Source: Sporomusa sphaeroides DSM 2875 (GTDB lineage: Bacteria > Bacillota > Negativicutes > Sporomusales > Sporomusaceae). Taken from it: a stretch of 64,000 nt of DNA. Both the position numbers and the translations under genes were made by a program. The notes beneath the pieces were generated by a model. The model did not search any database, was not told where the DNA came from, and saw only the letters and a program-made list of their open reading frames with translations. The stretch is from the NCBI RefSeq assembly GCF_001941975.2, contig NZ_CP146991.1:2094524-2158523 (forward strand), in the 5' to 3' direction. Shown here in pieces: positions 1 to 64,000 of the stretch (the stretch's first letter is position 1; every line of letters starts with the position of its first letter).

Positions 1-63
1 TAATATAACTTAAGATAGTTTTTGAAATCCTCCTTATCATGTACTAATCGGCCTATTCATAGG

Positions 64-71
64 CATACATT
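64..71 (+). promoter_or_regulatory. Candidate sigma-E type -10 element before yqfC
   Basis: The octamer CATACATT matches the sporulation sigma-E -10 consensus (CATACA-T). It lies about 10 bases before the strong G-rich ribosome binding site of yqfC, which would give a very short leader. yqfC and yqfD belong to the sigma-E regulon in Bacillus subtilis, so the match makes biological sense. I do not see a convincing -35 element at the expected distance, so the call is tentative. Confidence 0.35.
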
Positions 72-93
72 TGTATATGAGGGGGGATTTTCC

Positions 94-369
94 ATGTTGC
101 GCCGTAGAAGAAATTTACAATCGTTGGCTGGAATTTTAGAAATACCGCAAGATATAATACTGGATTTACCAAGAATAACTATGCTTGGCAACAAGCAATT
201 GCTGGTTGAAAATCATAAAGGGATTATTGAATATACCCCTTCACTTGTCCGTATCAAACTCAGCCAGGGAGAACTATATATTTATGGTGAAACACTAACA
301 CTTGGCAGCCTGCAGGCCGAACAAATCCTGATAGAAGGGATAGTGCAGGAGGTTAAGTATGATATGTAG
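94..369 (+). CDS. yqfC: Sporulation protein YqfC
   Basis: Small 91-residue protein of the YqfC family, expressed in the mother cell during sporulation in Bacillus; its biochemical role is unknown. The ATG at 94 is preceded by a seven-G ribosome binding site (81-87), so the longer upstream reading frame from 22 is not needed. The basic N-terminus and the C-terminal half, with alternating beta-strand-like residues around 'LSQGELYIYGETL', fit the family, as does the length (Bacillus YqfC is about 93 residues). It overlaps yqfD by 11 bases and starts the conserved yqfC-yqfD-phoH-pgpH-ybeY order, which is the strongest support. Confidence 0.88.
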   Translation: MLRRRRNLQSLAGILEIPQDIILDLPRITMLGNKQLLVENHKGIIEYTPSLVRIKLSQGELYIYGETLTLGSLQAEQILIEGIVQEVKYDM

Positions 370-1573
370 CACTAAATATCTGCGTGGTGCCGTAAAAATC
401 CAGATAAGCGGCTCTATGCCGGAACGGTTTATTAATCTTTGCATCACAGAACAGATTTTATTATGGGGTATCAGCAAAAACAATGAAGATATTATTGCCT
501 GGATAGGATTAAGTGATTTTTTTAAAATCCGGCCATTGGTGCTGTGCAGCCGTACTAAAGTAAAAGTACTGTCACATCGTGGCCTGCCGTTTGTAATCAA
601 ACGCATTAAACGCCGCAAGATGATGATTGTAGGAGTTGTTTTGTTTATCCTGGTGCTCAATATACTATCTTCCTATATTTGGTTTGTTGAAATTACAGGT
701 TTGAAAAATATACCGGAAGAAGGGATCAGATATGTTGCCTATCAGCAAGGGCTAAAAGCGGGAGCCGGCAAGAATGGTCTGAATATCAAAAGCATTGAAC
801 GGGAAATATTACTCAATATTCCGGAAGTAGCATGGGTGGGTGTAAATTTTACCGGTACCAGGGCGATTATCGAAGTGGTGGAAAAAACCATGCCCAAACA
901 GGAAGATAAAGCACCGGCCCATATCGTTGCTGCTAAAGACGGTGTTATTACCGAGATCATTGCTTTAGCCGGACAACCGGCAGTAAAACTGGGAGATACC
1001 GTAAAAAAAGGTGATTTACTGGTGAAAGGATTTATTCCTGAGCCGGTGCCTGCGGCTGATGCCGGCCAACCTCATATAATCAGCGTTCCCGGGGAACTGA
1101 TAAGGGCTAAAGGTATTGTCAAAGCACGGGTGTGGTATGAAAGCTATGCCGAAGCTGAGCGCAAAGAAAAATCTGTTATCCGCACAGGCAATCGCCAGGT
1201 GGCTGTGACCCTGAAAATCAATGATAAGGAGTTAACCTTTAATGCCACGCCAAATCAGCCGTTCACGGAATTCGAAACCGAGATTACACAGAAACACATG
1301 CCTCAATGGAGGAATAGTGGGTTTACTGTCGAATCAACTATTACAATATATCATGAAATAAACTCGACCCTGACAGAGAAGCCTTTTGAGAAAGCCCGTG
1401 ATGAAGCGCATGCCAAGGCTATTCAGCTAGTGCAAACCAGTATACCTGAAACAGCGCAGATATTATCACGTAATTATGAAATCCTAAAAACAGCCGAAGA
1501 GGATATTGTCAGAGTTAAAGTAAATGTAGAAACAATCGAAGATATTGGGCAGACTATAAATATTTCTCAGTAA
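359..1573 (+). CDS. yqfD: Sporulation membrane protein YqfD
   Basis: A 404-residue YqfD-family protein required for normal sporulation in Bacillus; molecular role unknown. A basic N-terminal domain of about 85 residues ends in a KRIKRRK stretch, followed by one transmembrane helix (about residues 87-107, 'MMIVGVVLFILVLNILSSYI'). The large outer region begins with a POTRA/FtsQ-like segment ('ITGLKNIPEEG'), then a biotinyl-like 'GVITEI...VKKGDLLVKG' segment and a charged C-terminus. The start overlaps yqfC by 11 bases and has the ribosome binding site CAGGAGG inside the yqfC end, which suggests translational coupling. The length agrees with the family. Confidence 0.9.
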   Translation: MICSTKYLRGAVKIQISGSMPERFINLCITEQILLWGISKNNEDIIAWIGLSDFFKIRPLVLCSRTKVKVLSHRGLPFVIKRIKRRKMMIVGVVLFILVLNILSSYIWFVEITGLKNIPEEGIRYVAYQQGLKAGAGKNGLNIKSIEREILLNIPEVAWVGVNFTGTRAIIEVVEKTMPKQEDKAPAHIVAAKDGVITEIIALAGQPAVKLGDTVKKGDLLVKGFIPEPVPAADAGQPHIISVPGELIRAKGIVKARVWYESYAEAERKEKSVIRTGNRQVAVTLKINDKELTFNATPNQPFTEFETEITQKHMPQWRNSGFTVESTITIYHEINSTLTEKPFEKARDEAHAKAIQLVQTSIPETAQILSRNYEILKTAEEDIVRVKVNVETIEDIGQTINISQ

Positions 1574-1599
1574 ATATGGTATTAGGGGGCATTGGTTGT

Positions 1600-2550
1600 T
1601 TGGAGAAACGGGTTAGCTTTGCAGACACTAAAGAAGCAGTAGCAGTTTTAGGAAGAAATGATGAATTTTTAGGGTTAATCAGCCAGCATTTTGCCAGCAG
1701 GATAACGGCCAGAGGAACAGAAATAGTTTTCGACGGTGGACCGCAAGAAGTTGACAATCTTATCCGCTTGATTAACGAGCTGATTTATTTATATCGGGAG
1801 GGCAATCCGGTAACCAGCCACGATGTTAAATACAGCATCCGCATGATTTTGGCTGGTCAGGCAGATTTTCTTCATCAAATGTTTGCCGATACCATTCTCG
1901 TTAGTGCCAGGGGCCGTCATATTAAGCCAAAAACTTTCGGACAAAGCCGGTATTTAGATGCGATCCGGCGTAATCCTATTACCTTCGGAATAGGACCGGC
2001 AGGAACCGGGAAGACTTATCTTGCTGTTGCTATGGCAGCATTTTCCTTGAAAAATAAGCAGGTAGAGAAAATAATTCTGACAAGGCCGGCGGTAGAAGCC
2101 GGTGAAAAGCTTGGTTTTTTACCAGGTGATCTTCAGGAAAAGGTAGATCCCTATTTAAGACCGTTGTATGATGCCATGTATGATATCATGGGCGTAGATA
2201 CTGTACAGAAACATATGACTAAAAACATTATCGAGGTAGCCCCTTTGGCCTATATGCGGGGACGGACACTGGAGGATTCTTTTATCATTCTGGATGAAGC
2301 GCAAAATACAACTGCTGAACAGATGAAAATGTTTCTGACCAGAATGGGGTTTGGCTCTAAAATGGTTATAACCGGCGATATAACGCAAATTGATTTGCCC
2401 TTAGGCGTTAAATCAGGCCTTAAGCATGCCCAAGCCGTACTGGACAGTGTTCCCGGTATTGCACTTTGTACTTTGGATGAAAGCGATGTAGTAAGGCATG
2501 AAATAGTCAGCCGAATCATCAAGGCTTATGAACAGTACGGTCAAAAGTAA
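1600..2550 (+). CDS. phoH: PhoH-like ATPase
   Basis: Cytoplasmic P-loop ATPase of the PhoH (YlaK/PhoL) family, thought to act in RNA metabolism. It has Walker A GPAGTGKT (near residue 137), Walker B 'SFIILDEAQN', the helicase-like 'ITGDITQIDLP' motif, and the family's N-terminal region. An in-frame ATG exists at 1576, but the only good ribosome binding site (AGGGGG at 1584-1589) lies between it and TTG 1600, so I place the start at TTG, giving 316 residues. It follows yqfD almost directly and stands next to pgpH and ybeY, the usual order. The partnership of PhoH with the YbeY RNase seen in other bacteria is consistent with this location. Confidence 0.9.
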   Translation: MEKRVSFADTKEAVAVLGRNDEFLGLISQHFASRITARGTEIVFDGGPQEVDNLIRLINELIYLYREGNPVTSHDVKYSIRMILAGQADFLHQMFADTILVSARGRHIKPKTFGQSRYLDAIRRNPITFGIGPAGTGKTYLAVAMAAFSLKNKQVEKIILTRPAVEAGEKLGFLPGDLQEKVDPYLRPLYDAMYDIMGVDTVQKHMTKNIIEVAPLAYMRGRTLEDSFIILDEAQNTTAEQMKMFLTRMGFGSKMVITGDITQIDLPLGVKSGLKHAQAVLDSVPGIALCTLDESDVVRHEIVSRIIKAYEQYGQK

Positions 2551-2622
2551 GAATTTATTGAGTGCTGATAAAAGATAAAGATTTTGCCGACAGTGCTCAA
2601 TATTTGTCTGGAGTGAAAAAAG

Positions 2623-4806
2623 ATGATATCGGTTAATAACAGGTTGCGAAAACTGTTTCTTAAGCCGGGAAGTATCTATACCCGGCCATTAGTGCGTCGA
2701 ATCCTGATGTTTGTTGTGTTTTTTGTGCTGTATATGGTATGTTTGTCAGCTGATTTTATACCGGAAAAAGTATCACTGCTTGTTGGAGAAGTAAGTGACA
2801 GGGATGTAATTGCACCACGGACCGTATCTTATGTAGATAGTGCTAAAACTAAAAAACTTGAGATTGAGGTCCTGGCCAGTGTGGCTAATGTGTATGACAT
2901 GGATGTTGCCGTTATGGCGAAAGCGGAAGAAGATGTCAAAACTATTTTTCGTTCAGCGCAGGCTGTTTTGGCAGACAACAGCCTGACTACCAGTGAGCAG
3001 AAATTGGAGAAACTAACGCACGGTTTACCTGTAAGTCTGTCAAGTGCCGTTATTACCGGTTTGATTCATTTGGATGAAGACGGCTTAGTAAAAACAGAAA
3101 ACTACACTACAGCGATATTGCGCAAATATCTACAGCGTGGCATTAGGGATGATGACCTTGAAATTGCCAGAAAACAGGTAGTGCTGGAAGCTGAAGAATT
3201 AGGACTTAATAAAAATGCCGAGACGATAGTAGCCGGAATTGCGCAAACATTGATCAGACCTAACTTTATTTTAAATGTTCGCGAAACAGACAAACGTAAG
3301 CAGTCGGCGCTGGCCAATATTGAGCCTGTTCGGGAAACGGTTAAAAAGGGTCAGATACTGGTAAGGCGCGGCGATGTTGTTACAAGTGAACAAATTCATG
3401 TAATGGAAGAATTAGGACTTTATGCCGGCAATGTGAACGCAGCGCGGATCCTGGGGCTGGCTGTCTTTGTGTTATTGGTTATGGGAATTTCGATGGGGTA
3501 TTTATATCAATTTGCCAATAGCATCCATGCCAACGACAGATACTTGATTTTGCTCGGCCTAATTGTTTTGGTCACTATGATAATTGCCAAAGTAGCCCAT
3601 TATTATTCAGATTTTGCCGCACCGGTTGCCGCTGGTGCTCTCCTGGCGGCTATCCTTATCGATGCACGGGTAGGGCTGGTTGTAGGTGTAATTATGGCTA
3701 TGTTTTTTGGTGTAATTGTTGAACATGATTTAAGAGCAGTGGCTGCTGCGCTTATTGGTGGTATGACAGGTGTATACAGTGTAACCAAGATGGTTCATGG
3801 TTACAGTCTAACCAAAGCCGGTGTTTCCATCGCGGCCGTCAATTTTTTGGTAATTGGGTCGACAGGCCTTATTGAGCAGCTTAACGGCAGTGAAATCTTG
3901 CTGCAGGGGCTGTTTGGCGCCATTGGCGGAATACTTTCTGCCGTAATTACAATCGGGCTTTTGCCTTACCTTGAAAATGCCTTCAATATTACTACACCGG
4001 TAAAGCTTCTGGATCTAGCCAAACCCAACCATCCGCTATTGCAGCGACTGCTGTTGGATGCGCCGGGAACCTACCATCATAGTGTACTTGTTGGCAACCT
4101 GGCTGAGACGGCTGCCGTTACGGTAGGTGCCGATCCTGTTGTTGTCCGGGTAGGGGCCTATTATCATGACATTGGTAAAACCAAAAGACCGTATTTTTTC
4201 ATTGAAAACCAGGCAGGCAGCGAAAACCCGCACGACAAAATTGCACCATCGCTGAGTACCTTGATTATTACTTCACATATTAAGGATGGCCTTGATCTGT
4301 GCCGGGATTATAAGCTGCCGCAGGTAATAACAGATATTGTTCAGCAACATCATGGCACAACACTTGTATCCTATTTTTATAAGCGGGCAACAGAACACGA
4401 GCATGGTGAATGTGTTATTGAAGACGATTTTCGTTATGAAGGGCCGGCACCGCAAACGAAAGAGGCGGCGCTTATTATGCTGGCCGATGCCTGTGAAGCG
4501 GCAGTGCGGTCAATTGGCAAACCAAATGTTAACCGGATTGAGTCTACTGTGCGGAAAATTATCCGGGAAAGGTTGCAAGACGGTCAGCTTGACGATTGTA
4601 ATCTTACCTTAAAAGATCTGAAGATAATTGGCGATGTTTATATCCGTCTGTTGTCAAGCATGTTTCACAGCCGTATCGAATACCCTGAAGCTTTAAAAGA
4701 GCTTGAGAGGAGAAAAAACAAGAATGGAAATAATAATAAACAACCTGCAGGAAAAGATGACGATAACGTCGGCGATGGAGTGCATGTTGAACCAGGTACT
4801 AAATAA
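2623..4806 (+). CDS. pgpH: Cyclic-di-AMP phosphodiesterase PgpH (7TM-HD family)
   Basis: A 727-residue membrane HD-domain protein of the YqfF/PgpH family, which hydrolyses c-di-AMP. One N-terminal helix (about residues 24-45) leads to an extracellular 7TMR-HDED domain (about 60-270), then seven membrane helices (about 275-460), then a cytoplasmic HD domain. The HD domain shows 'GTYHHSVLVGNLAE', 'YYHDIGKTKRPYFF' and 'IVQQHHG', which provide the metal ligands. The C-terminal tail is highly charged. Length and order match Listeria PgpH and Bacillus YqfF. The window also has a c-di-AMP riboswitch at 31.2 kb, so the second messenger is both degraded and sensed. The end overlaps ybeY by 83 bases. 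Confidence 0.95.
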   Translation: MISVNNRLRKLFLKPGSIYTRPLVRRILMFVVFFVLYMVCLSADFIPEKVSLLVGEVSDRDVIAPRTVSYVDSAKTKKLEIEVLASVANVYDMDVAVMAKAEEDVKTIFRSAQAVLADNSLTTSEQKLEKLTHGLPVSLSSAVITGLIHLDEDGLVKTENYTTAILRKYLQRGIRDDDLEIARKQVVLEAEELGLNKNAETIVAGIAQTLIRPNFILNVRETDKRKQSALANIEPVRETVKKGQILVRRGDVVTSEQIHVMEELGLYAGNVNAARILGLAVFVLLVMGISMGYLYQFANSIHANDRYLILLGLIVLVTMIIAKVAHYYSDFAAPVAAGALLAAILIDARVGLVVGVIMAMFFGVIVEHDLRAVAAALIGGMTGVYSVTKMVHGYSLTKAGVSIAAVNFLVIGSTGLIEQLNGSEILLQGLFGAIGGILSAVITIGLLPYLENAFNITTPVKLLDLAKPNHPLLQRLLLDAPGTYHHSVLVGNLAETAAVTVGADPVVVRVGAYYHDIGKTKRPYFFIENQAGSENPHDKIAPSLSTLIITSHIKDGLDLCRDYKLPQVITDIVQQHHGTTLVSYFYKRATEHEHGECVIEDDFRYEGPAPQTKEAALIMLADACEAAVRSIGKPNVNRIESTVRKIIRERLQDGQLDDCNLTLKDLKIIGDVYIRLLSSMFHSRIEYPEALKELERRKNKNGNNNKQPAGKDDDNVGDGVHVEPGTK

Positions 4807-5230
4807 GGCGGCTGAGGTATATGGATTAGAGCCCCAGGCCGAAGTCAGCGTAGTATTGGCTGATGATGAATATATTCACCAGCTCAATCGCCAGTACCGG
4901 GGTAAAGATAAGCCTACCGATGTATTATCCTTTGCAATGAATGATCATTGCAAAGGCACTCATGAGCCGGATATTAACCAGATTCCGGCTGATATTGAGA
5001 TTTTGCTTGGTGATATTATTATATCGCTGGAGACGGCCGCCCGGCAGGCCGGGGAATATGGACACAGCTTGGAGCGGGAGCTGGCGTATTTAACAGTTCA
5101 CGGCATGCTGCATCTTCTGGGCTATGATCATGAGGAGGCAGAAGAACAACAGGAAATGCGCCGGGAAGAAGAACATGTTTTATCCCTTCTCGGTATTACG
5201 CGCGAGCAATCGCTGCCGGTATGCAAATAA
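4724..5230 (+). CDS. ybeY: Endoribonuclease YbeY (rRNA maturation)
   Basis: Zinc-dependent single-strand endoribonuclease involved in 16S rRNA 3' maturation and ribosome quality control. The catalytic H-x3-H-x5-H signature is intact as HGMLHLLGYDH near the C-terminus, and the conserved 'RGKDKPTDVLSFA' segment is present. The length of 168 residues is typical. I chose ATG 4724 because GAGAGGAG ends about ten bases before it; this start lies within the 3' end of pgpH, an unusually long 83-base overlap that suggests coupled translation. It is followed by dgkA with a ten-base overlap. Confidence 0.95.
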   Translation: MEIIINNLQEKMTITSAMECMLNQVLNKAAEVYGLEPQAEVSVVLADDEYIHQLNRQYRGKDKPTDVLSFAMNDHCKGTHEPDINQIPADIEILLGDIIISLETAARQAGEYGHSLERELAYLTVHGMLHLLGYDHEEAEEQQEMRREEEHVLSLLGITREQSLPVCK

Positions 5231-5568
5231 TAGCGGCATTTAGATATGCCATTGCCGGTATTGTTTATTGTGTGCGCAAAGAACGGCATATGAAGATCCA
5301 TATAACGGCTGCTCTGCTCGTACTTGCCGCAGCCTGGAATTGGAGACTGAGCCGTATTGAACTGGCTGTTTTAATTGTTACGATTGCTGCTGTAATGGCT
5401 GTTGAGATGATAAATACGGCGATAGAGGCGCTTGTCGATAAAGTTTCGCCGGAGTTTCACCCGTTGGCCAAAGCGGCTAAAGATGCCGCTGCCGGAGCCG
5501 TGCTGGTTCAGGCATTGGCTGCCGTAGGTGTTGGCTATGTTTTATTCTGGGACAAATTGTTTAAATAG
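5221..5568 (+). CDS. dgkA: Undecaprenol/diacylglycerol kinase
   Basis: Small integral membrane kinase of the DgkA family, 115 residues with three hydrophobic helices. In Gram-positive bacteria members phosphorylate undecaprenol for the cell-wall lipid carrier cycle. The family signatures 'EMINTAIEALVD' (metal and ATP binding glutamates) and 'AKDAAAGAVL' are intact. The ATG overlaps the ybeY stop by ten bases. The order ybeY-dgkA-cdd-era is the standard Bacillus order. Lipid specificity cannot be decided from sequence, but the undecaprenol form is expected from phylogeny. Confidence 0.9.
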   Translation: MQIIAAFRYAIAGIVYCVRKERHMKIHITAALLVLAAAWNWRLSRIELAVLIVTIAAVMAVEMINTAIEALVDKVSPEFHPLAKAAKDAAAGAVLVQALAAVGVGYVLFWDKLFK

Positions 5569-5582
5569 GTGGGAACGATGCT

Positions 5583-5987
5583 ATGGAGGAACTGGGTAAA
5601 GCCGCTGTCAAGGCCAGAGAACAGGCTTATGTGCCTTATTCCAAATTTAAGGTAGGAGCGGCAGTACAGGGGAAGAGCGGACAGATTTTTACGGGCTGCA
5701 ATATCGAGAATGCTTCCTATGGTCTGTCTAACTGTGCTGAGCGCACGGCTATTTTCAAAGCCGTATCGGCAGGAGAAACAGAACTTACAACAATAGCCGT
5801 AGTGGCTGATACGCCCGGTCCGGTCTCTCCCTGCGGTGCCTGCCGGCAGGTTATGGCTGAATTTGGCATTAGCCAAATTATTTTAATGAACCTTAAAGGC
5901 GATCGGCGGCTGGTTACTATGGATGAGCTGTTACCCTTTAGTTTTGCTAAAGTTGATTTTTATAAAGACGGTGATAATAATGAATAA
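5583..5987 (+). CDS. cdd: Cytidine deaminase
   Basis: Homotetrameric zinc enzyme converting cytidine and deoxycytidine to uridines in pyrimidine salvage. The 134-residue chain holds the zinc and catalytic motifs 'NCAERTAIF' (Cys plus catalytic Glu) and 'PCGACRQVM' (two Cys), plus the N-terminal 'YVPYSKFKVGAA' substrate segment. It starts 14 bases after dgkA and its stop overlaps the era start by 8 bases, so all are probably one transcript. Length and motifs are fully canonical. Confidence 0.95.
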   Translation: MEELGKAAVKAREQAYVPYSKFKVGAAVQGKSGQIFTGCNIENASYGLSNCAERTAIFKAVSAGETELTTIAVVADTPGPVSPCGACRQVMAEFGISQIILMNLKGDRRLVTMDELLPFSFAKVDFYKDGDNNE

Positions 5988-6873
5988 AGAAAATTACAAA
6001 TCAGGATTTGTGGCTGTTATTGGCCGCCCTAATGTTGGCAAGTCAACACTAATGAATAATTTAATCGGACAAAAAGTGGCCATCATGTCTGATAAGCCAC
6101 AAACCACCAGAAACAAAATTATGGGAGTGCTTACTCAGAACGATGCCCAAATTATTTTTATTGATACCCCGGGCATTCATAAACCCAAACACAAACTGGG
6201 TGAGTATATGGTTAAAGAAGCGGAAGGCTCGTTGCGCGAAGTGGAGGTTATCTTATTTGTCGTTGATGTGACTGCCGAAATGGGGCCAGGAGAACGCTAC
6301 ATACTAGATAACCTGGCCAATGCCCGCACACCGGTCATTCTGGTTGTCAATAAAATAGATCGCATAGAAAAACCAAAATTATTTCCCATTATCGAAAAAT
6401 ATACCGCTGCCTTCAATTTTGCCGCTGTTGTTCCGATTTCGGCACTTGATCAAACTAACTTTGACGGACTGGTTGCTGAGATAAAGAACTACCTTGAGCC
6501 CGGACCGCAATATTACCCGGAAGATATGATTACCGACCAGCCGGAAAGGCTGGTTATTGCCGAACTTATCCGGGAGAAAGTGCTGCATCTGACCAAAGAG
6601 GAGATTCCCCATGCAATCCTTGTTGATATTGAAGAAATAGTTACCAGAGCAAATGAAGACTTGTATGTCAGAGCTGTTATTTATGTGGAACGTGATTCGC
6701 AAAAAGGCATTGTAATAGGTGCCGGCGGCCGGTTGCTGAAAGATATTGGCAGAATGGCGCGTGCCGATATTGAAAACCTGCTGGGTTCGAAAGTCTATCT
6801 TGATCTTTGGGTCAAAGTCAAAAAAGATTGGCGTAACCGGGCAAATGTATTAAAAAGTTTTGGTTTCGAGTAG
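5980..6873 (+). CDS. era: GTPase Era
   Basis: Essential Ras-like GTPase with a C-terminal KH domain that binds the 3' end of 16S rRNA during 30S assembly. G1 GRPNVGKS, G3 DTPG, G4 NKID and the G5 region 'SAL' are visible, and the KH domain carries 'GIVIGAGGRLLKDIG'. The length of 297 residues is typical. I chose ATG 5980, which aligns with the usual N-terminus 'NKENYKSGFVAVIGRPN' and overlaps cdd by 8 bases; the longer frame from 5923 would add unrelated residues. A stem-loop terminator follows the gene. Confidence 0.96.
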   Translation: MNKENYKSGFVAVIGRPNVGKSTLMNNLIGQKVAIMSDKPQTTRNKIMGVLTQNDAQIIFIDTPGIHKPKHKLGEYMVKEAEGSLREVEVILFVVDVTAEMGPGERYILDNLANARTPVILVVNKIDRIEKPKLFPIIEKYTAAFNFAAVVPISALDQTNFDGLVAEIKNYLEPGPQYYPEDMITDQPERLVIAELIREKVLHLTKEEIPHAILVDIEEIVTRANEDLYVRAVIYVERDSQKGIVIGAGGRLLKDIGRMARADIENLLGSKVYLDLWVKVKKDWRNRANVLKSFGFE

Positions 6874-6898
6874 TAAAGCCATAATAACCGTTTTTTGC

Positions 6899-6926
6899 GC
6901 TGCCGCTTGCGGCAGCCTTTTCTTTC
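6899..6926 (+). terminator. Rho-independent terminator after era
   Basis: An eight-base-pair GC-rich stem (GCTGCCGC with GCGGCAGC) is followed by a T-rich run. It closes the yqfC-era transcript before a new promoter at 6952. Confidence 0.8.
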
Positions 6927-6951
6927 GCAGGCTATAAACATGTAACATATA

Positions 6952-6980
6952 TTGACCAATACGGTGGTTAATGGTATGAT
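6952..6980 (+). promoter_or_regulatory. Sigma-A promoter for the DUF502 gene
   Basis: TTGACC and TATGAT are separated by exactly 17 bases, immediately after the era terminator and about 20 bases before the start codon of the DUF502 gene. Confidence 0.75.
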
Positions 6981-7000
6981 TTGTAAGGAGAGGTGAATTA

Positions 7001-7582
7001 ATGAAGTGGTTTTCTAAATATTTCTTTAATGGGTTAATTCTCATTGTACCAATTACCATCACGACGTTTGTTGTTATCAATATCTTTTCATTCACTGATC
7101 GTCTGCTGGGACAATATCTGCCGATTCATTTTCCCGGCGTGGCTCTGGTTGTGGTATTGCTGGTAATTGTTCTTGTGGGTTGGTTATCCTCCCACTGGCT
7201 TTTAAAAAATGTAATCGGGTACGGTGAGCGGCTGTTAGGTTCAATACCTGTAGTGAAATTTATATATAACAGTGTCAAGCAATTGGCAACGGCAGTATTT
7301 GAATCACAAAAACTTTTGCAAAATGCGGTTTTAGTGCCTTATCCTCACCCGGGAGTCAAATCACTGGGATTTCTTATGCCCGAATTATCAGCACCGCTGG
7401 CGGAAAAATTTAGTGAAGAACATGTCTGCGTGTTCGTTCCTATGAGTTTAAATCTGACTGCAGGATTTAATATTATTGTGCCCAGACGGGACATAATACC
7501 TTTAGACGTAACTAGCGAAAGCGCATTACAATATGTTATTACTGCAGGTTCTATTATGCCACGCAGTAATGATTCCAAATAA
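7001..7582 (+). CDS. DUF502 family membrane protein
   Basis: A 193-residue membrane protein of the DUF502 family, of unknown function. There are two N-terminal transmembrane helices (about residues 9-29 and 45-65), followed by a soluble domain with the family-typical 'GSIPVVKFIYNSVKQL' and 'VFVPMSLNLTAGF' segments. In some organisms DUF502 proteins are linked to membrane trafficking or lipid handling, but nothing here fixes a role. It begins after its own promoter with ribosome binding site GGAGAGGTG and is followed closely by the CNNM/CorC gene, so the two are likely cotranscribed. Confidence 0.85.
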   Translation: MKWFSKYFFNGLILIVPITITTFVVINIFSFTDRLLGQYLPIHFPGVALVVVLLVIVLVGWLSSHWLLKNVIGYGERLLGSIPVVKFIYNSVKQLATAVFESQKLLQNAVLVPYPHPGVKSLGFLMPELSAPLAEKFSEEHVCVFVPMSLNLTAGFNIIVPRRDIIPLDVTSESALQYVITAGSIMPRSNDSK

Positions 7583-7599
7583 CTAGGGAGAGATGCTTT

Positions 7600-8937
7600 A
7601 TCGATTCGCCTTTATTCAGTTTAATAAAACTGGCGGCCGTCATGCTATTGGTTTTAACAAATGCGTTCTTTGTGCTGGCTGAATTTTCACTGGTGAAAAT
7701 TCGGAAAACCAGGCTGGAAGAACTGGCTCATCAAGGCAATGGCCGGGCTAAAATAGCTTTAAAAGTAGTAAACTCATTTGACACATATCTGGGAGCAACC
7801 CAACTGGGTATTACACTGACATCTTTGGCGCTGGGATGGCTGGGGGAATCGGCCATATCTGCTTTGATAGGTCCCCTGTTACTCAATTATATTCCGGTTT
7901 CCGAGTGGCTGATTTCTACCATAAGTATTGTCATCGGTTTTATGACCATTGTTTTCCTGCACATTGTTTTAGGAGAACTTGTGCCAAAATCAATGGCTAT
8001 TCAACATCCGGAGAATCTGGCATTGGCTTGTGCCTGGCCGCTATATATTTTTCACAAGGCCGGATATCTGTTTATCTTGCTGTGTAATCAAGCGGCCAAG
8101 TCGATTTTGGGGTTAATGGGGATTAAGGCTGCTAACCAAGCAGAACTGACTCACTCGGAGGAAGAACTGCGGATGATTGTAAGCGCCAGTCACCGCGGCG
8201 GGGTACTCAATCAGATGGAAAGCGAATTAATTGATAATGTTTTCGATTTTGCTGATCGTTTGGCAAGGGAAATCATGGTACCGCGCCAGGATATGATCTG
8301 CTTGTTTGCTGATGATTCATTTGAAGAAAATATGCGAGTGGTTAGAGAAACCGGCCATACCCGATATCCGCTTTGTCTGGAGGATAAGGATCATATTATT
8401 GGCATGATTCATATTCGCGATATAATGGATTTTGATTTGCTTGTAAATAATAAAAAAGATTTAACCGCCATTGTGCGCGAAATATTGGTGGTTCCCGAAG
8501 GCATGTCGGTAGCTCACTTATTGCAGGTTATGCGGCGTAAGCGTACCCATCTGGCTATTGTTGCGGACGAATACGGAGGCACGGCCGGACTGGTGGCGAT
8601 GGAAGATGTTATTGAAGAAATCGTTGGCGATATTCAGGATGAACATGATGATGTAACTGAAGAGGTGGAAATCCAGCGTTTGCCTGACGGCAGCTATGAA
8701 TTTGACGGCGGAGTACTTTTAGATGATGTAACTGAACTCTTAAATATCCGGTTGGATGAACATGAGGAAGACACCCTTGGCGGCTACATCTTCGGCATGT
8801 TGGGACGGCGTCCTGAGGCCGGTGACAAGGTGGATATCGGTGACTATTCCTTTGAGGTGCTGCATGTTAACGGTTTTAGGATTGTAAGAGTTAAGGCTGT
8901 GCCGCTTTTGCCGCTGCAAGCAGTGGCAGAAGCGTAA
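7600..8937 (+). CDS. CNNM/CorC family transporter (hemolysin-like), probable ATC start
   Basis: Membrane protein with an N-terminal CNNM/DUF21 domain of four helices (to about residue 165), a CBS pair (about 200-335, ending 'VADEYGGTAGLVAMEDVIEE') and a C-terminal CorC_HlyC domain. Relatives move magnesium or cobalt. The first ATG, TTG or GTG in frame is ATG 7642, which has no ribosome binding site and cuts the first membrane helix. AGGGAG at 7585-7590 points instead to ATC at 7600, giving the family-like N-terminus (M)DSPLFSLIKL. I annotate the ATC start with moderate confidence; otherwise the gene begins at 7642. Length with ATC is 445 residues. Confidence 0.85.
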   Translation: MDSPLFSLIKLAAVMLLVLTNAFFVLAEFSLVKIRKTRLEELAHQGNGRAKIALKVVNSFDTYLGATQLGITLTSLALGWLGESAISALIGPLLLNYIPVSEWLISTISIVIGFMTIVFLHIVLGELVPKSMAIQHPENLALACAWPLYIFHKAGYLFILLCNQAAKSILGLMGIKAANQAELTHSEEELRMIVSASHRGGVLNQMESELIDNVFDFADRLAREIMVPRQDMICLFADDSFEENMRVVRETGHTRYPLCLEDKDHIIGMIHIRDIMDFDLLVNNKKDLTAIVREILVVPEGMSVAHLLQVMRRKRTHLAIVADEYGGTAGLVAMEDVIEEIVGDIQDEHDDVTEEVEIQRLPDGSYEFDGGVLLDDVTELLNIRLDEHEEDTLGGYIFGMLGRRPEAGDKVDIGDYSFEVLHVNGFRIVRVKAVPLLPLQAVAEA

Positions 8938-8996
8938 TATAATAGGTTTTTGTGGCTAATCCTGCTTGTCAATATCGTGTGAAGGGATGATGTCGA

Positions 8997-9182
8997 GTGT
9001 TATTACGGGAAACCATGTGGGAGATTTTCTTTAGTACCGGTAATATCGATGCTTACCTTGCTTATCGTGCATGTCAAGATTGTCCTGGCAATACCTCTGA
9101 ACCGGCGGATGAATCCACAGAACCGATGCTTTTACCAGCAAATTTTTCAAATCATGGATTACGTGAGGCTAGATGGCAGTAG
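8997..9182 (+). CDS. YqzL-like small protein
   Basis: A 61-residue protein beginning at GTG 8997, with ribosome binding site GAAGGGA ten bases upstream. Residues 8-22 ('WEIFFSTGNIDAYLA') match the YqzL family pattern W-x2-F-x2-TG-x-I/V-x-x-YL. In Bacillus yqzL sits between era and recO, exactly as here. Function unknown. The stop overlaps the recO start by ten bases. The C-terminal half ('CQDCPGNTSEPADESTEP') is variable. The ORF would be easy to miss because of its size and GTG start. Confidence 0.7.
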   Translation: MLLRETMWEIFFSTGNIDAYLAYRACQDCPGNTSEPADESTEPMLLPANFSNHGLREARWQ

Positions 9183-9913
9183 AGTATCAGACAGAAGCCA
9201 TTCTGTTGGCAGCACGCGATTGGAGCGTTGCCGACAGAGTGGTCACTTTATTTTCACGTGAATATGGAATCATAAGAGCTATGGCCTATGGTGCCCGTAA
9301 ACCTAAAAGCAAGCTGGGAGGAGGCCTCCAGCCATTTACCCACTTGTCTCTGGCAATGACTGCCGGAAAAGGCATGGATGCGGTAAAACAATGTGAAGTG
9401 CAAACTTCTTTCCGGGAAATCAGAGAAGATTTAACCAAACTGGCATACGCTAATTTCATTGCCGAACTGGCAACAGGGTTATGGCCAGAGCGGCAGCCTG
9501 AAGCTGCGGCATATGATACCTTGCTGGCGGTTTTTCGTTTGCTTGCCGTTCGCAACCCGCGTATTTCGGCCCTGGCAGGGGCATGGCAGCTATTAGCCTT
9601 AGCCGGTTTTCAACCTGAGTATGAGCGGTGCGCGCAATGTGGCAAAAAACTAATTTTCCCAGTTAGCTTTAGTTTTGCTGCCGGTGGCAGCACTTGTGCC
9701 GAATGCAGCCTGGCGAATGACCCTGTTTTTCCCCAGGCCGACCAAAAGTTTTTAGAACAAGTATGCACTCTTGATTTAGATAATCCAGGGCAGTTTGCTG
9801 TTAATGCCAGAATCCTGGTAAATATCGAAACCTTGCTGTATGGGTTTGTCCGACACCAATTAGAGCGCCCTTTAAAGTCACTGGAGTTCATTAACCGGAT
9901 TAACTCCTTATAA
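9173..9913 (+). CDS. recO: DNA repair protein RecO
   Basis: RecO, which anneals single strands and helps load RecA with RecF and RecR in gap repair. The 246-residue chain has the N-terminal OB fold ('QTEAILLAARDWSVADRVVTLF') and a C-terminal helical domain with a four-cysteine zinc motif ('CAQCGKK' and 'CAECS', near residues 147-181). The ATG at 9173 overlaps the YqzL-like gene. Length and order (era-yqzL-recO-glyQ) are standard for Bacillota. Confidence 0.95.
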   Translation: MAVEYQTEAILLAARDWSVADRVVTLFSREYGIIRAMAYGARKPKSKLGGGLQPFTHLSLAMTAGKGMDAVKQCEVQTSFREIREDLTKLAYANFIAELATGLWPERQPEAAAYDTLLAVFRLLAVRNPRISALAGAWQLLALAGFQPEYERCAQCGKKLIFPVSFSFAAGGSTCAECSLANDPVFPQADQKFLEQVCTLDLDNPGQFAVNARILVNIETLLYGFVRHQLERPLKSLEFINRINSL

Positions 9914-9973
9914 TAAAGAATAGCTTTGCTGTAATAAGGAGAAACTAAGCAAAACTGCTTGGGGGATTATGAC

Positions 9974-10414
9974 ATGGATATTACCTTGGAGAAAATCGAC
10001 CTGATTAGAGAACGCACAAGTGTTTCGTACCGGGAAGCCAAAGAGGCTTTGGAACGTAATCAGGGCAATGTGATTGATACTCTAATTGAACTTGAGGGCT
10101 TAACCAAAACTGATGGGAAGTGGACAGAGGAATTTTCAGTACGTTCTACTGAGGTTATTGATAAGGTCAAAGAACTCATTCGGGAAGGTAATGTCAATAA
10201 AATACGCGTGAAGCATGAAGGCAGGGTGTTGGCTGAAATACCGGTTGCCTTAGGTGCCATCGGTGCTGTAGTGCTGCCGCAATTGGCTGCTCTGGGTGTA
10301 TTAGTGGCTGTGTTCAAACGTTGTACTATCGAGGTAGTACGCCAGGAACCTGATGCCGATGACACTGATGAAGCCGAAGCCGCCAAGGCTGATTTCCCTA
10401 AAGATGTGTTTTAG
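9974..10414 (+). CDS. DUF4342 domain protein with UBA-like N-terminus
   Basis: A 146-residue protein. Residues 1-42 form a UBA/EF-Ts-like three-helix segment ('SVSYREAKEALERNQGNVIDTLIELE'), followed by a DUF4342 region and a hydrophobic stretch (about 88-114, 'VALGAIGAVVLPQLAALGVL') that may be a membrane hairpin. The tail is acidic. ATG 9974 is preceded by GGGGGA at 9961-9966, so the upstream TTG 9959 is not needed. Function is unknown. It lies between recO and the glycyl T-box and seems to end the recO transcript. Confidence 0.7.
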   Translation: MDITLEKIDLIRERTSVSYREAKEALERNQGNVIDTLIELEGLTKTDGKWTEEFSVRSTEVIDKVKELIREGNVNKIRVKHEGRVLAEIPVALGAIGAVVLPQLAALGVLVAVFKRCTIEVVRQEPDADDTDEAEAAKADFPKDVF

Positions 10415-10417
10415 TAT

Positions 10418-10446
10418 TTGACAAACCTGAGGACATTTGTTATTCT
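10418..10446 (+). promoter_or_regulatory. Sigma-A promoter for glyQS
   Basis: TTGACA and TATTCT are separated by 17 bases, directly downstream of the DUF4342 stop codon. The expected transcription start is just before the T-box leader. Confidence 0.75.
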
Positions 10447-10452
10447 GGTAAA

Positions 10453-10700
10453 AAAGTATACAATGAGGCAATGCGGGAAATAAGTAACCTTGCCGTACAG
10501 CGAACCGGGGAGAGTGTAAGCCCGGTATTATCAAGGTGAAAGGCCTTCCCAAGCCGCAGGAGGAAATCGTCAGAGAGTAAAACCTGCAATAGATTAAGGC
10601 GGGGCGCTTCTATGTGCCCAATCAGGGTGGAACCGCGGGAATAACATCTCGTCCCTGTAACTTGATTAAAGTTACTGGGACAAGATGTTTTTATTTTTTT
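10453..10700 (+). promoter_or_regulatory. Glycyl T-box leader
   Basis: Tandem stem leader upstream of glyQ with the T-box core AGGGTGGAACCGCGGG at 10624-10639. It is followed by a long terminator hairpin (ACATCT...AGATGT arms, 10643-10687) and a T run. A GGC triplet at 10542-10544, in the 3' side of Stem I, is the candidate Gly specifier. Uncharged tRNA-Gly would pair with the specifier and the T-box bulge and stabilise the antiterminator, letting glyQS be transcribed. Confidence 0.93.
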
Positions 10701-10713
10701 AGGAGGGAATTCT

Positions 10714-11589
10714 ATGACATTCCAGGAGATAATCCTGACATTGCAAAATTTTTGGGCAGAACAAAACTGCATTATTCAGCAGCCTTATGACGTAGAAAAG
10801 GGTGCAGGTACGATGAATCCGGCGACTTTTTTACGGGCGCTCGGGCCTGAGCCGTGGAATGTGGCCTATGTTGAGCCATCACGCCGCCCGGCTGACGGAC
10901 GGTATGGGGATAATCCCAACCGTTTATTCCAGCATCATCAGTATCAGGTTATTATGAAACCTTCACCGGCGAATATTCAGGAATTATATTTAGCCAGTTT
11001 GGCGAAACTGGGAATTGAGCCGGAAAAACACGACATCCGCTTCGTGGAAGACAACTGGGAATCCCCTACTTTGGGGGCCTGGGGTTTGGGCTGGGAAGTG
11101 TGGCTGGACGGTATGGAAATTACTCAGTTTACTTATTTTCAGCAAGTGGGCAGTATTGATGTTAAACCAGTATCTGTAGAAATTACCTATGGACTGGAAC
11201 GCTTGGCCATGTATATTCAGGGCAAGGAAAATGTCTTTGATATTGAATGGGTAAATGGTATTACCTATGGTGATGTTTTTCATCGCAATGAAGTGGAACA
11301 ATCCCATTATAATTTTGAAATTGCCGATACTGAGCTATTATTCAAGCTGTTTGATTTGTACGAAAAAGAAGCCATTCGTATTGTTGAATTGGGTTATGTA
11401 TTGCCGGCATATGATTATGTGCTAAAATGTTCCCACAGTTTTAATCTGCTTGATGCCCGCGGCGCCATCAGCGTTAGTGAACGTACCGCCTTTATCGGCA
11501 GGGTACGGAATCTGGCCCGTCTGTGCGCGCAAGGTTATCTGGAGCAGCGGGAAAATCTCGGCTATCCGCTCCTAAAGGGAGGTAAATAA
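10714..11589 (+). CDS. glyQ: Glycyl-tRNA synthetase alpha subunit
   Basis: Catalytic alpha subunit of the alpha2-beta2 class II glycyl-tRNA synthetase (cytoplasm). The 291-residue chain contains the family-specific '[15 protein letters not shown]', '[18 protein letters not shown]' (motif 2 region) and '[13 protein letters not shown]' (motif 3). Ribosome binding site AGGAGGG lies just upstream of the ATG. It is followed by glyS three bases later. The heterotetrameric form rather than the single-chain GlyS type is usual in this lineage. Confidence 0.97.
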
Positions 11590-11592
11590 GCC

Positions 11593-13656
11593 ATGAGCAA
11601 AGATCTACTCTTGGAAATTGGAACAGAAGAAATTCCTGCGAAATTTATGCCAGGTGCATTGGCACAATTAGAAAATATAACGAAAACCAAATTGGCGGAA
11701 CTTAGAATTGCCCACGGCGAGGTCAGGACTGTCGGCACGCCGCGGCGTTTGGCTGTTATCATCAGAGCGGTTGCCGGCAGTCAAGCAGACAAACATAGCG
11801 AAAATAAAGGACCATCTGTTAAAATAGCGTTTGCTGAAGATGGCACCCCTACCAAAGCCGCTTTGGGGTTTGCCCGGGGACAGGGTGTTGATCCTTCGGC
11901 GCTTGTGGTTAAAGATGGTTATATATACGCTGTTGTCCAGGAAGTAGGTCGGCAGACAACCGAACTTCTGCCAGAACTGTTAACCGATATTATCAATCAT
12001 TTATCTTTCCCCAAAAGTATGCGCTGGGGACATCTGGATATGCGTTTTGCCCGTCCTATCCGCTGGGTGGTAGCTTTGTTTGGCAGCGAAGTGGTGCCTT
12101 TCACTCTGCCGGGAGTAACTTCCGGCAACATGACGCGCGGGCATCGTTTCCTGGGTAAGGCTGAAATCGAAGTGAATTCGGTGGAAGATTACTTTTCCCG
12201 GCTTGACGAAAACTACGTTATGGTTGACCCGGATGTACGCCGCCGCGTAATCAGGGAGCAAATTGAAACTTTAGCGCTGAGCCGGGGAGGAACAGCGACC
12301 ATTGATGCAGAACTTTTGGAAGAAGTAGTTCATTTAGTGGAATATCCCACAGCCTTATGCGGCAGTTTTGAAGAAAAATATCTTAGTTTACCGCCGGAGG
12401 CTATTATTACTCCCATGCGTGAGCATCAGCGGTATTTTCCCGTAACCGGCAAAGATGGCAAGCTTTTACCAATGTTTATTACCGTAAGGAATGGCGGTGC
12501 CGAGCATATTGACATTGTTTGCCACGGAAACGAGCGGGTATTGAAGGCCAGATTGGCTGACGCCAGGTTCTTTTTTGAAGAAGACCAAAAAGTAGCTTTG
12601 ACCGACCGGGTGGAGAAACTAAAATCCATAGTATTCCAGGAAGGCTTGGGTACACTCTATGATAAAGTACTGCGTTTAGAACGTTTGGCGGCTGCTATTG
12701 GACAGATGCAGGGAATCAGCCAGGAGGAGCTTACTATCGTTAACCGGGGAGCACATCTGGCAAAAGCTGATTTAGTGACAGGCATGGTCTGTGAATTTAC
12801 CGAACTCCAAGGTATCATGGGGCGGGAATATGCGCTGCTGCATGGCGAAAATCCGGCAGTTGCCCAAGCGATATTTGAGCATTACCTGCCACGGTTTGCC
12901 GGTGACATGCTGCCGCAAACAACCGCAGGACGATTAATCAGCATAGCTGATAAGATGGATAATATTGTGGCTACGTTCAGCCGGGGCCTCATTCCCACAG
13001 GTTCACAGGACCCGTACGCACTCAGGCGTCAGGCGCTGGGTATTGTACATATTTTAATTGAAGCCAAGTATCCTGTTTCTTTAACAGCGATAGCCGCTCA
13101 GGCTATGGATTTATTGGGTATAAGCGATAGTGAGCGGAAGACTAAACTGTTGGCAGACATACAAGATTTTTTCCGTCTGCGGATAAAAAATGTTCTAACA
13201 GATGAAGCGTTAAAGTATGATATGATCGATGCCGTATTAGCAGTAGGTGTTGATGATATCTATGATACCTGGTTAAGGGCAAAAGCCATGGCTGTCGAAG
13301 GCGGAACTATCGCTATGCAAAAAGCAGTGCAGGCGCTGATTCGTGTCGGAAATTTAGCGAAGAATGCCAGCTCAGAGACTATTGATCCAGGTTTGTTTAC
13401 AGCCGAGGCTGAACACGCTTTATACAAAGCGTACATCGATGCCCGGGCAGCTGTTGCCAAGCATGAAGCCGAAAAAAATTATCAGGGTGTGCTCACCGTA
13501 CTGGCCGCTATGGCTGCACCAATTGATGCATTTTTCGGAGCCGTCATGGTTATGGTGGAAGATACGGCTGTCAAAAACAACCGTCTGGCGTTACTAAAAG
13601 CCATTTCCGGCCTATCCGCACATACCGCTGATTTAACGAAAATTGTCGTAATATAG
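11593..13656 (+). CDS. glyS: Glycyl-tRNA synthetase beta subunit
   Basis: Beta subunit of the tetrameric glycyl-tRNA synthetase, 687 residues, needed for tRNA binding. It starts with the typical 'LLLEIGTEEIPAKFMPGA', has the central HD-like domain ('PREH'-equivalent 'PMREHQRYFPV') and ends with a helical anticodon-binding DALR-like region ('AEHALYKAYIDA'). It forms an operon with glyQ under the glycyl T-box. Length is normal for the family. Confidence 0.97.
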   Translation: MSKDLLLEIGTEEIPAKFMPGALAQLENITKTKLAELRIAHGEVRTVGTPRRLAVIIRAVAGSQADKHSENKGPSVKIAFAEDGTPTKAALGFARGQGVDPSALVVKDGYIYAVVQEVGRQTTELLPELLTDIINHLSFPKSMRWGHLDMRFARPIRWVVALFGSEVVPFTLPGVTSGNMTRGHRFLGKAEIEVNSVEDYFSRLDENYVMVDPDVRRRVIREQIETLALSRGGTATIDAELLEEVVHLVEYPTALCGSFEEKYLSLPPEAIITPMREHQRYFPVTGKDGKLLPMFITVRNGGAEHIDIVCHGNERVLKARLADARFFFEEDQKVALTDRVEKLKSIVFQEGLGTLYDKVLRLERLAAAIGQMQGISQEELTIVNRGAHLAKADLVTGMVCEFTELQGIMGREYALLHGENPAVAQAIFEHYLPRFAGDMLPQTTAGRLISIADKMDNIVATFSRGLIPTGSQDPYALRRQALGIVHILIEAKYPVSLTAIAAQAMDLLGISDSERKTKLLADIQDFFRLRIKNVLTDEALKYDMIDAVLAVGVDDIYDTWLRAKAMAVEGGTIAMQKAVQALIRVGNLAKNASSETIDPGLFTAEAEHALYKAYIDARAAVAKHEAEKNYQGVLTVLAAMAAPIDAFFGAVMVMVEDTAVKNNRLALLKAISGLSAHTADLTKIVVI

Positions 13657-13724
13657 TTATTTTTCGCCTGTAGGGAAAATGCGGCTTATGTAGCCTTTCT
13701 ATCAGCAAAAAGGGGGGGCAGTTA

Positions 13725-14384
13725 TTGGGTTTAACGCCGCGGCAAGAAAAAATTGCTGAGATGGTCAGAACATTAGGCCCGATTACCGGGGAACAAATTG
13801 CTGAACGTCTTAGTGTAACCAGAGCCGCCCTTAGGCCTGATTTAGCTATCCTGGTGATGTCCGGTATGGTAGAAGCCCGACCCAAGGTGGGCTACTACTA
13901 TACCGGCAAAAATACTCTAAGCTTGCTAACTGAACAAGTTAACAGGATAAAAGTTAAGGATGTGCAATCAGTGCCTGTTGTTGTCACCACTGGCACAAGC
14001 GCCTATGATGCTGTTGTCACTATGTTCCTGGAAGATGTCGGTTCAGTATATGTTGTTGAACCAGGCGGCATTTTAGGTGGAGTGGTTTCGCGTAAAGATG
14101 TGCTTAAGGTGGCTATGGGTGGAAGCGACCTGCATAAAATGCCTGTAAAGGTACTTATGACACCGGTGACGAAAATAATTACAACAACTCCGGAGGAACC
14201 AATTTTAACAGCTGCCAAAAAAATTATTGACAACGAGGTGGATAGTCTGCCGGTTGTTGTTCCGGCTAACCTGCAGGGCAACAAAGTTCATGAGCATGAA
14301 GTAGTCGGGCGTCTAACTAAAACCAATATTACCAGAGTGTTTGTTGAAATTGGCGAAGGACGAGGAGGAGACAGTTATGGCTAA
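13725..14384 (+). CDS. ccpN: CcpN-like transcriptional repressor (HTH plus two CBS domains)
   Basis: A 219-residue regulator with an N-terminal winged helix ('ITGEQIAERLSVTRAALRPD', near residues 18-37) and two CBS domains (about 70-205). CcpN in Bacillus represses gluconeogenic genes during glycolysis. TTG 13725 has ribosome binding site AGGGGGG seven bases before it. The order glyS-ccpN-ppsR is the same as in Bacillus (yqzB-yqfL). The stop overlaps the ppsR start by 8 bases, so the two are coupled; both control pyruvate and PEP metabolism. Confidence 0.88.
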   Translation: MGLTPRQEKIAEMVRTLGPITGEQIAERLSVTRAALRPDLAILVMSGMVEARPKVGYYYTGKNTLSLLTEQVNRIKVKDVQSVPVVVTTGTSAYDAVVTMFLEDVGSVYVVEPGGILGGVVSRKDVLKVAMGGSDLHKMPVKVLMTPVTKIITTTPEEPILTAAKKIIDNEVDSLPVVVPANLQGNKVHEHEVVGRLTKTNITRVFVEIGEGRGGDSYG

Positions 14385-15198
14385 GCTGCCGATTATTTAT
14401 GCATTATCAGATTCTCTTGGTGAAACGGCTGAAATGGTGGCTCGCGCTACGGCTAGTCAGTTTAATTCCAGTGAATTTGATATTATCCGGATACCTTATA
14501 TCAACTCGGTGGAACAAATTGCCGAAACAGTGCAGGAAGCAGCCAACCATTCTTGTGTTATTTGTCATACCTTAGTTTCTCCTGATTTGCGTGAGGCATT
14601 ATTAGAACAGGCCAAAGAACATAATATTCCGACAATCGATATTATGGGTCCGATGATTGCTGCAGTGCAAGACATCAGTGGCATAACTCCCAGATTAAAA
14701 CCAGGGCTTATTCATAAACTTGACCAGGAATATTTTAAACGGGTGGAAGCGGTAGAGTTTGCCGTAAAGTATGATGACGGCAAAAACCCCTGGGGGTTGC
14801 TAAAAGCCGATATTGTAATTCTTGGTGTTTCGCGCACCTCAAAAACCCCGCTAAGCATGTATTTGGCTCATAAAAAAGTCAAAGTAGCCAATGTGCCGCT
14901 TGTGCCGGAAATACCGCCGCCGCAGGAGCTCTTTCAAGTACCGCCTCATCGCACAGTTGGCCTGATTATTGACAAGTTCAAGCTTAATGAAATTCGCAGT
15001 GAACGCCTCAAAACAATGGGATTAGGGCCTGATGCCAGCTATGCCAATATTGAGCGGATACACGAGGAGCTTGACTATGCCCGGTCGATTATGCGCCGAG
15101 TGCAGTGCCCGATAATTGATGTATCCAATAAAGCTATCGAAGAGACGGCAAACCGGATATTGGAAATTGTTCAGAAAAACAAATTAGCCAATTTGTAA
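14377..15198 (+). CDS. ppsR: Pyruvate,phosphate dikinase regulatory protein
   Basis: DUF299 family bifunctional kinase/pyrophosphorylase that inactivates pyruvate,phosphate dikinase with ADP and reactivates it with phosphate. The 273-residue chain has the N-terminal 'YALSDSLGETAEMVA' segment and a P-loop-like 'GVSRTSKTPLSMYLA' near residue 150. ATG 14377 follows ribosome binding site CGAGGAGG and overlaps ccpN by 8 bases. The target dikinase gene is not in the window. A bidirectional terminator follows. Confidence 0.92.
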   Translation: MAKLPIIYALSDSLGETAEMVARATASQFNSSEFDIIRIPYINSVEQIAETVQEAANHSCVICHTLVSPDLREALLEQAKEHNIPTIDIMGPMIAAVQDISGITPRLKPGLIHKLDQEYFKRVEAVEFAVKYDDGKNPWGLLKADIVILGVSRTSKTPLSMYLAHKKVKVANVPLVPEIPPPQELFQVPPHRTVGLIIDKFKLNEIRSERLKTMGLGPDASYANIERIHEELDYARSIMRRVQCPIIDVSNKAIEETANRILEIVQKNKLANL

Positions 15199-15225
15199 AA
15201 AAAATGACGTTTTACGCCAAATAGT

Positions 15226-15262
15226 AAAAATCCCTGGTACGCATTGCGGCCAGGGATTTTCT
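15226..15262. terminator. Bidirectional terminator between ppsR and the LptA-like gene
   Basis: AATCCCTGG and CCAGGGATT arms flanked by A and T runs sit between two convergent genes, so the hairpin can serve both strands. Confidence 0.75.
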
Positions 15263-15280
15263 TAATCACTTTAAATCATT

Positions 15281-15757
15281 TTAAAGGAAACTATTAAGTT
15301 TGACATTATAGCTGACAGAATCAGCTGACCAATGGCTGCCGTTTTGAGCTACATTAACATTGCCGTTAAAAACAGCTATTTTGGTACGCCAGTTAAATTC
15401 CACAGTATCGGCTGTGATAGCTAATCCGTTGCGGGACAGGTTAACGCCACCGTCAATTTTTGCCTTATCCTTAGTGCCGTAGACATATACACTGTCACCG
15501 GTAAAATGCACATCATTCTCAGTTACGGTGATGCCGCCCGAACCCCAGATTTCCAGTGAAACCGGGTTAACTTTTGCCTGGCCGGCAGTTATTATCCGGT
15601 TTTTCATCTCAATGCGGACGTTGCCATTTAGAACATAAAGACCGGTACTAATATCAAAATATGTACGATCAGCTGTTACTACCGGTTTTGCTGCCGCTGC
15701 CAGGCCTGTGAAAAGTACTAAGATTAAAAGAGTGGATAAAAATATTTTGCTTCTCAT
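15281..15757 (-). CDS. LptA/OstA-like periplasmic protein
   Basis: A 158-residue secreted protein with a clear signal peptide (MRSKIFLSTLLILVLFTGLA, cleavage near AAA-KP). The mature part is a beta-jellyroll of the OstA/LptA type: repeats such as 'YVLNGNVRIEMKNRIITAGQAKV' and 'IAVFNGNVNVAQNGSHWSADSVSY'. LptA bridges the periplasm in lipopolysaccharide transport. This indicates a diderm cell. It stands alone, without lptB, lptC or kds genes, and converges on ppsR. It may be an LptA paralogue rather than the main LptA. Ribosome binding site AAGGGG precedes the ATG on the minus strand. Confidence 0.8.
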   Translation of the reverse strand: MRSKIFLSTLLILVLFTGLAAAAKPVVTADRTYFDISTGLYVLNGNVRIEMKNRIITAGQAKVNPVSLEIWGSGGITVTENDVHFTGDSVYVYGTKDKAKIDGGVNLSRNGLAITADTVEFNWRTKIAVFNGNVNVAQNGSHWSADSVSYNVKLNSFL

Positions 15758-15891
15758 CCGTTACGCCCCTTTCTATTATATTATTATAACAAATTATTCG
15801 GAGTTGTGCTCTGCCAAAATGTGTAATACTGAGAAAAACTAGTCTCATAAAGGGAAATAATGTATAATATATAGAAAAGGAGGCTGAACAT

Positions 15892-16890
15892 ATGAAAATT
15901 CGTGAGCGCATTGAAGAACAAGAATTTAAAATATTATCCAGTTATGCTGCAAAAAGCCGGGAAGCCGTCCGGGATCATGAAGAACCGCTTTGTGATTTTC
16001 GTACAGCCTTTCAACGGGACCGGGATCGCGTGATTCATAGTAAAGCCTTCAGACGTCTTAAACATAAAACGCAAGTGTATATATCTCCTGGTGACCATTA
16101 CCGTATGCGCATGACGCACAGTTTGGAGGTTGCGCAAATATCCCGGACCATTGCCCGTGGACTCAGGCTTAATGAAGATTTGACAGAAGCCATCGCGTTG
16201 GGGCATGATGTCGGACATACTCCTTTTGGACATGCAGGGGAATACGCCTTACGTGACCTTATCGGGCGTTATCATCATAATGAACAAAGCTTACGAGTGG
16301 TAGAGCATTTGGAACGGAACGGACAAGGGCTTAACTTGACTGCCGAAGTAAGAGATGGAATTTTAAACCATACAGGCGAAAATAAACCCTTTACGCTTGA
16401 GGGTAATATCGTTTGCTACGGCGACCGTATCGCCTATTTGTGTCATGATTATGATGACGGTATTAGGGCCGGCATGCTCAAACCGGTAGATTTACCGGCA
16501 AAGGTTTCTAAGGTACTCGGTTCAAACCCCTCCAGCATGATAACTGTTATGGTGTCAGATATTATTACAGAGTCTGATGGAAAAAATGAAATTATTATGT
16601 CCGGCCGGGTTAAAGACGCCATGAACGAATTCCGTTCATTCATGTTTAGCAGGATTTATCGTTCAGATGCGCTTGAACCTGACCGGAAAAAGGCTATGTA
16701 CGTTATTAGCAAACTTTTTGAATCTTACATGTCCGCTCCTGGCAATTTGCCACAGGAATTTTTAGAACGTGAAGAACGATGGGGGCTGCAAACCATTGTT
16801 GTTGACTATATTGCCGGTTTGACGGATTTGTATGCCATTAAGCAGTTTGAAAAATTATTTATCCCTGCTACCTGGGGGATACCAAAATAG
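15892..16890 (+). CDS. dGTP triphosphohydrolase-like HD protein
   Basis: A 332-residue HD-domain protein of the Dgt type 2 (dGTPase-like) family, which cleaves deoxynucleoside triphosphates to nucleosides and tripolyphosphate. Metal-binding motifs 'RMTHSLEVAQ', 'ALGHDVGHTPFGHAGE' and 'CYGDRIAYLCHDYDDG' are complete. The start ATG follows AGGAGG; a TATAAT at 15863-15868 may be its -10 box, though the -35 is weak. In many Clostridia this gene precedes dnaG and rpoD, as here. A terminator separates it from dnaG, so it is probably its own unit. Confidence 0.9.
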   Translation: MKIRERIEEQEFKILSSYAAKSREAVRDHEEPLCDFRTAFQRDRDRVIHSKAFRRLKHKTQVYISPGDHYRMRMTHSLEVAQISRTIARGLRLNEDLTEAIALGHDVGHTPFGHAGEYALRDLIGRYHHNEQSLRVVEHLERNGQGLNLTAEVRDGILNHTGENKPFTLEGNIVCYGDRIAYLCHDYDDGIRAGMLKPVDLPAKVSKVLGSNPSSMITVMVSDIITESDGKNEIIMSGRVKDAMNEFRSFMFSRIYRSDALEPDRKKAMYVISKLFESYMSAPGNLPQEFLEREERWGLQTIVVDYIAGLTDLYAIKQFEKLFIPATWGIPK

Positions 16891-16894
16891 TCAG

Positions 16895-16923
16895 CAGAGC
16901 TTACACATTAGGCTCTGTTTTTT
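16895..16923 (+). terminator. Terminator after the dGTPase-like gene
   Basis: CAGAGC and GCTCTG arms around an 11-base loop are followed by six T. It lies four bases after the stop codon and borders repeat copy A. Confidence 0.7.
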
Positions 16924-17010
16924 ATCCTAACAGAAAGTAAACTTTCTTAAAACAGGATCAACATCGGCTTGTGCCGTTGCCAGAGGCTCGCACAAGCCGT
17001 GTTTTCTTTC
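16921..17010 (+). repeat. Intergenic palindromic repeat family 1, copy A
   Basis: About 90 bases, starting TTTATCCTAACAGAAAGT and ending CAAGCCGTGTTTTCTTTC. Near-identical ends occur at 23351 and 29451 (reverse orientation) and 43302 (same orientation). Internal inverted repeats: GAAAGT/ACTTTC and CGGCTTG/CAAGCCG. The rest of the dgt-dnaG gap (17011-17263) shows nothing I can assign apart from A/T-rich sequence. Confidence 0.8.
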
Positions 17011-17263
17011 TAAACAAATATTATCAGTTTTGTCAAGATGTAAAAGAGGAATTTTGTCATTTATATTGAATAATAATTACTAAAGTGACTGCTGAAAAAC
17101 ACGGTTGCACTGAACTATGCATAAACAACTTTCTATATTTGCTGTTTTTTGGCAGGAATATTACTCTTAATGCAGAATTAAGTCAGATGTTGGAACTATT
17201 TGCAGAATCATGTATTAAAAACACAGCAGGAGAATTTGCTCATTGCCTGGATAAGGTGAGTTT

Positions 17264-19084
17264 ATGAAAGATGCGATTTTCGATGATTTTATCGATAGGT
17301 TGCGCTCGGAAAGTGATATTGTCAGTATTGTCTCAGACTATGTTGCGTTAAAAAAGAAAGGGAAAAATTACTGGGGATGCTGTCCTTTCCATAACGAGAA
17401 GACACCTTCGTTTTCGGTAACTCCGGATAAAGGTTTTTTCTATTGTTTTGGTTGTCAGAGCGGTGGCAATGTTTTCAATTTCCTCATGAAAGTTGAAAGC
17501 ATTACTTTTTTTGAAGCGGTAAAGCTCTTGGCGAAAAAACTTAACATTCCTATGCCGGAAAAGGAAAAATCCCCGCGCGAGCAAGCCCGGGATCAGGAAA
17601 TAGCCAAAATATATCAGGTAAACGAGTTAGCCAGAGATTTTTTTCATTCCTGTCTAACCAAAACCAATTATGGTAAACCGGCCCGTGATTATCTGACCAG
17701 TCGTGGCATAACTGCTGAATGTATTGATTTTTTTAAACTAGGGTTTGCACCACCATTCTGGGATAAACTATCATCAGCATTCAGTGAAAGAGGCATTACT
17801 CTTGATATACTGCTGAAATCAGGGCTGTGTGCTGCCCGGACATCAGGAGATGGCGTTTACGATCGATTCCGTAACCGTATTATGTTTCCGATAAGCGATG
17901 TAAGAGGCCGGATTGTAGGTTTCGGTGGCAGAGTTTTGGATGATACTCAGCCTAAATACCTTAATTCACCGGAAACTCAAGTTTTTAATAAGCGCCAGGT
18001 ACTATACGGCATTGAGAGTGCATATAAGCCTATTCGCGACTTAGGCAAGGTGGTTATTGTTGAAGGTTATCTGGATGCTATCATGCTGTATACTCATGGC
18101 ATCAAAAATGTAGTGGCATCCCTGGGGACAGCTTTTACACCAGAACAGGCCAGAACCCTCCTGAAACTTAATAACCTTAATACTGAGCTTTTGTTTTCCT
18201 ATGACAGCGATGCAGCCGGCCAGAATGCAACCCTGCGGGCGCTCAATACTGTGCGGGCGTTAGGCGCAGCTATCAGGGTAGTAACAATACCAGATGGTAA
18301 GGATCCGGATGAGTTTATTAGGAAACATGGCAGTGCAGCCTTTGAAGAGTTACTAGCAGCAGCACAGTCTCTGTTGGATTATCAGCTTGACCAAGCGTTA
18401 AAATCAGATGATTATTCTACTGTTCAAGGCAAAATTGCTGTTGTTGGCAAACTGGCACCCATTTTGGCCGAGGCAGATAATGCAGTAGAAATCAATGCTC
18501 ATATTACACGGTTATCTCAGATACTTGCTGTTGATGAAAGCGCTTTACGGAGCGAAATAACAAAATATATAGTTCAGCTTAAAAAGGATAAAAATGTAAA
18601 AAACGGGAAAACTATAAACATTGCCTTCTTATATAAACAACCGGCACCAGCAGTAGTTCAGGCTGAACGTCAACTGATTCGTTTGATGTGCGATGATTTA
18701 TCACTGGTTCCTTATGTATTTGCAAAAATTTTTCCACAAGAATTTCAGGGCGTTTTGCAACAAGAGATAATTAATTTGATATTTAATGCGTATAATATGG
18801 AAAAAAATATTACACAGGCAGAACTAAATACAGTTGTAAATAGCTTAAGTGAAAAAGCCAATAACGAATTTTCACATATTATGTTAATGGAAATACAGTT
18901 TGAGGATGTAGTCAAATTAGTAGATGATTGTATAAAAACCATTAGGTTAGCTCATTTAACAACATTGTACGAACAACACCGGCTGATGGCCGACGAATTA
19001 GAACGCATGGGGGATAGTAGCTTTCTGCAGGAACTGGCGGAAAGTCAGCGAATTAAACATGAAATTAGCAAATTGCATCACTAA
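17264..19084 (+). CDS. dnaG: DNA primase
   Basis: Primase making RNA primers at the replication fork, 606 residues. The N-terminal zinc finger (CCPFH...CFGC, residues about 40-64) is followed by the RNA polymerase TOPRIM domain with 'VIVEGYLDAIML' and 'SYDSDAAGQNA'. The C-terminal DnaB-interaction region (after about 440) is more variable. ATG 17264 has ribosome binding site AAGGTGAG upstream. dnaG-rpoD is the conserved macromolecular synthesis operon; the missing rpsU is common in this lineage. Confidence 0.97.
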   Translation: MKDAIFDDFIDRLRSESDIVSIVSDYVALKKKGKNYWGCCPFHNEKTPSFSVTPDKGFFYCFGCQSGGNVFNFLMKVESITFFEAVKLLAKKLNIPMPEKEKSPREQARDQEIAKIYQVNELARDFFHSCLTKTNYGKPARDYLTSRGITAECIDFFKLGFAPPFWDKLSSAFSERGITLDILLKSGLCAARTSGDGVYDRFRNRIMFPISDVRGRIVGFGGRVLDDTQPKYLNSPETQVFNKRQVLYGIESAYKPIRDLGKVVIVEGYLDAIMLYTHGIKNVVASLGTAFTPEQARTLLKLNNLNTELLFSYDSDAAGQNATLRALNTVRALGAAIRVVTIPDGKDPDEFIRKHGSAAFEELLAAAQSLLDYQLDQALKSDDYSTVQGKIAVVGKLAPILAEADNAVEINAHITRLSQILAVDESALRSEITKYIVQLKKDKNVKNGKTINIAFLYKQPAPAVVQAERQLIRLMCDDLSLVPYVFAKIFPQEFQGVLQQEIINLIFNAYNMEKNITQAELNTVVNSLSEKANNEFSHIMLMEIQFEDVVKLVDDCIKTIRLAHLTTLYEQHRLMADELERMGDSSFLQELAESQRIKHEISKLHH

Positions 19085-19140
19085 TAAGCAGGTATGGATA
19101 AATCAACTACTATCGATTGCCACGGGAAGGGGGGAAAACT

Positions 19141-20247
19141 ATGGCCGATAAGAAAAATACTTCAGGCGAGCATGTCAATGAGCTATTGCATAAAGGAAAA
19201 AAACGCGGTGTGTTAACATATGCCGAAATTATGGATACTATGCAGACCGATGATATGAGTCCTGATGAAATTGATGATATGTATGAAATCTTTAGCAATA
19301 AAGGTATTGAAATTGTTGATGATGCCCCGGACAGTGAATTGATTGAAGGCCCTGACATGGCTGAGATTGAATCCACAGCCGAAGAAGTAGATATAGATCT
19401 CACCATTCCTGAAGGCATTAACATCGATGACCCTGTTCGTATGTACCTTAAGGAAATTGGCCGGGTACCGCTCTTAACCGCTGATGAAGAAGTGAAACTG
19501 GCAAAGCGTATGGAGCAAGGAGACGAGGAGGCCAAACGCCGGCTTGCAGAAGCTAATTTACGACTGGTTGTAAGTATTGCCAAGCGGTATGTTGGCAGGG
19601 GGATGCTGTTCCTTGATCTTATTCAAGAAGGTAATTTGGGACTAATTAAGGCTGTAGAAAAATTCGACTACAACAAGGGCTATAAATTTAGCACATATGC
19701 TACCTGGTGGATACGCCAGGCCATAACCAGAGCTATTGCCGACCAGGCTCGTACTATCCGTATTCCAGTGCACATGGTGGAAACCATCAACAAGCTCATT
19801 CGCGTGTCACGCCAGCTGCTGCAAGAACTTGGGCGTGAACCATCGCCGGAAGAAGTTGCCAAAGCTATGGATGTTAGTGTCGAGCGGGTACGGGAAATTA
19901 TGAAAATCGCGCAGGAACCTGTATCATTGGAAACGCCTATTGGTGAAGAAGAAGATTCTCATTTAGGCGACTTTATTGAAGACCAGGACGCGCCTGCTCC
20001 TGCTGAAGCAGCATCATTTATGTTGCTTAAGGAACAGCTGGAGGAAGTGCTTGAAACACTTACTCCGCGTGAAGAGAAAGTGCTGCGTCTCAGATTTGGC
20101 CTGGATGATGGCCGGGCTCGTACTCTCGAAGAAGTGGGGCAGTATTTTGGCGTTACCCGTGAACGGATTCGCCAGATAGAAGCTAAAGCACTGAGGAAAC
20201 TTCGTCATCCAAGCCGCAGTAAGAAATTAAAAGACTTCCTTGAGTAA
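19141..20247 (+). CDS. rpoD: RNA polymerase primary sigma factor (sigma-70/SigA)
   Basis: Housekeeping sigma factor of 368 residues. Region 1.1 is acidic ('[21 protein letters not shown]'), region 1.2 is '[16 protein letters not shown]', region 2.4 '[15 protein letters not shown]' and the region 4.2 helix-turn-helix '[19 protein letters not shown]' are intact. ATG 19141 is preceded by AAGGGGGG, so the upstream in-frame ATG at 19117 is not needed. The many TTGACA-17-TATAAT promoters in the window fit this sigma factor. Confidence 0.97.
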
Positions 20248-20308
20248 ATTTGCTAAACTACTTGACGTAATAAATACATTATCTTATAATAATTAACGTT
20301 GGCGATAT

Positions 20309-20384
20309 TCCTCGATAGCTCAGTTGGTAGAGCAATCGGCTGTTAACCGATCGGTCGTAGGTTCGAGTCCTACTCGAGGAGCCA
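20309..20384 (+). tRNA. tRNA-Asn (GTT)
   Basis: A 76-base cloverleaf with acceptor TCCTCGA/TCGAGGA, D arm AGCTCAGTTGGTAGAGC, anticodon GTT, T arm GGTTCGAGTCC and encoded CCA. A TATAAT just upstream (about 20284) may be its -10 box. Confidence 0.97.
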
Positions 20385-20390
20385 TAAGCA

Positions 20391-20480
20391 GATAAGCAGA
20401 GAGCCAGATTTCTAGGAGCGACAGCGACGCGGAAATCTGTGCGAATCGCTTAGTTCCAAGCGGTAGCGCGGAACATCCTA
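20391..20480 (+). repeat. tRNA-linked repeat family 2, copy 1
   Basis: Begins GATAAGCAGAGAGCCAG seven bases after the tRNA-Asn CCA end and finishes GAACATCCTA. It matches 20757-20845 across its length, with compensatory differences in two hairpins (AGATTTC/GGAAATCT; TTCC/GGAA around GCGGTAGCGC). Confidence 0.8.
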
Positions 20481-20545
20481 TCCTATACGTTTCTAACTAT
20501 GTTTCCAAACAGGCTTTCTTCGGAAAACCTGTTTTAATCTCTCTA

Positions 20546-20620
20546 GGGCCTATAGCTCAGCGGTAGAGCAGCCGGCTCATAACCGGCTGGTCCCTGGTTC
20601 GATCCCAGGTGGGCCCACCA
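20546..20620 (+). tRNA. tRNA with CAT anticodon (Met, or Ile2 after lysidine modification)
   Basis: A 75-base cloverleaf, acceptor GGGCCTA/TGGGCCC, anticodon CAT, encoded CCA. The window also has an elongator tRNA-Met and an initiator tRNA on the minus strand at 36.2-36.4 kb, and this third CAT tRNA resembles the tRNA-Ile2 of Bacillota, which TilS converts to read ATA. Sequence alone does not settle it. Confidence 0.9.
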
Positions 20621-20629
20621 TTTAGTTCT

Positions 20630-20704
20630 GGCCCGTTGGTCAAGCGGTTAAGACACCGCCCTTTCACGGCGGTATCAAGGGTTCGATTCCCTTACGGGTC
20701 ACCA
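20630..20704 (+). tRNA. tRNA-Glu (TTC)
   Basis: A 75-base cloverleaf with acceptor GGCCCGT/ACGGGTC, anticodon TTC, T arm GGTTCGATTCC and encoded CCA. It lies ten bases after the preceding tRNA, so they are probably one transcript. Confidence 0.96.
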
Positions 20705-20756
20705 TAAGCAGCGAACCAGGTTCTCGTGAGCCAATAGGCGACATGAGAACCTGATT
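20704..20756 (+). repeat. tRNA-linked repeat family 2, partial copy
   Basis: Starts with ATAAGCAGCGAACCAGG directly at the CCA end of tRNA-Glu and carries the hairpin AGGTTCTC/GAGAACCT, but lacks the second half present in the full copies. Confidence 0.65.
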
Positions 20757-20845
20757 GATAAGCAGAGAGCCAGGTTTTGGAGAGCGAAAGCGATACCAGA
20801 ACCTGTGCGAATTGCTTAGTTCTGAGCGGTAGCGCAGAACATCCT
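20757..20845 (+). repeat. tRNA-linked repeat family 2, copy 2
   Basis: Full-length relative of copy 1, starting GATAAGCAGAGAGCCAGG and ending GAACATCCT. Hairpins: AGGTTTTGG/CCAGAACCT and TTCTGAGC/GCGCAGAA. It stands between tRNA-Glu and tRNA-Val. Confidence 0.8.
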
Positions 20846-20860
20846 TTATTCTAATTACCC

Positions 20861-20936
<76 letters not shown>

Positions 20937-20937
20937 T

Positions 20938-20973
20938 AAAAACCTGCGAAGTTAAGCTCGCAGGTTTTTTGTT
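20938..20973 (+). terminator. Terminator of the tRNA cluster
   Basis: AACCTGCGA and TCGCAGGTT arms followed by six T, two bases after the tRNA-Val CCA. Confidence 0.85.
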
Positions 20974-21087
20974 TAGTCTAATAGAATGATTTTGCGCGTC
21001 AGCGATTTTTCTTACTATATAGGAGGAAAGGATTTTTTAGCCACCAGGCGAAATAATAACAAGGACAAACCGACAGGAGGATACACA

Positions 21088-21777
21088 ATGAAATTGGGCG
21101 AACGATTAAAAACCATTGCAGACATGGTTCCTGCCGGAGCAACTATGGCCGATATCGGTACAGATCATGCTTATTTGCCAATATATCTTGTTACCAGAAA
21201 TGTTATTTCCCGCGCTATTGCCGGGGATATCCATTATGGCCCCTATCTATCGGCGAAAAACGCGGTGGAATCCCGGCAATTGGCAGAACAGGTTTCCGTA
21301 CGGCAGGGGAATGGCCTTGAGGTACTTAGCCCCGGCGAAGCCGACGTCGCTGTGATTGCCGGCATGGGTGGGGCAAATATTATTGACATTTTGACATCCC
21401 GGCCAGAGGTGACGATAAGCATTAAACGCCTTATTTTACAACCCATGATTGCTGCCGCACTTGTTAGAGAATGGTTATGTATTAACAATTGGCACATCGT
21501 TGATGAACAATTGGTGGAAGAGGATGGGCGGTTATATCAGATCATTGCGGCAGAACAAGGAATAAGCCGGCAAGTGGAGCCGGTATTATATGAAATTGGA
21601 CCGCTGCTCTGGCATACAAGGCATCCGCTGTTGAAACAGCATATCGAAGAATTGATCAGTCATTTGCGTGGCGTACTTTCGGCAATGGCCGGCAGTACGG
21701 AAGCCGTTAATTCTGTAAAATACAGAGAGTTTAATGGAAAACTGAAAGAATTGGAGGACAAGCTTGCATGTCTGTAA
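21088..21777 (+). CDS. trmK: tRNA (adenine(22)-N(1))-methyltransferase TrmK
   Basis: SAM-dependent enzyme making m1A22 in tRNA, 229 residues. The Rossmann fold has 'ADIGTDHAYLPIYLV' (SAM motif I) and 'VAVIAGMGGANIIDIL', with a helical C-terminus. ATG 21088 follows ribosome binding site AGGAGG at 21075-21080; a longer frame from 20986 is not supported. Order rpoD-trmK-yqfO is as in Bacillus. It overlaps the next gene by ten bases. Confidence 0.92.
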   Translation: MKLGERLKTIADMVPAGATMADIGTDHAYLPIYLVTRNVISRAIAGDIHYGPYLSAKNAVESRQLAEQVSVRQGNGLEVLSPGEADVAVIAGMGGANIIDILTSRPEVTISIKRLILQPMIAAALVREWLCINNWHIVDEQLVEEDGRLYQIIAAEQGISRQVEPVLYEIGPLLWHTRHPLLKQHIEELISHLRGVLSAMAGSTEAVNSVKYREFNGKLKELEDKLACL

Positions 21778-22886
21778 AATGCCGTGATATTATTGCCGGG
21801 CTTGAGCAGTTAGCTCCTGGTTATTTGGCAGAGGATTGGGATAATGTTGGTCTGTTGGTTGGCAGTCCGGAACAGACTATACATAAAGTCAGTGTAGCTT
21901 TGGATGTAGATATGGCGGTTATTAGTGAAGCAATCGCGGCAGGCGCTGACATGATTGTTGCCCATCACCCGCTAATATTTAAAAAAATTTCGCAGCTTCG
22001 CACCGATTTGCCATTAGGAAGTATGTTGTCCACTTTAATTAAACATGGAATCGCCGTATATACCGCCCATACCAATCTTGACAGTGCGCCCGGGGGAGTG
22101 AATGATGTACTGGCCCAGAAACTCAATCTGCTGGCTATTGCGCCGCTGACGACGGTTTATCAGGAGCCGCTGCACAAGCTGGCAGTTTTTGTTCCTGCCT
22201 CCCATGTCGAACAGGTGCGCATGGCTATGACTGAAGCTGGTGCGGGGCATATTGGGAATTACAGCCATTGCACTTTTCAGACTCAGGGGATCGGCACATT
22301 TTTACCGCTTGCCGGGACTGCGCCATTTATCGGTGAACAGGGCAAGCTTGAATTTGTTGAGGAATACCGGCTGGAAACCATTGTCACAAAATCGCGGCGC
22401 TCTGAGGTGATTGCTGCTATGCTGGCGGCCCATCCTTATGAAGAAGTTGCTTACGATGAATATGTACTTAAAAATAGCGGCCTTCGTCACGGTTTGGGAC
22501 GTGTTGGCCGCCTGACAGAGTCAATGCCTTTGGCAGAATTTATACAGAAGGTAAAGACGGCGTTAGCTGTTGAAGCAATTAAAGTGGCAGGTCCGGCCGA
22601 TGCTGTAATTAACACTGTGGCGGTATGCGGTGGCAGCGGGGCCAGTTTGATTGAAGCCGCAAGTAAGGTGGGAGCCGATGTCCTGGTGACCGGCGATGTA
22701 AAATATCATGATGCCCAGCAGGCAATTGCTGAGGGGATGGTTATTATAGATGCCGGTCATTTTGCTACCGAACAACCGGTGGTGGAAAGTGTGGTCAGGT
22801 ATTTAACCCTGTGTGCCGGCAAAAAAAACTGGAATGTACAAATTATGGCTAGTAATGTACAGCAGGATGTATTTAGATCCTATTAA
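21768..22886 (+). CDS. Nif3-like dinuclear metal centre protein (YqfO family)
   Basis: A 372-residue NIF3/DUF34 protein (YqfO type). Metal ligands are visible in 'VAHHPLIFKK', 'YTAHTNLDSAPGG' and 'DAGHFATEQPVVE'. A PII/CutA-like insert occupies about residues 130-235, as in the longer Gram-positive members. The family has been called GTP cyclohydrolase type 2-like, but the true substrate is not established. The start overlaps trmK by ten bases, implying one transcript. Confidence 0.9.
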   Translation: MSVKCRDIIAGLEQLAPGYLAEDWDNVGLLVGSPEQTIHKVSVALDVDMAVISEAIAAGADMIVAHHPLIFKKISQLRTDLPLGSMLSTLIKHGIAVYTAHTNLDSAPGGVNDVLAQKLNLLAIAPLTTVYQEPLHKLAVFVPASHVEQVRMAMTEAGAGHIGNYSHCTFQTQGIGTFLPLAGTAPFIGEQGKLEFVEEYRLETIVTKSRRSEVIAAMLAAHPYEEVAYDEYVLKNSGLRHGLGRVGRLTESMPLAEFIQKVKTALAVEAIKVAGPADAVINTVAVCGGSGASLIEAASKVGADVLVTGDVKYHDAQQAIAEGMVIIDAGHFATEQPVVESVVRYLTLCAGKKNWNVQIMASNVQQDVFRSY

Positions 22887-22939
22887 TACAGCTATGTCTT
22901 GACCGGAGCAACTCTTGTTTTAGTACTGCTTAGTTCTTA

Positions 22940-22968
22940 TTGATTTAGTGTTGAACAAGTGATATAAT
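22940..22968 (+). promoter_or_regulatory. Sigma-A promoter for RNase P RNA
   Basis: TTGATT and TATAAT are separated by 17 bases; the expected start lies about 15 bases before the first helix of rnpB. Confidence 0.8.
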
Positions 22969-22988
22969 AAATATCCGGTTGATTAACC

Positions 22989-23343
22989 TCTGAGTACGAA
23001 AGATGATCGCGGGTGCTTGATTGCACTCGAGGAAAGTCCGAGCTCCTTAGGGCAGGGTGCTGGATAACGTCCAGCGAGGGCGACCTCAGGGAAAGTGCCA
23101 CAGAAATGCAGACCGCCTAACCTTGGTTAGGTAAGGATGGAACGGTGCGGTAAGAGCGCACCAGCAGTCAGGTGACTGACTGGCTAGGTAAACCCCACCT
23201 GGAGCAAGACCGAATAGGGAAGGGATGAAGCTGCCCGCTGAGCCTTCCGGGTTGTGTCGCTTGAGCTGTCAGGCAACTGCCGGCCCAGATAAATGATCAT
23301 CACCGCTAACGCGGAACAGAACTCGGCTTATTGACTACTCAGA
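22989..23343 (+). ncRNA. rnpB: RNase P RNA, bacterial type A
   Basis: Catalytic RNA of RNase P, which removes tRNA 5' leaders. Conserved blocks: GAGGAAAGTCCGAGCTCC (P4 5' strand region), ACAGAAATGCAGACCGCC, GGTAAGGATGGAACGGTG, AGACCGAATAGG and AGAACTCGGCTTA (P4 3' strand). The ends pair as CTGAGTA with TACTCAG (P1), which defines the limits to within a few bases. The layout is the ancestral A type rather than the Bacillus B type, in keeping with a non-Bacilli member of the Bacillota. Confidence 0.96.
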
Positions 23344-23350
23344 CAAGCAT

Positions 23351-23441
23351 AAAGAAAACACGGCTTGCGCCGAGCCTTTGGCGAAGGCACAAGCCGATGT
23401 TGCCCTTATCCAGGCGAAAGTTATACTTTCTATCAGGATAA
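23351..23441 (-). repeat. Intergenic palindromic repeat family 1, copy B
   Basis: Reverse-orientation copy beginning about eight bases after the rnpB 3' end: starts AAAGAAAACACGGCTTGCGC and ends CTTTCTATCAGGATAAA. Inverted repeats GGCTTG/CAAGCC and GAAAGT/ACTTTC are kept. Confidence 0.85.
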
Positions 23442-23474
23442 AAAAACCCGCAAGCATTTTGGCTGCGGGTTTTG
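23440..23474 (-). terminator. Terminator of the nitroreductase gene
   Basis: ACCCGCA and TGCGGGT arms; on the minus strand the stem is followed by a run of T. It lies three bases after the nitroreductase stop and adjoins repeat copy B. Confidence 0.75.
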
Positions 23475-23476
23475 TA

Positions 23477-24037
23477 TTATTTCCAGAATAAAATTTCCGG
23501 AGCTTTTTTAGGTACTGCCGGCGGCTTGACCTCCGGATAACCTACGATGATCGGGGCTACTGCTTCATATTCCGCCGGGACGCCGAGTTCTTCCTTGATT
23601 TCAGCCAGACTTAAAAATCTCTGGGCAAAGCCAATCCAACAGGTGCCAAGGTTTTGGCTGTGTGCTGCCAGCATAAAATTTTGTGCGGCTAAACAGCAAT
23701 CCACAGTACCATTTGGAGATCCAGGCTTGGCAAAGATAATTACCAGTGACTGGGAATTGTAAAAAATATTGAAGTCAGGGTTTTCAAATGCTGCTTTATA
23801 CTTGTTAAGCTGCGGAAATTTATCCAGCGATGCCAGGAGAAGTTGCTTGGTGCGGTCGGAATATTCTTTGAGCAGGGCGGCATTTTGAATTACAGCATAG
23901 GCCCAAGGCTGGGAATTCATAGCGCTGGGGGCCTGTACGGCAGCGTCGAGCAGTTTTTCAATTGTTGCTTTATCTACCTGGGCGCTGGTATAACTTCGTA
24001 CTGAGCGGCGGCTATTAATGGCTTCTAATAGCTCCAT
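23477..24037 (-). CDS. Nitroreductase family protein
   Basis: FMN-dependent oxidoreductase of the nitroreductase superfamily, 186 residues. N-terminal 'INSRRSVRSYTSAQVD' binds FMN phosphate; 'APSAMNSQPWAYAVI' and the C-terminal 'LGTCWIGFAQRFL' and 'APIIVGYPEV' are typical. The ATG at 24037 is preceded by AAGGATG on the minus strand, so the extra 18 residues of the longer frame are not needed. Substrate unknown. Divergent from the Gdt1-like gene. Confidence 0.88.
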   Translation of the reverse strand: MELLEAINSRRSVRSYTSAQVDKATIEKLLDAAVQAPSAMNSQPWAYAVIQNAALLKEYSDRTKQLLLASLDKFPQLNKYKAAFENPDFNIFYNSQSLVIIFAKPGSPNGTVDCCLAAQNFMLAAHSQNLGTCWIGFAQRFLSLAEIKEELGVPAEYEAVAPIIVGYPEVKPPAVPKKAPEILFWK

Positions 24038-24171
24038 GTAATCACATCCTTTTCCATGATTATAGCAATAGCATAACTGAATCAAATTCAAATGTAAAGT
24101 TTTGGGGTTGAAAACTTATTGTATTTTGGTCATACTAGTAGATGAGTTAACCTTGTTAAGGAGGAATCTTT

Positions 24172-24846
24172 TTGACAGCATTTATTACATCACTTACCTT
24201 TGTTATACTTGCTGAAATGGGGGATAAGACACAATTACTGGGCATGGCGTTTGCCACTCGTTATCCGTGGCCTACCGTTTTGGCCGGTGTTTTCGTAGCC
24301 ACCGTTCTTAATCATCTCTTTGCTGTAGTTGTTGGTAGTTACATAACGCTATTCATGCCGTTACAATATGTGCAGATTGCTGCTGCGGCATCATTTATTA
24401 TTTTTGGCTTGTGGACAATCCGGGGAGATGAACTTAACGGTGAAGATAAAGAGACTAACCGCAGCCCCTTTTGGACAGTCACTATCGCTTTTTTTATTGC
24501 AGAAATGGGAGACAAAACCCAGTTGGCCACCGTCGCACTGGCAGCTCAGTTTGCCAATCAAATCATACCTGTTTGGCTGGGAACCACAGTCGGCATGATG
24601 ATTGCCAATGCCATCGGTATAGTTATTGGTGTAGTGCTAGGCAAGAAGATTCCTGAGCGATTAGTAAAATGGGTTGCCGCTAGTATCTTTATTTTCTTTG
24701 GTGTAGCCGGCTTATATGAATATTTACCGCGCCACATAGTAACGACACCTGTTATGGTAGGTGGGGTATCTGTTATCCTGTTGGCAATGCTCCTGGTTGC
24801 CAGAATGGGGCATGGGGGAAAACAGCCACATGGACAAGGGGAATGA
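24172..24846 (+). CDS. TMEM165/GDT1 family cation (manganese) exporter
   Basis: A 224-residue membrane protein of the UPF0016/Gdt1 family. The two hallmark E-x-G-D-K-T-Q motifs are both intact ('LAEMGDKTQLLGM' near residue 14 and 'IAEMGDKTQLATV' near 110), each at the end of a three-helix repeat. Bacterial members export Mn2+. Start TTG 24172 has ribosome binding site AAGGAGG. It stands alone. No manganese riboswitch is seen in its short leader. Confidence 0.88.
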   Translation: MTAFITSLTFVILAEMGDKTQLLGMAFATRYPWPTVLAGVFVATVLNHLFAVVVGSYITLFMPLQYVQIAAAASFIIFGLWTIRGDELNGEDKETNRSPFWTVTIAFFIAEMGDKTQLATVALAAQFANQIIPVWLGTTVGMMIANAIGIVIGVVLGKKIPERLVKWVAASIFIFFGVAGLYEYLPRHIVTTPVMVGGVSVILLAMLLVARMGHGGKQPHGQGE

Positions 24847-24875
24847 GTAAAAATAGAAAAAAGTAATTTAGTATC

Positions 24876-24903
24876 TAGACAAAAGGATTTTTTATGCTAT
24901 AAT
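24876..24903 (+). promoter_or_regulatory. Promoter for the glutamine synthetase leader
   Basis: TAGACA and TATAAT are separated by 16 bases and would start transcription near 24910, just ahead of the attenuator hairpins. Confidence 0.65.
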
Positions 24904-24909
24904 TAAGTA

Positions 24910-24977
24910 CATATTTAAATATGACTGAGTCAATGGCGACTCCTTCACACCTGCAAAGTGGAGGAGTTTGTTTTTTT
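24910..24977 (+). promoter_or_regulatory. Attenuator leader of the glutamine synthetase gene (ANTAR-type candidate)
   Basis: Two mutually exclusive hairpins. The first (24927-24942) is GAGTC-AATGGC-GACTC, a hexaloop with A at position 1 and G at position 4, the pattern bound by ANTAR proteins. The second is a ten-pair terminator (24939-24948 with 24958-24967) followed by TTGTTTTTTT. The two share bases 24939-24942, so the first hairpin would act as antiterminator. Glutamine synthetase genes of some Clostridia are known to be ANTAR-controlled. A second hexaloop hairpin is not clear. Confidence 0.6.
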
Positions 24978-25043
24978 GCCCGAATTGGCCAGGGTCTATT
25001 GCGAGAACCTATAAGATGAATATTTTATGATGAGGTGAAGGAA

Positions 25044-26951
25044 ATGACTAAAGATTTAGTGTATGTAATTCCTGCAGGTAAATATGGTAAAGAAGAAATT
25101 TTGAACCTGTTAACTAATCACCCGGAAATCAAGTTTGCTTCACTGGTGGGTATTGACTTGGCTGGTAATGATACCGATGAGAAGATTCCTATTGGTTTGT
25201 TCATGGAGGATATGGAAAAATTTTATGATGGCAGTGCAGTCCAGACAGATGGCTCGTCTGTTGTTCTTACCGGCATTGCAACATTAAACAACGCCAAACT
25301 GGACATGCTGGCCGATGCCAGTGTTAATTGGTTTGTAGACTATAATTATGAACATATTGATGAGGAAACCGGTAAACCTGTCGGTACTCTCCGGATTCCG
25401 GCGTTCCTGGTACATGATGGACTTAGAGTTGACTCCCGTTCCATTTTAGCGCAAAGCATGGAATATATAAAAGCGGAAATCAAGGCTCTTTTCCAAAACA
25501 ATAGTAAGATTGCCGGCTTAGAACATATCAACGCTGCTGATGTAGACGATATTCTCTTTACTGCGGCCACCGAACTCGAATTCTGGGTAAAAACTCCGGC
25601 CAACAAAGCAGAAGTGGAAGAACTGTCGGCTTCCCAGGTTCTACAGGAGCAATACTGGCAGCGGACACGTGGCAATGTCCGTACTGCAATGGAACAAGCC
25701 ATATTGATGATGGCCAAATATGGTCTTGAACCGGAAATGGGTCACAAGGAAGTCGGTGGCGTTAAAGCACAGATCGATGAAACCGGTCACTTAAACCATG
25801 TTATGGAACAGCTGGAGATTGACTGGAAGTTTTCTAATGCTTTGCAATGCGCAGACAATGAGCTTCAAGCCAGAATTATTGTGAAAGAAGCTTTTCGGGC
25901 AAATGGCCTGGAGGTAACCTTCAAAGCAAAACCGATAATTGGTGTTGCTGGCAGTGGTGAACATACTCATGTCGGCATTGCAGCAAAACTTAAGTCTGGA
26001 AAAGTCGTTAACCTGTTCTCGCCTTCTGATATGAAGCAGTATTTTTTAAGCGCCATTGGTTATGGTGCAATCATGGGACTCTTAAAGCATTACGAAGTCA
26101 TTAACCCGTTCATTTCTTCAACCAATGACTCGCTTAATCGTTTAAAGCCCGGTTTTGAGGCACCGGTATGTATCGTAACCTCCTTAGGCCATACTCCGGC
26201 CGTGCCTTCGCGTAACAGAACCATCCTGGCGGGACTGGTACGTGATGTTAATAATCCGATGGCTACCAGATTTGAAGTTCGTTCACCGAATCCGTATACC
26301 AATACCTATATTGCAATAACGGCTATTTATATGAGCATGCTTGATGGTATTAAAGCTGCCGTAAATTCTGGCAAAACAATAGCAGAACTGGATGCCGAGC
26401 TTTCCAAAGAAGCCGGGCAAGAAGGCTTTTATCTTGAAACAGAACGGGCGTATCGCAGCGAACATGACGTATTTGATGATTATTCTGCCGAAGAGCGTAA
26501 TCGCTTGTTTGGCAAACCGCCTGCCACTGTTTGGGAAAACATGCAAAATATCGAGAAATATCCGGAGAAGGTTAAAACACTTACTATTGGCGGATCTTTC
26601 CGCCCCGAACTGGTTAAGGCTTTTGTGGCTGGTGCGTTAGTTCGCTGGAAAACTGAACTGCTCAATCGCATTATTCCGGAAAATCTCGGTGTTGTAAAAG
26701 AGGCAGTACTCTTGCATAATGCTGATTGTGCCAGTGATCTTGACCTTTCCAACTGGGATAAGATTAATGCTCTCAGAGTGGGACTTGCCAAAGACTGCTT
26801 ATCGCAAAAGTGTATATTTACCCGGATTAAAGAGGCTATTCAAGCAGGCGATTATGATACTGCATCAGCCCTGCAAATTGAGATGTCAGATAAGGTTAAT
26901 GAATTAAAAGTACTCTATCGTGAATACAAGAAGAATATGATCCATTGTTAA
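25044..26951 (+). CDS. Glutamine synthetase, long form with C-terminal extension
   Basis: ATP-dependent glutamate-ammonia ligase family protein of 635 residues, much longer than the usual 445-residue GlnA. A beta-grasp-like N-terminal part is followed by the catalytic core with 'ATELEFWVK', 'GVAGSGEHTHVG' (ammonium/ATP region), 'NRLKPGFEAP' and 'NRTILAGLV...RFEVRSPNP'. About 130 helical residues follow the core. This N-terminus does not look like classical GlnN type III. GTG 25035 is in frame, but AGGTGAAGG fits ATG 25044. It stands alone behind an attenuator; no glnR is seen. Confidence 0.85.
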   Translation: MTKDLVYVIPAGKYGKEEILNLLTNHPEIKFASLVGIDLAGNDTDEKIPIGLFMEDMEKFYDGSAVQTDGSSVVLTGIATLNNAKLDMLADASVNWFVDYNYEHIDEETGKPVGTLRIPAFLVHDGLRVDSRSILAQSMEYIKAEIKALFQNNSKIAGLEHINAADVDDILFTAATELEFWVKTPANKAEVEELSASQVLQEQYWQRTRGNVRTAMEQAILMMAKYGLEPEMGHKEVGGVKAQIDETGHLNHVMEQLEIDWKFSNALQCADNELQARIIVKEAFRANGLEVTFKAKPIIGVAGSGEHTHVGIAAKLKSGKVVNLFSPSDMKQYFLSAIGYGAIMGLLKHYEVINPFISSTNDSLNRLKPGFEAPVCIVTSLGHTPAVPSRNRTILAGLVRDVNNPMATRFEVRSPNPYTNTYIAITAIYMSMLDGIKAAVNSGKTIAELDAELSKEAGQEGFYLETERAYRSEHDVFDDYSAEERNRLFGKPPATVWENMQNIEKYPEKVKTLTIGGSFRPELVKAFVAGALVRWKTELLNRIIPENLGVVKEAVLLHNADCASDLDLSNWDKINALRVGLAKDCLSQKCIFTRIKEAIQAGDYDTASALQIEMSDKVNELKVLYREYKKNMIHC

Positions 26952-26974
26952 TAGGATATCACCTTACTAATAGT

Positions 26975-27006
26975 AAAAATCCCAGTGAAATTTCACTGGG
27001 ATTTTT
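26975..27006. terminator. Terminator after glutamine synthetase
   Basis: Perfect palindrome AAAAATCCCAGTGA/TCACTGGGATTTTT, able to act on either strand. Confidence 0.85.
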
Positions 27007-27024
27007 ACCCATGCTGCTTTCCTT

Positions 27025-27101
27025 TTATTCTGAGACTAACCTGCTCTAAGGCCCCTATCTTCTACAAGCGGGAGTTCAAGAGCGGCTAAGTCCCAGGATA
27101 A
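27025..27101 (+). repeat. Palindromic repeat family 3, copy 1 (short form)
   Basis: About 77 bases from TTATTCTGAGACTAACC to AAGTCCCAGGATAAG. The ends match 43519-43612 in reverse complement (shared GACTAACC-GCTCTAAG and GAGCGGCTAAGTCC--GGATAA). The rest of the gap up to 27243 is A/T-rich upstream sequence of the next gene with nothing firm in it. Confidence 0.65.
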
Positions 27102-27243
27102 GTATGTATATAATAGTGTATATATTTAATTTGCTAATTATTCACTATATTTGATAAAAAAGTCACAAAGGAAAAAGGATTTTATCCAGAAAGATGGAAT
27201 ATAATCCAGTATATTATGAATTTAATAAAGGGAGGACATCCAC

Positions 27244-27756
27244 ATGCAAAAAAATGCCTGTGATATGGGCAACTTGTTTAGCGACTTGGAAGGCCTGAGA
27301 ATCGCTATTGATATGGAGGCACGTGGTCGCGACTTTTACAAAAAAGCATATGAGCAAGCCAAAAATCAGGAACATAAAGACTTGTTCATGTTTCTTATGA
27401 ATGAAGAAATTTATCATCATGAAAAATTCACTGCACTTTATAATAAACTTAAGGAAAACAAAGATGCGGATGCCAGCGATTACCTGTTTGACCAAGAAAC
27501 TTCAAAGTATTTGACAGTTCTCGCTGAGCCCCATATTTTCCCTAAAGATAAGGCAGCGCAAACTTTGCCTGAACTTAATACCATTGCCGATATTCTGAAA
27601 GCCGCTTTACAAGATGAGAAAGATTCTATTCTGTTTTATGATGCCTTAGCGAAATGTGCTAAATTTGAAGAAGCCAGAACTATATTTAACCAGTTAAAAG
27701 CTGAAGAACAGACACATGTAGTAAAACTCCGTGAAATGCTGGATGCCTGGGCGTAA
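27244..27756 (+). CDS. Rubrerythrin/ferritin-like diiron protein
   Basis: A 170-residue four-helix protein with two E-x6-Y/E-E-x-x-H sets: 'EARGRDFYKKAYEQ' and 'EEIYHHEKF', then 'DEKDSILFYDALAK' and 'EEQTHVVKL'. These supply all ligands of a diiron site. There is no C-terminal rubredoxin domain, so it is an erythrin-type rather than a full rubrerythrin. Likely role in peroxide or oxygen stress of an anaerobe. Ribosome binding site AAGGGAGG precedes the ATG; it is monocistronic with a following terminator. Confidence 0.82.
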   Translation: MQKNACDMGNLFSDLEGLRIAIDMEARGRDFYKKAYEQAKNQEHKDLFMFLMNEEIYHHEKFTALYNKLKENKDADASDYLFDQETSKYLTVLAEPHIFPKDKAAQTLPELNTIADILKAALQDEKDSILFYDALAKCAKFEEARTIFNQLKAEEQTHVVKLREMLDAWA

Positions 27757-27776
27757 GCCAGAATCGATTTAGCAAG

Positions 27777-27810
27777 AATATAGCGTCTATATGGATGCTA
27801 TATTTTTTTG
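27777..27810 (+). terminator. Terminator after the rubrerythrin-like gene
   Basis: AATATAGC and GCTATATT arms, then seven T. Confidence 0.75.
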
Positions 27811-27943
27811 CGTCAAAAGAACTCTATCTCTGCCCTTTGCATTTTTTAGAAAAATTTTGTAAGGGAGCAGGATTTTTATAAGAAGTATCTAATTTATAAT
27901 AATATTCCACTACATATTATTATCTTATAGGAGGTTTCATATT

Positions 27944-28615
27944 ATGGAACAAAAGACAGATTTATTGGAAAAAGGTGCTATCGTTCAACGTGACAGAGAA
28001 ACATATGCTATTGCTCCTCATATTCCCGGTGGTGTCATTCTCGATGTTAACGTGTTGAGGAAAATAGCCGACGTCTCAGAAAAATACGGAGCCAAGGCAC
28101 TCAAACTAACCTCAGCGCAGCGGATTGCCATTGTTGGTATTGCCGAGGATAAAATTGATGCCGTGTGGGAAGAACTAGGGATGGATAAAGGTGCTGCTGT
28201 TGGTCTGTGTGTGCGGAGCGTAAAGATTTGTCCGGCCACTCATTTCTGTAAGCGGGCCCAGCAAGATGGTTTAACGTTAGGGCTTGAGATTGATAAATTG
28301 TATCATGGCATGGAGTTGCCCGGCAAACTCAAATTTGGGGTTAGCGGCTGTACCAATTCCTGTGCTGAGGGCTGGGTAAAGGATATAGGCCTGATCGGTA
28401 CCGCTAAAGGCTGGAAAATTGTAATTGGCGGCTGTGCTGGTGCCAGAGCCAGAGTTGCTGATTTATTAACAGAACAAATACCTCAGGAAGAAGTAATCGC
28501 GATTATTAATAAAATCATTGCTTACTACAAAGCCAATGCCCGCAAACACGAGCGCATTGGCATGATGATAGATCGTTTAGGCTTAGACAATGTAAAACAG
28601 GGTATTCTAGGTTAA
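27944..28615 (+). CDS. Small siroheme sulfite/nitrite reductase-like protein
   Basis: A 223-residue single-copy nitrite/sulfite reductase unit: an N-terminal ferredoxin-like half domain ('ALKLTSAQRIAIVGI') and the siroheme-4Fe4S signature C-x5-C (CPATHFC) plus C-x3-C (CTNSC). Full-size reductases contain two such units; this size is like the low-molecular-weight assimilatory-type sulfite reductase of Desulfovibrio vulgaris (about 218 residues). Whether it reduces sulfite in vivo is not proven. Ribosome binding site AGGAGG before the ATG; the terminator follows directly, so it is monocistronic. Confidence 0.85.
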   Translation: MEQKTDLLEKGAIVQRDRETYAIAPHIPGGVILDVNVLRKIADVSEKYGAKALKLTSAQRIAIVGIAEDKIDAVWEELGMDKGAAVGLCVRSVKICPATHFCKRAQQDGLTLGLEIDKLYHGMELPGKLKFGVSGCTNSCAEGWVKDIGLIGTAKGWKIVIGGCAGARARVADLLTEQIPQEEVIAIINKIIAYYKANARKHERIGMMIDRLGLDNVKQGILG

Positions 28616-28621
28616 CAGAGC

Positions 28622-28652
28622 AGCGCTTGGACAGCCCAAGCGCTTTCCTTTT
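28622..28652 (+). terminator. Terminator after the siroheme protein gene
   Basis: AGCGCTTGG and CCAAGCGCT arms with a four- to five-base loop and a T-rich tail. Confidence 0.8.
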
Positions 28653-28741
28653 AGTCTGACAAAAATGTACATATTTTTGGATATATATAATTTGGATATA
28701 TGTAATACGGATTCTTGGTCAGGAAAAGTGAGGTAGAAATC

Positions 28742-29449
28742 GTGAATATTGATATTTGTTTTACTCCTAACGATTTTGACGATGAAAAATACAGTAAGTA
28801 CAGTGCGGTGGTTATTGATGTGCTTAGAGCGACGACAAGTATTGCCACTGCTTGTGCCAATGGCTGTAAAGAGCTAATCCCTGTAAGAACAGTAGCAGAG
28901 GCTAACAAGCTTAAAGCTAATAATCCGGATATATTGCTGGCTGGTGAACGCGAAGGCTTGCTTATTCCGGGTTTTAACCTGGGAAATTCGCCTTTTGAAT
29001 ACACACGGGAACAAGTAGCAAGTAAAACAATTGTAATGACAACGACCAACGGAACGTTGGCATTAACCAAAGCAAGTGCGGCTCAAAAGGTATATGCAAT
29101 GGCTTTTGTTAATGCGGCTGCCATAACAAGTGCTTTACAACTGCAGCAAGACGATGTCGTCATTGTATGTGCCGGTTCGGAGGGGCGGTTTTCCTTGGAA
29201 GACACTTTGTGTGCAGGCCTGCTGGCAGAGCGCTTCAGTAAGACTGCTAAACTCAGTGACACCGCATTGGCCGCGCAGGCGATGTACCGTGATTTTGCCG
29301 CCGAGTTACTGCCAAGGGTGGCAGAATCGTCACATGCCAGCTATTTACGTAGTATCGGCTTTGAACAAGATGTTATGTTATGTTTACAACAAGATACCTT
29401 GTCAGTTATTCCGGTATTTGAAAATGGTATTATAACTGCTTGGCATTAA
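28742..29449 (+). CDS. comB: ComB family 2-phosphosulfolactate phosphatase
   Basis: A 235-residue ComB-family protein, which in methanogens dephosphorylates 2-phosphosulfolactate during coenzyme M synthesis; many Bacillota carry it with a less certain role. The conserved 'AVVIDVLRATTSIATACANG', 'LLAGEREGLLIPGFNLGNSP' and 'MTTTNGTLAL' blocks are present. GTG 28742 follows AGTGAGGT at 28727-28734. No comA or comC is in the window. The neighbour makes a sulfite reductase-like protein, a possible link through sulfonate metabolism that remains a guess. Confidence 0.85.
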   Translation: MNIDICFTPNDFDDEKYSKYSAVVIDVLRATTSIATACANGCKELIPVRTVAEANKLKANNPDILLAGEREGLLIPGFNLGNSPFEYTREQVASKTIVMTTTNGTLALTKASAAQKVYAMAFVNAAAITSALQLQQDDVVIVCAGSEGRFSLEDTLCAGLLAERFSKTAKLSDTALAAQAMYRDFAAELLPRVAESSHASYLRSIGFEQDVMLCLQQDTLSVIPVFENGIITAWH

Positions 29450-29450
29450 A

Positions 29451-29597
29451 TAAAGAAAACACGGCTTGTGCCGAGTCTTTGGCGGGCCGAATTGCTATGC
29501 CATCCGTGGCGCAATCGGTACTAGCACCATCCAGGCGCGTCGCAGCGGAAGCCGGTGTTGATCCTGTTCTTAAGAAAGTTATATTTCTGTTAGGACA
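29451..29597 (-). repeat. Intergenic palindromic repeat family 1, copy C, interrupted
   Basis: Reverse-orientation copy beginning one base after the comB stop. Both ends match the other copies (AAAGAAAACACGGCTTGTGCC and GTTGATCCTGTTCTTAAGAAAG), but about 60 bases (roughly 29484-29543) are inserted in the middle. The insert has its own imperfect inverted repeat (CCGAATTGC/GCAATCGG). Confidence 0.75.
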
Positions 29598-29599
29598 AA

Positions 29600-29636
29600 A
29601 AAAGCTGATTGTTTTTGCAATCAGTTTTCTTGTTTA
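29600..29636 (+). terminator. Terminator after comB and repeat C
   Basis: CTGATTG and CAATCAG arms with a T-rich tail. Confidence 0.75.
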
Positions 29637-29715
29637 ATTTACCTCTATTAATTATGTAAACTATATGATAAAATGTGTTACGAATCCAAACCATTAAAGG
29701 GGAAGGAGTATTATT

Positions 29716-30189
29716 GTGAAAAGAAAGATAGCCGCTGTCATGTTGATGGTTTTCTCAATGCCAATATTTTCGTTGGCGATGCCTAAAGCAGAGGCTGCGT
29801 CTTTGGGAGACCAACTGGCTGAATTATCTGCTGCCAACGCACAGGCTGCCCAGATTGAAGAGTTGTTGAAAATAAAGGATAATTTTGAACAAGGCAATAA
29901 ACAGGCATTGTGGGGAACTCTTGCCCAATTTGCCCTTGAACGCACCGGAAAAGCGGATATTGTTAATGATATTAGCTCAGTTGCGGCGCAACTGGCAGTC
30001 CAGGACCAGGATGTGGCTAAGCAAAACATTGCCCGGGCGGTAGAGACTGCTGTGCGTAGTAGCGTGCAGGAAAAAGTCCAAGCAGAGGTAAGTGACCGTT
30101 TAGCCGGATACCAGGATGAGGTGGTCTTGCTTTCTACGTTGCTTACTAACACTAATAACTATTTTGATGCCAAACGCAGTCAAGAATAA
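29716..30189 (+). CDS. Secreted protein of unknown function
   Basis: A 157-residue protein I do not recognise. It has an N-terminal signal peptide (about residues 1-28, 'MVFSMPIFSLAMPKAEAASL', cleavage likely after AEA). The mature part is alanine- and glutamine-rich and almost entirely helical with coiled-coil character ('QLAELSAANAQAAQIEELLKIK'; 'VQEKVQAEVSDRLAGYQDEVVLL'). Start GTG 29716 has ribosome binding site GGAAGGAG. A terminator follows; it is monocistronic. A periplasmic or surface role is likely from the signal peptide alone. Confidence 0.7.
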   Translation: MKRKIAAVMLMVFSMPIFSLAMPKAEAASLGDQLAELSAANAQAAQIEELLKIKDNFEQGNKQALWGTLAQFALERTGKADIVNDISSVAAQLAVQDQDVAKQNIARAVETAVRSSVQEKVQAEVSDRLAGYQDEVVLLSTLLTNTNNYFDAKRSQE

Positions 30190-30256
30190 TATTCATTTGG
30201 ATCTTAATCCCGCAAAGTGCCATTGGGTTATGGTAGCTAATGCGATGTAATGTGTT

Positions 30257-30292
30257 AAATTAACCGGCTTTAGCCGGTTAATTTTTTTGTTG
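30257..30292 (+). terminator. Terminator after the secreted helical protein gene
   Basis: TTAACCGGCT and AGCCGGTTAA arms followed by seven T. Confidence 0.8.
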
Positions 30293-30376
30293 GCCTGACA
30301 GCATGTAAAATTTCATACCCTTGCGGACAGCTGCATATATTTTCTGAAGAATACAGTCTGTAAGGGGGCGAACCAG

Positions 30377-31096
30377 GTGAATTCCTTATGGTCGTTTAAA
30401 GTCAGGCGTTCACGGATATTTTTCGGTATAGCAGTATTAGCTATTTTAAGCATTGTTTTTAGCATTCTTGGCTTTGAGTATATGGATGAACAGGACCTGG
30501 CGGCAATTGATAGTCGGCAACCCTTTGAGGCACCTGCCGGTAAGGTGAGCATTCTAATAAAAGTTCAGTCAAGGGAGTTAGAGCTTCATAACGATGGTGA
30601 GCTTTACAAAAAGTACCGGATTGCTGTGGGTAAAAGTAAAACTCCCACTCCTATTGGCGAATGGAATGTTGTATGGAAGGATTATGACTGGGGAACAGGG
30701 TTTGGTACTCGCTGGATGGGGTTAAATGTGCCGTGGGGCACATTTGGTATTCATGGGACCAATAAGCCATGGTCAATTGGACAATTTGCCAGCCATGGCT
30801 GTATCAGAATGCGCAATAAGGATGTCGAAGAGCTGTTTGAATGGACTCCTATTGGTACTCCGGTAAGCATTACAGGCAGAAATATTAGGATTGAAAGAAA
30901 TTTGAAATATAAAGCTTCAGGCTCCGACGTAGCTGCGCTGCAGCTTAAACTTAAAGAGATGGGATACTTTCAGGGACGGGCTGACGGCTTGTTTGGCACT
31001 ATGACAGAAGAAGCGGTTAAAGCTTATCAAGCAGATAAAGGGGTAGCTGTTACCGGTGTAGCGAGTAAGGAGTTATGCACGGCGCTGGGAATATAA
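30377..31096 (+). CDS. L,D-transpeptidase with peptidoglycan-binding domain
   Basis: A 239-residue membrane-anchored cell-wall enzyme. One N-terminal helix (about residues 14-33), then a YkuD domain with catalytic motif HGTNKPWS...SHGCIRMRN (catalytic Cys near residue 143), then a C-terminal PG_binding_1 domain (about 180-238, 'GSDVAALQLKLKEMGYFQGRADGLFG'). It makes 3-3 cross-links or attaches proteins to peptidoglycan. GTG 30377 follows AAGGGGGCG. A second wall enzyme with a PG_binding_1 domain follows at 31355 under a separate riboswitch. Confidence 0.9.
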   Translation: MNSLWSFKVRRSRIFFGIAVLAILSIVFSILGFEYMDEQDLAAIDSRQPFEAPAGKVSILIKVQSRELELHNDGELYKKYRIAVGKSKTPTPIGEWNVVWKDYDWGTGFGTRWMGLNVPWGTFGIHGTNKPWSIGQFASHGCIRMRNKDVEELFEWTPIGTPVSITGRNIRIERNLKYKASGSDVAALQLKLKEMGYFQGRADGLFGTMTEEAVKAYQADKGVAVTGVASKELCTALGI

Positions 31097-31215
31097 TGTT
31101 TGCCTCCAATTTTTCCTGAAATTTTTAAATAACTGAAAGAAATAGACGATATGACAAGAATATACCATGATATCGAATTTGACCAAGCTTGCAATTTGGT
31201 ATATTATATTTATAA

Positions 31216-31342
31216 TGCCGAATCCTTATATGGTACGGGGGAACCAATAGAAATACAGGGGTGAATCCGCAATCGCGGTAGGGCGTTCTCACATTCTCTT
31301 TTGCCCAAACCCGACAGCTAACCTCGGAGGCGCATTGTAAGA
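31216..31342 (+). promoter_or_regulatory. c-di-AMP riboswitch (ydaO/yuaA type)
   Basis: The leader carries the ydaO consensus blocks in order: CCGAATCCTTATATGG, ACGGGGGAACCA, GGGGTGAATCCGC, GGTAGGG and ACCCGACAGCTAACCTCGG-AGGCG. This class senses c-di-AMP and usually turns genes off when it is abundant; cell-wall hydrolases and potassium transporters are the classic targets. Here it controls the 3D-domain protein at 31355. A TATAAT at about 31210 may be the -10 box. Confidence 0.92.
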
Positions 31343-31354
31343 GAGGTGAAACCA

Positions 31355-31951
31355 TTGAAAAGAGCCTTTTGGGCGTTTACTTTTGCATTGGTCATGCTGT
31401 TTGCAGTAAGCAGCCCATCGGTCGGACTGACTGCGGAGCAGCCGGAAAAAGCGCCGATTGCTGTTGGCGCACGTGGCGATGAAGTACGAGCGGTGCAGAA
31501 GTTTTTGGCAGATGGTGGTTTTTATGCCGGCGCGATTGATGGGATCTTCGGTCCGATTACCGCTAAGGCCGTAAAAGAATTTCAACGTAATAATGACCTT
31601 GAAGTAACGGGGATTGTTGACAAAGAAACATTCGCCTATCTTGGGCGCTTGACGAGTGAACCCAGCAGATACAGCCGCTCTATTGTTATGAAGGCATCAG
31701 CGTATACGGCGCATGATCCTGGAAATGGCAGCTATACATACCGGGGCAATTATTTACGTAAGGGTTTGGTTGCTGTCGATCCATCGGTTATTCCTTTGGG
31801 AACCAGATTGTATATTAAAGGATATGGGTATGCAGTAGCTGACGATATCGGCAGTGCGATTAAGGGTAACCGTATTGATTTGGCTTATGAGAACCGCCGC
31901 GAGGCTTTGGCTTTTGGCGTTCGGCAAGTAACAGTATACATACTTGACTAA
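31355..31951 (+). CDS. 3D domain (lytic transglycosylase-like) protein with peptidoglycan-binding domain
   Basis: A 198-residue exported protein: signal peptide (about 1-26), PG_binding_1 domain (about 38-92, 'GDEVRAVQKFLADGGFYAG'), then a 3D domain with its aspartates ('GLVAVDPSVIPLGTRLYIKG', 'AVADDIGSAIKGNRIDLAY'). Such proteins act like Rpf/MltA on peptidoglycan and are frequent ydaO riboswitch targets. The riboswitch ends just before GAGAGGTGA, which best serves TTG 31355; GTG 31346 lies inside that site. Confidence 0.9.
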   Translation: MKRAFWAFTFALVMLFAVSSPSVGLTAEQPEKAPIAVGARGDEVRAVQKFLADGGFYAGAIDGIFGPITAKAVKEFQRNNDLEVTGIVDKETFAYLGRLTSEPSRYSRSIVMKASAYTAHDPGNGSYTYRGNYLRKGLVAVDPSVIPLGTRLYIKGYGYAVADDIGSAIKGNRIDLAYENRREALAFGVRQVTVYILD

Positions 31952-31983
31952 AGAGGCTTAGCAGAGTAAGCCTCTTTTTTTTA
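31952..31983 (+). terminator. Terminator after the 3D-domain gene
   Basis: AGAGGCTTA and TAAGCCTCT arms followed by eight T. Confidence 0.85.
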
Positions 31984-32071
31984 TTCCAAAGCCGGTTATC
32001 CTGGAATATTAATAACTTCCAAGTATTATACTACACTTAGAATTGTGCAAATATACGGGGGCGTGTCTAAG

Positions 32072-32524
32072 TTGAACTTCATCTCAAGCGAAATGCTGCC
32101 ATTAGTATTAGCGTTGATTTCCGGGGTATTAATGGCGGTGCAGGGGTCGCTGAATTCTTCGTTAAGTAAAGTTATTGGTCTTTTGGAGGCCACATTTATT
32201 GTACAAATTACCGGAAGTTTGTTGGTAATGATCTTGCTGTTTTTGTTTAAAATGGGTAAGGGGAATTTGTACGCATGGCAAGGAGCACCTTGGTATTCCT
32301 GGTTGGGAGGTATGATTGGCGTTGCCATAATATATTTGGTAGCTGCCAGTATCCCCAGTGTTGGTGTAGCCAATGCTACTACCGCTATAATTGTCGGACA
32401 AGTATTGACGGCCATTCTCATTGATCATTTTGGCGGCTTTGGCCTTGAACGTATGGCTTGCAGCCCTCAACAGCTGTTTGGCTTAGTATTACTTGCAGTT
32501 GGCGCTAAACTGCTGTTAAAATAG
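32072..32524 (+). CDS. DMT family transporter, YdcZ/DUF606 type
   Basis: A 150-residue membrane protein with about five hydrophobic helices and the DUF606 pattern ('LISGVLMAVQGSLNSSLSK', 'GMIGVAIIYLVAASIPSVGVANATT', 'GQVLTAILIDHFGGFG'). Single DUF606 units usually dimerise in opposite orientations; substrate is unknown. In-frame GTG codons occur at 32045 and 32063, but GGGGGCG at 32057-32063 best fits TTG 32072. Monocistronic. Confidence 0.8.
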   Translation: MNFISSEMLPLVLALISGVLMAVQGSLNSSLSKVIGLLEATFIVQITGSLLVMILLFLFKMGKGNLYAWQGAPWYSWLGGMIGVAIIYLVAASIPSVGVANATTAIIVGQVLTAILIDHFGGFGLERMACSPQQLFGLVLLAVGAKLLLK

Positions 32525-32631
32525 CGCGTTTTTTCATTTTTTTGCAATTTGGGTGTTAACAAAAAAATCATTATGCGGTATACTTATCTTTAGTATTTTT
32601 TTGTATTATGCGAACAATAAGGAGGCAAGGC

Positions 32632-33765
32632 ATGGATTTTAACTTTACTCCCGACCAACTGGATCTACAAAAGATGGTAAAGGATTTTGTGGCTAAAGAA
32701 ATTACTCCGCACGCTTTAGAAATGGATAAAGACGGTGTGGTTCCAGCTGATCTGTGGAAGAAGCTTGATGAAGCAGGCTTGCTCAATTTAACTGTTCCTG
32801 AAGAGTATGATGGACCAGGTCTTGATGCCCTTTCAATCGCTCTTATCTATGAGGAACTGGGAAAAGGGTGTGCTGGTGTAGCTACAACAACGGCAGCCAA
32901 TGCTTTAGCTTCTTATCCGGTAGTATTATTGGGTACTGATGAGCAAAAGCGGAAGATGTTTGATGTTCTTAATAATGGTAAATTAGCCGCTTTTGCGCTG
33001 ACTGAGCCAGGTGCCGGTTCTGACGCAGGAGCAGTTGCCACTACCGCTGTTAAAGACGGCGAAGATTATATTCTTAATGGAACAAAGTGTTTTATTACTA
33101 ATGGTGGCATTGCTGAAATTTATATTATTTTTGCTAATACCCGTAAAACAGCCGGTATCCGTGGCCTGACTGCTTTTATTGTCGATCGCGGCACTCCGGG
33201 TTTTACAGTTGGTAAAGAAGAAGAAAAGATGGGGATCAGGGCCTCTAATACCTGCGAATTGGTGTTAGACAACGTGCGTATTCCGGCAACTAACCGTATT
33301 GGCCGTGAAGGAGAAGGTTTCAAGATTGCCATGAAAACACTGGATGCTGCCCGGCCGTTTGTTGGTGCGGTATCGGTGGGATTGGCTCAGGCGGCTTTTG
33401 AATTGGCTGTTAAATACTCCAAGGAGCGCGTACAATTTGATAAGCCTATTGCTTCGTTCCAGCTTGTACAGGCTATGCTGGCTGATATGGCGATGCAAAT
33501 TGAGGCTGCCCGGCTGCTGGTTTATAAAGCCTGCTGGCTGAAAGACCAGGGTGTGGATTATACTAAAGAATCTGCCATTGCTAAATGCTTTGCTGCTGAC
33601 ACGGCGATGAAGGTTACGGTGGATGCTGTTCAAGTGCTGGGCGGATATGGTTATTCCAAAGAGTATCCTGCGGAGAAATATATGCGTGATGCTAAAATCA
33701 TGCAGATTTACGAAGGAACCAACCAAATTCAACGTCTGGTAATTGCCAACAATATTCTGTACTAA
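32632..33765 (+). CDS. Acyl-CoA dehydrogenase (short-chain, butyryl-CoA type)
   Basis: FAD enzyme that oxidises acyl-CoA, or reduces crotonyl-CoA when paired with EtfAB. The 377-residue chain shows 'FALTEPGAGSDAGA', 'CFITNGGIAEIYI' and the C-terminal catalytic base glutamate in 'MQIYEGTNQIQR'. Sequence type resembles Bcd/short-chain dehydrogenases. ATG 32632 follows AAGGAGG. No etfAB, thiolase or crotonase genes adjoin it, so its pathway cannot be read from context. Confidence 0.9.
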   Translation: MDFNFTPDQLDLQKMVKDFVAKEITPHALEMDKDGVVPADLWKKLDEAGLLNLTVPEEYDGPGLDALSIALIYEELGKGCAGVATTTAANALASYPVVLLGTDEQKRKMFDVLNNGKLAAFALTEPGAGSDAGAVATTAVKDGEDYILNGTKCFITNGGIAEIYIIFANTRKTAGIRGLTAFIVDRGTPGFTVGKEEEKMGIRASNTCELVLDNVRIPATNRIGREGEGFKIAMKTLDAARPFVGAVSVGLAQAAFELAVKYSKERVQFDKPIASFQLVQAMLADMAMQIEAARLLVYKACWLKDQGVDYTKESAIAKCFAADTAMKVTVDAVQVLGGYGYSKEYPAEKYMRDAKIMQIYEGTNQIQRLVIANNILY

Positions 33766-33820
33766 TTTATAAAGTACCTTGACTTTTATAATTAACCGTA
33801 ATATAATTTACCTGAGTTGA

Positions 33821-33897
33821 GGGACTATAGCTCAGTTGGTTAGAGTACTACGTTGACATCGTAGGGGTCACTGGTTCGAGTCCAGTTAGTCCCACCA
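33821..33897 (+). tRNA. tRNA-Val (GAC)
   Basis: A 77-base cloverleaf, acceptor GGGACTA/TAGTCCC, anticodon GAC, T arm GGTTCGAGTCC and encoded CCA. A stem-loop with T run (33904-33950) follows. It is a lone tRNA, complementing the tRNA-Val (TAC) at 20.9 kb. Confidence 0.96.
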
Positions 33898-33903
33898 GAA
33901 TGC

Positions 33904-33950
33904 AAAAAAACAGGCTCACAGAAATGTATCTGTGGGCTTTTCTGTTTTTT
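33904..33950 (+). terminator. Terminator after tRNA-Val (GAC)
   Basis: GGCTCACAGA pairs with TCTGTGGGCT (with a G-T pair), followed by T-rich sequence. Confidence 0.7.
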
Positions 33951-34038
33951 AAGAAACTTAGCTATTTTCGTTACTTTTTTGATAGGTTTACGTTTATTGT
34001 AATAACAAAGTGATTTTTAAAAAGGAGAGTATCGTGAT

Positions 34039-34935
34039 ATGCAATATAAAAAACAAATTGCGGGAATTATATCGGCTGTAGTTCTTTTTGTTCCGTCAGT
34101 GTACCTGGCACAGGAAGGCTCTTATGAGACTAATACAGTGAAAACCGTTTATAATGCGGCAGGTCATGTTACCGGTGCGGCGCGCAGCTTGGCAATGGAA
34201 CCGGCAAAAATTGAGCTGCCTGCCGGGAGGTATGTACTTGACGCTAAAATTGCCGATGTTACTGGTGATGCTATCGAAGACAATATCTTCTTAATTGGTC
34301 GCAAAGCAAAACCGGACGCTATATATGCCGACCAAATCGATATCATAGTTCAAAATGGTGCGACCGGTAACCAGGTGTCTACTCAATTGGAGAATTTCGG
34401 CGGTTACGAAGCTAAGTTGTTTGTGGGAGATTTTGACGGCGATAAGATCAGTGATGTTATGGTGTCGGCACCAACAGGTGGCAGCGGCGGCATTGTGGGA
34501 CACGTTATCGCTACTTTCAGTGGCGCCGAACCGAAGGTGATTTTTGCTGAAAAGAATAATGGTGGAGCAAAGTTTACCGGCAGGTTTGTTGATGGCTTTA
34601 AAGCCGAATTAGTCAACGAAAATACCGGACGCAGTACCATTGTTGATCTCAGTGCTAATAAAGACAGGTATCTTGGCAGTAATGTGTATAGCCCGGAAGG
34701 TAAGCTTTTAAAAGAAGTTAAGCCATACTCCTATCCATTTTCAGTAATAGAACCCATTGATTTTAGCCGTAACGGCACCTATGAGCTTCGTGGTCATCAA
34801 CGGGTGGTAGGGGCATACAACGCTGATCTGGTGGCCAATGTAACTTCCATATGGAAATATGAAGACAATGAATGGCGGATAAGGCAGATTGAAGTAGCAA
34901 CAGTATTATTGTCAATGAATGAGCAAGGAAATTAA
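34039..34935 (+). CDS. Secreted protein with FG-GAP/VCBS-like calcium-binding repeats
   Basis: A 298-residue exported protein of unknown role. An N-terminal hydrophobic segment (about residues 7-25) is followed by a predicted beta-rich region with two Asp-rich loops, 'DVTGDAIEDNIFLIG' and 'VGDFDGDKISDVMV', the Ca-binding pattern of FG-GAP/integrin-like repeats. A later part ('NGTYELRGHQRVVGAYNADLVA') is not recognisable. ATG 34039 is served by AAAGGAGAG. Similar proteins in Bacillota are annotated only as VCBS-repeat or hypothetical proteins. Monocistronic. Confidence 0.72.
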   Translation: MQYKKQIAGIISAVVLFVPSVYLAQEGSYETNTVKTVYNAAGHVTGAARSLAMEPAKIELPAGRYVLDAKIADVTGDAIEDNIFLIGRKAKPDAIYADQIDIIVQNGATGNQVSTQLENFGGYEAKLFVGDFDGDKISDVMVSAPTGGSGGIVGHVIATFSGAEPKVIFAEKNNGGAKFTGRFVDGFKAELVNENTGRSTIVDLSANKDRYLGSNVYSPEGKLLKEVKPYSYPFSVIEPIDFSRNGTYELRGHQRVVGAYNADLVANVTSIWKYEDNEWRIRQIEVATVLLSMNEQGN

Positions 34936-35023
34936 CAGAATTTTTAAAGGAAAAAATAGCTTTATAGCGAATATATGCTTTTATTGAGAGTGGTGTTGCT
35001 CATTACTTGAATGGAGATATTAT

Positions 35024-36157
35024 ATGGGACTTCCAGCTTTTGATGTGCTGGGGTTTTTGCTTGAGCTATTTAAGGGGTTTTGTGTTTTATATACTGTTAC
35101 TAATTTGGCTGCCCAGCATTATCGCACTAAACTATTGGTGCTACTGCACGAATCTTCAGGGCCGAACCATGTCGGCATCATGTTTTTCCTGGTGTTATCC
35201 GGACTGGCTATGATTTTTCCCATACAGTTGCCTTACTTAGATGTTTTCTTTTTTGATTTACGGTTGTCTGTTATCATTTTATCCACTTTATATATAGGTG
35301 TGGCAGATAGTTTTATTGTTGCGACCGCAACCTTGGTGTTCCGTATGCTAAAAGGCGGACTTGACTGGATATGGTGGGCTGCCGGAATCTATGTGTATGT
35401 GGCCAGCGCTTATCTGATTATCAAGAACATACGATCCAGGAACCTCGGTTTATTTGCGGCTTCTGTTGTTATTACCGCTCTCCATCTTGGATTACTGGCA
35501 ATTTTATCAGCTTATCATCCCGGATTTAATTTTGTATCTCCGTTTGTAGCAGCAGATAATTTTCTATTATTGGCCATGACCTTGTTAATGAGTATTCCTT
35601 TGTCGGTGCATATGCTTGATTTGTCTCTTAGCCGCATTTTAGCTTTTCAAAATCAGTATAGCGAGCTTCAGTATAAGGCCGATACCGACGGACTGACTGG
35701 ATTATTGAACCGGCGGCGTTTTCAGGAATTATTTAGTCAATTGCCGGCATTATATCCGGGTAAACCGTTATCAGTACTGATGATTGATGTTGATGAATTT
35801 AAAAAATACAATGATACTTTTGGGCATCCGCAAGGGGATGTGGTTTTACGACGTCTTGCCGCCCTGCTTGCAAATAATGTGAGAGAATCCGATATAGTTA
35901 CCCGATACGGCGGGGAAGAATTTATTATTGGCTTGCCTAACACAGCCGCACAAGAAGCCGTAAGGATTGCAGAAACTATTCGGGGAGCAATCGAGAATAC
36001 TCCCTTTTACGGACGGCAAATAACGGTTTCTATTGGAATTATGTCCTGTACAACTAGTGACATTTCGATGGAAACAATGATTGCCGGAGCTGATACGCAA
36101 TTGTATCGAGCTAAGAAAGCAGGACGTAATCAGGTGTGTTTAGAATTTGTCATATAA
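35024..36157 (+). CDS. Membrane diguanylate cyclase (5TM-LytS-like plus GGDEF)
   Basis: A 377-residue protein with about six membrane helices in residues 1-200 (5TMR-LYT-like, 'LRLSVIILSTLYIGVADSFIV') and a C-terminal GGDEF domain. The active site is GGEEF, the metal/substrate motif 'MIDVDEFKKYNDTFGHPQGD' is complete and an RxxD inhibitory site (RESD) lies five residues before GGEEF. It should therefore make c-di-GMP with product inhibition. The signal sensed by the membrane part is unknown. Together with pgpH it shows that two cyclic dinucleotides are in use. Confidence 0.9.
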   Translation: MGLPAFDVLGFLLELFKGFCVLYTVTNLAAQHYRTKLLVLLHESSGPNHVGIMFFLVLSGLAMIFPIQLPYLDVFFFDLRLSVIILSTLYIGVADSFIVATATLVFRMLKGGLDWIWWAAGIYVYVASAYLIIKNIRSRNLGLFAASVVITALHLGLLAILSAYHPGFNFVSPFVAADNFLLLAMTLLMSIPLSVHMLDLSLSRILAFQNQYSELQYKADTDGLTGLLNRRRFQELFSQLPALYPGKPLSVLMIDVDEFKKYNDTFGHPQGDVVLRRLAALLANNVRESDIVTRYGGEEFIIGLPNTAAQEAVRIAETIRGAIENTPFYGRQITVSIGIMSCTTSDISMETMIAGADTQLYRAKKAGRNQVCLEFVI

Positions 36158-36174
36158 CAGTAATTTAAATATAG

Positions 36175-36208
36175 AAAAAAACCTTGTCAAAATTGACAAG
36201 GTTTTTTT
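36175..36208. terminator. Bidirectional terminator between GGDEF gene and tRNA cluster
   Basis: AACCTTGTCA/TGACAAGGTT arms with A and T runs on either side, serving the convergent tRNA operon as well. Confidence 0.85.
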
Positions 36209-36209
36209 C

Positions 36210-36286
36210 TGGTGGCGGCGCAGGGATTTGAACCCCGGACACTTCGGGTATGAACCGAATGCTCTAGCCAGCTGAGCTACGCCGCC
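36210..36286 (-). tRNA. tRNA-Met (CAT), elongator
   Basis: Minus-strand cloverleaf of 77 bases with acceptor GGCGGCG/CGCCGCC, anticodon CAT and encoded CCA. It resembles the elongator tRNA-Met of Bacillota and lacks the initiator C1-A72 mismatch. Confidence 0.93.
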
Positions 36287-36295
36287 GTATTAAAA

Positions 36296-36371
36296 TGGAG
36301 CTAGTGACCGGGATTGAACCGGTGACCTTATCCTTACCAAGGATACGCTCTACCGACTGAGCTACACCAGC
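36296..36371 (-). tRNA. tRNA-Thr (GGT)
   Basis: Minus-strand cloverleaf with acceptor GCTGGTG/CACTAGC (one G-T pair), anticodon GGT and encoded CCA. It is the middle member of a three-tRNA operon. Confidence 0.95.
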
Positions 36372-36373
36372 GT

Positions 36374-36449
<76 letters not shown>

Positions 36450-36473
36450 ATGAGATTTTTTGTCACAAATTAG

Positions 36474-36502
36474 ATTATATAGTACACCGGATACTATGTC
36501 AA
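36474..36502 (-). promoter_or_regulatory. Strong sigma-A promoter of the fMet-Thr-Met tRNA operon
   Basis: On the minus strand TTGACA and TATAAT are separated by exactly 17 bases, about 25 bases before tRNA-fMet. The remaining gap to prfC (36503-36723) is A/T-rich with no further assignable element. Confidence 0.9.
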
Positions 36503-36723
36503 TCTATTTTAAAACACCATTTTAAAAAAATGTTATATCAAACCTGATAAAGTGATACTTATTGCCAGTAAGACGGCATTGACTCCTGTCAATAAATGGT
36601 GTATATTAAATTATTGTACTGTTTACGTTATTATGATACTGCCATTACTAGTCTTGATAAGATTATTCCCGCTAATTGGATAGATATGCTGTAATTTCAA
36701 CAGACTAACTTTAGGAGGCAGAA

Positions 36724-38328
36724 ATGTCAAATATTATTCCCGAAATTGTTAAACGCCGCACCTTTGCCATTATATCCCACCCGGACGCCGGTAAAACCAC
36801 ATTAACTGAAAAACTGCTGCTTTACGGCGGCGCCATCCGGCTGGCCGGTTCTGTAAAAGCCAGAAAAGCGCAGAAACACGCGGTATCTGACTGGATGGAA
36901 ATTGAGAAACAGCGTGGTATTTCAGTAACCTCCAGTGTACTGCAATTTGATTACGACGGTTTTCGTGTTAACATATTAGATACTCCTGGTCACCAGGACT
37001 TTAGTGAGGACACGTACCGCACCTTGATGGCTGCCGACAGTGCGGTAATGCTTATTGACGCGGCTAAAGGCGTTGAAGACCAAACCAAAAAACTGTTTCA
37101 GGTTTGTAAGCAGCGGGGTATACCGGTATTCACCTTTGTTAATAAGCTTGACCGCTATGGACGTAATCCCTTTGAATTGATGGAAGAAATAGAAAAGGTT
37201 CTCGGCATTCGGGCCTATCCGATGAACTGGCCTATTGGCATTGATGGCAACTACAGCGGTGTTTATATACGCGAGCAGGCGCAGATTGAATTATTCGAAC
37301 ACAGCGGCGTTCACGGACAATGTGCTTTGCCTTCAACAAAAGGCGGTGTGGATGATCCGGCTTTTAAAGAATTGCTTGGTGATGAAATTCATCAGGCATT
37401 ATGTGACGACATTGAACTGCTGGATATGGCCGGGGAGGAGTTTGATTTTGCTAAAGTAGCCGGCGGCGAACTTACTCCCATGTTCTTTGGCAGTGCCATG
37501 ACCAATTTTGGTGTAAGACTGTTCCTGGAAGACTTTTTACGATTAGCTCCTGCACCGATGCCGAGAGAATCGTCTGAAGGGTTGATTGCTCCGGACGATG
37601 AAAAGTTTTCAGCATTTGTATTTAAAATTCAGGCCAATATGAATCCGGCTCACCGGGACCGTCTGGCTTTTATGAGAATATGTTCCGGTAAGTTTGAACG
37701 GGGTATGGCTGTATATCATGCACAGTCGGGAAAATCGGTGAAGCTAGCCCAACCGCAACAGTTTTTAGCTCAAGAGCGAACCATCATTGATGAGGCGTAT
37801 CCGGGAGATATTGTGGGGCTGTTTGATCCTGGAATTTTTGGGATTGGCGATACGCTGTGCCAGGAAGGCTTCGAGTTTACTTTCCGGGACTTTCCGGTAT
37901 TTCCCCCCGAGCAATTTGCCAGGGTTCAGGCTAAAGATACCATGAAGCGCAAACAATTTATCAAAGGCATGACCCAGCTTACCCAGGAAGGGGCTGTTCA
38001 GGTATTTCGCCAACCGGATTATCCGGTAGAATCTTTTATCATTGGGGTTGTCGGCTCATTGCAGTTTGAGGTACTGGAGTACCGTCTTAAACACGAATAT
38101 GGTGTGGATATCTTAATGAACAAGCTGCCGTACTCCATCGCCAGATGGCTCTATGGTCCAAACCTTGATGTAAAGTCTATGAAAAATATGGACAATGGAC
38201 TTTTGATCCAGGATATAAAAGACCGGCCGGTCGCATTAATTAGTAATGAGTGGCAGCTCAGATGGGTCATGGAACGCAACCCGGATATTGAGTTTTTGAT
38301 TGTGCCTGAAGACGCGCGACAAGCGTAA
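36724..38328 (+). CDS. prfC: Peptide chain release factor 3
   Basis: GTPase that recycles RF1 and RF2 after termination, 534 residues. 'SHPDAGKTTLTEKLLLYGG' (G1), 'DTPGHQDFSEDTYRTL' (G3) and 'NKLDR' (G4) are present, as is the RF3-specific C-terminal domain. Ribosome binding site AGGAGG precedes the ATG. RF3 is absent from many Bacillota, so its presence is a mild lineage marker. The GRAM-like gene follows after 14 bases. Confidence 0.95.
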   Translation: MSNIIPEIVKRRTFAIISHPDAGKTTLTEKLLLYGGAIRLAGSVKARKAQKHAVSDWMEIEKQRGISVTSSVLQFDYDGFRVNILDTPGHQDFSEDTYRTLMAADSAVMLIDAAKGVEDQTKKLFQVCKQRGIPVFTFVNKLDRYGRNPFELMEEIEKVLGIRAYPMNWPIGIDGNYSGVYIREQAQIELFEHSGVHGQCALPSTKGGVDDPAFKELLGDEIHQALCDDIELLDMAGEEFDFAKVAGGELTPMFFGSAMTNFGVRLFLEDFLRLAPAPMPRESSEGLIAPDDEKFSAFVFKIQANMNPAHRDRLAFMRICSGKFERGMAVYHAQSGKSVKLAQPQQFLAQERTIIDEAYPGDIVGLFDPGIFGIGDTLCQEGFEFTFRDFPVFPPEQFARVQAKDTMKRKQFIKGMTQLTQEGAVQVFRQPDYPVESFIIGVVGSLQFEVLEYRLKHEYGVDILMNKLPYSIARWLYGPNLDVKSMKNMDNGLLIQDIKDRPVALISNEWQLRWVMERNPDIEFLIVPEDARQA

Positions 38329-38342
38329 AGGAGGTAGGGTGT

Positions 38343-38669
38343 ATGTACAGCTTTCCTTTAGAATTGGATGAAGTCATCATCAAGAAATGTCTTGCCAGTT
38401 ATACTTGTAACGGAGATGTTTTAAACGGAGCGCTCTATTTGACAGACAACCGTCTGGTTTTTGTTGGTTATGCGCTTAGCATTACCAATAAATATATGGA
38501 GGAAGTACCGCTGACCCATATTAAGGAATTGCAGGCAGTAAAGACTTTTTTCGTTATTCCCAATGCGTTACAGGTGGTTACTATTCAGGATAAAGTAATT
38601 AAATTTGTTGTAAAAGGCCGTAATGAATGGCTTGAGGCTGTTAACAACCAATTAAGGGCAGTTAACTAA
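38343..38669 (+). CDS. Small GRAM/PH-like domain protein
   Basis: A 108-residue soluble protein with a beta-rich PH/GRAM-like pattern ('GALYLTDNRLVFVGYALSI', 'EEVPLTHIKELQAVKTFFVIPNALQVVTIQDKVIKFVVKGRNEWLEAV' read in separate strands) ending in an amphipathic helix. Such domains bind lipids or proteins; the role here is unknown. ATG 38343 follows AAAGGAGG. It is probably cotranscribed with prfC. Confidence 0.65.
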   Translation: MYSFPLELDEVIIKKCLASYTCNGDVLNGALYLTDNRLVFVGYALSITNKYMEEVPLTHIKELQAVKTFFVIPNALQVVTIQDKVIKFVVKGRNEWLEAVNNQLRAVN

Positions 38670-38718
38670 TTCGATAAAACACTTTGCTCCCCTCATTGTA
38701 TGCAAATAAGCTCTGAAA

Positions 38719-38726
38719 CATATACT
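38719..38726 (+). promoter_or_regulatory. Candidate sporulation-type -10 element before ytxC
   Basis: CATATACT resembles the -10 box of mother-cell or forespore sigma factors and lies about 10 bases before the ribosome binding site of a sporulation-family gene. No clear -35 could be assigned. Confidence 0.25.
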
Positions 38727-38748
38727 ATATGAGAAGGGAGTGAGGGTG

Positions 38749-39648
38749 GTGAAGTTACTTTCGATCGGCCTGAACGGAACAACCGGAAATATTAGGGAAA
38801 AGCTGGAATGCGACTGTAAAACGCTGACCCAAGAAGGCTTCCGTGTAGTCATAGAAGAGCTTGATAAAGGCGGCTATACATTTCTTGGTTTAAATATCAG
38901 TGATGGCGAGTTATCATTTCGCAATTATGAGCGAATAAAGAATGTGCTGAAAAATAGTGTATCCCAGATACTCGCTGATTGGATCATTAGTAATGAAGAA
39001 CATAAAATCATCAATAAGATGGTTACCAACAATTACTTTTATTTTAACCATGACGAACGGGCTGTAGTCGAATCAAATACCTTAAAAGCACTTGGTGTCT
39101 GTCCGGCAGTGCGTTATAAGCTAATATTGTCCCGTATTTTAGAATATCTGGATAATCACCATGTGCTGGTACTGGAGGGCTTCCTAAATTTTCGTCTCAA
39201 AGATTACCGCCTGCACCTGTCAGAGGTTATTGATAATGTTGTTGACGATTTTATGATGGAGCTTGAGTACAAGGAATTTATACGGGTTTTGCGCTATTTT
39301 GTCGATGTTCAGGAGCCGCGGGTAGAAGAGGCTCATCTGGTTATTAATAGCCCTGGCGTATTCCAAATTTATGACTCGCACGGTAAAATAATAAATAATC
39401 AATATGTAGAGAACTCGCTAATGCCGAATTGTAATACCGATGATGCTGATAATCTTAACTATGAAGATTTGGTAGTAAGCGCCTTAATAACTATTGCTCC
39501 ACGTAATATCATGGTACATACCAGTGACCGGCTGAGCGACAAAGAGGTCCTGGAGACAATCAAGAGTGTGTTTGAAGGACGTGTCGTAGTGTGTGAGGGT
39601 TGCGAACTGTGTATTCCTGCCGGTAAATCTACCCATACGGAGTTGTAA
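38749..39648 (+). CDS. ytxC: Sporulation protein YtxC family
   Basis: A 299-residue protein of the YtxC family (putative sporulation protein; function unknown). Matching parts are 'HVLVLEGFLNFRLKDYRLHLSEVIDNVVDDFMMELEYKEFI' (read in two pieces around residues 140-180) and the length. In Bacillus ytxC neighbours thrS, as here. Three GTG codons are clustered (38740, 38746, 38749); AAGGGAG at 38734-38740 favours the last two and I chose 38749. Confidence 0.8.
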   Translation: MKLLSIGLNGTTGNIREKLECDCKTLTQEGFRVVIEELDKGGYTFLGLNISDGELSFRNYERIKNVLKNSVSQILADWIISNEEHKIINKMVTNNYFYFNHDERAVVESNTLKALGVCPAVRYKLILSRILEYLDNHHVLVLEGFLNFRLKDYRLHLSEVIDNVVDDFMMELEYKEFIRVLRYFVDVQEPRVEEAHLVINSPGVFQIYDSHGKIINNQYVENSLMPNCNTDDADNLNYEDLVVSALITIAPRNIMVHTSDRLSDKEVLETIKSVFEGRVVVCEGCELCIPAGKSTHTEL

Positions 39649-39650
39649 CC

Positions 39651-39679
39651 TTGACAATACCGCTCAACTCGTATATAAT
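39651..39679 (+). promoter_or_regulatory. Strong sigma-A promoter of thrS
   Basis: Consensus TTGACA and TATAAT with a 17-base spacer; the -35 box starts two bases after the ytxC stop. Confidence 0.9.
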
Positions 39680-39686
39680 TCTTGAT

Positions 39687-39950
39687 AATTAAATACTGCT
39701 GTTGAACAGTGATGCCGAGGATATGATTATGTTTTGAAGGGCGTCCAGAGAGAAGATGTCACAGGCTGAAAACATCTTTACGCATACCATGCATGATTAC
39801 CACCTCTAAACTGCCTAGCCGAACTTAAGTAAGCTTTGCCGGGGTATTTCCCCGTTATCAAAATCTGAGATGGCGTTTTGCCAAAACAGGGTGGAACCAC
39901 GGGTATAAAACTCTCGTCCCTACAGGGACTGGGAGTTTTTTTATTTTTGT
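39687..39950 (+). promoter_or_regulatory. Threonyl T-box leader
   Basis: T-box core AGGGTGGAACCACGGG at 39889-39904 is followed by the terminator hairpin (ACTC-TCGTCCCT/AGGGAC-TGGGAGT) and a T run at about 39940. An ACC triplet at 39799-39801 is the candidate Thr specifier. It controls thrS in response to uncharged tRNA-Thr. Confidence 0.9.
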
Positions 39951-39969
39951 TAGTAGGAGGCTGTCGAAA

Positions 39970-41880
39970 ATGAACAAAATTAATATGACATTAAAAGACG
40001 GAGCAGTGCGTGAACTTAAGCAGGGAATAACACTGGCAGAGGCTGCTGCCTCAATTAGCCGCAACCTGGCGAAAGCTGCACTGGTTGCTAAAGTAGATGG
40101 ACAAGTGACCGATTTGTCTGCTGAATTGGAACAAGATGCAGCTGTCGAATTTTTTACATTTGAAGATGCGGAAGGTAAAGATGCTTTACGTCATACCTCT
40201 TCCCACATTTTGGCTCAGGCTGTTAAACGCCTGTATCCTGATGCTAAATTAGGGATTGGTCCGGCTATTGCCAATGGCTTTTACTATGACTTTGATACTG
40301 CCCATACATTCACGCCTGAGGATTTAGAAAAAATTCAGGCAGAAATGGAAAAAATCGTTAAGGCAAACTTACCGCTTGAGCGCATGACACTCAGTCGTGA
40401 GGAAGCCATTAAGCTGTTTGGCGAACAAGGGGAAAGCTACAAACAAGAGCTGATTCGTGATCTGCCGGAAGATGTGGAAATATCTATCTATAAGCAAGGC
40501 GAATTTATAGATTTATGTGCCGGGCCGCATGTTCAGTCTACCGGACGCGTTAAGGCAATTAAGCTGCAAAGTATTGCCGGCGCCTACTGGCGCGGGGACG
40601 AAAAAAGGAAAATGCTGCAGCGTATTTATGGTACTTCCTTTGAAAAGAAGGCAGATTTGGATGCCTATATAACCATGATGGAGGAAGCCGCCAAACGGGA
40701 TCACCGCAAGCTTGGCCGTGAACTTGATCTATTCAGCATCCAGGAAGAAGGTCCGGGTTTTCCTTTCTTTCATCCCAAAGGAATGGTTATCCGTAATGAA
40801 CTGGAAGCTTTCTGGCGCAAGCTGCATATTAAGTATGGCTATCAAGAAATCAAAACTCCGATTATCCTGCACCAAAAACTATGGCAGCAATCAGGGCACT
40901 GGGATCACTATCGTCAGAACATGTATTTCACCGAAATTGACGAAGAAGGTTATGCGGTAAAACCGATGAACTGTCCTGGCGGTATCTTGGTATACCGTAC
41001 TCAGCACCACAGCTATCGTGATTTTCCCCTGCGCACCTGCGAGTTGGGACTTGTTCACAGGCATGAAATTTCCGGAGCGCTGCACGGACTTATGCGCGTA
41101 CGCAGCTTTACGCAGGATGATTCTCATATCTTCATGCTGCCTTCCCAGATTAAGAACGAAATTAAGAAGGTCATCGAACTCTTTAATACCGTATACAGTG
41201 TCTTTGGCTTATCCTATCATGCTGAACTGAGTACTAAACCGGAAAAGGCCATGGGGTCTGATGAAATCTGGGAAACAGCAACAACTGCGCTGAAAGAGGC
41301 GATGGAAGAGCTGAACATGCCTTTCAAAATTAATCCAGGGGATGGCGCTTTTTATGGTCCGAAAATTGATTTTCACTTAAAAGATTCCATCGGACGTACC
41401 TGGCAATGCGGCACCATTCAGCTTGACATGCTGATGCCGGAAAAATTTGATCTTACCTATATTGGCGAAGATGGTCAAAAACACCGCCCGGTAATGATCC
41501 ATCGCGTTGCCTATGGCAGCATAGAGCGCTTTATCGGTATTTTGATTGAGCATTATGCCGGCGCTTTTCCGATGTGGCTTGCTCCAGTGCAGGCTAAGAT
41601 TCTGCCGATTAGTGAGCGTCATGCCAATTATGCCCAAGAAATCGCCCAGGCGATGCGTGATCAGGATATTCGGGTAGAAGTAGATGATCGCAATGAAAAA
41701 ATCGGCTATAAGATTCGTGAAGCTCAGTTGCAAAAAACACCTTATATGTTGGTTGTGGGCGATAAAGAAGCCGAATCCCGTACTGTGTCTGTTCGTAAAC
41801 GGGGAGAAGGCGATATTGGAGCAATGCCTGTTGAACAATTTATAACCACAGCCATTGCCGAAATTATTGCCAAGAGATGA
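39970..41880 (+). CDS. thrS: Threonyl-tRNA synthetase
   Basis: Class II synthetase of 636 residues with the full domain set: TGS (about 1-62), the editing SAD domain (about 63-225, 'HTSSHILAQAVKRLYPDAKLGIGP'), catalytic core ('MNCPGGILVYR', 'HGLMRVRSFTQDDSHIF', zinc-binding Cys/His) and anticodon-binding domain. The ATG follows AGGAGG. Expression is by the upstream T-box. Confidence 0.98.
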   Translation: MNKINMTLKDGAVRELKQGITLAEAAASISRNLAKAALVAKVDGQVTDLSAELEQDAAVEFFTFEDAEGKDALRHTSSHILAQAVKRLYPDAKLGIGPAIANGFYYDFDTAHTFTPEDLEKIQAEMEKIVKANLPLERMTLSREEAIKLFGEQGESYKQELIRDLPEDVEISIYKQGEFIDLCAGPHVQSTGRVKAIKLQSIAGAYWRGDEKRKMLQRIYGTSFEKKADLDAYITMMEEAAKRDHRKLGRELDLFSIQEEGPGFPFFHPKGMVIRNELEAFWRKLHIKYGYQEIKTPIILHQKLWQQSGHWDHYRQNMYFTEIDEEGYAVKPMNCPGGILVYRTQHHSYRDFPLRTCELGLVHRHEISGALHGLMRVRSFTQDDSHIFMLPSQIKNEIKKVIELFNTVYSVFGLSYHAELSTKPEKAMGSDEIWETATTALKEAMEELNMPFKINPGDGAFYGPKIDFHLKDSIGRTWQCGTIQLDMLMPEKFDLTYIGEDGQKHRPVMIHRVAYGSIERFIGILIEHYAGAFPMWLAPVQAKILPISERHANYAQEIAQAMRDQDIRVEVDDRNEKIGYKIREAQLQKTPYMLVVGDKEAESRTVSVRKRGEGDIGAMPVEQFITTAIAEIIAKR

Positions 41881-41911
41881 CAAGGAAAATCCATAAAGAT
41901 TTGAAAAAAGC

Positions 41912-41940
41912 TTGACTTCCTTGCCGATAGGTGTTAACAT
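41912..41940 (+). promoter_or_regulatory. Sigma-A promoter of infC-rpmI-rplT
   Basis: TTGACT and TAACAT with a 17-base spacer, just after thrS and before the structured leader. Confidence 0.7.
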
Positions 41941-41946
41941 TATCAG

Positions 41947-42082
41947 GTAATTGAATTTTGCATTAAGCAGAAGCCATCCGCTTCTCACCTTACGACGCCT
42001 GGGGGCAGTTAGTAAGGTAACAGTAGGCAATCATTTTGATATGCTATTACGCGGGTGGTTTATACCACCCGTTTTTTATTTT
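41947..42082 (+). promoter_or_regulatory. L20 autoregulatory leader of the infC operon
   Basis: The leader has AGCAGAAGCCATCCGCTTCT, CACCTTACGACGCC/AGTAAGGT pairing and a terminator (CGGGTGG-TTTAT-ACCACCCG plus T run at 42052-42080). This matches the Gram-positive L20 leader, in which ribosomal protein L20 binds an rRNA-like structure and promotes termination. Confidence 0.88.
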
Positions 42083-42111
42083 ATTTGACAAATATCAGGA
42101 GGTGAGCGGCA

Positions 42112-42645
42112 ATTAGCAAAGAAACTTTAAAGATCAATGAAGAAATTCGCGCCAGGGAAATTCGATTGGTCGGCAACGCCAATGAACAGTTAGGGATTAT
42201 GTCGCTGAGAGACGCGTTACGTTTAGCAGCTGAGCAAAATCTTGACTTAGTCGAAGTAGCACCAACTGCCAAACCGCCAGTATGCCGGATTATGGATTTC
42301 GGTAAATTCAGGTATGAGCAGCAAAAACGCGACAAAGAAGTCAAAAAGAAGCAAAAGGTAATTACGCTTAAAGAGGTTAAACTCCGTCCGAATATTGAGG
42401 ACCATGATTTTAATGTTAAGCTGAAAAATGCCCAGCGTTTCTTGGAAGATGGCGATAAAGTCAAGGTAACTATCATGTTCAGAGGTAGAGAACTTTCTCA
42501 TCCCGAACTTGGTAAGCAAGTGCTTGTAAGAATGGCGACCTTGCTTAAGGATATGGCTAATATCGAACGTGAGGCTAAGCTCGAAGGTAAAAATATGATT
42601 ATGATTGTAGCTCCTAAGCCCAACACTACGCAATCCAGCACATAA
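42112..42645 (+). CDS. infC: Translation initiation factor IF-3, ATT start
   Basis: IF-3 (177 residues) binds the 30S subunit and proofreads initiator tRNA. The ATT codon at 42112 is in frame, preceded by AGGAGGTGA, and gives the expected N-terminus (M)SKETLKINEEIRAREIRLVG; ATT initiation is the classic autoregulatory device of infC. Standard start codons inside (for example 42163/42166) would cut the N-terminal domain. The linker 'FGKFRYEQQKRDKEVKKKQK' and C-domain 'LRPNIEDHDFNVKLKNA' are typical. Confidence 0.95.
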   Translation: MSKETLKINEEIRAREIRLVGNANEQLGIMSLRDALRLAAEQNLDLVEVAPTAKPPVCRIMDFGKFRYEQQKRDKEVKKKQKVITLKEVKLRPNIEDHDFNVKLKNAQRFLEDGDKVKVTIMFRGRELSHPELGKQVLVRMATLLKDMANIEREAKLEGKNMIMIVAPKPNTTQSST

Positions 42646-42666
42646 ATAGAAAGGGGATATCCAATA

Positions 42667-42864
42667 ATGCCAAAAATGAAAACCCGTAGAAGTGCCGCAA
42701 AACGCTTTAGAGTGACTGGCAGCGGTGAATTTAAACGCGCCAAAGCTTTCAAGAGCCATATTCTTGAGAAAAAATCTCCGGCCCGTAAACGCAACCTGCG
42801 TAAAGCCACTATGGTTAGCAAGTCTGATCATGAGCGCGTAGTAAAAATGCTTCCTTACGCATAG
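42667..42864 (+). CDS. rpmI: Ribosomal protein L35
   Basis: Very basic 65-residue protein of the 50S subunit, starting '[20 protein letters not shown]' as in L35 of all bacteria. Ribosome binding site AAGGGG before the ATG. Middle gene of infC-rpmI-rplT. Confidence 0.97.
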
Positions 42865-42906
42865 AATCAAACAATTTATTTATAAGTACATCAGGAGGTA
42901 TGTGAC

Positions 42907-43260
42907 ATGCCAAGAGTTAAAAAAGGTGTTACTGCACATAGACGACATAAAAAGATTCTTAAATTAGCTAAAGGCTATCGCGGTTCCAAGAGCAAGCTGT
43001 TTAAAAAAGCAAATGAAACAGTGATGAAAGCTCTGTATTATGCCCGCCGCGACCGCCGCGCCAAAAAAGGTGATTTCCGTAAATTATGGATTACCCGGAT
43101 TAATGCTGCCGCTCGTATTAACGGTATCTCCTACAGCCAGCTGATCAATGGACTGAAAAAAGCCGGGGTAGAAGTTAACCGTAAAATGTTAGCCGATATG
43201 GCAGTTAACGATATGCCTGCATTTGGTAAACTGGTAAGCACTGCAAAAGAACAACTGTAG
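42907..43260 (+). CDS. rplT: Ribosomal protein L20
   Basis: A 117-residue 50S assembly protein and the autorepressor of this operon. Its N-terminus '[20 protein letters not shown]' and '[15 protein letters not shown]' are canonical. The operon ends with a stem-loop at 43268-43303. Confidence 0.98.
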
Positions 43261-43267
43261 ATTTCAA

Positions 43268-43303
43268 TCAAAACTTCCGGATAATTCCGGGAGTTTTTTA
43301 TTT
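43268..43303 (+). terminator. Terminator of infC-rpmI-rplT
   Basis: AACTTCCGG and CCGGGAGTT arms around ATAATT, followed by a T run that merges with repeat copy D. Confidence 0.75.
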
Positions 43304-43393
43304 TATCCTGATAGAAAGTATAACTTTCGCCTGGATCAGGGCAACATCGGCTTCCACCCTTCGCTGAGGCTCGGCGCAAGCCGTGTTTTCTTT
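43302..43393 (+). repeat. Intergenic palindromic repeat family 1, copy D
   Basis: TTTATCCTGATAGAAAGTAT to GCAAGCCGTGTTTTCTTT, same orientation as copy A; CGGCTTCCACCC replaces the usual CGGCTTGTGCC on the left arm of the second hairpin. Confidence 0.82.
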
Positions 43394-43477
43394 ATGGATG
43401 TATAATATTTATAAATATAGGAATTACTATAGGCAATTCAATAAACGTTTAGCAATAAAATCCATAAATGGAGACTT

Positions 43478-43508
43478 GATTCAGATGGGTTTTGACCCCA
43501 TCTGAATC
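43478..43508. repeat. Strong isolated hairpin
   Basis: GATTCAGATGGG and CCCATCTGAATC form a perfect 12-pair stem with a seven-base loop in the rplT-fba gap. No T run follows, so it does not look like a normal terminator. It adjoins repeat family 3 copy 2. Confidence 0.7.
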
Positions 43509-43518
43509 TTAGTCGGAA

Positions 43519-43612
43519 TTATCCAGGGACTTAGCCGCTCGCCTGTGCCCGTAAGGGGATAACTTCCAGCTTGCAGAAGCGGGAGTCTTAGAGCGGGTTA
43601 GTCATCGGATAA
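43519..43612 (-). repeat. Palindromic repeat family 3, copy 2 (long form)
   Basis: About 94 bases; the reverse complement starts TTATCCGATGACTAACCCGC and ends GAGCGGCTAAGTCCCTGGAT, like copy 1 at 27025. The two ends are imperfect inverted repeats of one another. The remaining A/T-rich sequence to 43760 includes a TATAAT at 43657, a possible -10 box of the aldolase gene. Confidence 0.65.
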
Positions 43613-43760
43613 AAAGATTATGTAGTGTGAAAAATTTGATTTTTTTAAATTTTTATTATAATGGCAGGTTTTTTTAGGGTAGTGGCGAATAAAATGGATA
43701 TAGGAGAATTCCAGTACAACTACATATTGGCGTAATAAAACAAAAAAGGAGGAGTTAGAC

Positions 43761-44609
43761 TTGGCCCTGGTAACAATGAAAGAATTACTTCAGGATGCAA
43801 GAAAAAGAAAGTATGCTGTAGGCGGTTTTAACGTATTTAATTTTGAGACTTTAGGCGCGGTTATTGAGGTGGCAGAAGAACTAAAAACTCCCCTGGTGCT
43901 TGGCATTCCCGAGCGTTTGTTTAAATTTGTCGATGTTGATACACTGAGTGCTGCCATGAGCAGAGCTGCGCAGAAGGCTTCTGTGCCTGTTGCTCTCCAT
44001 CTTGATCATGGTTATACTTATGAAGGAGTGATGAAAGCCATTCGCTGGGGCTTCACTTCTGTTATGTTTGATGGTTCAGCCCTGGCGTTTGAGGACAACT
44101 TAAAACGTACCAAAGAAATTACCCGCATAGCCCATTCTCTCGGTGTATCTGTCGAGGGTGAATTGGGCTATGTTGGTTGTTACGGCAATATTCACGATAT
44201 ACAAGAGGAAAATTTGGTTAAACCCGAACTGGCCCAGAGTTTTGTGGAAAAAACTAAAGTGGATGCTTTGGCAGTGGCTGTAGGGACTAACCACGGAGTA
44301 TACCGCGGCGGTACTAAACTTAACTTCTCCCGTTTATCGGAACTCAACAATGCGGTAAACGTACCCTTGGTTATGCATGGTGGCTCAAAACTGACCAGAG
44401 AGGAATATCAAAGCTCAATTCAGTCAGGTATAACAAAAGTCAACATTGCCACCGATATGTCAATGGCTGCCGGCGAAACCTTAAGAAATGAACTTACTAA
44501 AAATCAGTCTGCCAATTACATTCAACTCATGTCAACAGTAAAAAAAGGTGTAAAAGATTCAGTCCGCCGGTATATGCTATCCTTTGACTGCATCTCAAAG
44601 GCAATATAG
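43761..44609 (+). CDS. Class II fructose-bisphosphate aldolase family protein
   Basis: Zinc-dependent ketose-bisphosphate aldolase of 282 residues. Zinc ligands lie in 'LHLDHGYTYEG', 'GTNHGVYRGG' and 'VMHGGSKLT'; the catalytic aspartate is in LDHG. The phosphate loop reads HGGSK where the usual form is HGGSG, and the segment after it differs from the standard enzyme, so the true substrate could be another ketose bisphosphate. TTG 43761 follows AAGGAGGAG. Monocistronic with a strong terminator. Confidence 0.83.
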   Translation: MALVTMKELLQDARKRKYAVGGFNVFNFETLGAVIEVAEELKTPLVLGIPERLFKFVDVDTLSAAMSRAAQKASVPVALHLDHGYTYEGVMKAIRWGFTSVMFDGSALAFEDNLKRTKEITRIAHSLGVSVEGELGYVGCYGNIHDIQEENLVKPELAQSFVEKTKVDALAVAVGTNHGVYRGGTKLNFSRLSELNNAVNVPLVMHGGSKLTREEYQSSIQSGITKVNIATDMSMAAGETLRNELTKNQSANYIQLMSTVKKGVKDSVRRYMLSFDCISKAI

Positions 44610-44627
44610 CAAAAAAAACAATTATTT

Positions 44628-44662
44628 AATACCCCCGGTATTGGAAATCCGGGGGTATTTTC
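44628..44662 (+). terminator. Terminator after the aldolase gene
   Basis: TACCCCCGG and CCGGGGGTA arms followed by four T. Confidence 0.85.
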
Positions 44663-44693
44663 ATGCCTGCTGCAAATTAGTTTATGCCAAATC

Positions 44694-44722
44694 TTGTTTA
44701 CTTTTCTTGTTTTGGGTATAAT
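44694..44722 (+). promoter_or_regulatory. Promoter of the potassium uptake operon
   Basis: TTGTTT and TATAAT with a 17-base spacer about 30 bases before the KtrB start. Confidence 0.65.
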
Positions 44723-44755
44723 CTTTAAGTATAGCTGAATGCAGAGGTGGAAATT

Positions 44756-46123
44756 TTGGCGCATAAAATCGCTAATTTGCTTAATATCGCAGAGTGGAAA
44801 CTTACTCCCTATCAGGTATTGGTGTTGAGTTTCGCCGGACTGATACTTGTAGGAACTTTGCTTTTGATGACACCCTTGGCTTCCGTCACCGGTGAAGGCC
44901 TGAGCTTTGTGGATGCTCTGTTTACCGCAACATCGGCTGTTTGCGTAACTGGTTTGACAGTGGTCAATATTGGTACATATTTTTCCCTGTTTGGACAACT
45001 TGTGTTAATTAGCCTGGTTCAGGTAGGCGGTCTGGGAATTATGGCTATGACTACCCTGATGGCAATACTGATAGGCAAAAGGATCAATCTGAAGGAACGG
45101 CTGTTGATGCAGGAGGCTTTGAATCAACTTACCGTAGCGGGTGTTGTACGTCTTACCCAGTATATTATCAAGGTGACTCTGCTCATTGAATTTATTGGCG
45201 GTACTTTTTTGGCTATTCGTTTATATTCCGATTTGGGACTTAAGGGGATTTACTTTGGCTACTGGCACGCAGTTTCTTCATTCTGTAATGCGGGATTTGA
45301 CTTATTTGGCAGCATAACCGGTAATTTTTCCAGTGCCATAGGCTATGCAGAGGATATCGTCGTCAATCTTATTATAACCTTCCTTATTATCCTGGGCGGT
45401 ATAGGTTTTACTGTTATTGCCGATGTTTGGACAAACCGGCGGTTCTCCAAGTTCTCACTGCATACCAAAGTAGTGTTGTTTACAACACTTGTACTCATTG
45501 TTTTAGGTGCGTTGGTAATTTTTCTGCTGGAATATGATAATCATGGAACTATGGCTAATTTATCATGGAATGGGAAAGTTATGGCCAGCTACTTCCAATC
45601 AGTAACTGCCCGTTCTGCCGGCTGGAATACGGTAGATATGAGCAATCTTACAGATGCCACTTTATTTTTTATGATAATCCTAATGTTTATTGGCGCTTCA
45701 CCGGCCTCGACAGGTGGTGGGATTAAAACTTCGACAGCCTGTGTTTTGGTTGCGGCCACTTGGGCACTAATCCGGGGAAGAAGTGATGTCGAATTATTTG
45801 GGCGGCGAATTCCCTATGGGATTGTTTATAAGGCTCTTGCCGTTATGTTAATATCTGCACTGGCCGTGATTTTTGTAACCATGATGTTAACCATTACCGA
45901 AAATCAAGAGTTTATTAGGCTGCTGTTTGAAGTAATATCGGCCTTTAGCACCACCGGACTAACAACAGGAATTACAACAACCCTGACAACTTCGGGTAAG
46001 CTCTGGCTTGTTTTTACTATGTTTGCCGGACGTGTCGGCCCGGTCACGCTGGCGTTGGCTTTGGCATTAAAAGCCCGCAAAGGCAATTTACAATACCCTG
46101 AAGGTAAAGTTATCATAGGTTAA
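44756..46123 (+). CDS. ktrB: Potassium uptake protein KtrB (Trk/Ktr family)
   Basis: Membrane subunit of a Ktr/Trk K+ channel-transporter, 455 residues with the four-fold M1-P-M2 plan. Selectivity-filter loops are recognisable: 'TSAVCVTGLTVV', 'VSSFCNAGFDLFG', 'ARSAGWNTVDMS' and 'STTGLTTGIT'. Possible starts are GTG 44747 and TTG 44756; AGAGGTGG overlaps the GTG, so I chose TTG. KtrA follows after 16 bases. Potassium uptake is a common target of c-di-AMP, though no riboswitch is seen here. Confidence 0.92.
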   Translation: MAHKIANLLNIAEWKLTPYQVLVLSFAGLILVGTLLLMTPLASVTGEGLSFVDALFTATSAVCVTGLTVVNIGTYFSLFGQLVLISLVQVGGLGIMAMTTLMAILIGKRINLKERLLMQEALNQLTVAGVVRLTQYIIKVTLLIEFIGGTFLAIRLYSDLGLKGIYFGYWHAVSSFCNAGFDLFGSITGNFSSAIGYAEDIVVNLIITFLIILGGIGFTVIADVWTNRRFSKFSLHTKVVLFTTLVLIVLGALVIFLLEYDNHGTMANLSWNGKVMASYFQSVTARSAGWNTVDMSNLTDATLFFMIILMFIGASPASTGGGIKTSTACVLVAATWALIRGRSDVELFGRRIPYGIVYKALAVMLISALAVIFVTMMLTITENQEFIRLLFEVISAFSTTGLTTGITTTLTTSGKLWLVFTMFAGRVGPVTLALALALKARKGNLQYPEGKVIIG

Positions 46124-46139
46124 GAGAAGAGGGAGAGAA

Positions 46140-46808
46140 TTGGCAGTAAAAAATAAGACCAAGCAATTTGCTGTTATCGGCTTAGGGCGTTTTGGCACAA
46201 GTGTTGCCAGGGCCTTATATCTGCTCGGGTATGAAGTGCTGGCAATTGACGCCGATGAAGAACAGGTGCAAAAGTTTAGTGAGGAAGTCACCCATGTTGT
46301 CCAGGCAGATACCACTGATGAAAACTCACTTAAAGCATTAGGTATCCGAAACTTTGATGTAGTTATTGTCGCCATTGGCGAGAATATGCAGGCTAATGTG
46401 TTTACCACTTTGCTGTTAAAAGATCTTGGCGTAAAACATATTGTGGCAAAAGCCCGCAATGAATTGCACGGAAAAATGCTGGAGAAAATTGGCGCAGACC
46501 GTGTTGTTTATCCTGAACGTGATATGGGGCAGCGGGTGGCCCATAACCTGGTGTCAACCAATGTACTGGAGTATATTGAGTTATCTCCTAATTTGAGTAT
46601 TGTTGAAATCACTGCCCCCAAAGCCTTAGTGGGTCAAAGCCTGGCTGAAGCTGATCTCCGGGCAAAATATAAAGTTAATGTGGTAGCGATGAAGCGGGGC
46701 GAGCAGGTGACTGCACCGCCACAGCCTAATGAAAAAATTGCTAAAGGGGATATTCTGATTATTGTGGGAGAAAGCCAGGGGGTACAAAAGCTGGAGGAAT
46801 TAGAATGA
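46140..46808 (+). CDS. ktrA: Potassium uptake regulatory subunit KtrA (TrkA family)
   Basis: Cytosolic gating ring subunit of 222 residues. RCK_N with nucleotide-binding 'VIGLGRFGTSVARAL' (residues about 11-25), the acidic 'AIDADEEQVQKF' strand end and an RCK_C domain (about 135-220). RCK_C domains can bind c-di-AMP. Start TTG 46140 follows GAGGGAGAG. The end overlaps the methyltransferase start by four bases (ATGA). Confidence 0.93.
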   Translation: MAVKNKTKQFAVIGLGRFGTSVARALYLLGYEVLAIDADEEQVQKFSEEVTHVVQADTTDENSLKALGIRNFDVVIVAIGENMQANVFTTLLLKDLGVKHIVAKARNELHGKMLEKIGADRVVYPERDMGQRVAHNLVSTNVLEYIELSPNLSIVEITAPKALVGQSLAEADLRAKYKVNVVAMKRGEQVTAPPQPNEKIAKGDILIIVGESQGVQKLEELE

Positions 46809-47617
46809 GTGAGTTTATTTCCAGTCCGGCAAACAGGCTGATTAAAGAAGTTGTTTCCCTTAAACAAAAAAAATACCGGGATAGCCTGGGCTTATTTATC
46901 GCGGAAGGCGTGCGCCTGATAGAAGAATGTGCTGTTGCCGGGTGGTCTGTCGCAACCTGCATTTATACGGAAGCGGCGGCTGCCAGAGACCGGACGCGCA
47001 GCCTGATTGAGAGGCTGGAAAAGTTAAATTGTCAGCTGGCAGTGGTTCCTGACAGCCTTTATAACAAGATTTCCGATACGGAACAACCTCAGGGAATTAT
47101 GGTAATAGTAAAAAAACGTCAGGCTACCCTGGAAAGCATGGTGGCTGCCGGTGAAAACCCTCCCTTGGTTGTGGTACTTGACGGTATTCAGGACCCCGGC
47201 AATGTTGGAACCATTATCCGTACCGCAGATGCCGCCGGTTGTACCGGAGTAATTGCGCTTAAAGGCTCAGCCGATATCTATGCCGGTAAAACCGTGCGGG
47301 CCAGCATGGGATCGCTGTTTCATCTGCCGGTTGTTGAAGGGATAACTTCGTTAGAACTGATTACCTGGCTTCAGCGCTGCAGAGTTAGGCTGCTGGCAAC
47401 CAGTTTGCAGCAATCAGAACTGTACTACCGGACCAGGCTTGCCTGTCCTGTGGCGATTGTTTTGGGAAATGAAGGTCAGGGTGTCAGTCCCGAATTACTG
47501 GAAGCCGCTGACAGTTGTGTGAATATACCGCTTATTGGCCAGGCCGAATCGCTCAATGTAGCAGTTGCTGCCGGTATAATCCTGTATGAAGCGGTAAGAC
47601 AGCGGTCAACCTTGTAA
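46805..47617 (+). CDS. TrmH/SpoU family RNA 2'-O-methyltransferase (YsgA-like)
   Basis: SPOUT methyltransferase of 270 residues with an N-terminal substrate-binding domain and the trefoil knot motifs 'LDGIQDPGNVGTIIRTADAAG', 'VLGNEGQGVSPELLEAAD' and 'IPLIGQAESLNVAVAAGIILYE' (each a known SpoU motif). YsgA lies before pheS in Bacillus, as here. Substrate (23S rRNA or tRNA) is not certain. ATG overlaps ktrA by four bases. Confidence 0.9.
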   Translation: MSEFISSPANRLIKEVVSLKQKKYRDSLGLFIAEGVRLIEECAVAGWSVATCIYTEAAAARDRTRSLIERLEKLNCQLAVVPDSLYNKISDTEQPQGIMVIVKKRQATLESMVAAGENPPLVVVLDGIQDPGNVGTIIRTADAAGCTGVIALKGSADIYAGKTVRASMGSLFHLPVVEGITSLELITWLQRCRVRLLATSLQQSELYYRTRLACPVAIVLGNEGQGVSPELLEAADSCVNIPLIGQAESLNVAVAAGIILYEAVRQRSTL

Positions 47618-47640
47618 TTTTTACAAGGCTGTGATATAAT
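47612..47640 (+). promoter_or_regulatory. Promoter before the YqzL-like microgene and pheST
   Basis: TTGTAA and TATAAT with a 17-base spacer. The -35 box overlaps the stop of the methyltransferase gene and lies in a small palindrome (CCTTGTAA/TTACAAGG). Confidence 0.65.
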
Positions 47641-47694
47641 ACGGTTAGCAATAATGGAGATACTGATTACGGACAGAGAGGGTGTGGTCTTACG

Positions 47695-47784
47695 ATGATG
47701 ACCGCCGAATTTTTCTGGAGAATGTTTGAAGCTACCGGTTCCATTGCTGCGTATTTGTGGTATAAACGCTTACGGTTGCAATAA
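47695..47784 (+). CDS. YqzL-like microprotein, 29 residues
   Basis: A very short ORF, MMTAEFFWRMFEATGSIAAY followed by LWYKRLRLQ, between a promoter and the pheS T-box. It repeats the YqzL pattern seen at 8997-9182 (W-x2-F-x2-TG-x-I-x-AYL-x-Y). Ribosome binding site candidate GAGAGGG lies about 13 bases before the tandem ATGs. It ends at a possible second promoter (TTGCAA at 47776). The pattern match makes it likely to be translated, but the function is unknown; it could also be a leader peptide. Confidence 0.6.
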   Translation: MMTAEFFWRMFEATGSIAAYLWYKRLRLQ

Positions 47785-47804
47785 GTTAATAGTCATTTTA
47801 TGTA

Positions 47805-48040
47805 AGTACAATGAGGAAGAGAGTATGTTAGTTATGTTTCTACAGGGAGGATGCTGCCAAAGATTGCGAGCAGCGCTGAAACAGCTGGCAGAAGTTCACT
47901 TCTGAGTATCTGGGCTGAAGGGATAGGCTATTCTGTGTAGGTCTGGCGTTTTTTCCGCGTTACAGGAAATCGAGTGTAATTAGGGTGGTACCGCGAAGTC
48001 AAGACTTTCGCCCCTTGGGGCTGGAAGTCTTTTTATTTTT
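47805..48040 (+). promoter_or_regulatory. Phenylalanyl T-box leader
   Basis: T-box core AGGGTGGTACCGCG at 47982-47995, then the terminator (AGACTTTCGCCCC/GGGGCTGGAAGTCT) and T run. A TTC triplet at 47895-47897 in a Stem I loop is the candidate Phe specifier. It controls pheS-pheT. Confidence 0.92.
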
Positions 48041-48048
48041 ATTTTTAG

Positions 48049-49080
<1,032 letters not shown>

Positions 49081-49102
49081 AGGCAGGTAAAGGAGGAAAG
49101 TT

Positions 49103-51532
49103 ATGAGAGCGTCAATAAAATGGCTTCAAGATTATGTAGAAATTAAAGAAACACCGGAAAAACTGGCAGACATGCTGACTATGGCCGGTATTCCAGTCGA
49201 AGCTGTGGAACGATTAGGACAAAATATATCAGGTGTAGTTACCGGTAAAGTGCTGGAGATGCTTCCCCATCCTGATGCAGATAAATTATCGGTATGCAAA
49301 GTCGACATTGGTACCGAAGTGGTTACCATCGTGACCGGAGCTACCAACGTCCGGCAGGACCATATCGTTCCTGTAGCCACCGTTGGAGCTTCTTTGCCTA
49401 ACGGGATGAGTATTCAACCGACAAAACTCCGGGGGCTGTTGTCTAACGGAATGTTATGCTCGACAGAAGAGCTTGCTATTGACAACAAACTGGTGTCCCC
49501 TGAGGCTAGAAACGGCATTTATATTCTGCCTGCAGACACGGAAATCGGTATAGATATTCGTACAGCCCTGGGGCTGGACGATGTCGTGCTTGAGTTTGAA
49601 CTTACTGCTAACAGAGCCGACTGCTTCAGCATCATTGGCATTGCCCGGGAGATTGCCGTGCTTACCGGTGCTTCTTTGAAAAAGCCAATGCTTAATTTAA
49701 AAGAAGCAGGTACAGAAAAGGCTAACAATATGACCAGTATCCAGATAGAGGATTCCGATCTTTGTTCACGGTTTGCCGCAAGAATCTTAACCAATATTAA
49801 AGTAGGGCCATCACCTGCCTGGATGCAGCACAAAATTCAGGCTGCCGGTATGCGGCCGATTAACAATGTTGTTGATGTGACCAATTTTGTTATGCTGGAA
49901 TTAGGTCAGCCGATGCATGCTTATGATTATAATCTGTTGGCGCGTCATAGCCTGATTGTCCGCAAACCCAACCCGGGTGAAAAACTGACTACCCTTGATG
50001 GAGTTAAGCGGGAACTTGCTCCTGACATGCTGGTGATTGCCGATGCCGTACAGGCTGTTGGCATCGCCGGGGTAATGGGCGGGCTGGCTACTGAGGTTAC
50101 GGCCAATACCCAAAATGTTTTGCTGGAAGCCGCTTCGTTTAAAGGAGCAAGTATTCGCCGCACTTCCCGGGCCTTAGGACTTCGCTCGGAAGCATCCGGA
50201 CGTTTTGAACGCGGTGTAGACACGGCTAATGTTATTAAGGCTCTTGACCGGGCTGCCACACTGCTTGAAGATATGGGAGCCTGCCAGGTGTGCCCGGGTA
50301 TTGTTGATGCGTATCCTGAGATGCAGCTGCCTAAGCAAATTGTTTTTACTCCTAAGCAAATTAACAGCTATCTTGGTACCAATATACCGGCAAATGCAAT
50401 GGTTGATATACTAAAACGTCTGGAGTTCGAGGTTGATGCCGGGCCGGAAAAAATTACAGTGACTGTGCCGACCTGGCGTGGGGATGTAACTTTGCCGGCC
50501 GATATTTGTGAGGAAATTGCCAGGATTTATGGCTATCACAATGTGCCGTCCACGACACCGGCAGGCAGTATGTTGCAAGGCAAACAGAATTATTCGCAGA
50601 ACCTTGTCGACAAAGTGAAGGCCGTCCTGACAGGCAGTGGTTTTTCGGAAATTGTTTCCCTGAGCTTTTCTCATCCGGATACCTTTGATAAACTAAATAT
50701 TCCTGCCGACAGCCGGCTGCGCCAGGCTATTGAGGTTTTAAACCCTATTACCGATGATTTCCCGATTTTGCGTACAACTTTGCTGGGCGGCGTAATGGAT
50801 ACCATTGTCCGCAATCTTTCCCGCAAGAATGAAGATTTGAAAATATATGAAGTCGGAGCCGTATACTGCCCGGAAACCCTGCCGCTTAGTGATCTGCCAC
50901 AGGAACCGCTGATGCTGTGTGGAGCTATGCTTGGCAAACGCCAGGCGATGGCCTGGAATCAGGGAAGAGATAATGTCGATTTCTTTGATGCCAAAGGTGC
51001 TGTCGAAGCGATCCTGGAAGGACTGGCAATTGCCGGTTATTCTGTAGCAATAGGCCAAAATCCATCACTGCACCCTGGAAAAACTGCAGTCATTCAAAAA
51101 GATGGCGATGTTCTGGGAATGATTGGTGAAGTTCATCCGGCTGTTTTAGATGCTTACGCAATAACAAAAAAAGTCTATGTATTTGAATTGCATATTGCAG
51201 CATTGATCAAGCATGCCACAATAAAACCGGATTATCAGTCCTTGCCCAAGTTTCCGGCAATCACCCGCGACCTGGCTGTTGTTTTACCTGAACATATCCC
51301 CGCCTGTGAGGTAACAGCTGCCATTATCACAAACGGCGGTTCCTTGCTTACTGCTGTTCAATTGTTTGATGTTTATACCGGCCAACAAGTGACCAAAGGG
51401 TTCCGCAGCCTGGCATTTTCACTTACTTTCCAGGCCAACGACCGGACACTGACAGATATCGAGATCGATGAATATTATAAAAATATTGTTGCTGCGCTTG
51501 AAAGCACTTTTGCAGCTAAACTCCGGGAATAG
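49103..51532 (+). CDS. pheT: Phenylalanyl-tRNA synthetase beta subunit
   Basis: 809-residue editing and tRNA-binding subunit. Domains: tRNA-binding OB fold (about 40-150, 'VVTGKVLEMLPHPDADKLSVCKVD'), B3/B4 editing domain (about 210-385), B5 (about 400-470), and FDX-ACB anticodon domain at the C-terminus ('YQSLPKFPAITRDLAVVLPE'). All are intact. A terminator follows at 51583. Confidence 0.98.
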   Translation: MRASIKWLQDYVEIKETPEKLADMLTMAGIPVEAVERLGQNISGVVTGKVLEMLPHPDADKLSVCKVDIGTEVVTIVTGATNVRQDHIVPVATVGASLPNGMSIQPTKLRGLLSNGMLCSTEELAIDNKLVSPEARNGIYILPADTEIGIDIRTALGLDDVVLEFELTANRADCFSIIGIAREIAVLTGASLKKPMLNLKEAGTEKANNMTSIQIEDSDLCSRFAARILTNIKVGPSPAWMQHKIQAAGMRPINNVVDVTNFVMLELGQPMHAYDYNLLARHSLIVRKPNPGEKLTTLDGVKRELAPDMLVIADAVQAVGIAGVMGGLATEVTANTQNVLLEAASFKGASIRRTSRALGLRSEASGRFERGVDTANVIKALDRAATLLEDMGACQVCPGIVDAYPEMQLPKQIVFTPKQINSYLGTNIPANAMVDILKRLEFEVDAGPEKITVTVPTWRGDVTLPADICEEIARIYGYHNVPSTTPAGSMLQGKQNYSQNLVDKVKAVLTGSGFSEIVSLSFSHPDTFDKLNIPADSRLRQAIEVLNPITDDFPILRTTLLGGVMDTIVRNLSRKNEDLKIYEVGAVYCPETLPLSDLPQEPLMLCGAMLGKRQAMAWNQGRDNVDFFDAKGAVEAILEGLAIAGYSVAIGQNPSLHPGKTAVIQKDGDVLGMIGEVHPAVLDAYAITKKVYVFELHIAALIKHATIKPDYQSLPKFPAITRDLAVVLPEHIPACEVTAAIITNGGSLLTAVQLFDVYTGQQVTKGFRSLAFSLTFQANDRTLTDIEIDEYYKNIVAALESTFAAKLRE

Positions 51533-51582
51533 TCCGGTGTGTGTCCCAAATAGGAAATGTATTTAAGGAATAATGTGAATTT

Positions 51583-51612
51583 AAGGCGGGTTATCCCGCC
51601 TTTTTCTTTTTT
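51583..51612 (+). terminator. Terminator after pheST
   Basis: AAGGCGGG and CCCGCCTT arms with a T-rich tail. Confidence 0.85.
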
Positions 51613-51679
51613 TTAGCAGGAATTAGTTTTTGGCTGGTAGAAGTATATTCTGCAGTAAATATTTAACTTCAGGTGGATT

Positions 51680-51934
51680 ATGTCAGAAAAAAAAAGTAAG
51701 GTAACTGTTGAAATATACGGCGAAAGCTATGCATTGAAAGGCAATATTGAGCCGGAGCGAATTTTGCGTTTGGCAGCTATGCTGGATGAACGCATGAAAA
51801 AAACGGCTAAAGCCAACCTAAGACTGTCGCCCACTAAAATCGCCGTGTTGACAGCTTTAAATATTGCGGATGAATTTTTACGGTTAGAGCAAGATTATCT
51901 GGAGCTCCTTGAGCTAATAAAAGAAGATAAATAA
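51680..51934 (+). CDS. zapA: Cell division protein ZapA
   Basis: 84-residue FtsZ-ring stabiliser. N-terminal beta part ('KVTVEIYGESYALKGNIEPERI') and C-terminal coiled coil ('ADEFLRLEQDYLELLELIKEDK') fit ZapA/YshA. It lies downstream of pheT as in Bacillus. Ribosome binding site CAGGTGG is moderate. Followed by an unrelated membrane gene. Confidence 0.88.
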   Translation: MSEKKSKVTVEIYGESYALKGNIEPERILRLAAMLDERMKKTAKANLRLSPTKIAVLTALNIADEFLRLEQDYLELLELIKEDK

Positions 51935-52005
51935 GGCTTACACAGTATGTGCGGTATAACACTTGGAAGTCATGTTAATAATACAGACAGAAAAGGAGTG
52001 ATACC

Positions 52006-52677
52006 GTGTTCGACAGCGGTTCATTGGGGCCGGTTTTATTGCGCTTCATCGTATTATGTTCGGTAGCATTAGTTGTTGTCAGGTTGATGGGCAACCGTAC
52101 TGTAGGCCAGCTGTCGCCCTATGATTTTATCATTATGGTTGGCATTGGCGATATTATTGTTGCCGGGACTATGGACCAAGCTCCTACCTTAGGAGCAGGG
52201 ATTTTGGTCTTGGTAGCATTGCTGCTGTTACAGCAATTAATGGGATATCTGGCTTTAAAGAATAAAACCTTGCGAAAATGGTTTGAGGGCACACCGGTGA
52301 CGTTGATTAAAGATGGACGTATTCTTAAAGAAAACTTTACGAAAACGAACTTTAATTACGATGATCTGCGGCAGGAACTGCATAAAAAGGGTCTTGATAT
52401 GTCCGACTTGAGCATCATAGAAACAGCCCGTCTGGAAAGCTGCGGCGAATTCACTATGGTTCGCACACCCGAAACGGAGCCGTTGACTAAAAAAGAATTT
52501 GAGAGCTATATCAAAAGTATTTATGACAATCCGCTGAGTCTGGCTGGAGAAAAGTGGACAAAACTTGAAAAATTTATGGATGATGTGGAGTTTCTGGCCA
52601 ATCACTTGCGGGAGCAGCAGGCAGTCAGGAACGAGGCTGAGCAGAACCCGGCCGACAAAGAAAAAGAATTGCATTAA
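52006..52677 (+). CDS. DUF421 (YetF-like) membrane protein
   Basis: 223-residue protein with three N-terminal membrane helices (about residues 8-85) and a cytosolic DUF421 alpha/beta domain containing 'VTLIKDGRILKENFTKTNFNYDDLRQEL' and 'IIETARLESCGEFTM'. YetF homologues are found in spore membranes of Bacillus, where some act with germination proteins (for example 2Duf), but a role is not assured here. Start GTG 52006 follows AAAGGAGTG. A weak hairpin (GAAGGG/CCCTTC, 52684-52705) follows. Confidence 0.85.
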   Translation: MFDSGSLGPVLLRFIVLCSVALVVVRLMGNRTVGQLSPYDFIIMVGIGDIIVAGTMDQAPTLGAGILVLVALLLLQQLMGYLALKNKTLRKWFEGTPVTLIKDGRILKENFTKTNFNYDDLRQELHKKGLDMSDLSIIETARLESCGEFTMVRTPETEPLTKKEFESYIKSIYDNPLSLAGEKWTKLEKFMDDVEFLANHLREQQAVRNEAEQNPADKEKELH

Positions 52678-52798
52678 TGAGAGGAAGGGATACCCCTTCT
52701 TCTTTCTTATGCTGTATCCAGTCATTCTCATCCGGCTTACCGTTTTTCCAGGGGTGGCGTGTTGCGGAGTATATAGGTAATAAAGGCGGTTTCCAGAT

Positions 52799-53713
52799 AT
52801 GAGGGTATTATTCATATTCATTGATGGCATTGGTTTAGGCAGGCATGACCCGGCCATTAACCCCCTGGTGCGTTTTGGCTTGCACAGTATTGCCTCCGGG
52901 TTTGGCGGGGCATTGACAGAGGAGCTGGGAGCGGTCCTGGTGTCTGATTGTGCTATGGTACCCATTGACACTACCCTGGGGGTGGAGGGATTACCACAAA
53001 GTGCAACAGGGCAGGCGGCCATCCTTACCGGTCTGAATACTGCCAAAATCATGGGGCGTCACATACAGGCCTTTCCCGGACCTGAGTTGTCAAAAATCAT
53101 TACCGATAATAATTTTATGAAAGAACTGGTTGAAGACGGGCTTACGGCCACATCGGCTAATCTGTATCTGCCAGATTATTTTGAACTGGTGGCAAGGCGC
53201 AAACGCCGCCATTCAGCCATTACGCTGGCAGCGTTAAGTACCGGTATGTCCTTGCGGTCCCTGCCGGAAATCGATAGGGGACAGGCGGTATATCAGGATA
53301 TTACCAATGAAATGCTAGGCAGCTTTGGTGTGGATATTCCGCCGGTAACACCAAGGCAGGCTGCCCATAATTTGATTGCTATTTCCCAAAGCAATGCTTT
53401 TACTATTTTTGAATATTTTCAAACAGACAGGGCAGGTCATAAGCAGGATTGGCATTATGCGCAAAGAATTTTGCACATACTTGATGAGTTTATTGGAGCT
53501 GTTCGCGAGTTATTGCCTGCAGACACTTTGCTGTTGATAACCAGTGACCATGGAAATTTCGAAGATATGGGGGTAAAAACCCATACCGTCAATAAGGTAC
53601 CGTTTATTGCCATCGGTGCCGGAGCACAAAAGATGGCAGAGGGTATCAACAATTTATCAGATATTGCTCCGGCAATACTAGCGGTTTTAAGGAAGGATGA
53701 TTTGCGTGATTGA
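52799..53713 (+). CDS. Alkaline phosphatase superfamily metalloenzyme (phosphoglycerate mutase-like)
   Basis: 304-residue enzyme with a complete two-metal site of the alkaline phosphatase/iPGM superfamily: 'FIFIDGIGLG', the nucleophile region 'PQSATGQAAILTG', 'TDRAGHKQD' and 'SDHGNFED...THT'. Substrate is not predictable; it is shorter than true iPGM (about 510) and lacks its second domain. Its stop overlaps the U32 gene start by 8 bases, so the two share a transcript. Confidence 0.82.
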   Translation: MRVLFIFIDGIGLGRHDPAINPLVRFGLHSIASGFGGALTEELGAVLVSDCAMVPIDTTLGVEGLPQSATGQAAILTGLNTAKIMGRHIQAFPGPELSKIITDNNFMKELVEDGLTATSANLYLPDYFELVARRKRRHSAITLAALSTGMSLRSLPEIDRGQAVYQDITNEMLGSFGVDIPPVTPRQAAHNLIAISQSNAFTIFEYFQTDRAGHKQDWHYAQRILHILDEFIGAVRELLPADTLLLITSDHGNFEDMGVKTHTVNKVPFIAIGAGAQKMAEGINNLSDIAPAILAVLRKDDLRD

Positions 53714-56198
53714 ATTACTCGCGCCTGTTGGCAGCAAAGAGGCTTTGATTGCAGCAGTGGAAAGTGGGACAAATGCCGTTTATCTTGGCGGCAAGATGTT
53801 CGGTGCCAGACATTATGCACCGAATTTTACTGATGAGGAATTGACTGAAGCCGTACGTTTCGCTCATTTGCGCGGAGTAGCGGTATTGGTTACTGTTAAT
53901 ACATTGCTGGATGATAGTGAATTGCCATTATTGGTTGATTATTTGCGGCATTTATACGAAATAGGTGTTGATGCCATTATTGTGCAGGATTTAGGGGTAG
54001 CAGTAGTAGCCAAAAAGGTAGTTCCTAATCTGCCGCTGCATGCCAGTACGCAGATGACAGCTCATAATTTGGCAGGTGTTGATTTTCTGGCCGCTATGGG
54101 CTTTAAAAGAGTAGTACTGGCCCGGGAGTTGTCACTTGCAGATATTGAATATATTTGCAAGCATACTACTGTCGAGATAGAGACATTTATTCATGGTGCG
54201 TTATGTATTTCTTATTCGGGACAATGCCTGATGAGCAGCCTGATTGGCGGACGCAGCGGCAATCGCGGACGCTGTGCCCAGCCTTGCCGCCTTCCTTACA
54301 CGCTTGTTGATGCAGCGGGAAATGATGCGTTGCAGCAGGCCGATGCCGGGGCCTATTTGCTTAGCCCGAAGGATTTTAACACTATAGAAGTATTACCACA
54401 GTTAATTGAGGCCGGTGTAACTTCTTTTAAAATTGAGGGGCGGATGAAACGGCCGGAATATGTTGCTGTTGTTGTTGATGCCTACCGGCGTTCCATTGAC
54501 AGCTATCAGGCCCGCCAGTCCGATTATACTGTCAGTGAGCAAGACAAAAAAGATCTGGCGCAAATTTTTAACCGTGACTTTACTACTGCCCACCTTTACG
54601 GTAAAAACGGACGGGCGATGATGAGCGACCGGCGTCCCAATAACCGTGGTGTCAGGGTAGGCCGGGTGCTTGAGTATAAGCCGGCCAATAAAACAGCTGT
54701 CATCAAACTGGACGAGTCGCTTGCCATTGGCGATATTGTTGAGTTTTGGGTTAAAGTCGGCGGCCGGGTCAATGTTACGATTACTGCTATGACGGTTGGC
54801 GGCAAAGCAGTTACGGAAGCTAAGGCCCATACGGCGGTCACAATTCCGGTAAGTTCGCCTGTGCGTGACAACGACAGAGTGTTTAAGGTCTTTGATGCCG
54901 CTTTAATGGAACGTGCCAGAGCCTGCTTTAACAGAGCCGATGCCTTTAGGCGTATACCTGTTGATGCTGCCGTGACTGTTGCCGAAGGCAGTCCGCTGGT
55001 TATAACGCTGCAAGATTCCGAAGGATTTACCGGTCAGGCAGCAACGGCTTTTGTCGCCGAAAAGGCACTAAAAAGACCGCTGACTCCTGATACGGTTATG
55101 AAACAAATCGAACGTCTTGGGACTACCGTTTTTAGCTTGCGACAACTGGACTGCCAGATCCAGGGTGAAGTAATGGTGCCTGTCAGCGAGATTAATGATG
55201 CCAGACGCCGGGCGGTAGAAGCGCTGGAAACCGCACGGCTTGCTAGGTTTTACCGGCAGCCGCTGCCGCAGGATAAGTCTATTGTGAGTATACAGCCGCA
55301 GGCGCGTACAGTAAACCCGGAGAATAGACCGGAACTTGTCGTAAATGTGGATGCCGTTGACAAAGTCAGGGCAGCTGTGGATAATGGTGCCGATATTGTC
55401 ATGTTTGGCGGCGAGTGCTTTGGTAACCGGCCGTTAGCTGCCGAGGATTATCATGCGGCAGCGGCCTATTGCCACAGCCATGGCCGTAAAATTATTCTCA
55501 ATACGCCGCGGTTGTTGAATCAGCGTCAAATGCAGGAATTACAGGCACGGATTGCACTATTTAATGAAATTAACCCTATGGCCATAGGTGTTGGCAATAT
55601 AGGAACCTTACACCTCTTCCGGGACAGGATACCGCTTCACGGCGATTATCCCTTGAATATATATAACAGTGTTGCTGCGGGCTATGTAAGCAATACCGGC
55701 CTGGCTAGCCTAACCTTATCGCCTGAGCTTAATTTTGCTCAAATTGAGGAACTGGCAGCAAAAAAACTTGCTCCTATTGAATGCTTAGTACATGGTTATC
55801 TGACACTTATGATTTCCGATTATTGCCTGTTGGGGAGTTTTTTAGGAGGTTCTGATATTCAAAAGTGCGGCAAGGCCTGTTTGCGCGGTCAGTTTTGGCT
55901 GAAAGACAGAATGAATGAATTATTCCCGGTTGCCACTGACCAATTTTGCCGGATGCACATTTTGAATGCTAAAGAACTGTCCATGCTGCCGCATGTACCC
56001 CGGTTAATGCGGGCCGGTATTAGCCGGCTCCGGTTTGAAGCCAAATACAGCCCGGTCCAGGAGGTTGCCCGTGTAACCCGGCTATACCGGGAACTGATCG
56101 ATCAGGGAGAGCGGCATCCGTTGCTGGTACAAGACAAAATTACTGCCGCGGAGCACGAAAATATTACCAGAGGTCATTATTTCCGCGGAGTATTATAG
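53706..56198 (+). CDS. U32 family peptidase, large two-domain form (RlhA/YegQ-like)
   Basis: 830-residue cytosolic protein with a U32 domain (about residues 3-275) carrying 'ETFIHGALCISYSGQCLMSS...GNRGRCAQPCR', the cysteine motif of tRNA or rRNA hydroxylation proteins (TrhP, RlhA). A DUF3656-like middle and a second U32-like domain (about 540-810; 'ECLVHGYLTLMISDYCLLGSF' and 'KCGKACLR') follow. The family was called collagenase-like peptidase, but known members act in RNA hydroxylation with Fe-S clusters. ATG 53697 is in frame, but GGAAGGA at 53691-53697 fits GTG 53706. Confidence 0.88.
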   Translation: MIELLAPVGSKEALIAAVESGTNAVYLGGKMFGARHYAPNFTDEELTEAVRFAHLRGVAVLVTVNTLLDDSELPLLVDYLRHLYEIGVDAIIVQDLGVAVVAKKVVPNLPLHASTQMTAHNLAGVDFLAAMGFKRVVLARELSLADIEYICKHTTVEIETFIHGALCISYSGQCLMSSLIGGRSGNRGRCAQPCRLPYTLVDAAGNDALQQADAGAYLLSPKDFNTIEVLPQLIEAGVTSFKIEGRMKRPEYVAVVVDAYRRSIDSYQARQSDYTVSEQDKKDLAQIFNRDFTTAHLYGKNGRAMMSDRRPNNRGVRVGRVLEYKPANKTAVIKLDESLAIGDIVEFWVKVGGRVNVTITAMTVGGKAVTEAKAHTAVTIPVSSPVRDNDRVFKVFDAALMERARACFNRADAFRRIPVDAAVTVAEGSPLVITLQDSEGFTGQAATAFVAEKALKRPLTPDTVMKQIERLGTTVFSLRQLDCQIQGEVMVPVSEINDARRRAVEALETARLARFYRQPLPQDKSIVSIQPQARTVNPENRPELVVNVDAVDKVRAAVDNGADIVMFGGECFGNRPLAAEDYHAAAAYCHSHGRKIILNTPRLLNQRQMQELQARIALFNEINPMAIGVGNIGTLHLFRDRIPLHGDYPLNIYNSVAAGYVSNTGLASLTLSPELNFAQIEELAAKKLAPIECLVHGYLTLMISDYCLLGSFLGGSDIQKCGKACLRGQFWLKDRMNELFPVATDQFCRMHILNAKELSMLPHVPRLMRAGISRLRFEAKYSPVQEVARVTRLYRELIDQGERHPLLVQDKITAAEHENITRGHYFRGVL

Positions 56199-56209
56199 AG
56201 GAGAGTTAT

Positions 56210-58579
56210 ATGGAAGTATCGGTTTTTACAACTTTGGAGTTTAATAAAATCAGGGACATGCTGGCTGAACGCACAGGCTCTGTTATGGGGCGGGAGCTTA
56301 CCGAGAGTATGATACCTGCAAATGATGCCGGTGAAGTTAAGCGCCGGCTGGCCGAGACGGCTGAAGCCCGTACGGTCATGAACCAGGTACCTGCTGTGCC
56401 GCTTGGTGGAATTCGCGATGTGCGTGCCGGTATAAAAAGGGCGGCTCTGGGTGCTATATTAGAGCCGCATGAGCTTTTAGCGGTAGCCAGCACCTTATAT
56501 GCCGCCAGGCGGATGAAAAACTTTTTGGCCGAATTGCCTGTGGAGATACCACTGCTGGCTGCTATGGCCGGGCAGATAACCTTATTAAGAAATATTGAAA
56601 CAACAATTGAAGCTACTGTTACTGAGCAAGGTACTATCCGGGACGATGCCAGCGGTGAATTGTTAAAAATACGCCGCGAAATAAGACAATCCCAAAGCCG
56701 TGTCAAAGAACGGCTGGACAGTATCCTGCGATCAGGCGAATATCAAAAATACTTTCAGGATGCATTGGTAACAATGCGCGGTGATAGATATGTAATTCCG
56801 ATCAAACAAGAATTCCGCAATAATTTTCCGGGCATTGTTCATGATCAGTCGTCCAGTGGCGCCACTTTATTTATTGAGCCTATGGCCATAGTAAATCTCA
56901 ATAATGATATAAAACAGCTTATGTCTGCGGAAAAGAATGAGATTGAACGCATTTTAACCGTAGTTACCGGTCAAGTAGCCAACGTAGCCGATGTTATCGA
57001 AGATAATCTTACCCTCTTAGCCCGTTTGGATTTTATTTTTGCCAAAGCCAAACTAAGTATTGATATGCGGGCAGTGCAGCCGGTGATTAATGAGCAAGGA
57101 CATGTTAACCTCATTCAGGCGCGTCATCCGCTTATCGCGTCAGAAAATGTTGTGCCAATAGATGTCCGGCTGGGACGGCATTTTACTACTTTGCTTATTA
57201 CCGGGCCAAATACCGGCGGTAAAACAGTAACTTTGAAAACTGTCGGGTTATTTGCGCTGATGACGCAGTCCGGATTATTTATTCCGGCGGCCGCTGATTC
57301 TGAAATGCCGGTTATCGGCAATATCTTTGCCGATATTGGCGATGAACAGAGCATTGAACAAAGTCTCAGCACTTTCTCCGGTCATATGACTAATTTGGTT
57401 GGGATATTAAAAAAGGTAGCTGCAAACGACTTGGTGCTCATTGATGAAATCGGCGCAGGCACTGATCCCAGTGAGGGTGCCGCTTTGGCGATGGCAATCC
57501 TGGAGCATATGCACACAATTGGTGCAAAAACTATTGCAACAACCCATTATAGTGAATTGAAAACATTTGCTTATACCAGACATGGAATAGAAAATGCCAG
57601 CGTAGAATTTGATATACAGACACTGCGTCCTACTTACCGGCTGTTAATAGGCATACCTGGCAGCAGTAATGCTTTTGCGATAAGTCAGCGCCTGGGGTTG
57701 TCCGAGAGTATCATTGGTCGCGCTAAAGAGTTAATTAACAAAGAACATGCTGATTTTGAGACAGTTTTGCAAGCGTTGGAAGAACAGAAGAAATCGTATA
57801 CGCTCAAGCTGGATGAAGTAAATCAAATAAAGCAGGAATTAACCCAGGCTAAAGCAAAGGCACTGGAAGCAGAACGCCTGCTCGCCGAAAAGAAGTCGGT
57901 GACATTAGCCAAAGCGCAGGAAGAGGCAGCGGCTGTCGTTCGACAGGCCAGGCGCAGCGCCGAAGAAATTATTAGTGATTTAAAAGCCCAGTTTTCCGAA
58001 CATAGCGGGCGGGAAAGGCAGTCTGCAATTGAAACTGCCCGCCGAAAACTAAAGAACATGAGCAGTGAGGTTAATACACTGGATGTGGATGAGGACGAAG
58101 CGTCTGAGGTGTCGGCAGACATGCTTCACCCGGGAATGAATGTGTATATTACTACGTTAAAACAAAAAGGGGAAGTATTGGCCGTAAGCATGGCAGACGT
58201 GACTGTGCAACTGGGAGCGTTAAAGCTTACAGTACCATTAACTTCCTGCCGGCTGCTGGCGGAAGAGTCCCCGCATATAACCAAAACAAAAGCGGCTAAT
58301 GCCGGTAAACCCGCTGTGATGAGCCGGGTTGCAACAGCAGCAAGACAAATTGACCTTCGTGGTATGACGATTGAAGAAGCTGAGACCACTCTTGATAAAT
58401 ATCTTGATGAAGCTGTACTGGCAGGTCTGCATGAAGTGCTTATTATTCACGGCAAGGGTACCGGTGCATTAAGAAAGGGCGTAAGAACCTATCTTGAAAA
58501 CCATTCGCATATTGTTCAAATTCGTATAGCCGAACTTAATGAAGGCGGTACCGGCGCTACCGTAGCCAGGCTGTCTTAG
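56210..58579 (+). CDS. mutS2: Endonuclease MutS2
   Basis: 789-residue MutS2: core and clamp helices, MutS ATPase domain with Walker A GPNTGGKT and Walker B 'LVLIDEIGAGTDPSEG', then a coiled coil (about 520-630), a KOW-like segment and a C-terminal Smr nuclease domain ('IDLRGMTIEEAE', 'VLIIHGKGTGALRKGV'). MutS2 acts on branched DNA and in rescue of collided ribosomes. It follows the U32 gene by 11 bases; zapA to mutS2 proximity is conserved in Bacillota. Confidence 0.97.
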   Translation: MEVSVFTTLEFNKIRDMLAERTGSVMGRELTESMIPANDAGEVKRRLAETAEARTVMNQVPAVPLGGIRDVRAGIKRAALGAILEPHELLAVASTLYAARRMKNFLAELPVEIPLLAAMAGQITLLRNIETTIEATVTEQGTIRDDASGELLKIRREIRQSQSRVKERLDSILRSGEYQKYFQDALVTMRGDRYVIPIKQEFRNNFPGIVHDQSSSGATLFIEPMAIVNLNNDIKQLMSAEKNEIERILTVVTGQVANVADVIEDNLTLLARLDFIFAKAKLSIDMRAVQPVINEQGHVNLIQARHPLIASENVVPIDVRLGRHFTTLLITGPNTGGKTVTLKTVGLFALMTQSGLFIPAAADSEMPVIGNIFADIGDEQSIEQSLSTFSGHMTNLVGILKKVAANDLVLIDEIGAGTDPSEGAALAMAILEHMHTIGAKTIATTHYSELKTFAYTRHGIENASVEFDIQTLRPTYRLLIGIPGSSNAFAISQRLGLSESIIGRAKELINKEHADFETVLQALEEQKKSYTLKLDEVNQIKQELTQAKAKALEAERLLAEKKSVTLAKAQEEAAAVVRQARRSAEEIISDLKAQFSEHSGRERQSAIETARRKLKNMSSEVNTLDVDEDEASEVSADMLHPGMNVYITTLKQKGEVLAVSMADVTVQLGALKLTVPLTSCRLLAEESPHITKTKAANAGKPAVMSRVATAARQIDLRGMTIEEAETTLDKYLDEAVLAGLHEVLIIHGKGTGALRKGVRTYLENHSHIVQIRIAELNEGGTGATVARLS

Positions 58580-58624
58580 CTATAAGGAAGGCTTGAAAAA
58601 TATTATTTAGGGAGGAGAAAACGA

Positions 58625-59155
58625 ATGATTATTCAAAGTAAGGAAATGGAGCAGCGCGCCCTGGAGCAGGTTGCTGAGTTAATGTGCGCTGCTGCCCGGA
58701 CGGCGCCTAAAGGGCGGGGAATAGACAACTTAGTAGTCATGGTTGTCAAAGGCAGAACGAAAGATCAATTAGTCGAAGAAATGAAGAAAATTGCGCAGGC
58801 AAGCGGAGCCCATTTTTTCGAACGTGATGCCGCCTGTTTGGAAAAAACACAGCTGGCGATTCTGATGGGCCAAAAAGTCAAGCCTATGGGTGTGCAACCC
58901 TGCGGCTACTGCGGGTATGCCAACTGTAAAGAGAATACTGAAAAAGCAGGGCTTTGTGCGATTGCTGTGGGGGATCTGGGCATTGCCCTGGGATCGGCTG
59001 TCAGTGCGGCTGCATTGCATCATATTGATAACCGAATTATGTTTACAATTGGGCGGGCGGCACTCAATCTGGATATATTTGAGGAAGATGTCCAAATTGC
59101 TTACGGCATCCCGCTCAGTGTTTCCGGAAAAAGTCCATTTTTTGACCGGGGCTAA
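58625..59155 (+). CDS. DUF2148 ferredoxin-like Fe-S protein
   Basis: 176-residue protein with the DUF2148 signature 'CGYCGYANCKENTEKAGLCAIAVGDLG' split around four cysteines (C-x2-C-x4-C and a later C, residues about 98-115), likely binding an Fe-S cluster. The N-terminal 'AARTAPKGRGIDNLVVMVVKG' and the C-terminal 'IAYGIPLSVSGKSPFF' are family-typical. It is frequent in anaerobes; its function is unknown. Ribosome binding site GGGAGGAG; terminator follows. Confidence 0.85.
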   Translation: MIIQSKEMEQRALEQVAELMCAAARTAPKGRGIDNLVVMVVKGRTKDQLVEEMKKIAQASGAHFFERDAACLEKTQLAILMGQKVKPMGVQPCGYCGYANCKENTEKAGLCAIAVGDLGIALGSAVSAAALHHIDNRIMFTIGRAALNLDIFEEDVQIAYGIPLSVSGKSPFFDRG

Positions 59156-59165
59156 ATTGTCCATA

Positions 59166-59213
59166 CAAAAAAACTGGGAATTATTCACATGAATGATTCC
59201 CAGTTTTTTTGTT
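59166..59213. terminator. Bidirectional terminator after the DUF2148 gene
   Basis: AAAAAAACTGGGAATTATTC and its complementary arm GAATGATTCCCAGTTTTTTT form a long stem with A and T runs. Confidence 0.85.
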
Positions 59214-59287
59214 TTGTCAGTAGTGTAGTTTTCTCCCTTATTAGCTTGCGTTTTTTCCTGCGGCTCCAGTGCAAGCCGTCTTTTGTG
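59214..59287 (+). repeat. Degenerate relative of repeat family 1
   Basis: The segment AGCTTGCG...CGGCTCCAGTGCAAGCCGTCTTTTG resembles the GGCTTG...CAAGCCGTGTTTTC half of family 1, but the AGAAAGT/ACTTTCT half is not recognisable. Weak. Confidence 0.4.
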
Positions 59288-59289
59288 GT

Positions 59290-59907
59290 TTAAAAGTTGT
59301 TTTTCCAATTTAGATACCGTCCATAGGTTTTGCCGTCTGGTTCCTCGCTATCTTCGTCATTTTGCGGCGGTAAGGACCGCTCTTTTGGCGGCGCAGCCTG
59401 CTGTGCGGTGGCGGCTTGAGCGGCAGGTGCTTCAGTTTCGGCCGGTTGTTTGGGTAATTCCGTTTTAGGTTCTGACTTAGTTTCATTTTTAGGCTTTTCC
59501 TGTGAATTGCCGCCGCCACCAAGACCAAGACCGCCAAGATTGTTTAATAATCCCAGAACACTGCCCATAGTGCCGGGATTGAGTTTTGATTTTAGTTGCG
59601 GGTTGTTTAACAACGGCAGAAGGGACATTAAAGTATCTGGTGATAGTCCGCCGCCGGCACCACTGTCGCCACCGCCTTTTGTCAATTCACCCAGTAGTTT
59701 ATGTAGAGGATTACTGTTGGCCGCAGTTTGAGTTTGTTGTGGCATATTGGTAGTATGGCCACGGTTAACTATAGAAAATAGGCATAACAGTGATAAAACA
59801 GTTACCAGGTTATCGAGCCCTGCTCCAGAGGTAACACTGGCATCAAGCATTCGGTTTATTGAGCCGAGTAGCGACGAAGACCCAGTGGTGTCAGTGTCAT
59901 TCGGCAT
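59290..59907 (-). CDS. Low-complexity protein of unknown function in operon with YbaB paralogue
   Basis: 205-residue protein I do not recognise. Residues about 8-45 contain a hydrophobic segment ('LDNLVTVLSLLCLFSIVN'), the middle is Gly/Leu/Asn-rich ('SVLGLLNNLGGLGLGGGG'), and the rest is a Pro/Glu/Ala/Gln-rich tail ending 'GRYLNWKNNF'. It begins 12 bases after the YbaB-like gene on the same strand, with ribosome binding site AAGGAGG near 59915. The long Ala/Pro tail is not a common housekeeping pattern; a structural or coat-like role is possible. Confidence 0.65.
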   Translation of the reverse strand: MPNDTDTTGSSSLLGSINRMLDASVTSGAGLDNLVTVLSLLCLFSIVNRGHTTNMPQQTQTAANSNPLHKLLGELTKGGGDSGAGGGLSPDTLMSLLPLLNNPQLKSKLNPGTMGSVLGLLNNLGGLGLGGGGNSQEKPKNETKSEPKTELPKQPAETEAPAAQAATAQQAAPPKERSLPPQNDEDSEEPDGKTYGRYLNWKNNF

Positions 59908-59919
59908 AAGAACGCCTCC

Positions 59920-60240
59920 TTAAAACATGCCGGGAATTTTAGGCAGGTTCAAATCGGTAGCCAGTTTGCCCATAGCGGCTTGATTCAAATCACGTGATTT
60001 CGATAATGCATTATTTATTGTTGCTAATAATAAATCCTGTAATAATGCAGCGTTATCGGCGTTTAGATATTTGCTGTTTAATTGAATAGCAACAACTTCT
60101 TGCTGACCATTGACAGTTATTTTAATAACATCGCCGCTTGATACTTCAATACGTTCTTGTTTGAGCCCTTCCTGAACAGTATCAACATTTTGCTGAACCT
60201 TTTTTACCATTTCCATAATGTTACCAAACTGTTCAAACAC
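59920..60240 (-). CDS. YbaB/EbfC-like nucleoid protein paralogue
   Basis: 106-residue protein with the YbaB plan: N-terminal helix ('NIMEMVKKVQQNVDTVQEGLKQERIEVSS'), three beta strands ('DVIKITVNGQQEVVAIQLN') and a C-terminal helix ('ALLQDLLLATINNALSKSRDL'). Housekeeping YbaB sits between dnaX and recR; here it heads an operon with an orphan gene, so it is likely a second copy with a different job. Ribosome binding site AGGAGGTGC before the ATG on the minus strand. Confidence 0.75.
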   Translation of the reverse strand: MFEQFGNIMEMVKKVQQNVDTVQEGLKQERIEVSSGDVIKITVNGQQEVVAIQLNSKYLNADNAALLQDLLLATINNALSKSRDLNQAAMGKLATDLNLPKIPGMF

Positions 60241-60370
60241 TAGCTATGCACCTCCTATATTTCTATCTAATTTATTCAGTTAAACTAATTTTGTGAGTGT
60301 CCAAACTCCAAATACACCGATATTTCATATATTGGATTAGAAAAATCATTTGTGAAGGGGGGTGGAATTT

Positions 60371-60772
60371 GTGCGCGTGCGAAAATATCGCCAAAACGCA
60401 GGGTTGCCGCCTGTAGAAAGGCCGGTAAAAGCAATGAAAGATCCTGTTGCAACAAATGAGCAGGCACCTGAAACTGTACCGGTGGTTTTGCCTGCCAAGA
60501 CATCGCAGAAGCAGAAAAAGACTGGCTCACGCGGTCCGGCTGCGATGCTGAGAAAGATGATGCAAAACCCCAATCTCAATGTGCAGATGGTGGTCATACT
60601 CTTGACGTTGGCGTCAGAAAATTTTTCAATGGATAGACGAATTGATTCTATGTCGTCTACTGTAGATAAAATCCGCAATATTACCGATGTAATCGAAAAT
60701 ACTATGCAATCTGTTAAAGTTGCGAGTGAGGCTCCAAAACAAATTAGAAGGCTATTTGAAACGAAAAATTAG
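60371..60772 (+). CDS. Orphan basic/coiled protein of unknown function, divergent from YbaB paralogue
   Basis: 133-residue protein. Residues 1-60 are basic and Pro-rich, followed by 'MLRKMMQNPNLNVQMVVILL' (a possible short hydrophobic anchor near residue 80), then a heptad-like helix ('RRIDSMSSTVDKIRNITDVI'). GTG 60371 lies eight bases after AAGGGGGG. It is transcribed away from the YbaB-like operon; the 130-base gap presumably holds both promoters. I do not recognise a family. Confidence 0.6.
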   Translation: MRVRKYRQNAGLPPVERPVKAMKDPVATNEQAPETVPVVLPAKTSQKQKKTGSRGPAAMLRKMMQNPNLNVQMVVILLTLASENFSMDRRIDSMSSTVDKIRNITDVIENTMQSVKVASEAPKQIRRLFETKN

Positions 60773-60882
60773 CAGTTAAATGTCAAGCCGGGTTAGTAAC
60801 ACTTCGAGTTAAAAATGTATATATTGAAGTAGAAGGGCGGGCGATACTTCGCCCTCATCACATAATTAAGGAGGTAGTTTAC

Positions 60883-60984
60883 ATGTCGCGGTGTGGATTT
60901 GGCGGTAATGGCTTTGGTGGTATTTGGATTATCATCATTATCTTATTACTCTTCTTTTTTGATGGTGATGACACTTGTCTATAA
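60883..60984 (+). CDS. YjcZ-like glycine-rich micro-membrane protein 1
   Basis: 33-residue peptide MSRCGFGGNGFGGIWIIIII then LLLFFFDGDDTCL. Gly-rich head, one hydrophobic helix and an acidic end with Cys, the pattern of the YjcZ-type sporulation micro-proteins. ATG 60883 has ribosome binding site AAGGAGG. A stem-loop (GAACACGC/GCGTGTTC) follows. A related peptide lies at 61172. Confidence 0.65.
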   Translation: MSRCGFGGNGFGGIWIIIIILLLFFFDGDDTCL

Positions 60985-61010
60985 TTACTCTACTTACTTA
61001 CGTACATCCG

Positions 61011-61036
61011 GAACACGCTGAAAGGCGTGTTCTTAA
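61011..61036 (+). terminator. Stem-loop between the two micro-genes
   Basis: GAACACGC and GCGTGTTC arms with loop TGAAAG, followed by TTAATTTA; a weak terminator. Confidence 0.55.
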
Positions 61037-61091
61037 TTTATCCTGACAATAATACAACACCCGCATGCAGCTGTAACTCCTGCTGAAAGTG

Positions 61092-61118
61092 ACAAAAAAA
61101 CGCAAAAATCATATATTA
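61092..61118 (+). promoter_or_regulatory. Candidate sigma-K promoter for micro-gene 2
   Basis: ACA and CATATATTA are separated by 15 bases, matching the sigma-K pattern (AC, then CATA-NNN-TA). It lies about 50 bases before the ATG at 61172. Supports late mother-cell expression, but is short and A/T-rich, so chance is possible. Confidence 0.35.
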
Positions 61119-61171
61119 CAGTAAAGAGGATAGCGCTCTTTACTGGCTATGAAAAAAGGAGGAAATATAAA

Positions 61172-61288
61172 ATGGGACGTGGATTTGGCGGTGGCGGTTC
61201 TTTTGGAAACAGTTGGGTCATTATCATCATTATTATCATTTTACTATTCTGGATGTGCTGTGATGACCAGGGAATTGCTGATTGCTAA
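61172..61288 (+). CDS. YjcZ-like glycine-rich micro-membrane protein 2
   Basis: 38-residue peptide MGRGFGGGGSFGNSWVIIII followed by IIILLFWMCCDDQGIADC. It parallels micro-protein 1: Gly/Phe-rich head, a poly-Ile/Leu helix, then cysteines and acidic residues. Ribosome binding site AAGGAGG lies eight bases before the ATG. It has its own candidate late-sporulation promoter. Probably a duplicated pair of spore-associated membrane peptides. Confidence 0.65.
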   Translation: MGRGFGGGGSFGNSWVIIIIIIILLFWMCCDDQGIADC

Positions 61289-61318
61289 TATTCTATATTA
61301 ATGTATATGCTTAAACGG

Positions 61319-61352
61319 AAAAAAACACGCGTGATTTTACGCGTGTTTTTTT
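61319..61352. terminator. Bidirectional terminator between micro-gene 2 and the PBP gene
   Basis: AACACGCGT/ACGCGTGTT stem with seven A and seven T on the sides, at the convergence of two genes. Confidence 0.88.
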
Positions 61353-61356
61353 AAAA

Positions 61357-63558
61357 CTAATTTTTCTTGTTAGAATCAGTAGGTTTGGGCGGTGGTGGCG
61401 GTAGTGCCGGGTCAATGGTATTTTTGCTGTTCTTTGCTGGCGGTGGCGGTGGAATTTGCTCTGTTGTGTCCGAACCTTCGGTATTACCAGTCTGGGCTGG
61501 ATTCTTACCATCATTGTTAGCAGCATTATCCTTGCCGTCTTTCTTATCATTATCATCCTTGGTTGCAGTAACTGTCGAAACTTTGGTAGGTTGAGTGCCT
61601 TCGGCAAAAAGCTCATCACGGGCCTCTTTACTGGCGGCATCGTTGAGGAGTAAACCGTCCTGGGTGGATATTCTGGCGGTAACGATGCCGGAAGGCTTCA
61701 CAAAATCACGGGCAACATATTTGGTGGAAGCTTCCCGCATAAAACTCTGCCAAATTGTTGCCGGTATTGTGCCGCCGGTGATGCCGCTCAGATAGTCGGC
61801 ATTGTCGTAACCCATCCAAACAGCTGCTGCTAAATCAGGCGTATACCCGACAAACCAGGCGTCCTTATAATCGCTGGTAGTACCGGTTTTTCCAGCTGCC
61901 GGACGGCCAAAGTAGGCACCTGCCCCGGTACCCTGATTAATAGCTCCCCGCAGCATATCTGTAAGCAGATATGCGCTTCGTTCATTGACAACTACCCTTT
62001 CACGGGGAAGGGTTTCTTCAATTACTTTACCATTGCGGTCGACAACTTTAATGATAGCTAGCGGCTCAACCCGTACACCGCCATTTGCCAGCACTCCATA
62101 GGCACTGGCAATCTCCAGCGGGGTGACACCACGGGTAAGGCCACCTAATGACATGGCCAAATTGCGGTCATTGGTATTACCGGTAAGGACCAGTGTGGAG
62201 ATACCCATTTGCTGTGCATAATATAATGTTTTGTCAATACCGACCTGCTGAGCTAATTTTACGGTTACAACATTTAGTGATTGCTCAAGGGCAGTACGCA
62301 TAGTTACCGGACCGCGAAAGCGTCGATCGTAATTCATTGGCGACCAACTGCCAAAGCTAATGGGCTTGTCATCAATAATGCTGGCCGGTGTAAAACCGCT
62401 TTCAAGAGCAGCCAGGTAAACGAACGGTTTAAAGGCAGAGCCCGGCTGGCGTTCGGCTAGTACTGCACGGTTAAACTGATCGTTTCCACGGCCGCCTACC
62501 ATTGCTTTGATATGACCGTTATGAGGGTCAATAGCCACTAAAGCTCCTTGGGGCTGTTTGATGCCATTTTCGGTACGGCGTGTCGGCAGCAGTTGATTCA
62601 TAGCCTGTTCTGCTGCGGTTTGCATTTCGATATCCAAAGAGGTATATACTTTCAAGCCGTCTTTATATACGGCATCTGCACCATATTTCTCGATAAGCAA
62701 TTGCAGTACATAATCGGTGAAATAGGAAGCGGTCGCAGTAGTAGTAGTGTTACGGTTAACCAGTTTTATTTCGGTGTTCTTGGCTTTCAAAGCGGTGGCC
62801 GAATCAATGTAATCATACTTAACCAGTTGGTCTAATACTACAGACTGCCGTTCTTTAGCGGCTTTTAAATTGCTGGAAGGGGAATAATAATTAGGACTCT
62901 TAGGTATGCCGGCAATCATAGCACACTCGGCTAAATTCAAATCTTCAACATTTTTGCCAAAATAAATTTGGGCAGCTGTTTGCACGCCATAGGCACCTTG
63001 ACCAAAATAAATTTGGTTCATATACATTTCTAGTATTTCCTGCTTGCTGTATTGCCGCTCAATTTGCAAGGATAAAAAGGCTTCCTGGATTTTACGCTTA
63101 ATTGTCTGATCTTGTGAAAGTAAAGCATTTCTGGCTAGCTGCTGAGTTATGGTACTGCCGCCTTCAGCTATGCCGCGATTGGTTATATTAGACCAGATAG
63201 CTCGCAGGATACCCCGGGGATCAATACCACTATGCTGATAGAAACGGACATCTTCTGCTGCAATAAATGCATTTTGTAAATTTTTTGGTATCTTATTTAT
63301 AGATACCGGCAACCGGTTTTCTACTGAATGGATGGTTGTTATGAGCTTCCCGTTTACATCAAAAATTTGGGAAGAGACAGCCGGACGTATTTCCCCCTTC
63401 AGGCTGGGAATAGTATGGATGCTGGCCGTCAAAAATCCAAGGCTTGCACCTGTTAACATAACTAAGAACACAAGTATGGCAATGATGGTAACTGCCCGGA
63501 AATTTTTCTTGGGACGCCGTCGGCCTGACTCTTTATTTTCGTTATTTTTATCTTGCAT
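61357..63558 (-). CDS. Class A penicillin-binding protein (PBP1A type)
   Basis: 733-residue bifunctional peptidoglycan synthase. Cytosolic basic tail, one membrane helix (about residues 21-45), glycosyltransferase domain GT51 ('AAEDVRFYQHSGID', 'GGSTITQQLARN', 'QIYFGQGAYG'), then transpeptidase with SxxK 'PGSAFKPF', SxN 'SLNVV' and KTG 'AGKTGTTSDYKDAW'. The C-terminal tail (about 660-733) is Asp/Asn/Pro-rich ('PPPPPAKNSKN') and probably disordered. I chose ATG 63558 because GGGGAGG lies just upstream of it; the longer frame from 63582 lacks such a site. Confidence 0.95.
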   Translation of the reverse strand: MQDKNNENKESGRRRPKKNFRAVTIIAILVFLVMLTGASLGFLTASIHTIPSLKGEIRPAVSSQIFDVNGKLITTIHSVENRLPVSINKIPKNLQNAFIAAEDVRFYQHSGIDPRGILRAIWSNITNRGIAEGGSTITQQLARNALLSQDQTIKRKIQEAFLSLQIERQYSKQEILEMYMNQIYFGQGAYGVQTAAQIYFGKNVEDLNLAECAMIAGIPKSPNYYSPSSNLKAAKERQSVVLDQLVKYDYIDSATALKAKNTEIKLVNRNTTTTATASYFTDYVLQLLIEKYGADAVYKDGLKVYTSLDIEMQTAAEQAMNQLLPTRRTENGIKQPQGALVAIDPHNGHIKAMVGGRGNDQFNRAVLAERQPGSAFKPFVYLAALESGFTPASIIDDKPISFGSWSPMNYDRRFRGPVTMRTALEQSLNVVTVKLAQQVGIDKTLYYAQQMGISTLVLTGNTNDRNLAMSLGGLTRGVTPLEIASAYGVLANGGVRVEPLAIIKVVDRNGKVIEETLPRERVVVNERSAYLLTDMLRGAINQGTGAGAYFGRPAAGKTGTTSDYKDAWFVGYTPDLAAAVWMGYDNADYLSGITGGTIPATIWQSFMREASTKYVARDFVKPSGIVTARISTQDGLLLNDAASKEARDELFAEGTQPTKVSTVTATKDDNDKKDGKDNAANNDGKNPAQTGNTEGSDTTEQIPPPPPAKNSKNTIDPALPPPPPKPTDSNKKN

Positions 63559-63687
63559 TGTTTCCTCCCCCTGCAGATTCACTTACATTTGCAGCTAAAT
63601 ATTATTGAAAAACAAAGTTAAAAGGATTTTGATTCGCTAATCATTATATCATAAAAACTATTGATAGGGTATTTCTTTGGCAATCGT

Positions 63688-63716
63688 TTGCAATATTAAA
63701 ATTGTTATGTTATAAT
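63688..63716 (+). promoter_or_regulatory. Promoter of the terminal T-box leader
   Basis: TTGCAA and TATAAT with a 17-base spacer, divergent from the PBP gene. The gap 63559-63687 holds the presumed PBP promoter region, which I could not define. Confidence 0.75.
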
Positions 63717-63740
63717 GCGGCATAAAAGTAGAAATTTTGT

Positions 63741-63782
63741 CTGAGGTATCGAGAATTTTGACGTAAGATACTAGTACCTCAG
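63741..63782 (+). other. Unassigned hairpin at the 5' end of the T-box transcript
   Basis: CTGAGGTA pairs with TACCTCAG and, inside it, TATC with GATA. It lies about 20 bases after the expected transcription start and before the T-box Stem I. No T run follows. Confidence 0.5.
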
Positions 63783-63829
63783 GCATATAAAAATATACAG
63801 TATATTATATGTGAAATGTAATGAATAGG

Positions 63830-64000
63830 AGAAGTAAGTCAGAATGGTCTTTTAGAGAGCTGAGGGTTGGTGAAACTCAGTAGGCGGACTGGCTGAAATA
63901 CACCTATGAACAGCAGGCTGAAAGTGTGCAGTAGTAAGCCGGGCCGGAGCCACCGTTATATGGCTGGAAGTTTTTTAACTTCGCTTGAGTGGCTTATTGC
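63830..64000 (+). promoter_or_regulatory. T-box leader, probably tyrosyl (cut by window end)
   Basis: Stem I hallmarks are present: AGTCAGAATGG, TTTTAGAGAGC, GAGGGTTGGTGAAACTC. A candidate specifier TAC (63899-63901) is followed by ACC, which suggests tyrosine and a tyrS gene just outside the window. The antiterminator core and terminator lie beyond the end, so the call rests on the 5' half only. Confidence 0.7.

Follow-up and report, generated by a model that had tools for sequence, protein, structure and literature searches.

The window, i.e., the whole stretch of 64,000 nucleotides analysed here, contains a short ORF between a trmH gene and a Phe T-box leader, which is followed by pheS (Table 1). 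An initial sequence-only reading had described this ORF as a 29-residue YqzL-like gene; its coordinates and its sequence (MMTAEFFWRMFEATGSIAAYLWYKRLRLQ, 29 codons) are as given there, and the product matches the YqzL family (PF14006) with 27.7 bits (E 3.3e-6), just over the gathering cut-off of 27. In a search of the whole genome the ORF scores 25.7 bits, which is marginal and under that cut-off. The match covers positions 1-21 of the 44-position profile, the remainder of which corresponds to a variable tail. Searches of NCBIfam, PHROGs, and the PDB sequences with the peptide gave no match.

The genome (5.0 Mb) contains only two convincing YqzL copies, which are located at 47695 and at 8997. 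The second copy is followed by recO, scores 27.0 bits (E 5.6e-6), and covers only profile positions 4-24. Direct alignment of the two proteins extends over 24 residues with 46% identity (E 1e-6), in agreement with the initial observation that they have a motif in common.

Table 1. Features of the microprotein locus and of the recO-linked paralog in the window
Feature	Position	Strand	Evidence
SpoU/TrmH-family RNA 2'-O-methyltransferase gene (trmH), constant upstream neighbour	46805-47617	+	Pfam SpoU_methylase, E 7.8e-41; syntenic in nearly all class orthologs
Sigma-A promoter, TTGTAA (47612-47617), 17-nt spacer, TATAAT (47635-47640); TGn extended -10; -35 overlaps trmH stop codon	47612-47640	+	Read directly; conserved in order alignment
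AGCAAU, predicted 5' end of transcript; 5' strand of putative helix P1, pairs with 47743-47748	47647-47652	+	alifold, covariation
Extended Shine-Dalgarno AGAGAGGGTGTGGTC	47675-47689	+	Complementary to 16S 3' end GATCACCTCCTTTC(T)
Candidate start-codon hairpin P2, GUGGUC (47684-47689) with GACCGC (47700-47705), AUG in loop	47684-47705	+	Fold, covariation, codon randomisation
YqzL-family microprotein gene, 29 aa	47695-47784	+	Pfam match, orthologs, pN/pS, structure model
AUUGCU (codons 17-18), 3' strand of putative helix P1	47743-47748	+	Codon constraint, alifold, covariation
Phe T-box leader, specifier UUC at 47895-47897	47802-48018	+	Rfam RF00230, 88 bits, E 7.5e-20, full-length match
pheS	48058-49080	+	Pfam tRNA-synt_2d, E 9.8e-106
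recO-linked YqzL paralog, 61 aa	8997-9182	+	PF14006 match, direct alignment to 29-aa protein, model
recO, 3' of YqzL paralog	9173-9913	+	Named by position and sequence; used as recO query

Sigma-A boxes are found exactly where a promoter had been proposed, and they are conserved across the order. The T-box that had been placed after the ORF is very probably real as well, its score being slightly under the RF00230 cut-off of 93 bits. Between the end of the ORF and the start of the T-box lie 17 nt, and conservation of the ORF can therefore not be explained by conservation of the T-box. A second T-box leader is found at 63812-63999 of the window (93.5 bits), the controlled gene being outside the window. 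Three further RNAs in the window score above their Rfam cut-offs, i.e., a c-di-AMP riboswitch (31206-31348), an L20 leader (41959-42086), and RNase P RNA (22991-23345).

Two ortholog groups of a small, probably helical protein

Strong matches to the microprotein occur in about 47 of 200 genomes of the class. In the class loci read, trmH, the microprotein gene, and pheS follow each other on one strand wherever the contig reaches. Among 48 distinct class orthologs the frame is unbroken (neither stop codons nor frameshifts are present, which had been named as a possible refutation); almost all of them have 29 codons, and the residues W, F, T, S, Y, and Y never vary. Sporomusa silvacetica encodes an identical 29-aa peptide. 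The values for the family are 0.025 for pN and 0.242 for pS (pN/pS 0.10). One lineage that was counted as being without the microprotein (locus L263, genome G043) carries in its trmH-pheS gap the sequence FFREIIAVTGSIIISIR, which looks like a decayed copy.

PF14006 is matched at E 0.1 in 108 of 149 phylum genomes, and orthologs upstream of pheS, for which the initial reading had suggested a search, are present throughout class and phylum. All 130 classified loci fall at one of two addresses, 40 before recO and 90 at trmH/pheS, with none elsewhere; linkage to recO thus does not define the YqzL family. The pheS type is the only one in 59 of 99 classified genomes, 31 have both types, and 9 have only the recO type, so that in this sample the form linked to trmH/pheS outnumbers the recO form from which the family has its name. 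A pattern search, for which a wide alignment (A1) was too diverse, used as its query an alignment (A2) that contains three hand-written consensus-like sequences. Named carriers of the pheS type include Sporomusa, Lucifera, Moorella, Desulfofundulus, Pelotomaculum, Thermincola, Heliorestis, Dethiobacter, and Syntrophomonadaceae. No confirmed relative was found in the viral contigs and plasmids searched, which speaks against an origin from mobile elements. On this comparative evidence the ORF is a genuine and ancient protein-coding gene that is kept in the same place across many Bacillota, and the trmH/pheS-linked and recO-linked forms are two ancient ortholog groups of the phylum.

The alignments of 83 pheS-type and 55 recO-type sequences have the same invariant core positions (W, F, TG, AY(L), and Y) with fixed spacing. 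W8, F11, T14, S16, Y20, and Y23 are invariant in the pheS type, and W8, F11, T14, G15, A19, Y20, L21, and Y23 are common to both groups. They differ at S16 and at positions 9 and 25 (alignments A4 and A5). Position 9 (47719-47721) is mostly R or K in the pheS type and often E or D in the recO type, and position 25 (47767-47769) is likewise basic in the former and often acidic in the latter. The opposite charges could hint at a pairing of the two paralogs, against which stand the 59 genomes that have the pheS type only.

An AlphaFold2 model based on 83 orthologs consists of two helices (residues 2-17 and 20-31) hinged at TG with a pLDDT of 93; the construct comprised 32 residues, including three extra in-frame residues, as the minimum length is 30. 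In a fold comparison, the matches to the model were all generic helical hairpins, with Z no higher than 4.3. In the model of the recO paralog the two helices recur and are followed by a tail of low confidence, and the tails of recO-type sequences are variable. As the paralog thus appears to be the same helical unit with a tail added, the functional unit of the microprotein is probably its motif, as had been suspected from the near-minimal length of the peptide.

Selection on the mRNA and the start site

Synonymous divergence in the ORF (pS 0.24) is about a third of that in trmH and pheS (0.69-0.70), and no 25-codon window of these two genes has a value as low. Codon identity at T3, A4, T14, G15, I17, A18, and Q29 is higher than in neighbouring columns matched for amino acid, and none of 20000 matched draws was as codon-conserved as the ORF, columns and species not being independent in this sampling. 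The comparison of amino acid and nucleotide conservation that the sequence-only reading had asked for therefore has a divided outcome: the protein is constrained, as pN/pS indicates, but it is not constrained alone, and judged from the codon data the microprotein mRNA is under selection as well as the peptide.

Pairing of the extended Shine-Dalgarno sequence with the 16S 3' end, which was found in the same genome, amounts to -18.6 kcal/mol and is stronger than for all 50 window genes compared. The predicted hairpin P2 is formed by the 3' half of this Shine-Dalgarno sequence and by bases in codons 2-4. Among 36 sequences, 88.8% of the cells in the leader helices pair; two-sided changes are seen in 12 cells with 4.5 expected, a modest covariation given that many of the sequences are related. 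When synonymous codons were randomised, the mean percentile of the start-region fold was 0.33 for 39 Negativicutes and 0.35 for a further 100 sequences, versus 0.59 for pheS starts and 0.69 for recO-yqzL starts, where structure is avoided. Codon choice favours the start hairpin in both Negativicutes and Clostridia, and helix P1 in Negativicutes only, P1 being unsupported outside. The leader fold does not exceed dinucleotide shuffles in stability, and because the stability of the single sequence is ordinary, the start-codon hairpin is to be regarded as likely rather than proven. A third helix, between AUUUCCA in the leader and codons 8-10, was not convincingly supported in Negativicutes and was rejected.

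These results bear on the idea that a structured 5' leader controls or stabilises the pheST mRNA and that the peptide is incidental. Low synonymous divergence, the codon constraint at T3, A4, G15, I17, A18, and Q29, covariation, and a start hairpin in two groups are all in line with it. However, the amino acids are kept in Clostridia, where helix P1 is not, the pN/pS of 0.10 is that of a constrained protein, and the recO paralog shares the peptide core but lacks this start structure, which makes a purely RNA-based explanation unlikely.

Relation to pheS and proposed role

The position of the ORF also invites its interpretation as a leader peptide of pheST, in which the clustered Phe codons (F6, F7, and F11) would sense Phe-tRNA and translation of the peptide would tune the T-box, or else the transcription running on into pheST, in the manner of pheM. 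Besides the location upstream of pheS, it is the composition that favours this idea, F6 and F7 being Phe in about 75% of pheS-type sequences versus 7% and 22%, respectively, of recO-type sequences. Yet I, V, or L occupies these positions elsewhere, the core of the motif is common to the recO paralog, and no attenuator overlaps the ORF, which ends before the T-box begins. The initial claim that the ORF sits before a T-box holds here, but the T-box is not required: at seven loci with the microprotein (L103, L115, L170, L190, L215, L088, and L092), no T-box was detected with Rfam at E 0.01. At two of these (L088 and L092), pheS is absent from the 1.5 kb downstream and the FFW residues are still there; the genes that follow at L088 are presumably a CvpA-like and a DUF421-like gene, named by reading their sequences. 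Conversely, several families keep trmH, the T-box, and pheS, with the microprotein missing from the gap. Since each arrangement persists without the other, the microprotein is not a pheS leader peptide; we consider the pheM-like mechanism quite improbable and, on the same comparison, any pheS-specific regulatory role unlikely.

At L166 and L283-L284, about 1.5-1.8 kb separate the microprotein from pheS, which is downstream. The microprotein of L166 is followed by a T-box, and the intervening stretch contains a 309-aa ORF resembling an S4/FtsJ-type methyltransferase.

A small protein specific to sporulation is very improbable: SpoIIIAE is present in most class carriers, but SpoIIIAE is not matched in four families that carry the microprotein (f14, f17, f23, and f29), and five others (f9, f11, f12, f13, and f24) include SpoIIIAE carriers that have no pheS-linked copy, so that sporulation linkage as a requirement was rejected.

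The probable explanation of the locus as a whole is, in our view, a genuine YqzL-family gene for a 29-aa helix-TG-helix peptide that acts in trans, with a start hairpin limiting its translation. Comparison of the loci shows coding constraint, fixed synteny and length, independence from the T-box and pheS, a conserved promoter of its own, and a start site that has an extended Shine-Dalgarno sequence and favours a hairpin. Given the position of the promoter, transcription is predicted to start near 47647, which would place the ORF first among the cistrons of the pheST transcript and make its transcription independent of the T-box. As the ORF lies ahead of the T-box, the peptide would be made under termination as well as readthrough, independently of Phe starvation, and a transcript terminated at the T-box would encode the microprotein only. 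The hairpin may limit translation until binding of the 30S subunit, or some factor, opens it. The peptide itself might act as a small binding module through the invariant W8, F11, Y20, and Y23 around the TG hinge.

A basic function must be assumed for a 29-residue protein that is kept at a single genomic address in Negativicutes, Moorella, Desulfofundulus, Syntrophomonadaceae, and others. Because of the gene neighbours, a role near the ribosome or in RNA metabolism can be proposed, which is only a guess. It is conceivable, although doubtful, that the peptide is a near-minimal pan-Bacillota core microprotein with a dedicated RNA switch at its start codon, and that it and the recO paralog act on one and the same conserved partner, which would belong to core metabolism of RNA or the ribosome. 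As the pheS-linked form is the commoner one, appears independent of pheS regulation, and has a putatively structured start, its function is directly testable in tractable acetogens.

Comparison with known systems

The YqzL family is already in Pfam, and the microprotein is hence not of a new kind. In the literature searched, no treatment of a pheS-linked microprotein was found, and the one paper in which the name YqzL occurs has silage and lamb nutrition as its subject; to our knowledge, the separate trmH/pheS-linked group, its minimal length, and the RNA structure at its start site are undescribed.

The Phe T-box (RF00230) is predicted to be on one transcript with the ORF, but the ORF is wholly upstream of it and each is found without the other. 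pheM is an attenuation leader peptide of enteric bacteria. Like pheM-type leader peptides, the ORF is short, contains Phe, and precedes the phenylalanyl-tRNA synthetase genes; unlike them, it has deep amino acid conservation, a recO paralog, and retention without pheS. Assignment to the pheM-type class was rejected, as the association with pheS is not obligate and an overlapping attenuator is absent.

The type member of PF14006 is YqzL of B. subtilis, which adjoins recO. It and the microprotein are small chromosomal proteins of Bacillota, and both have the W-x2-F-x2-TG-x-I-x-AYL-x-Y core with identical spacing as well as the helix-TG-helix unit. In contrast to B. subtilis YqzL, the pheS-type protein is linked to trmH/pheS, has no tail beyond the motif (29 aa in all), has an invariant S16, and carries basic residues at positions 9 and 25, which are often acidic in the recO type; its gene has, in addition, the likely start-codon hairpin and the extended Shine-Dalgarno sequence.
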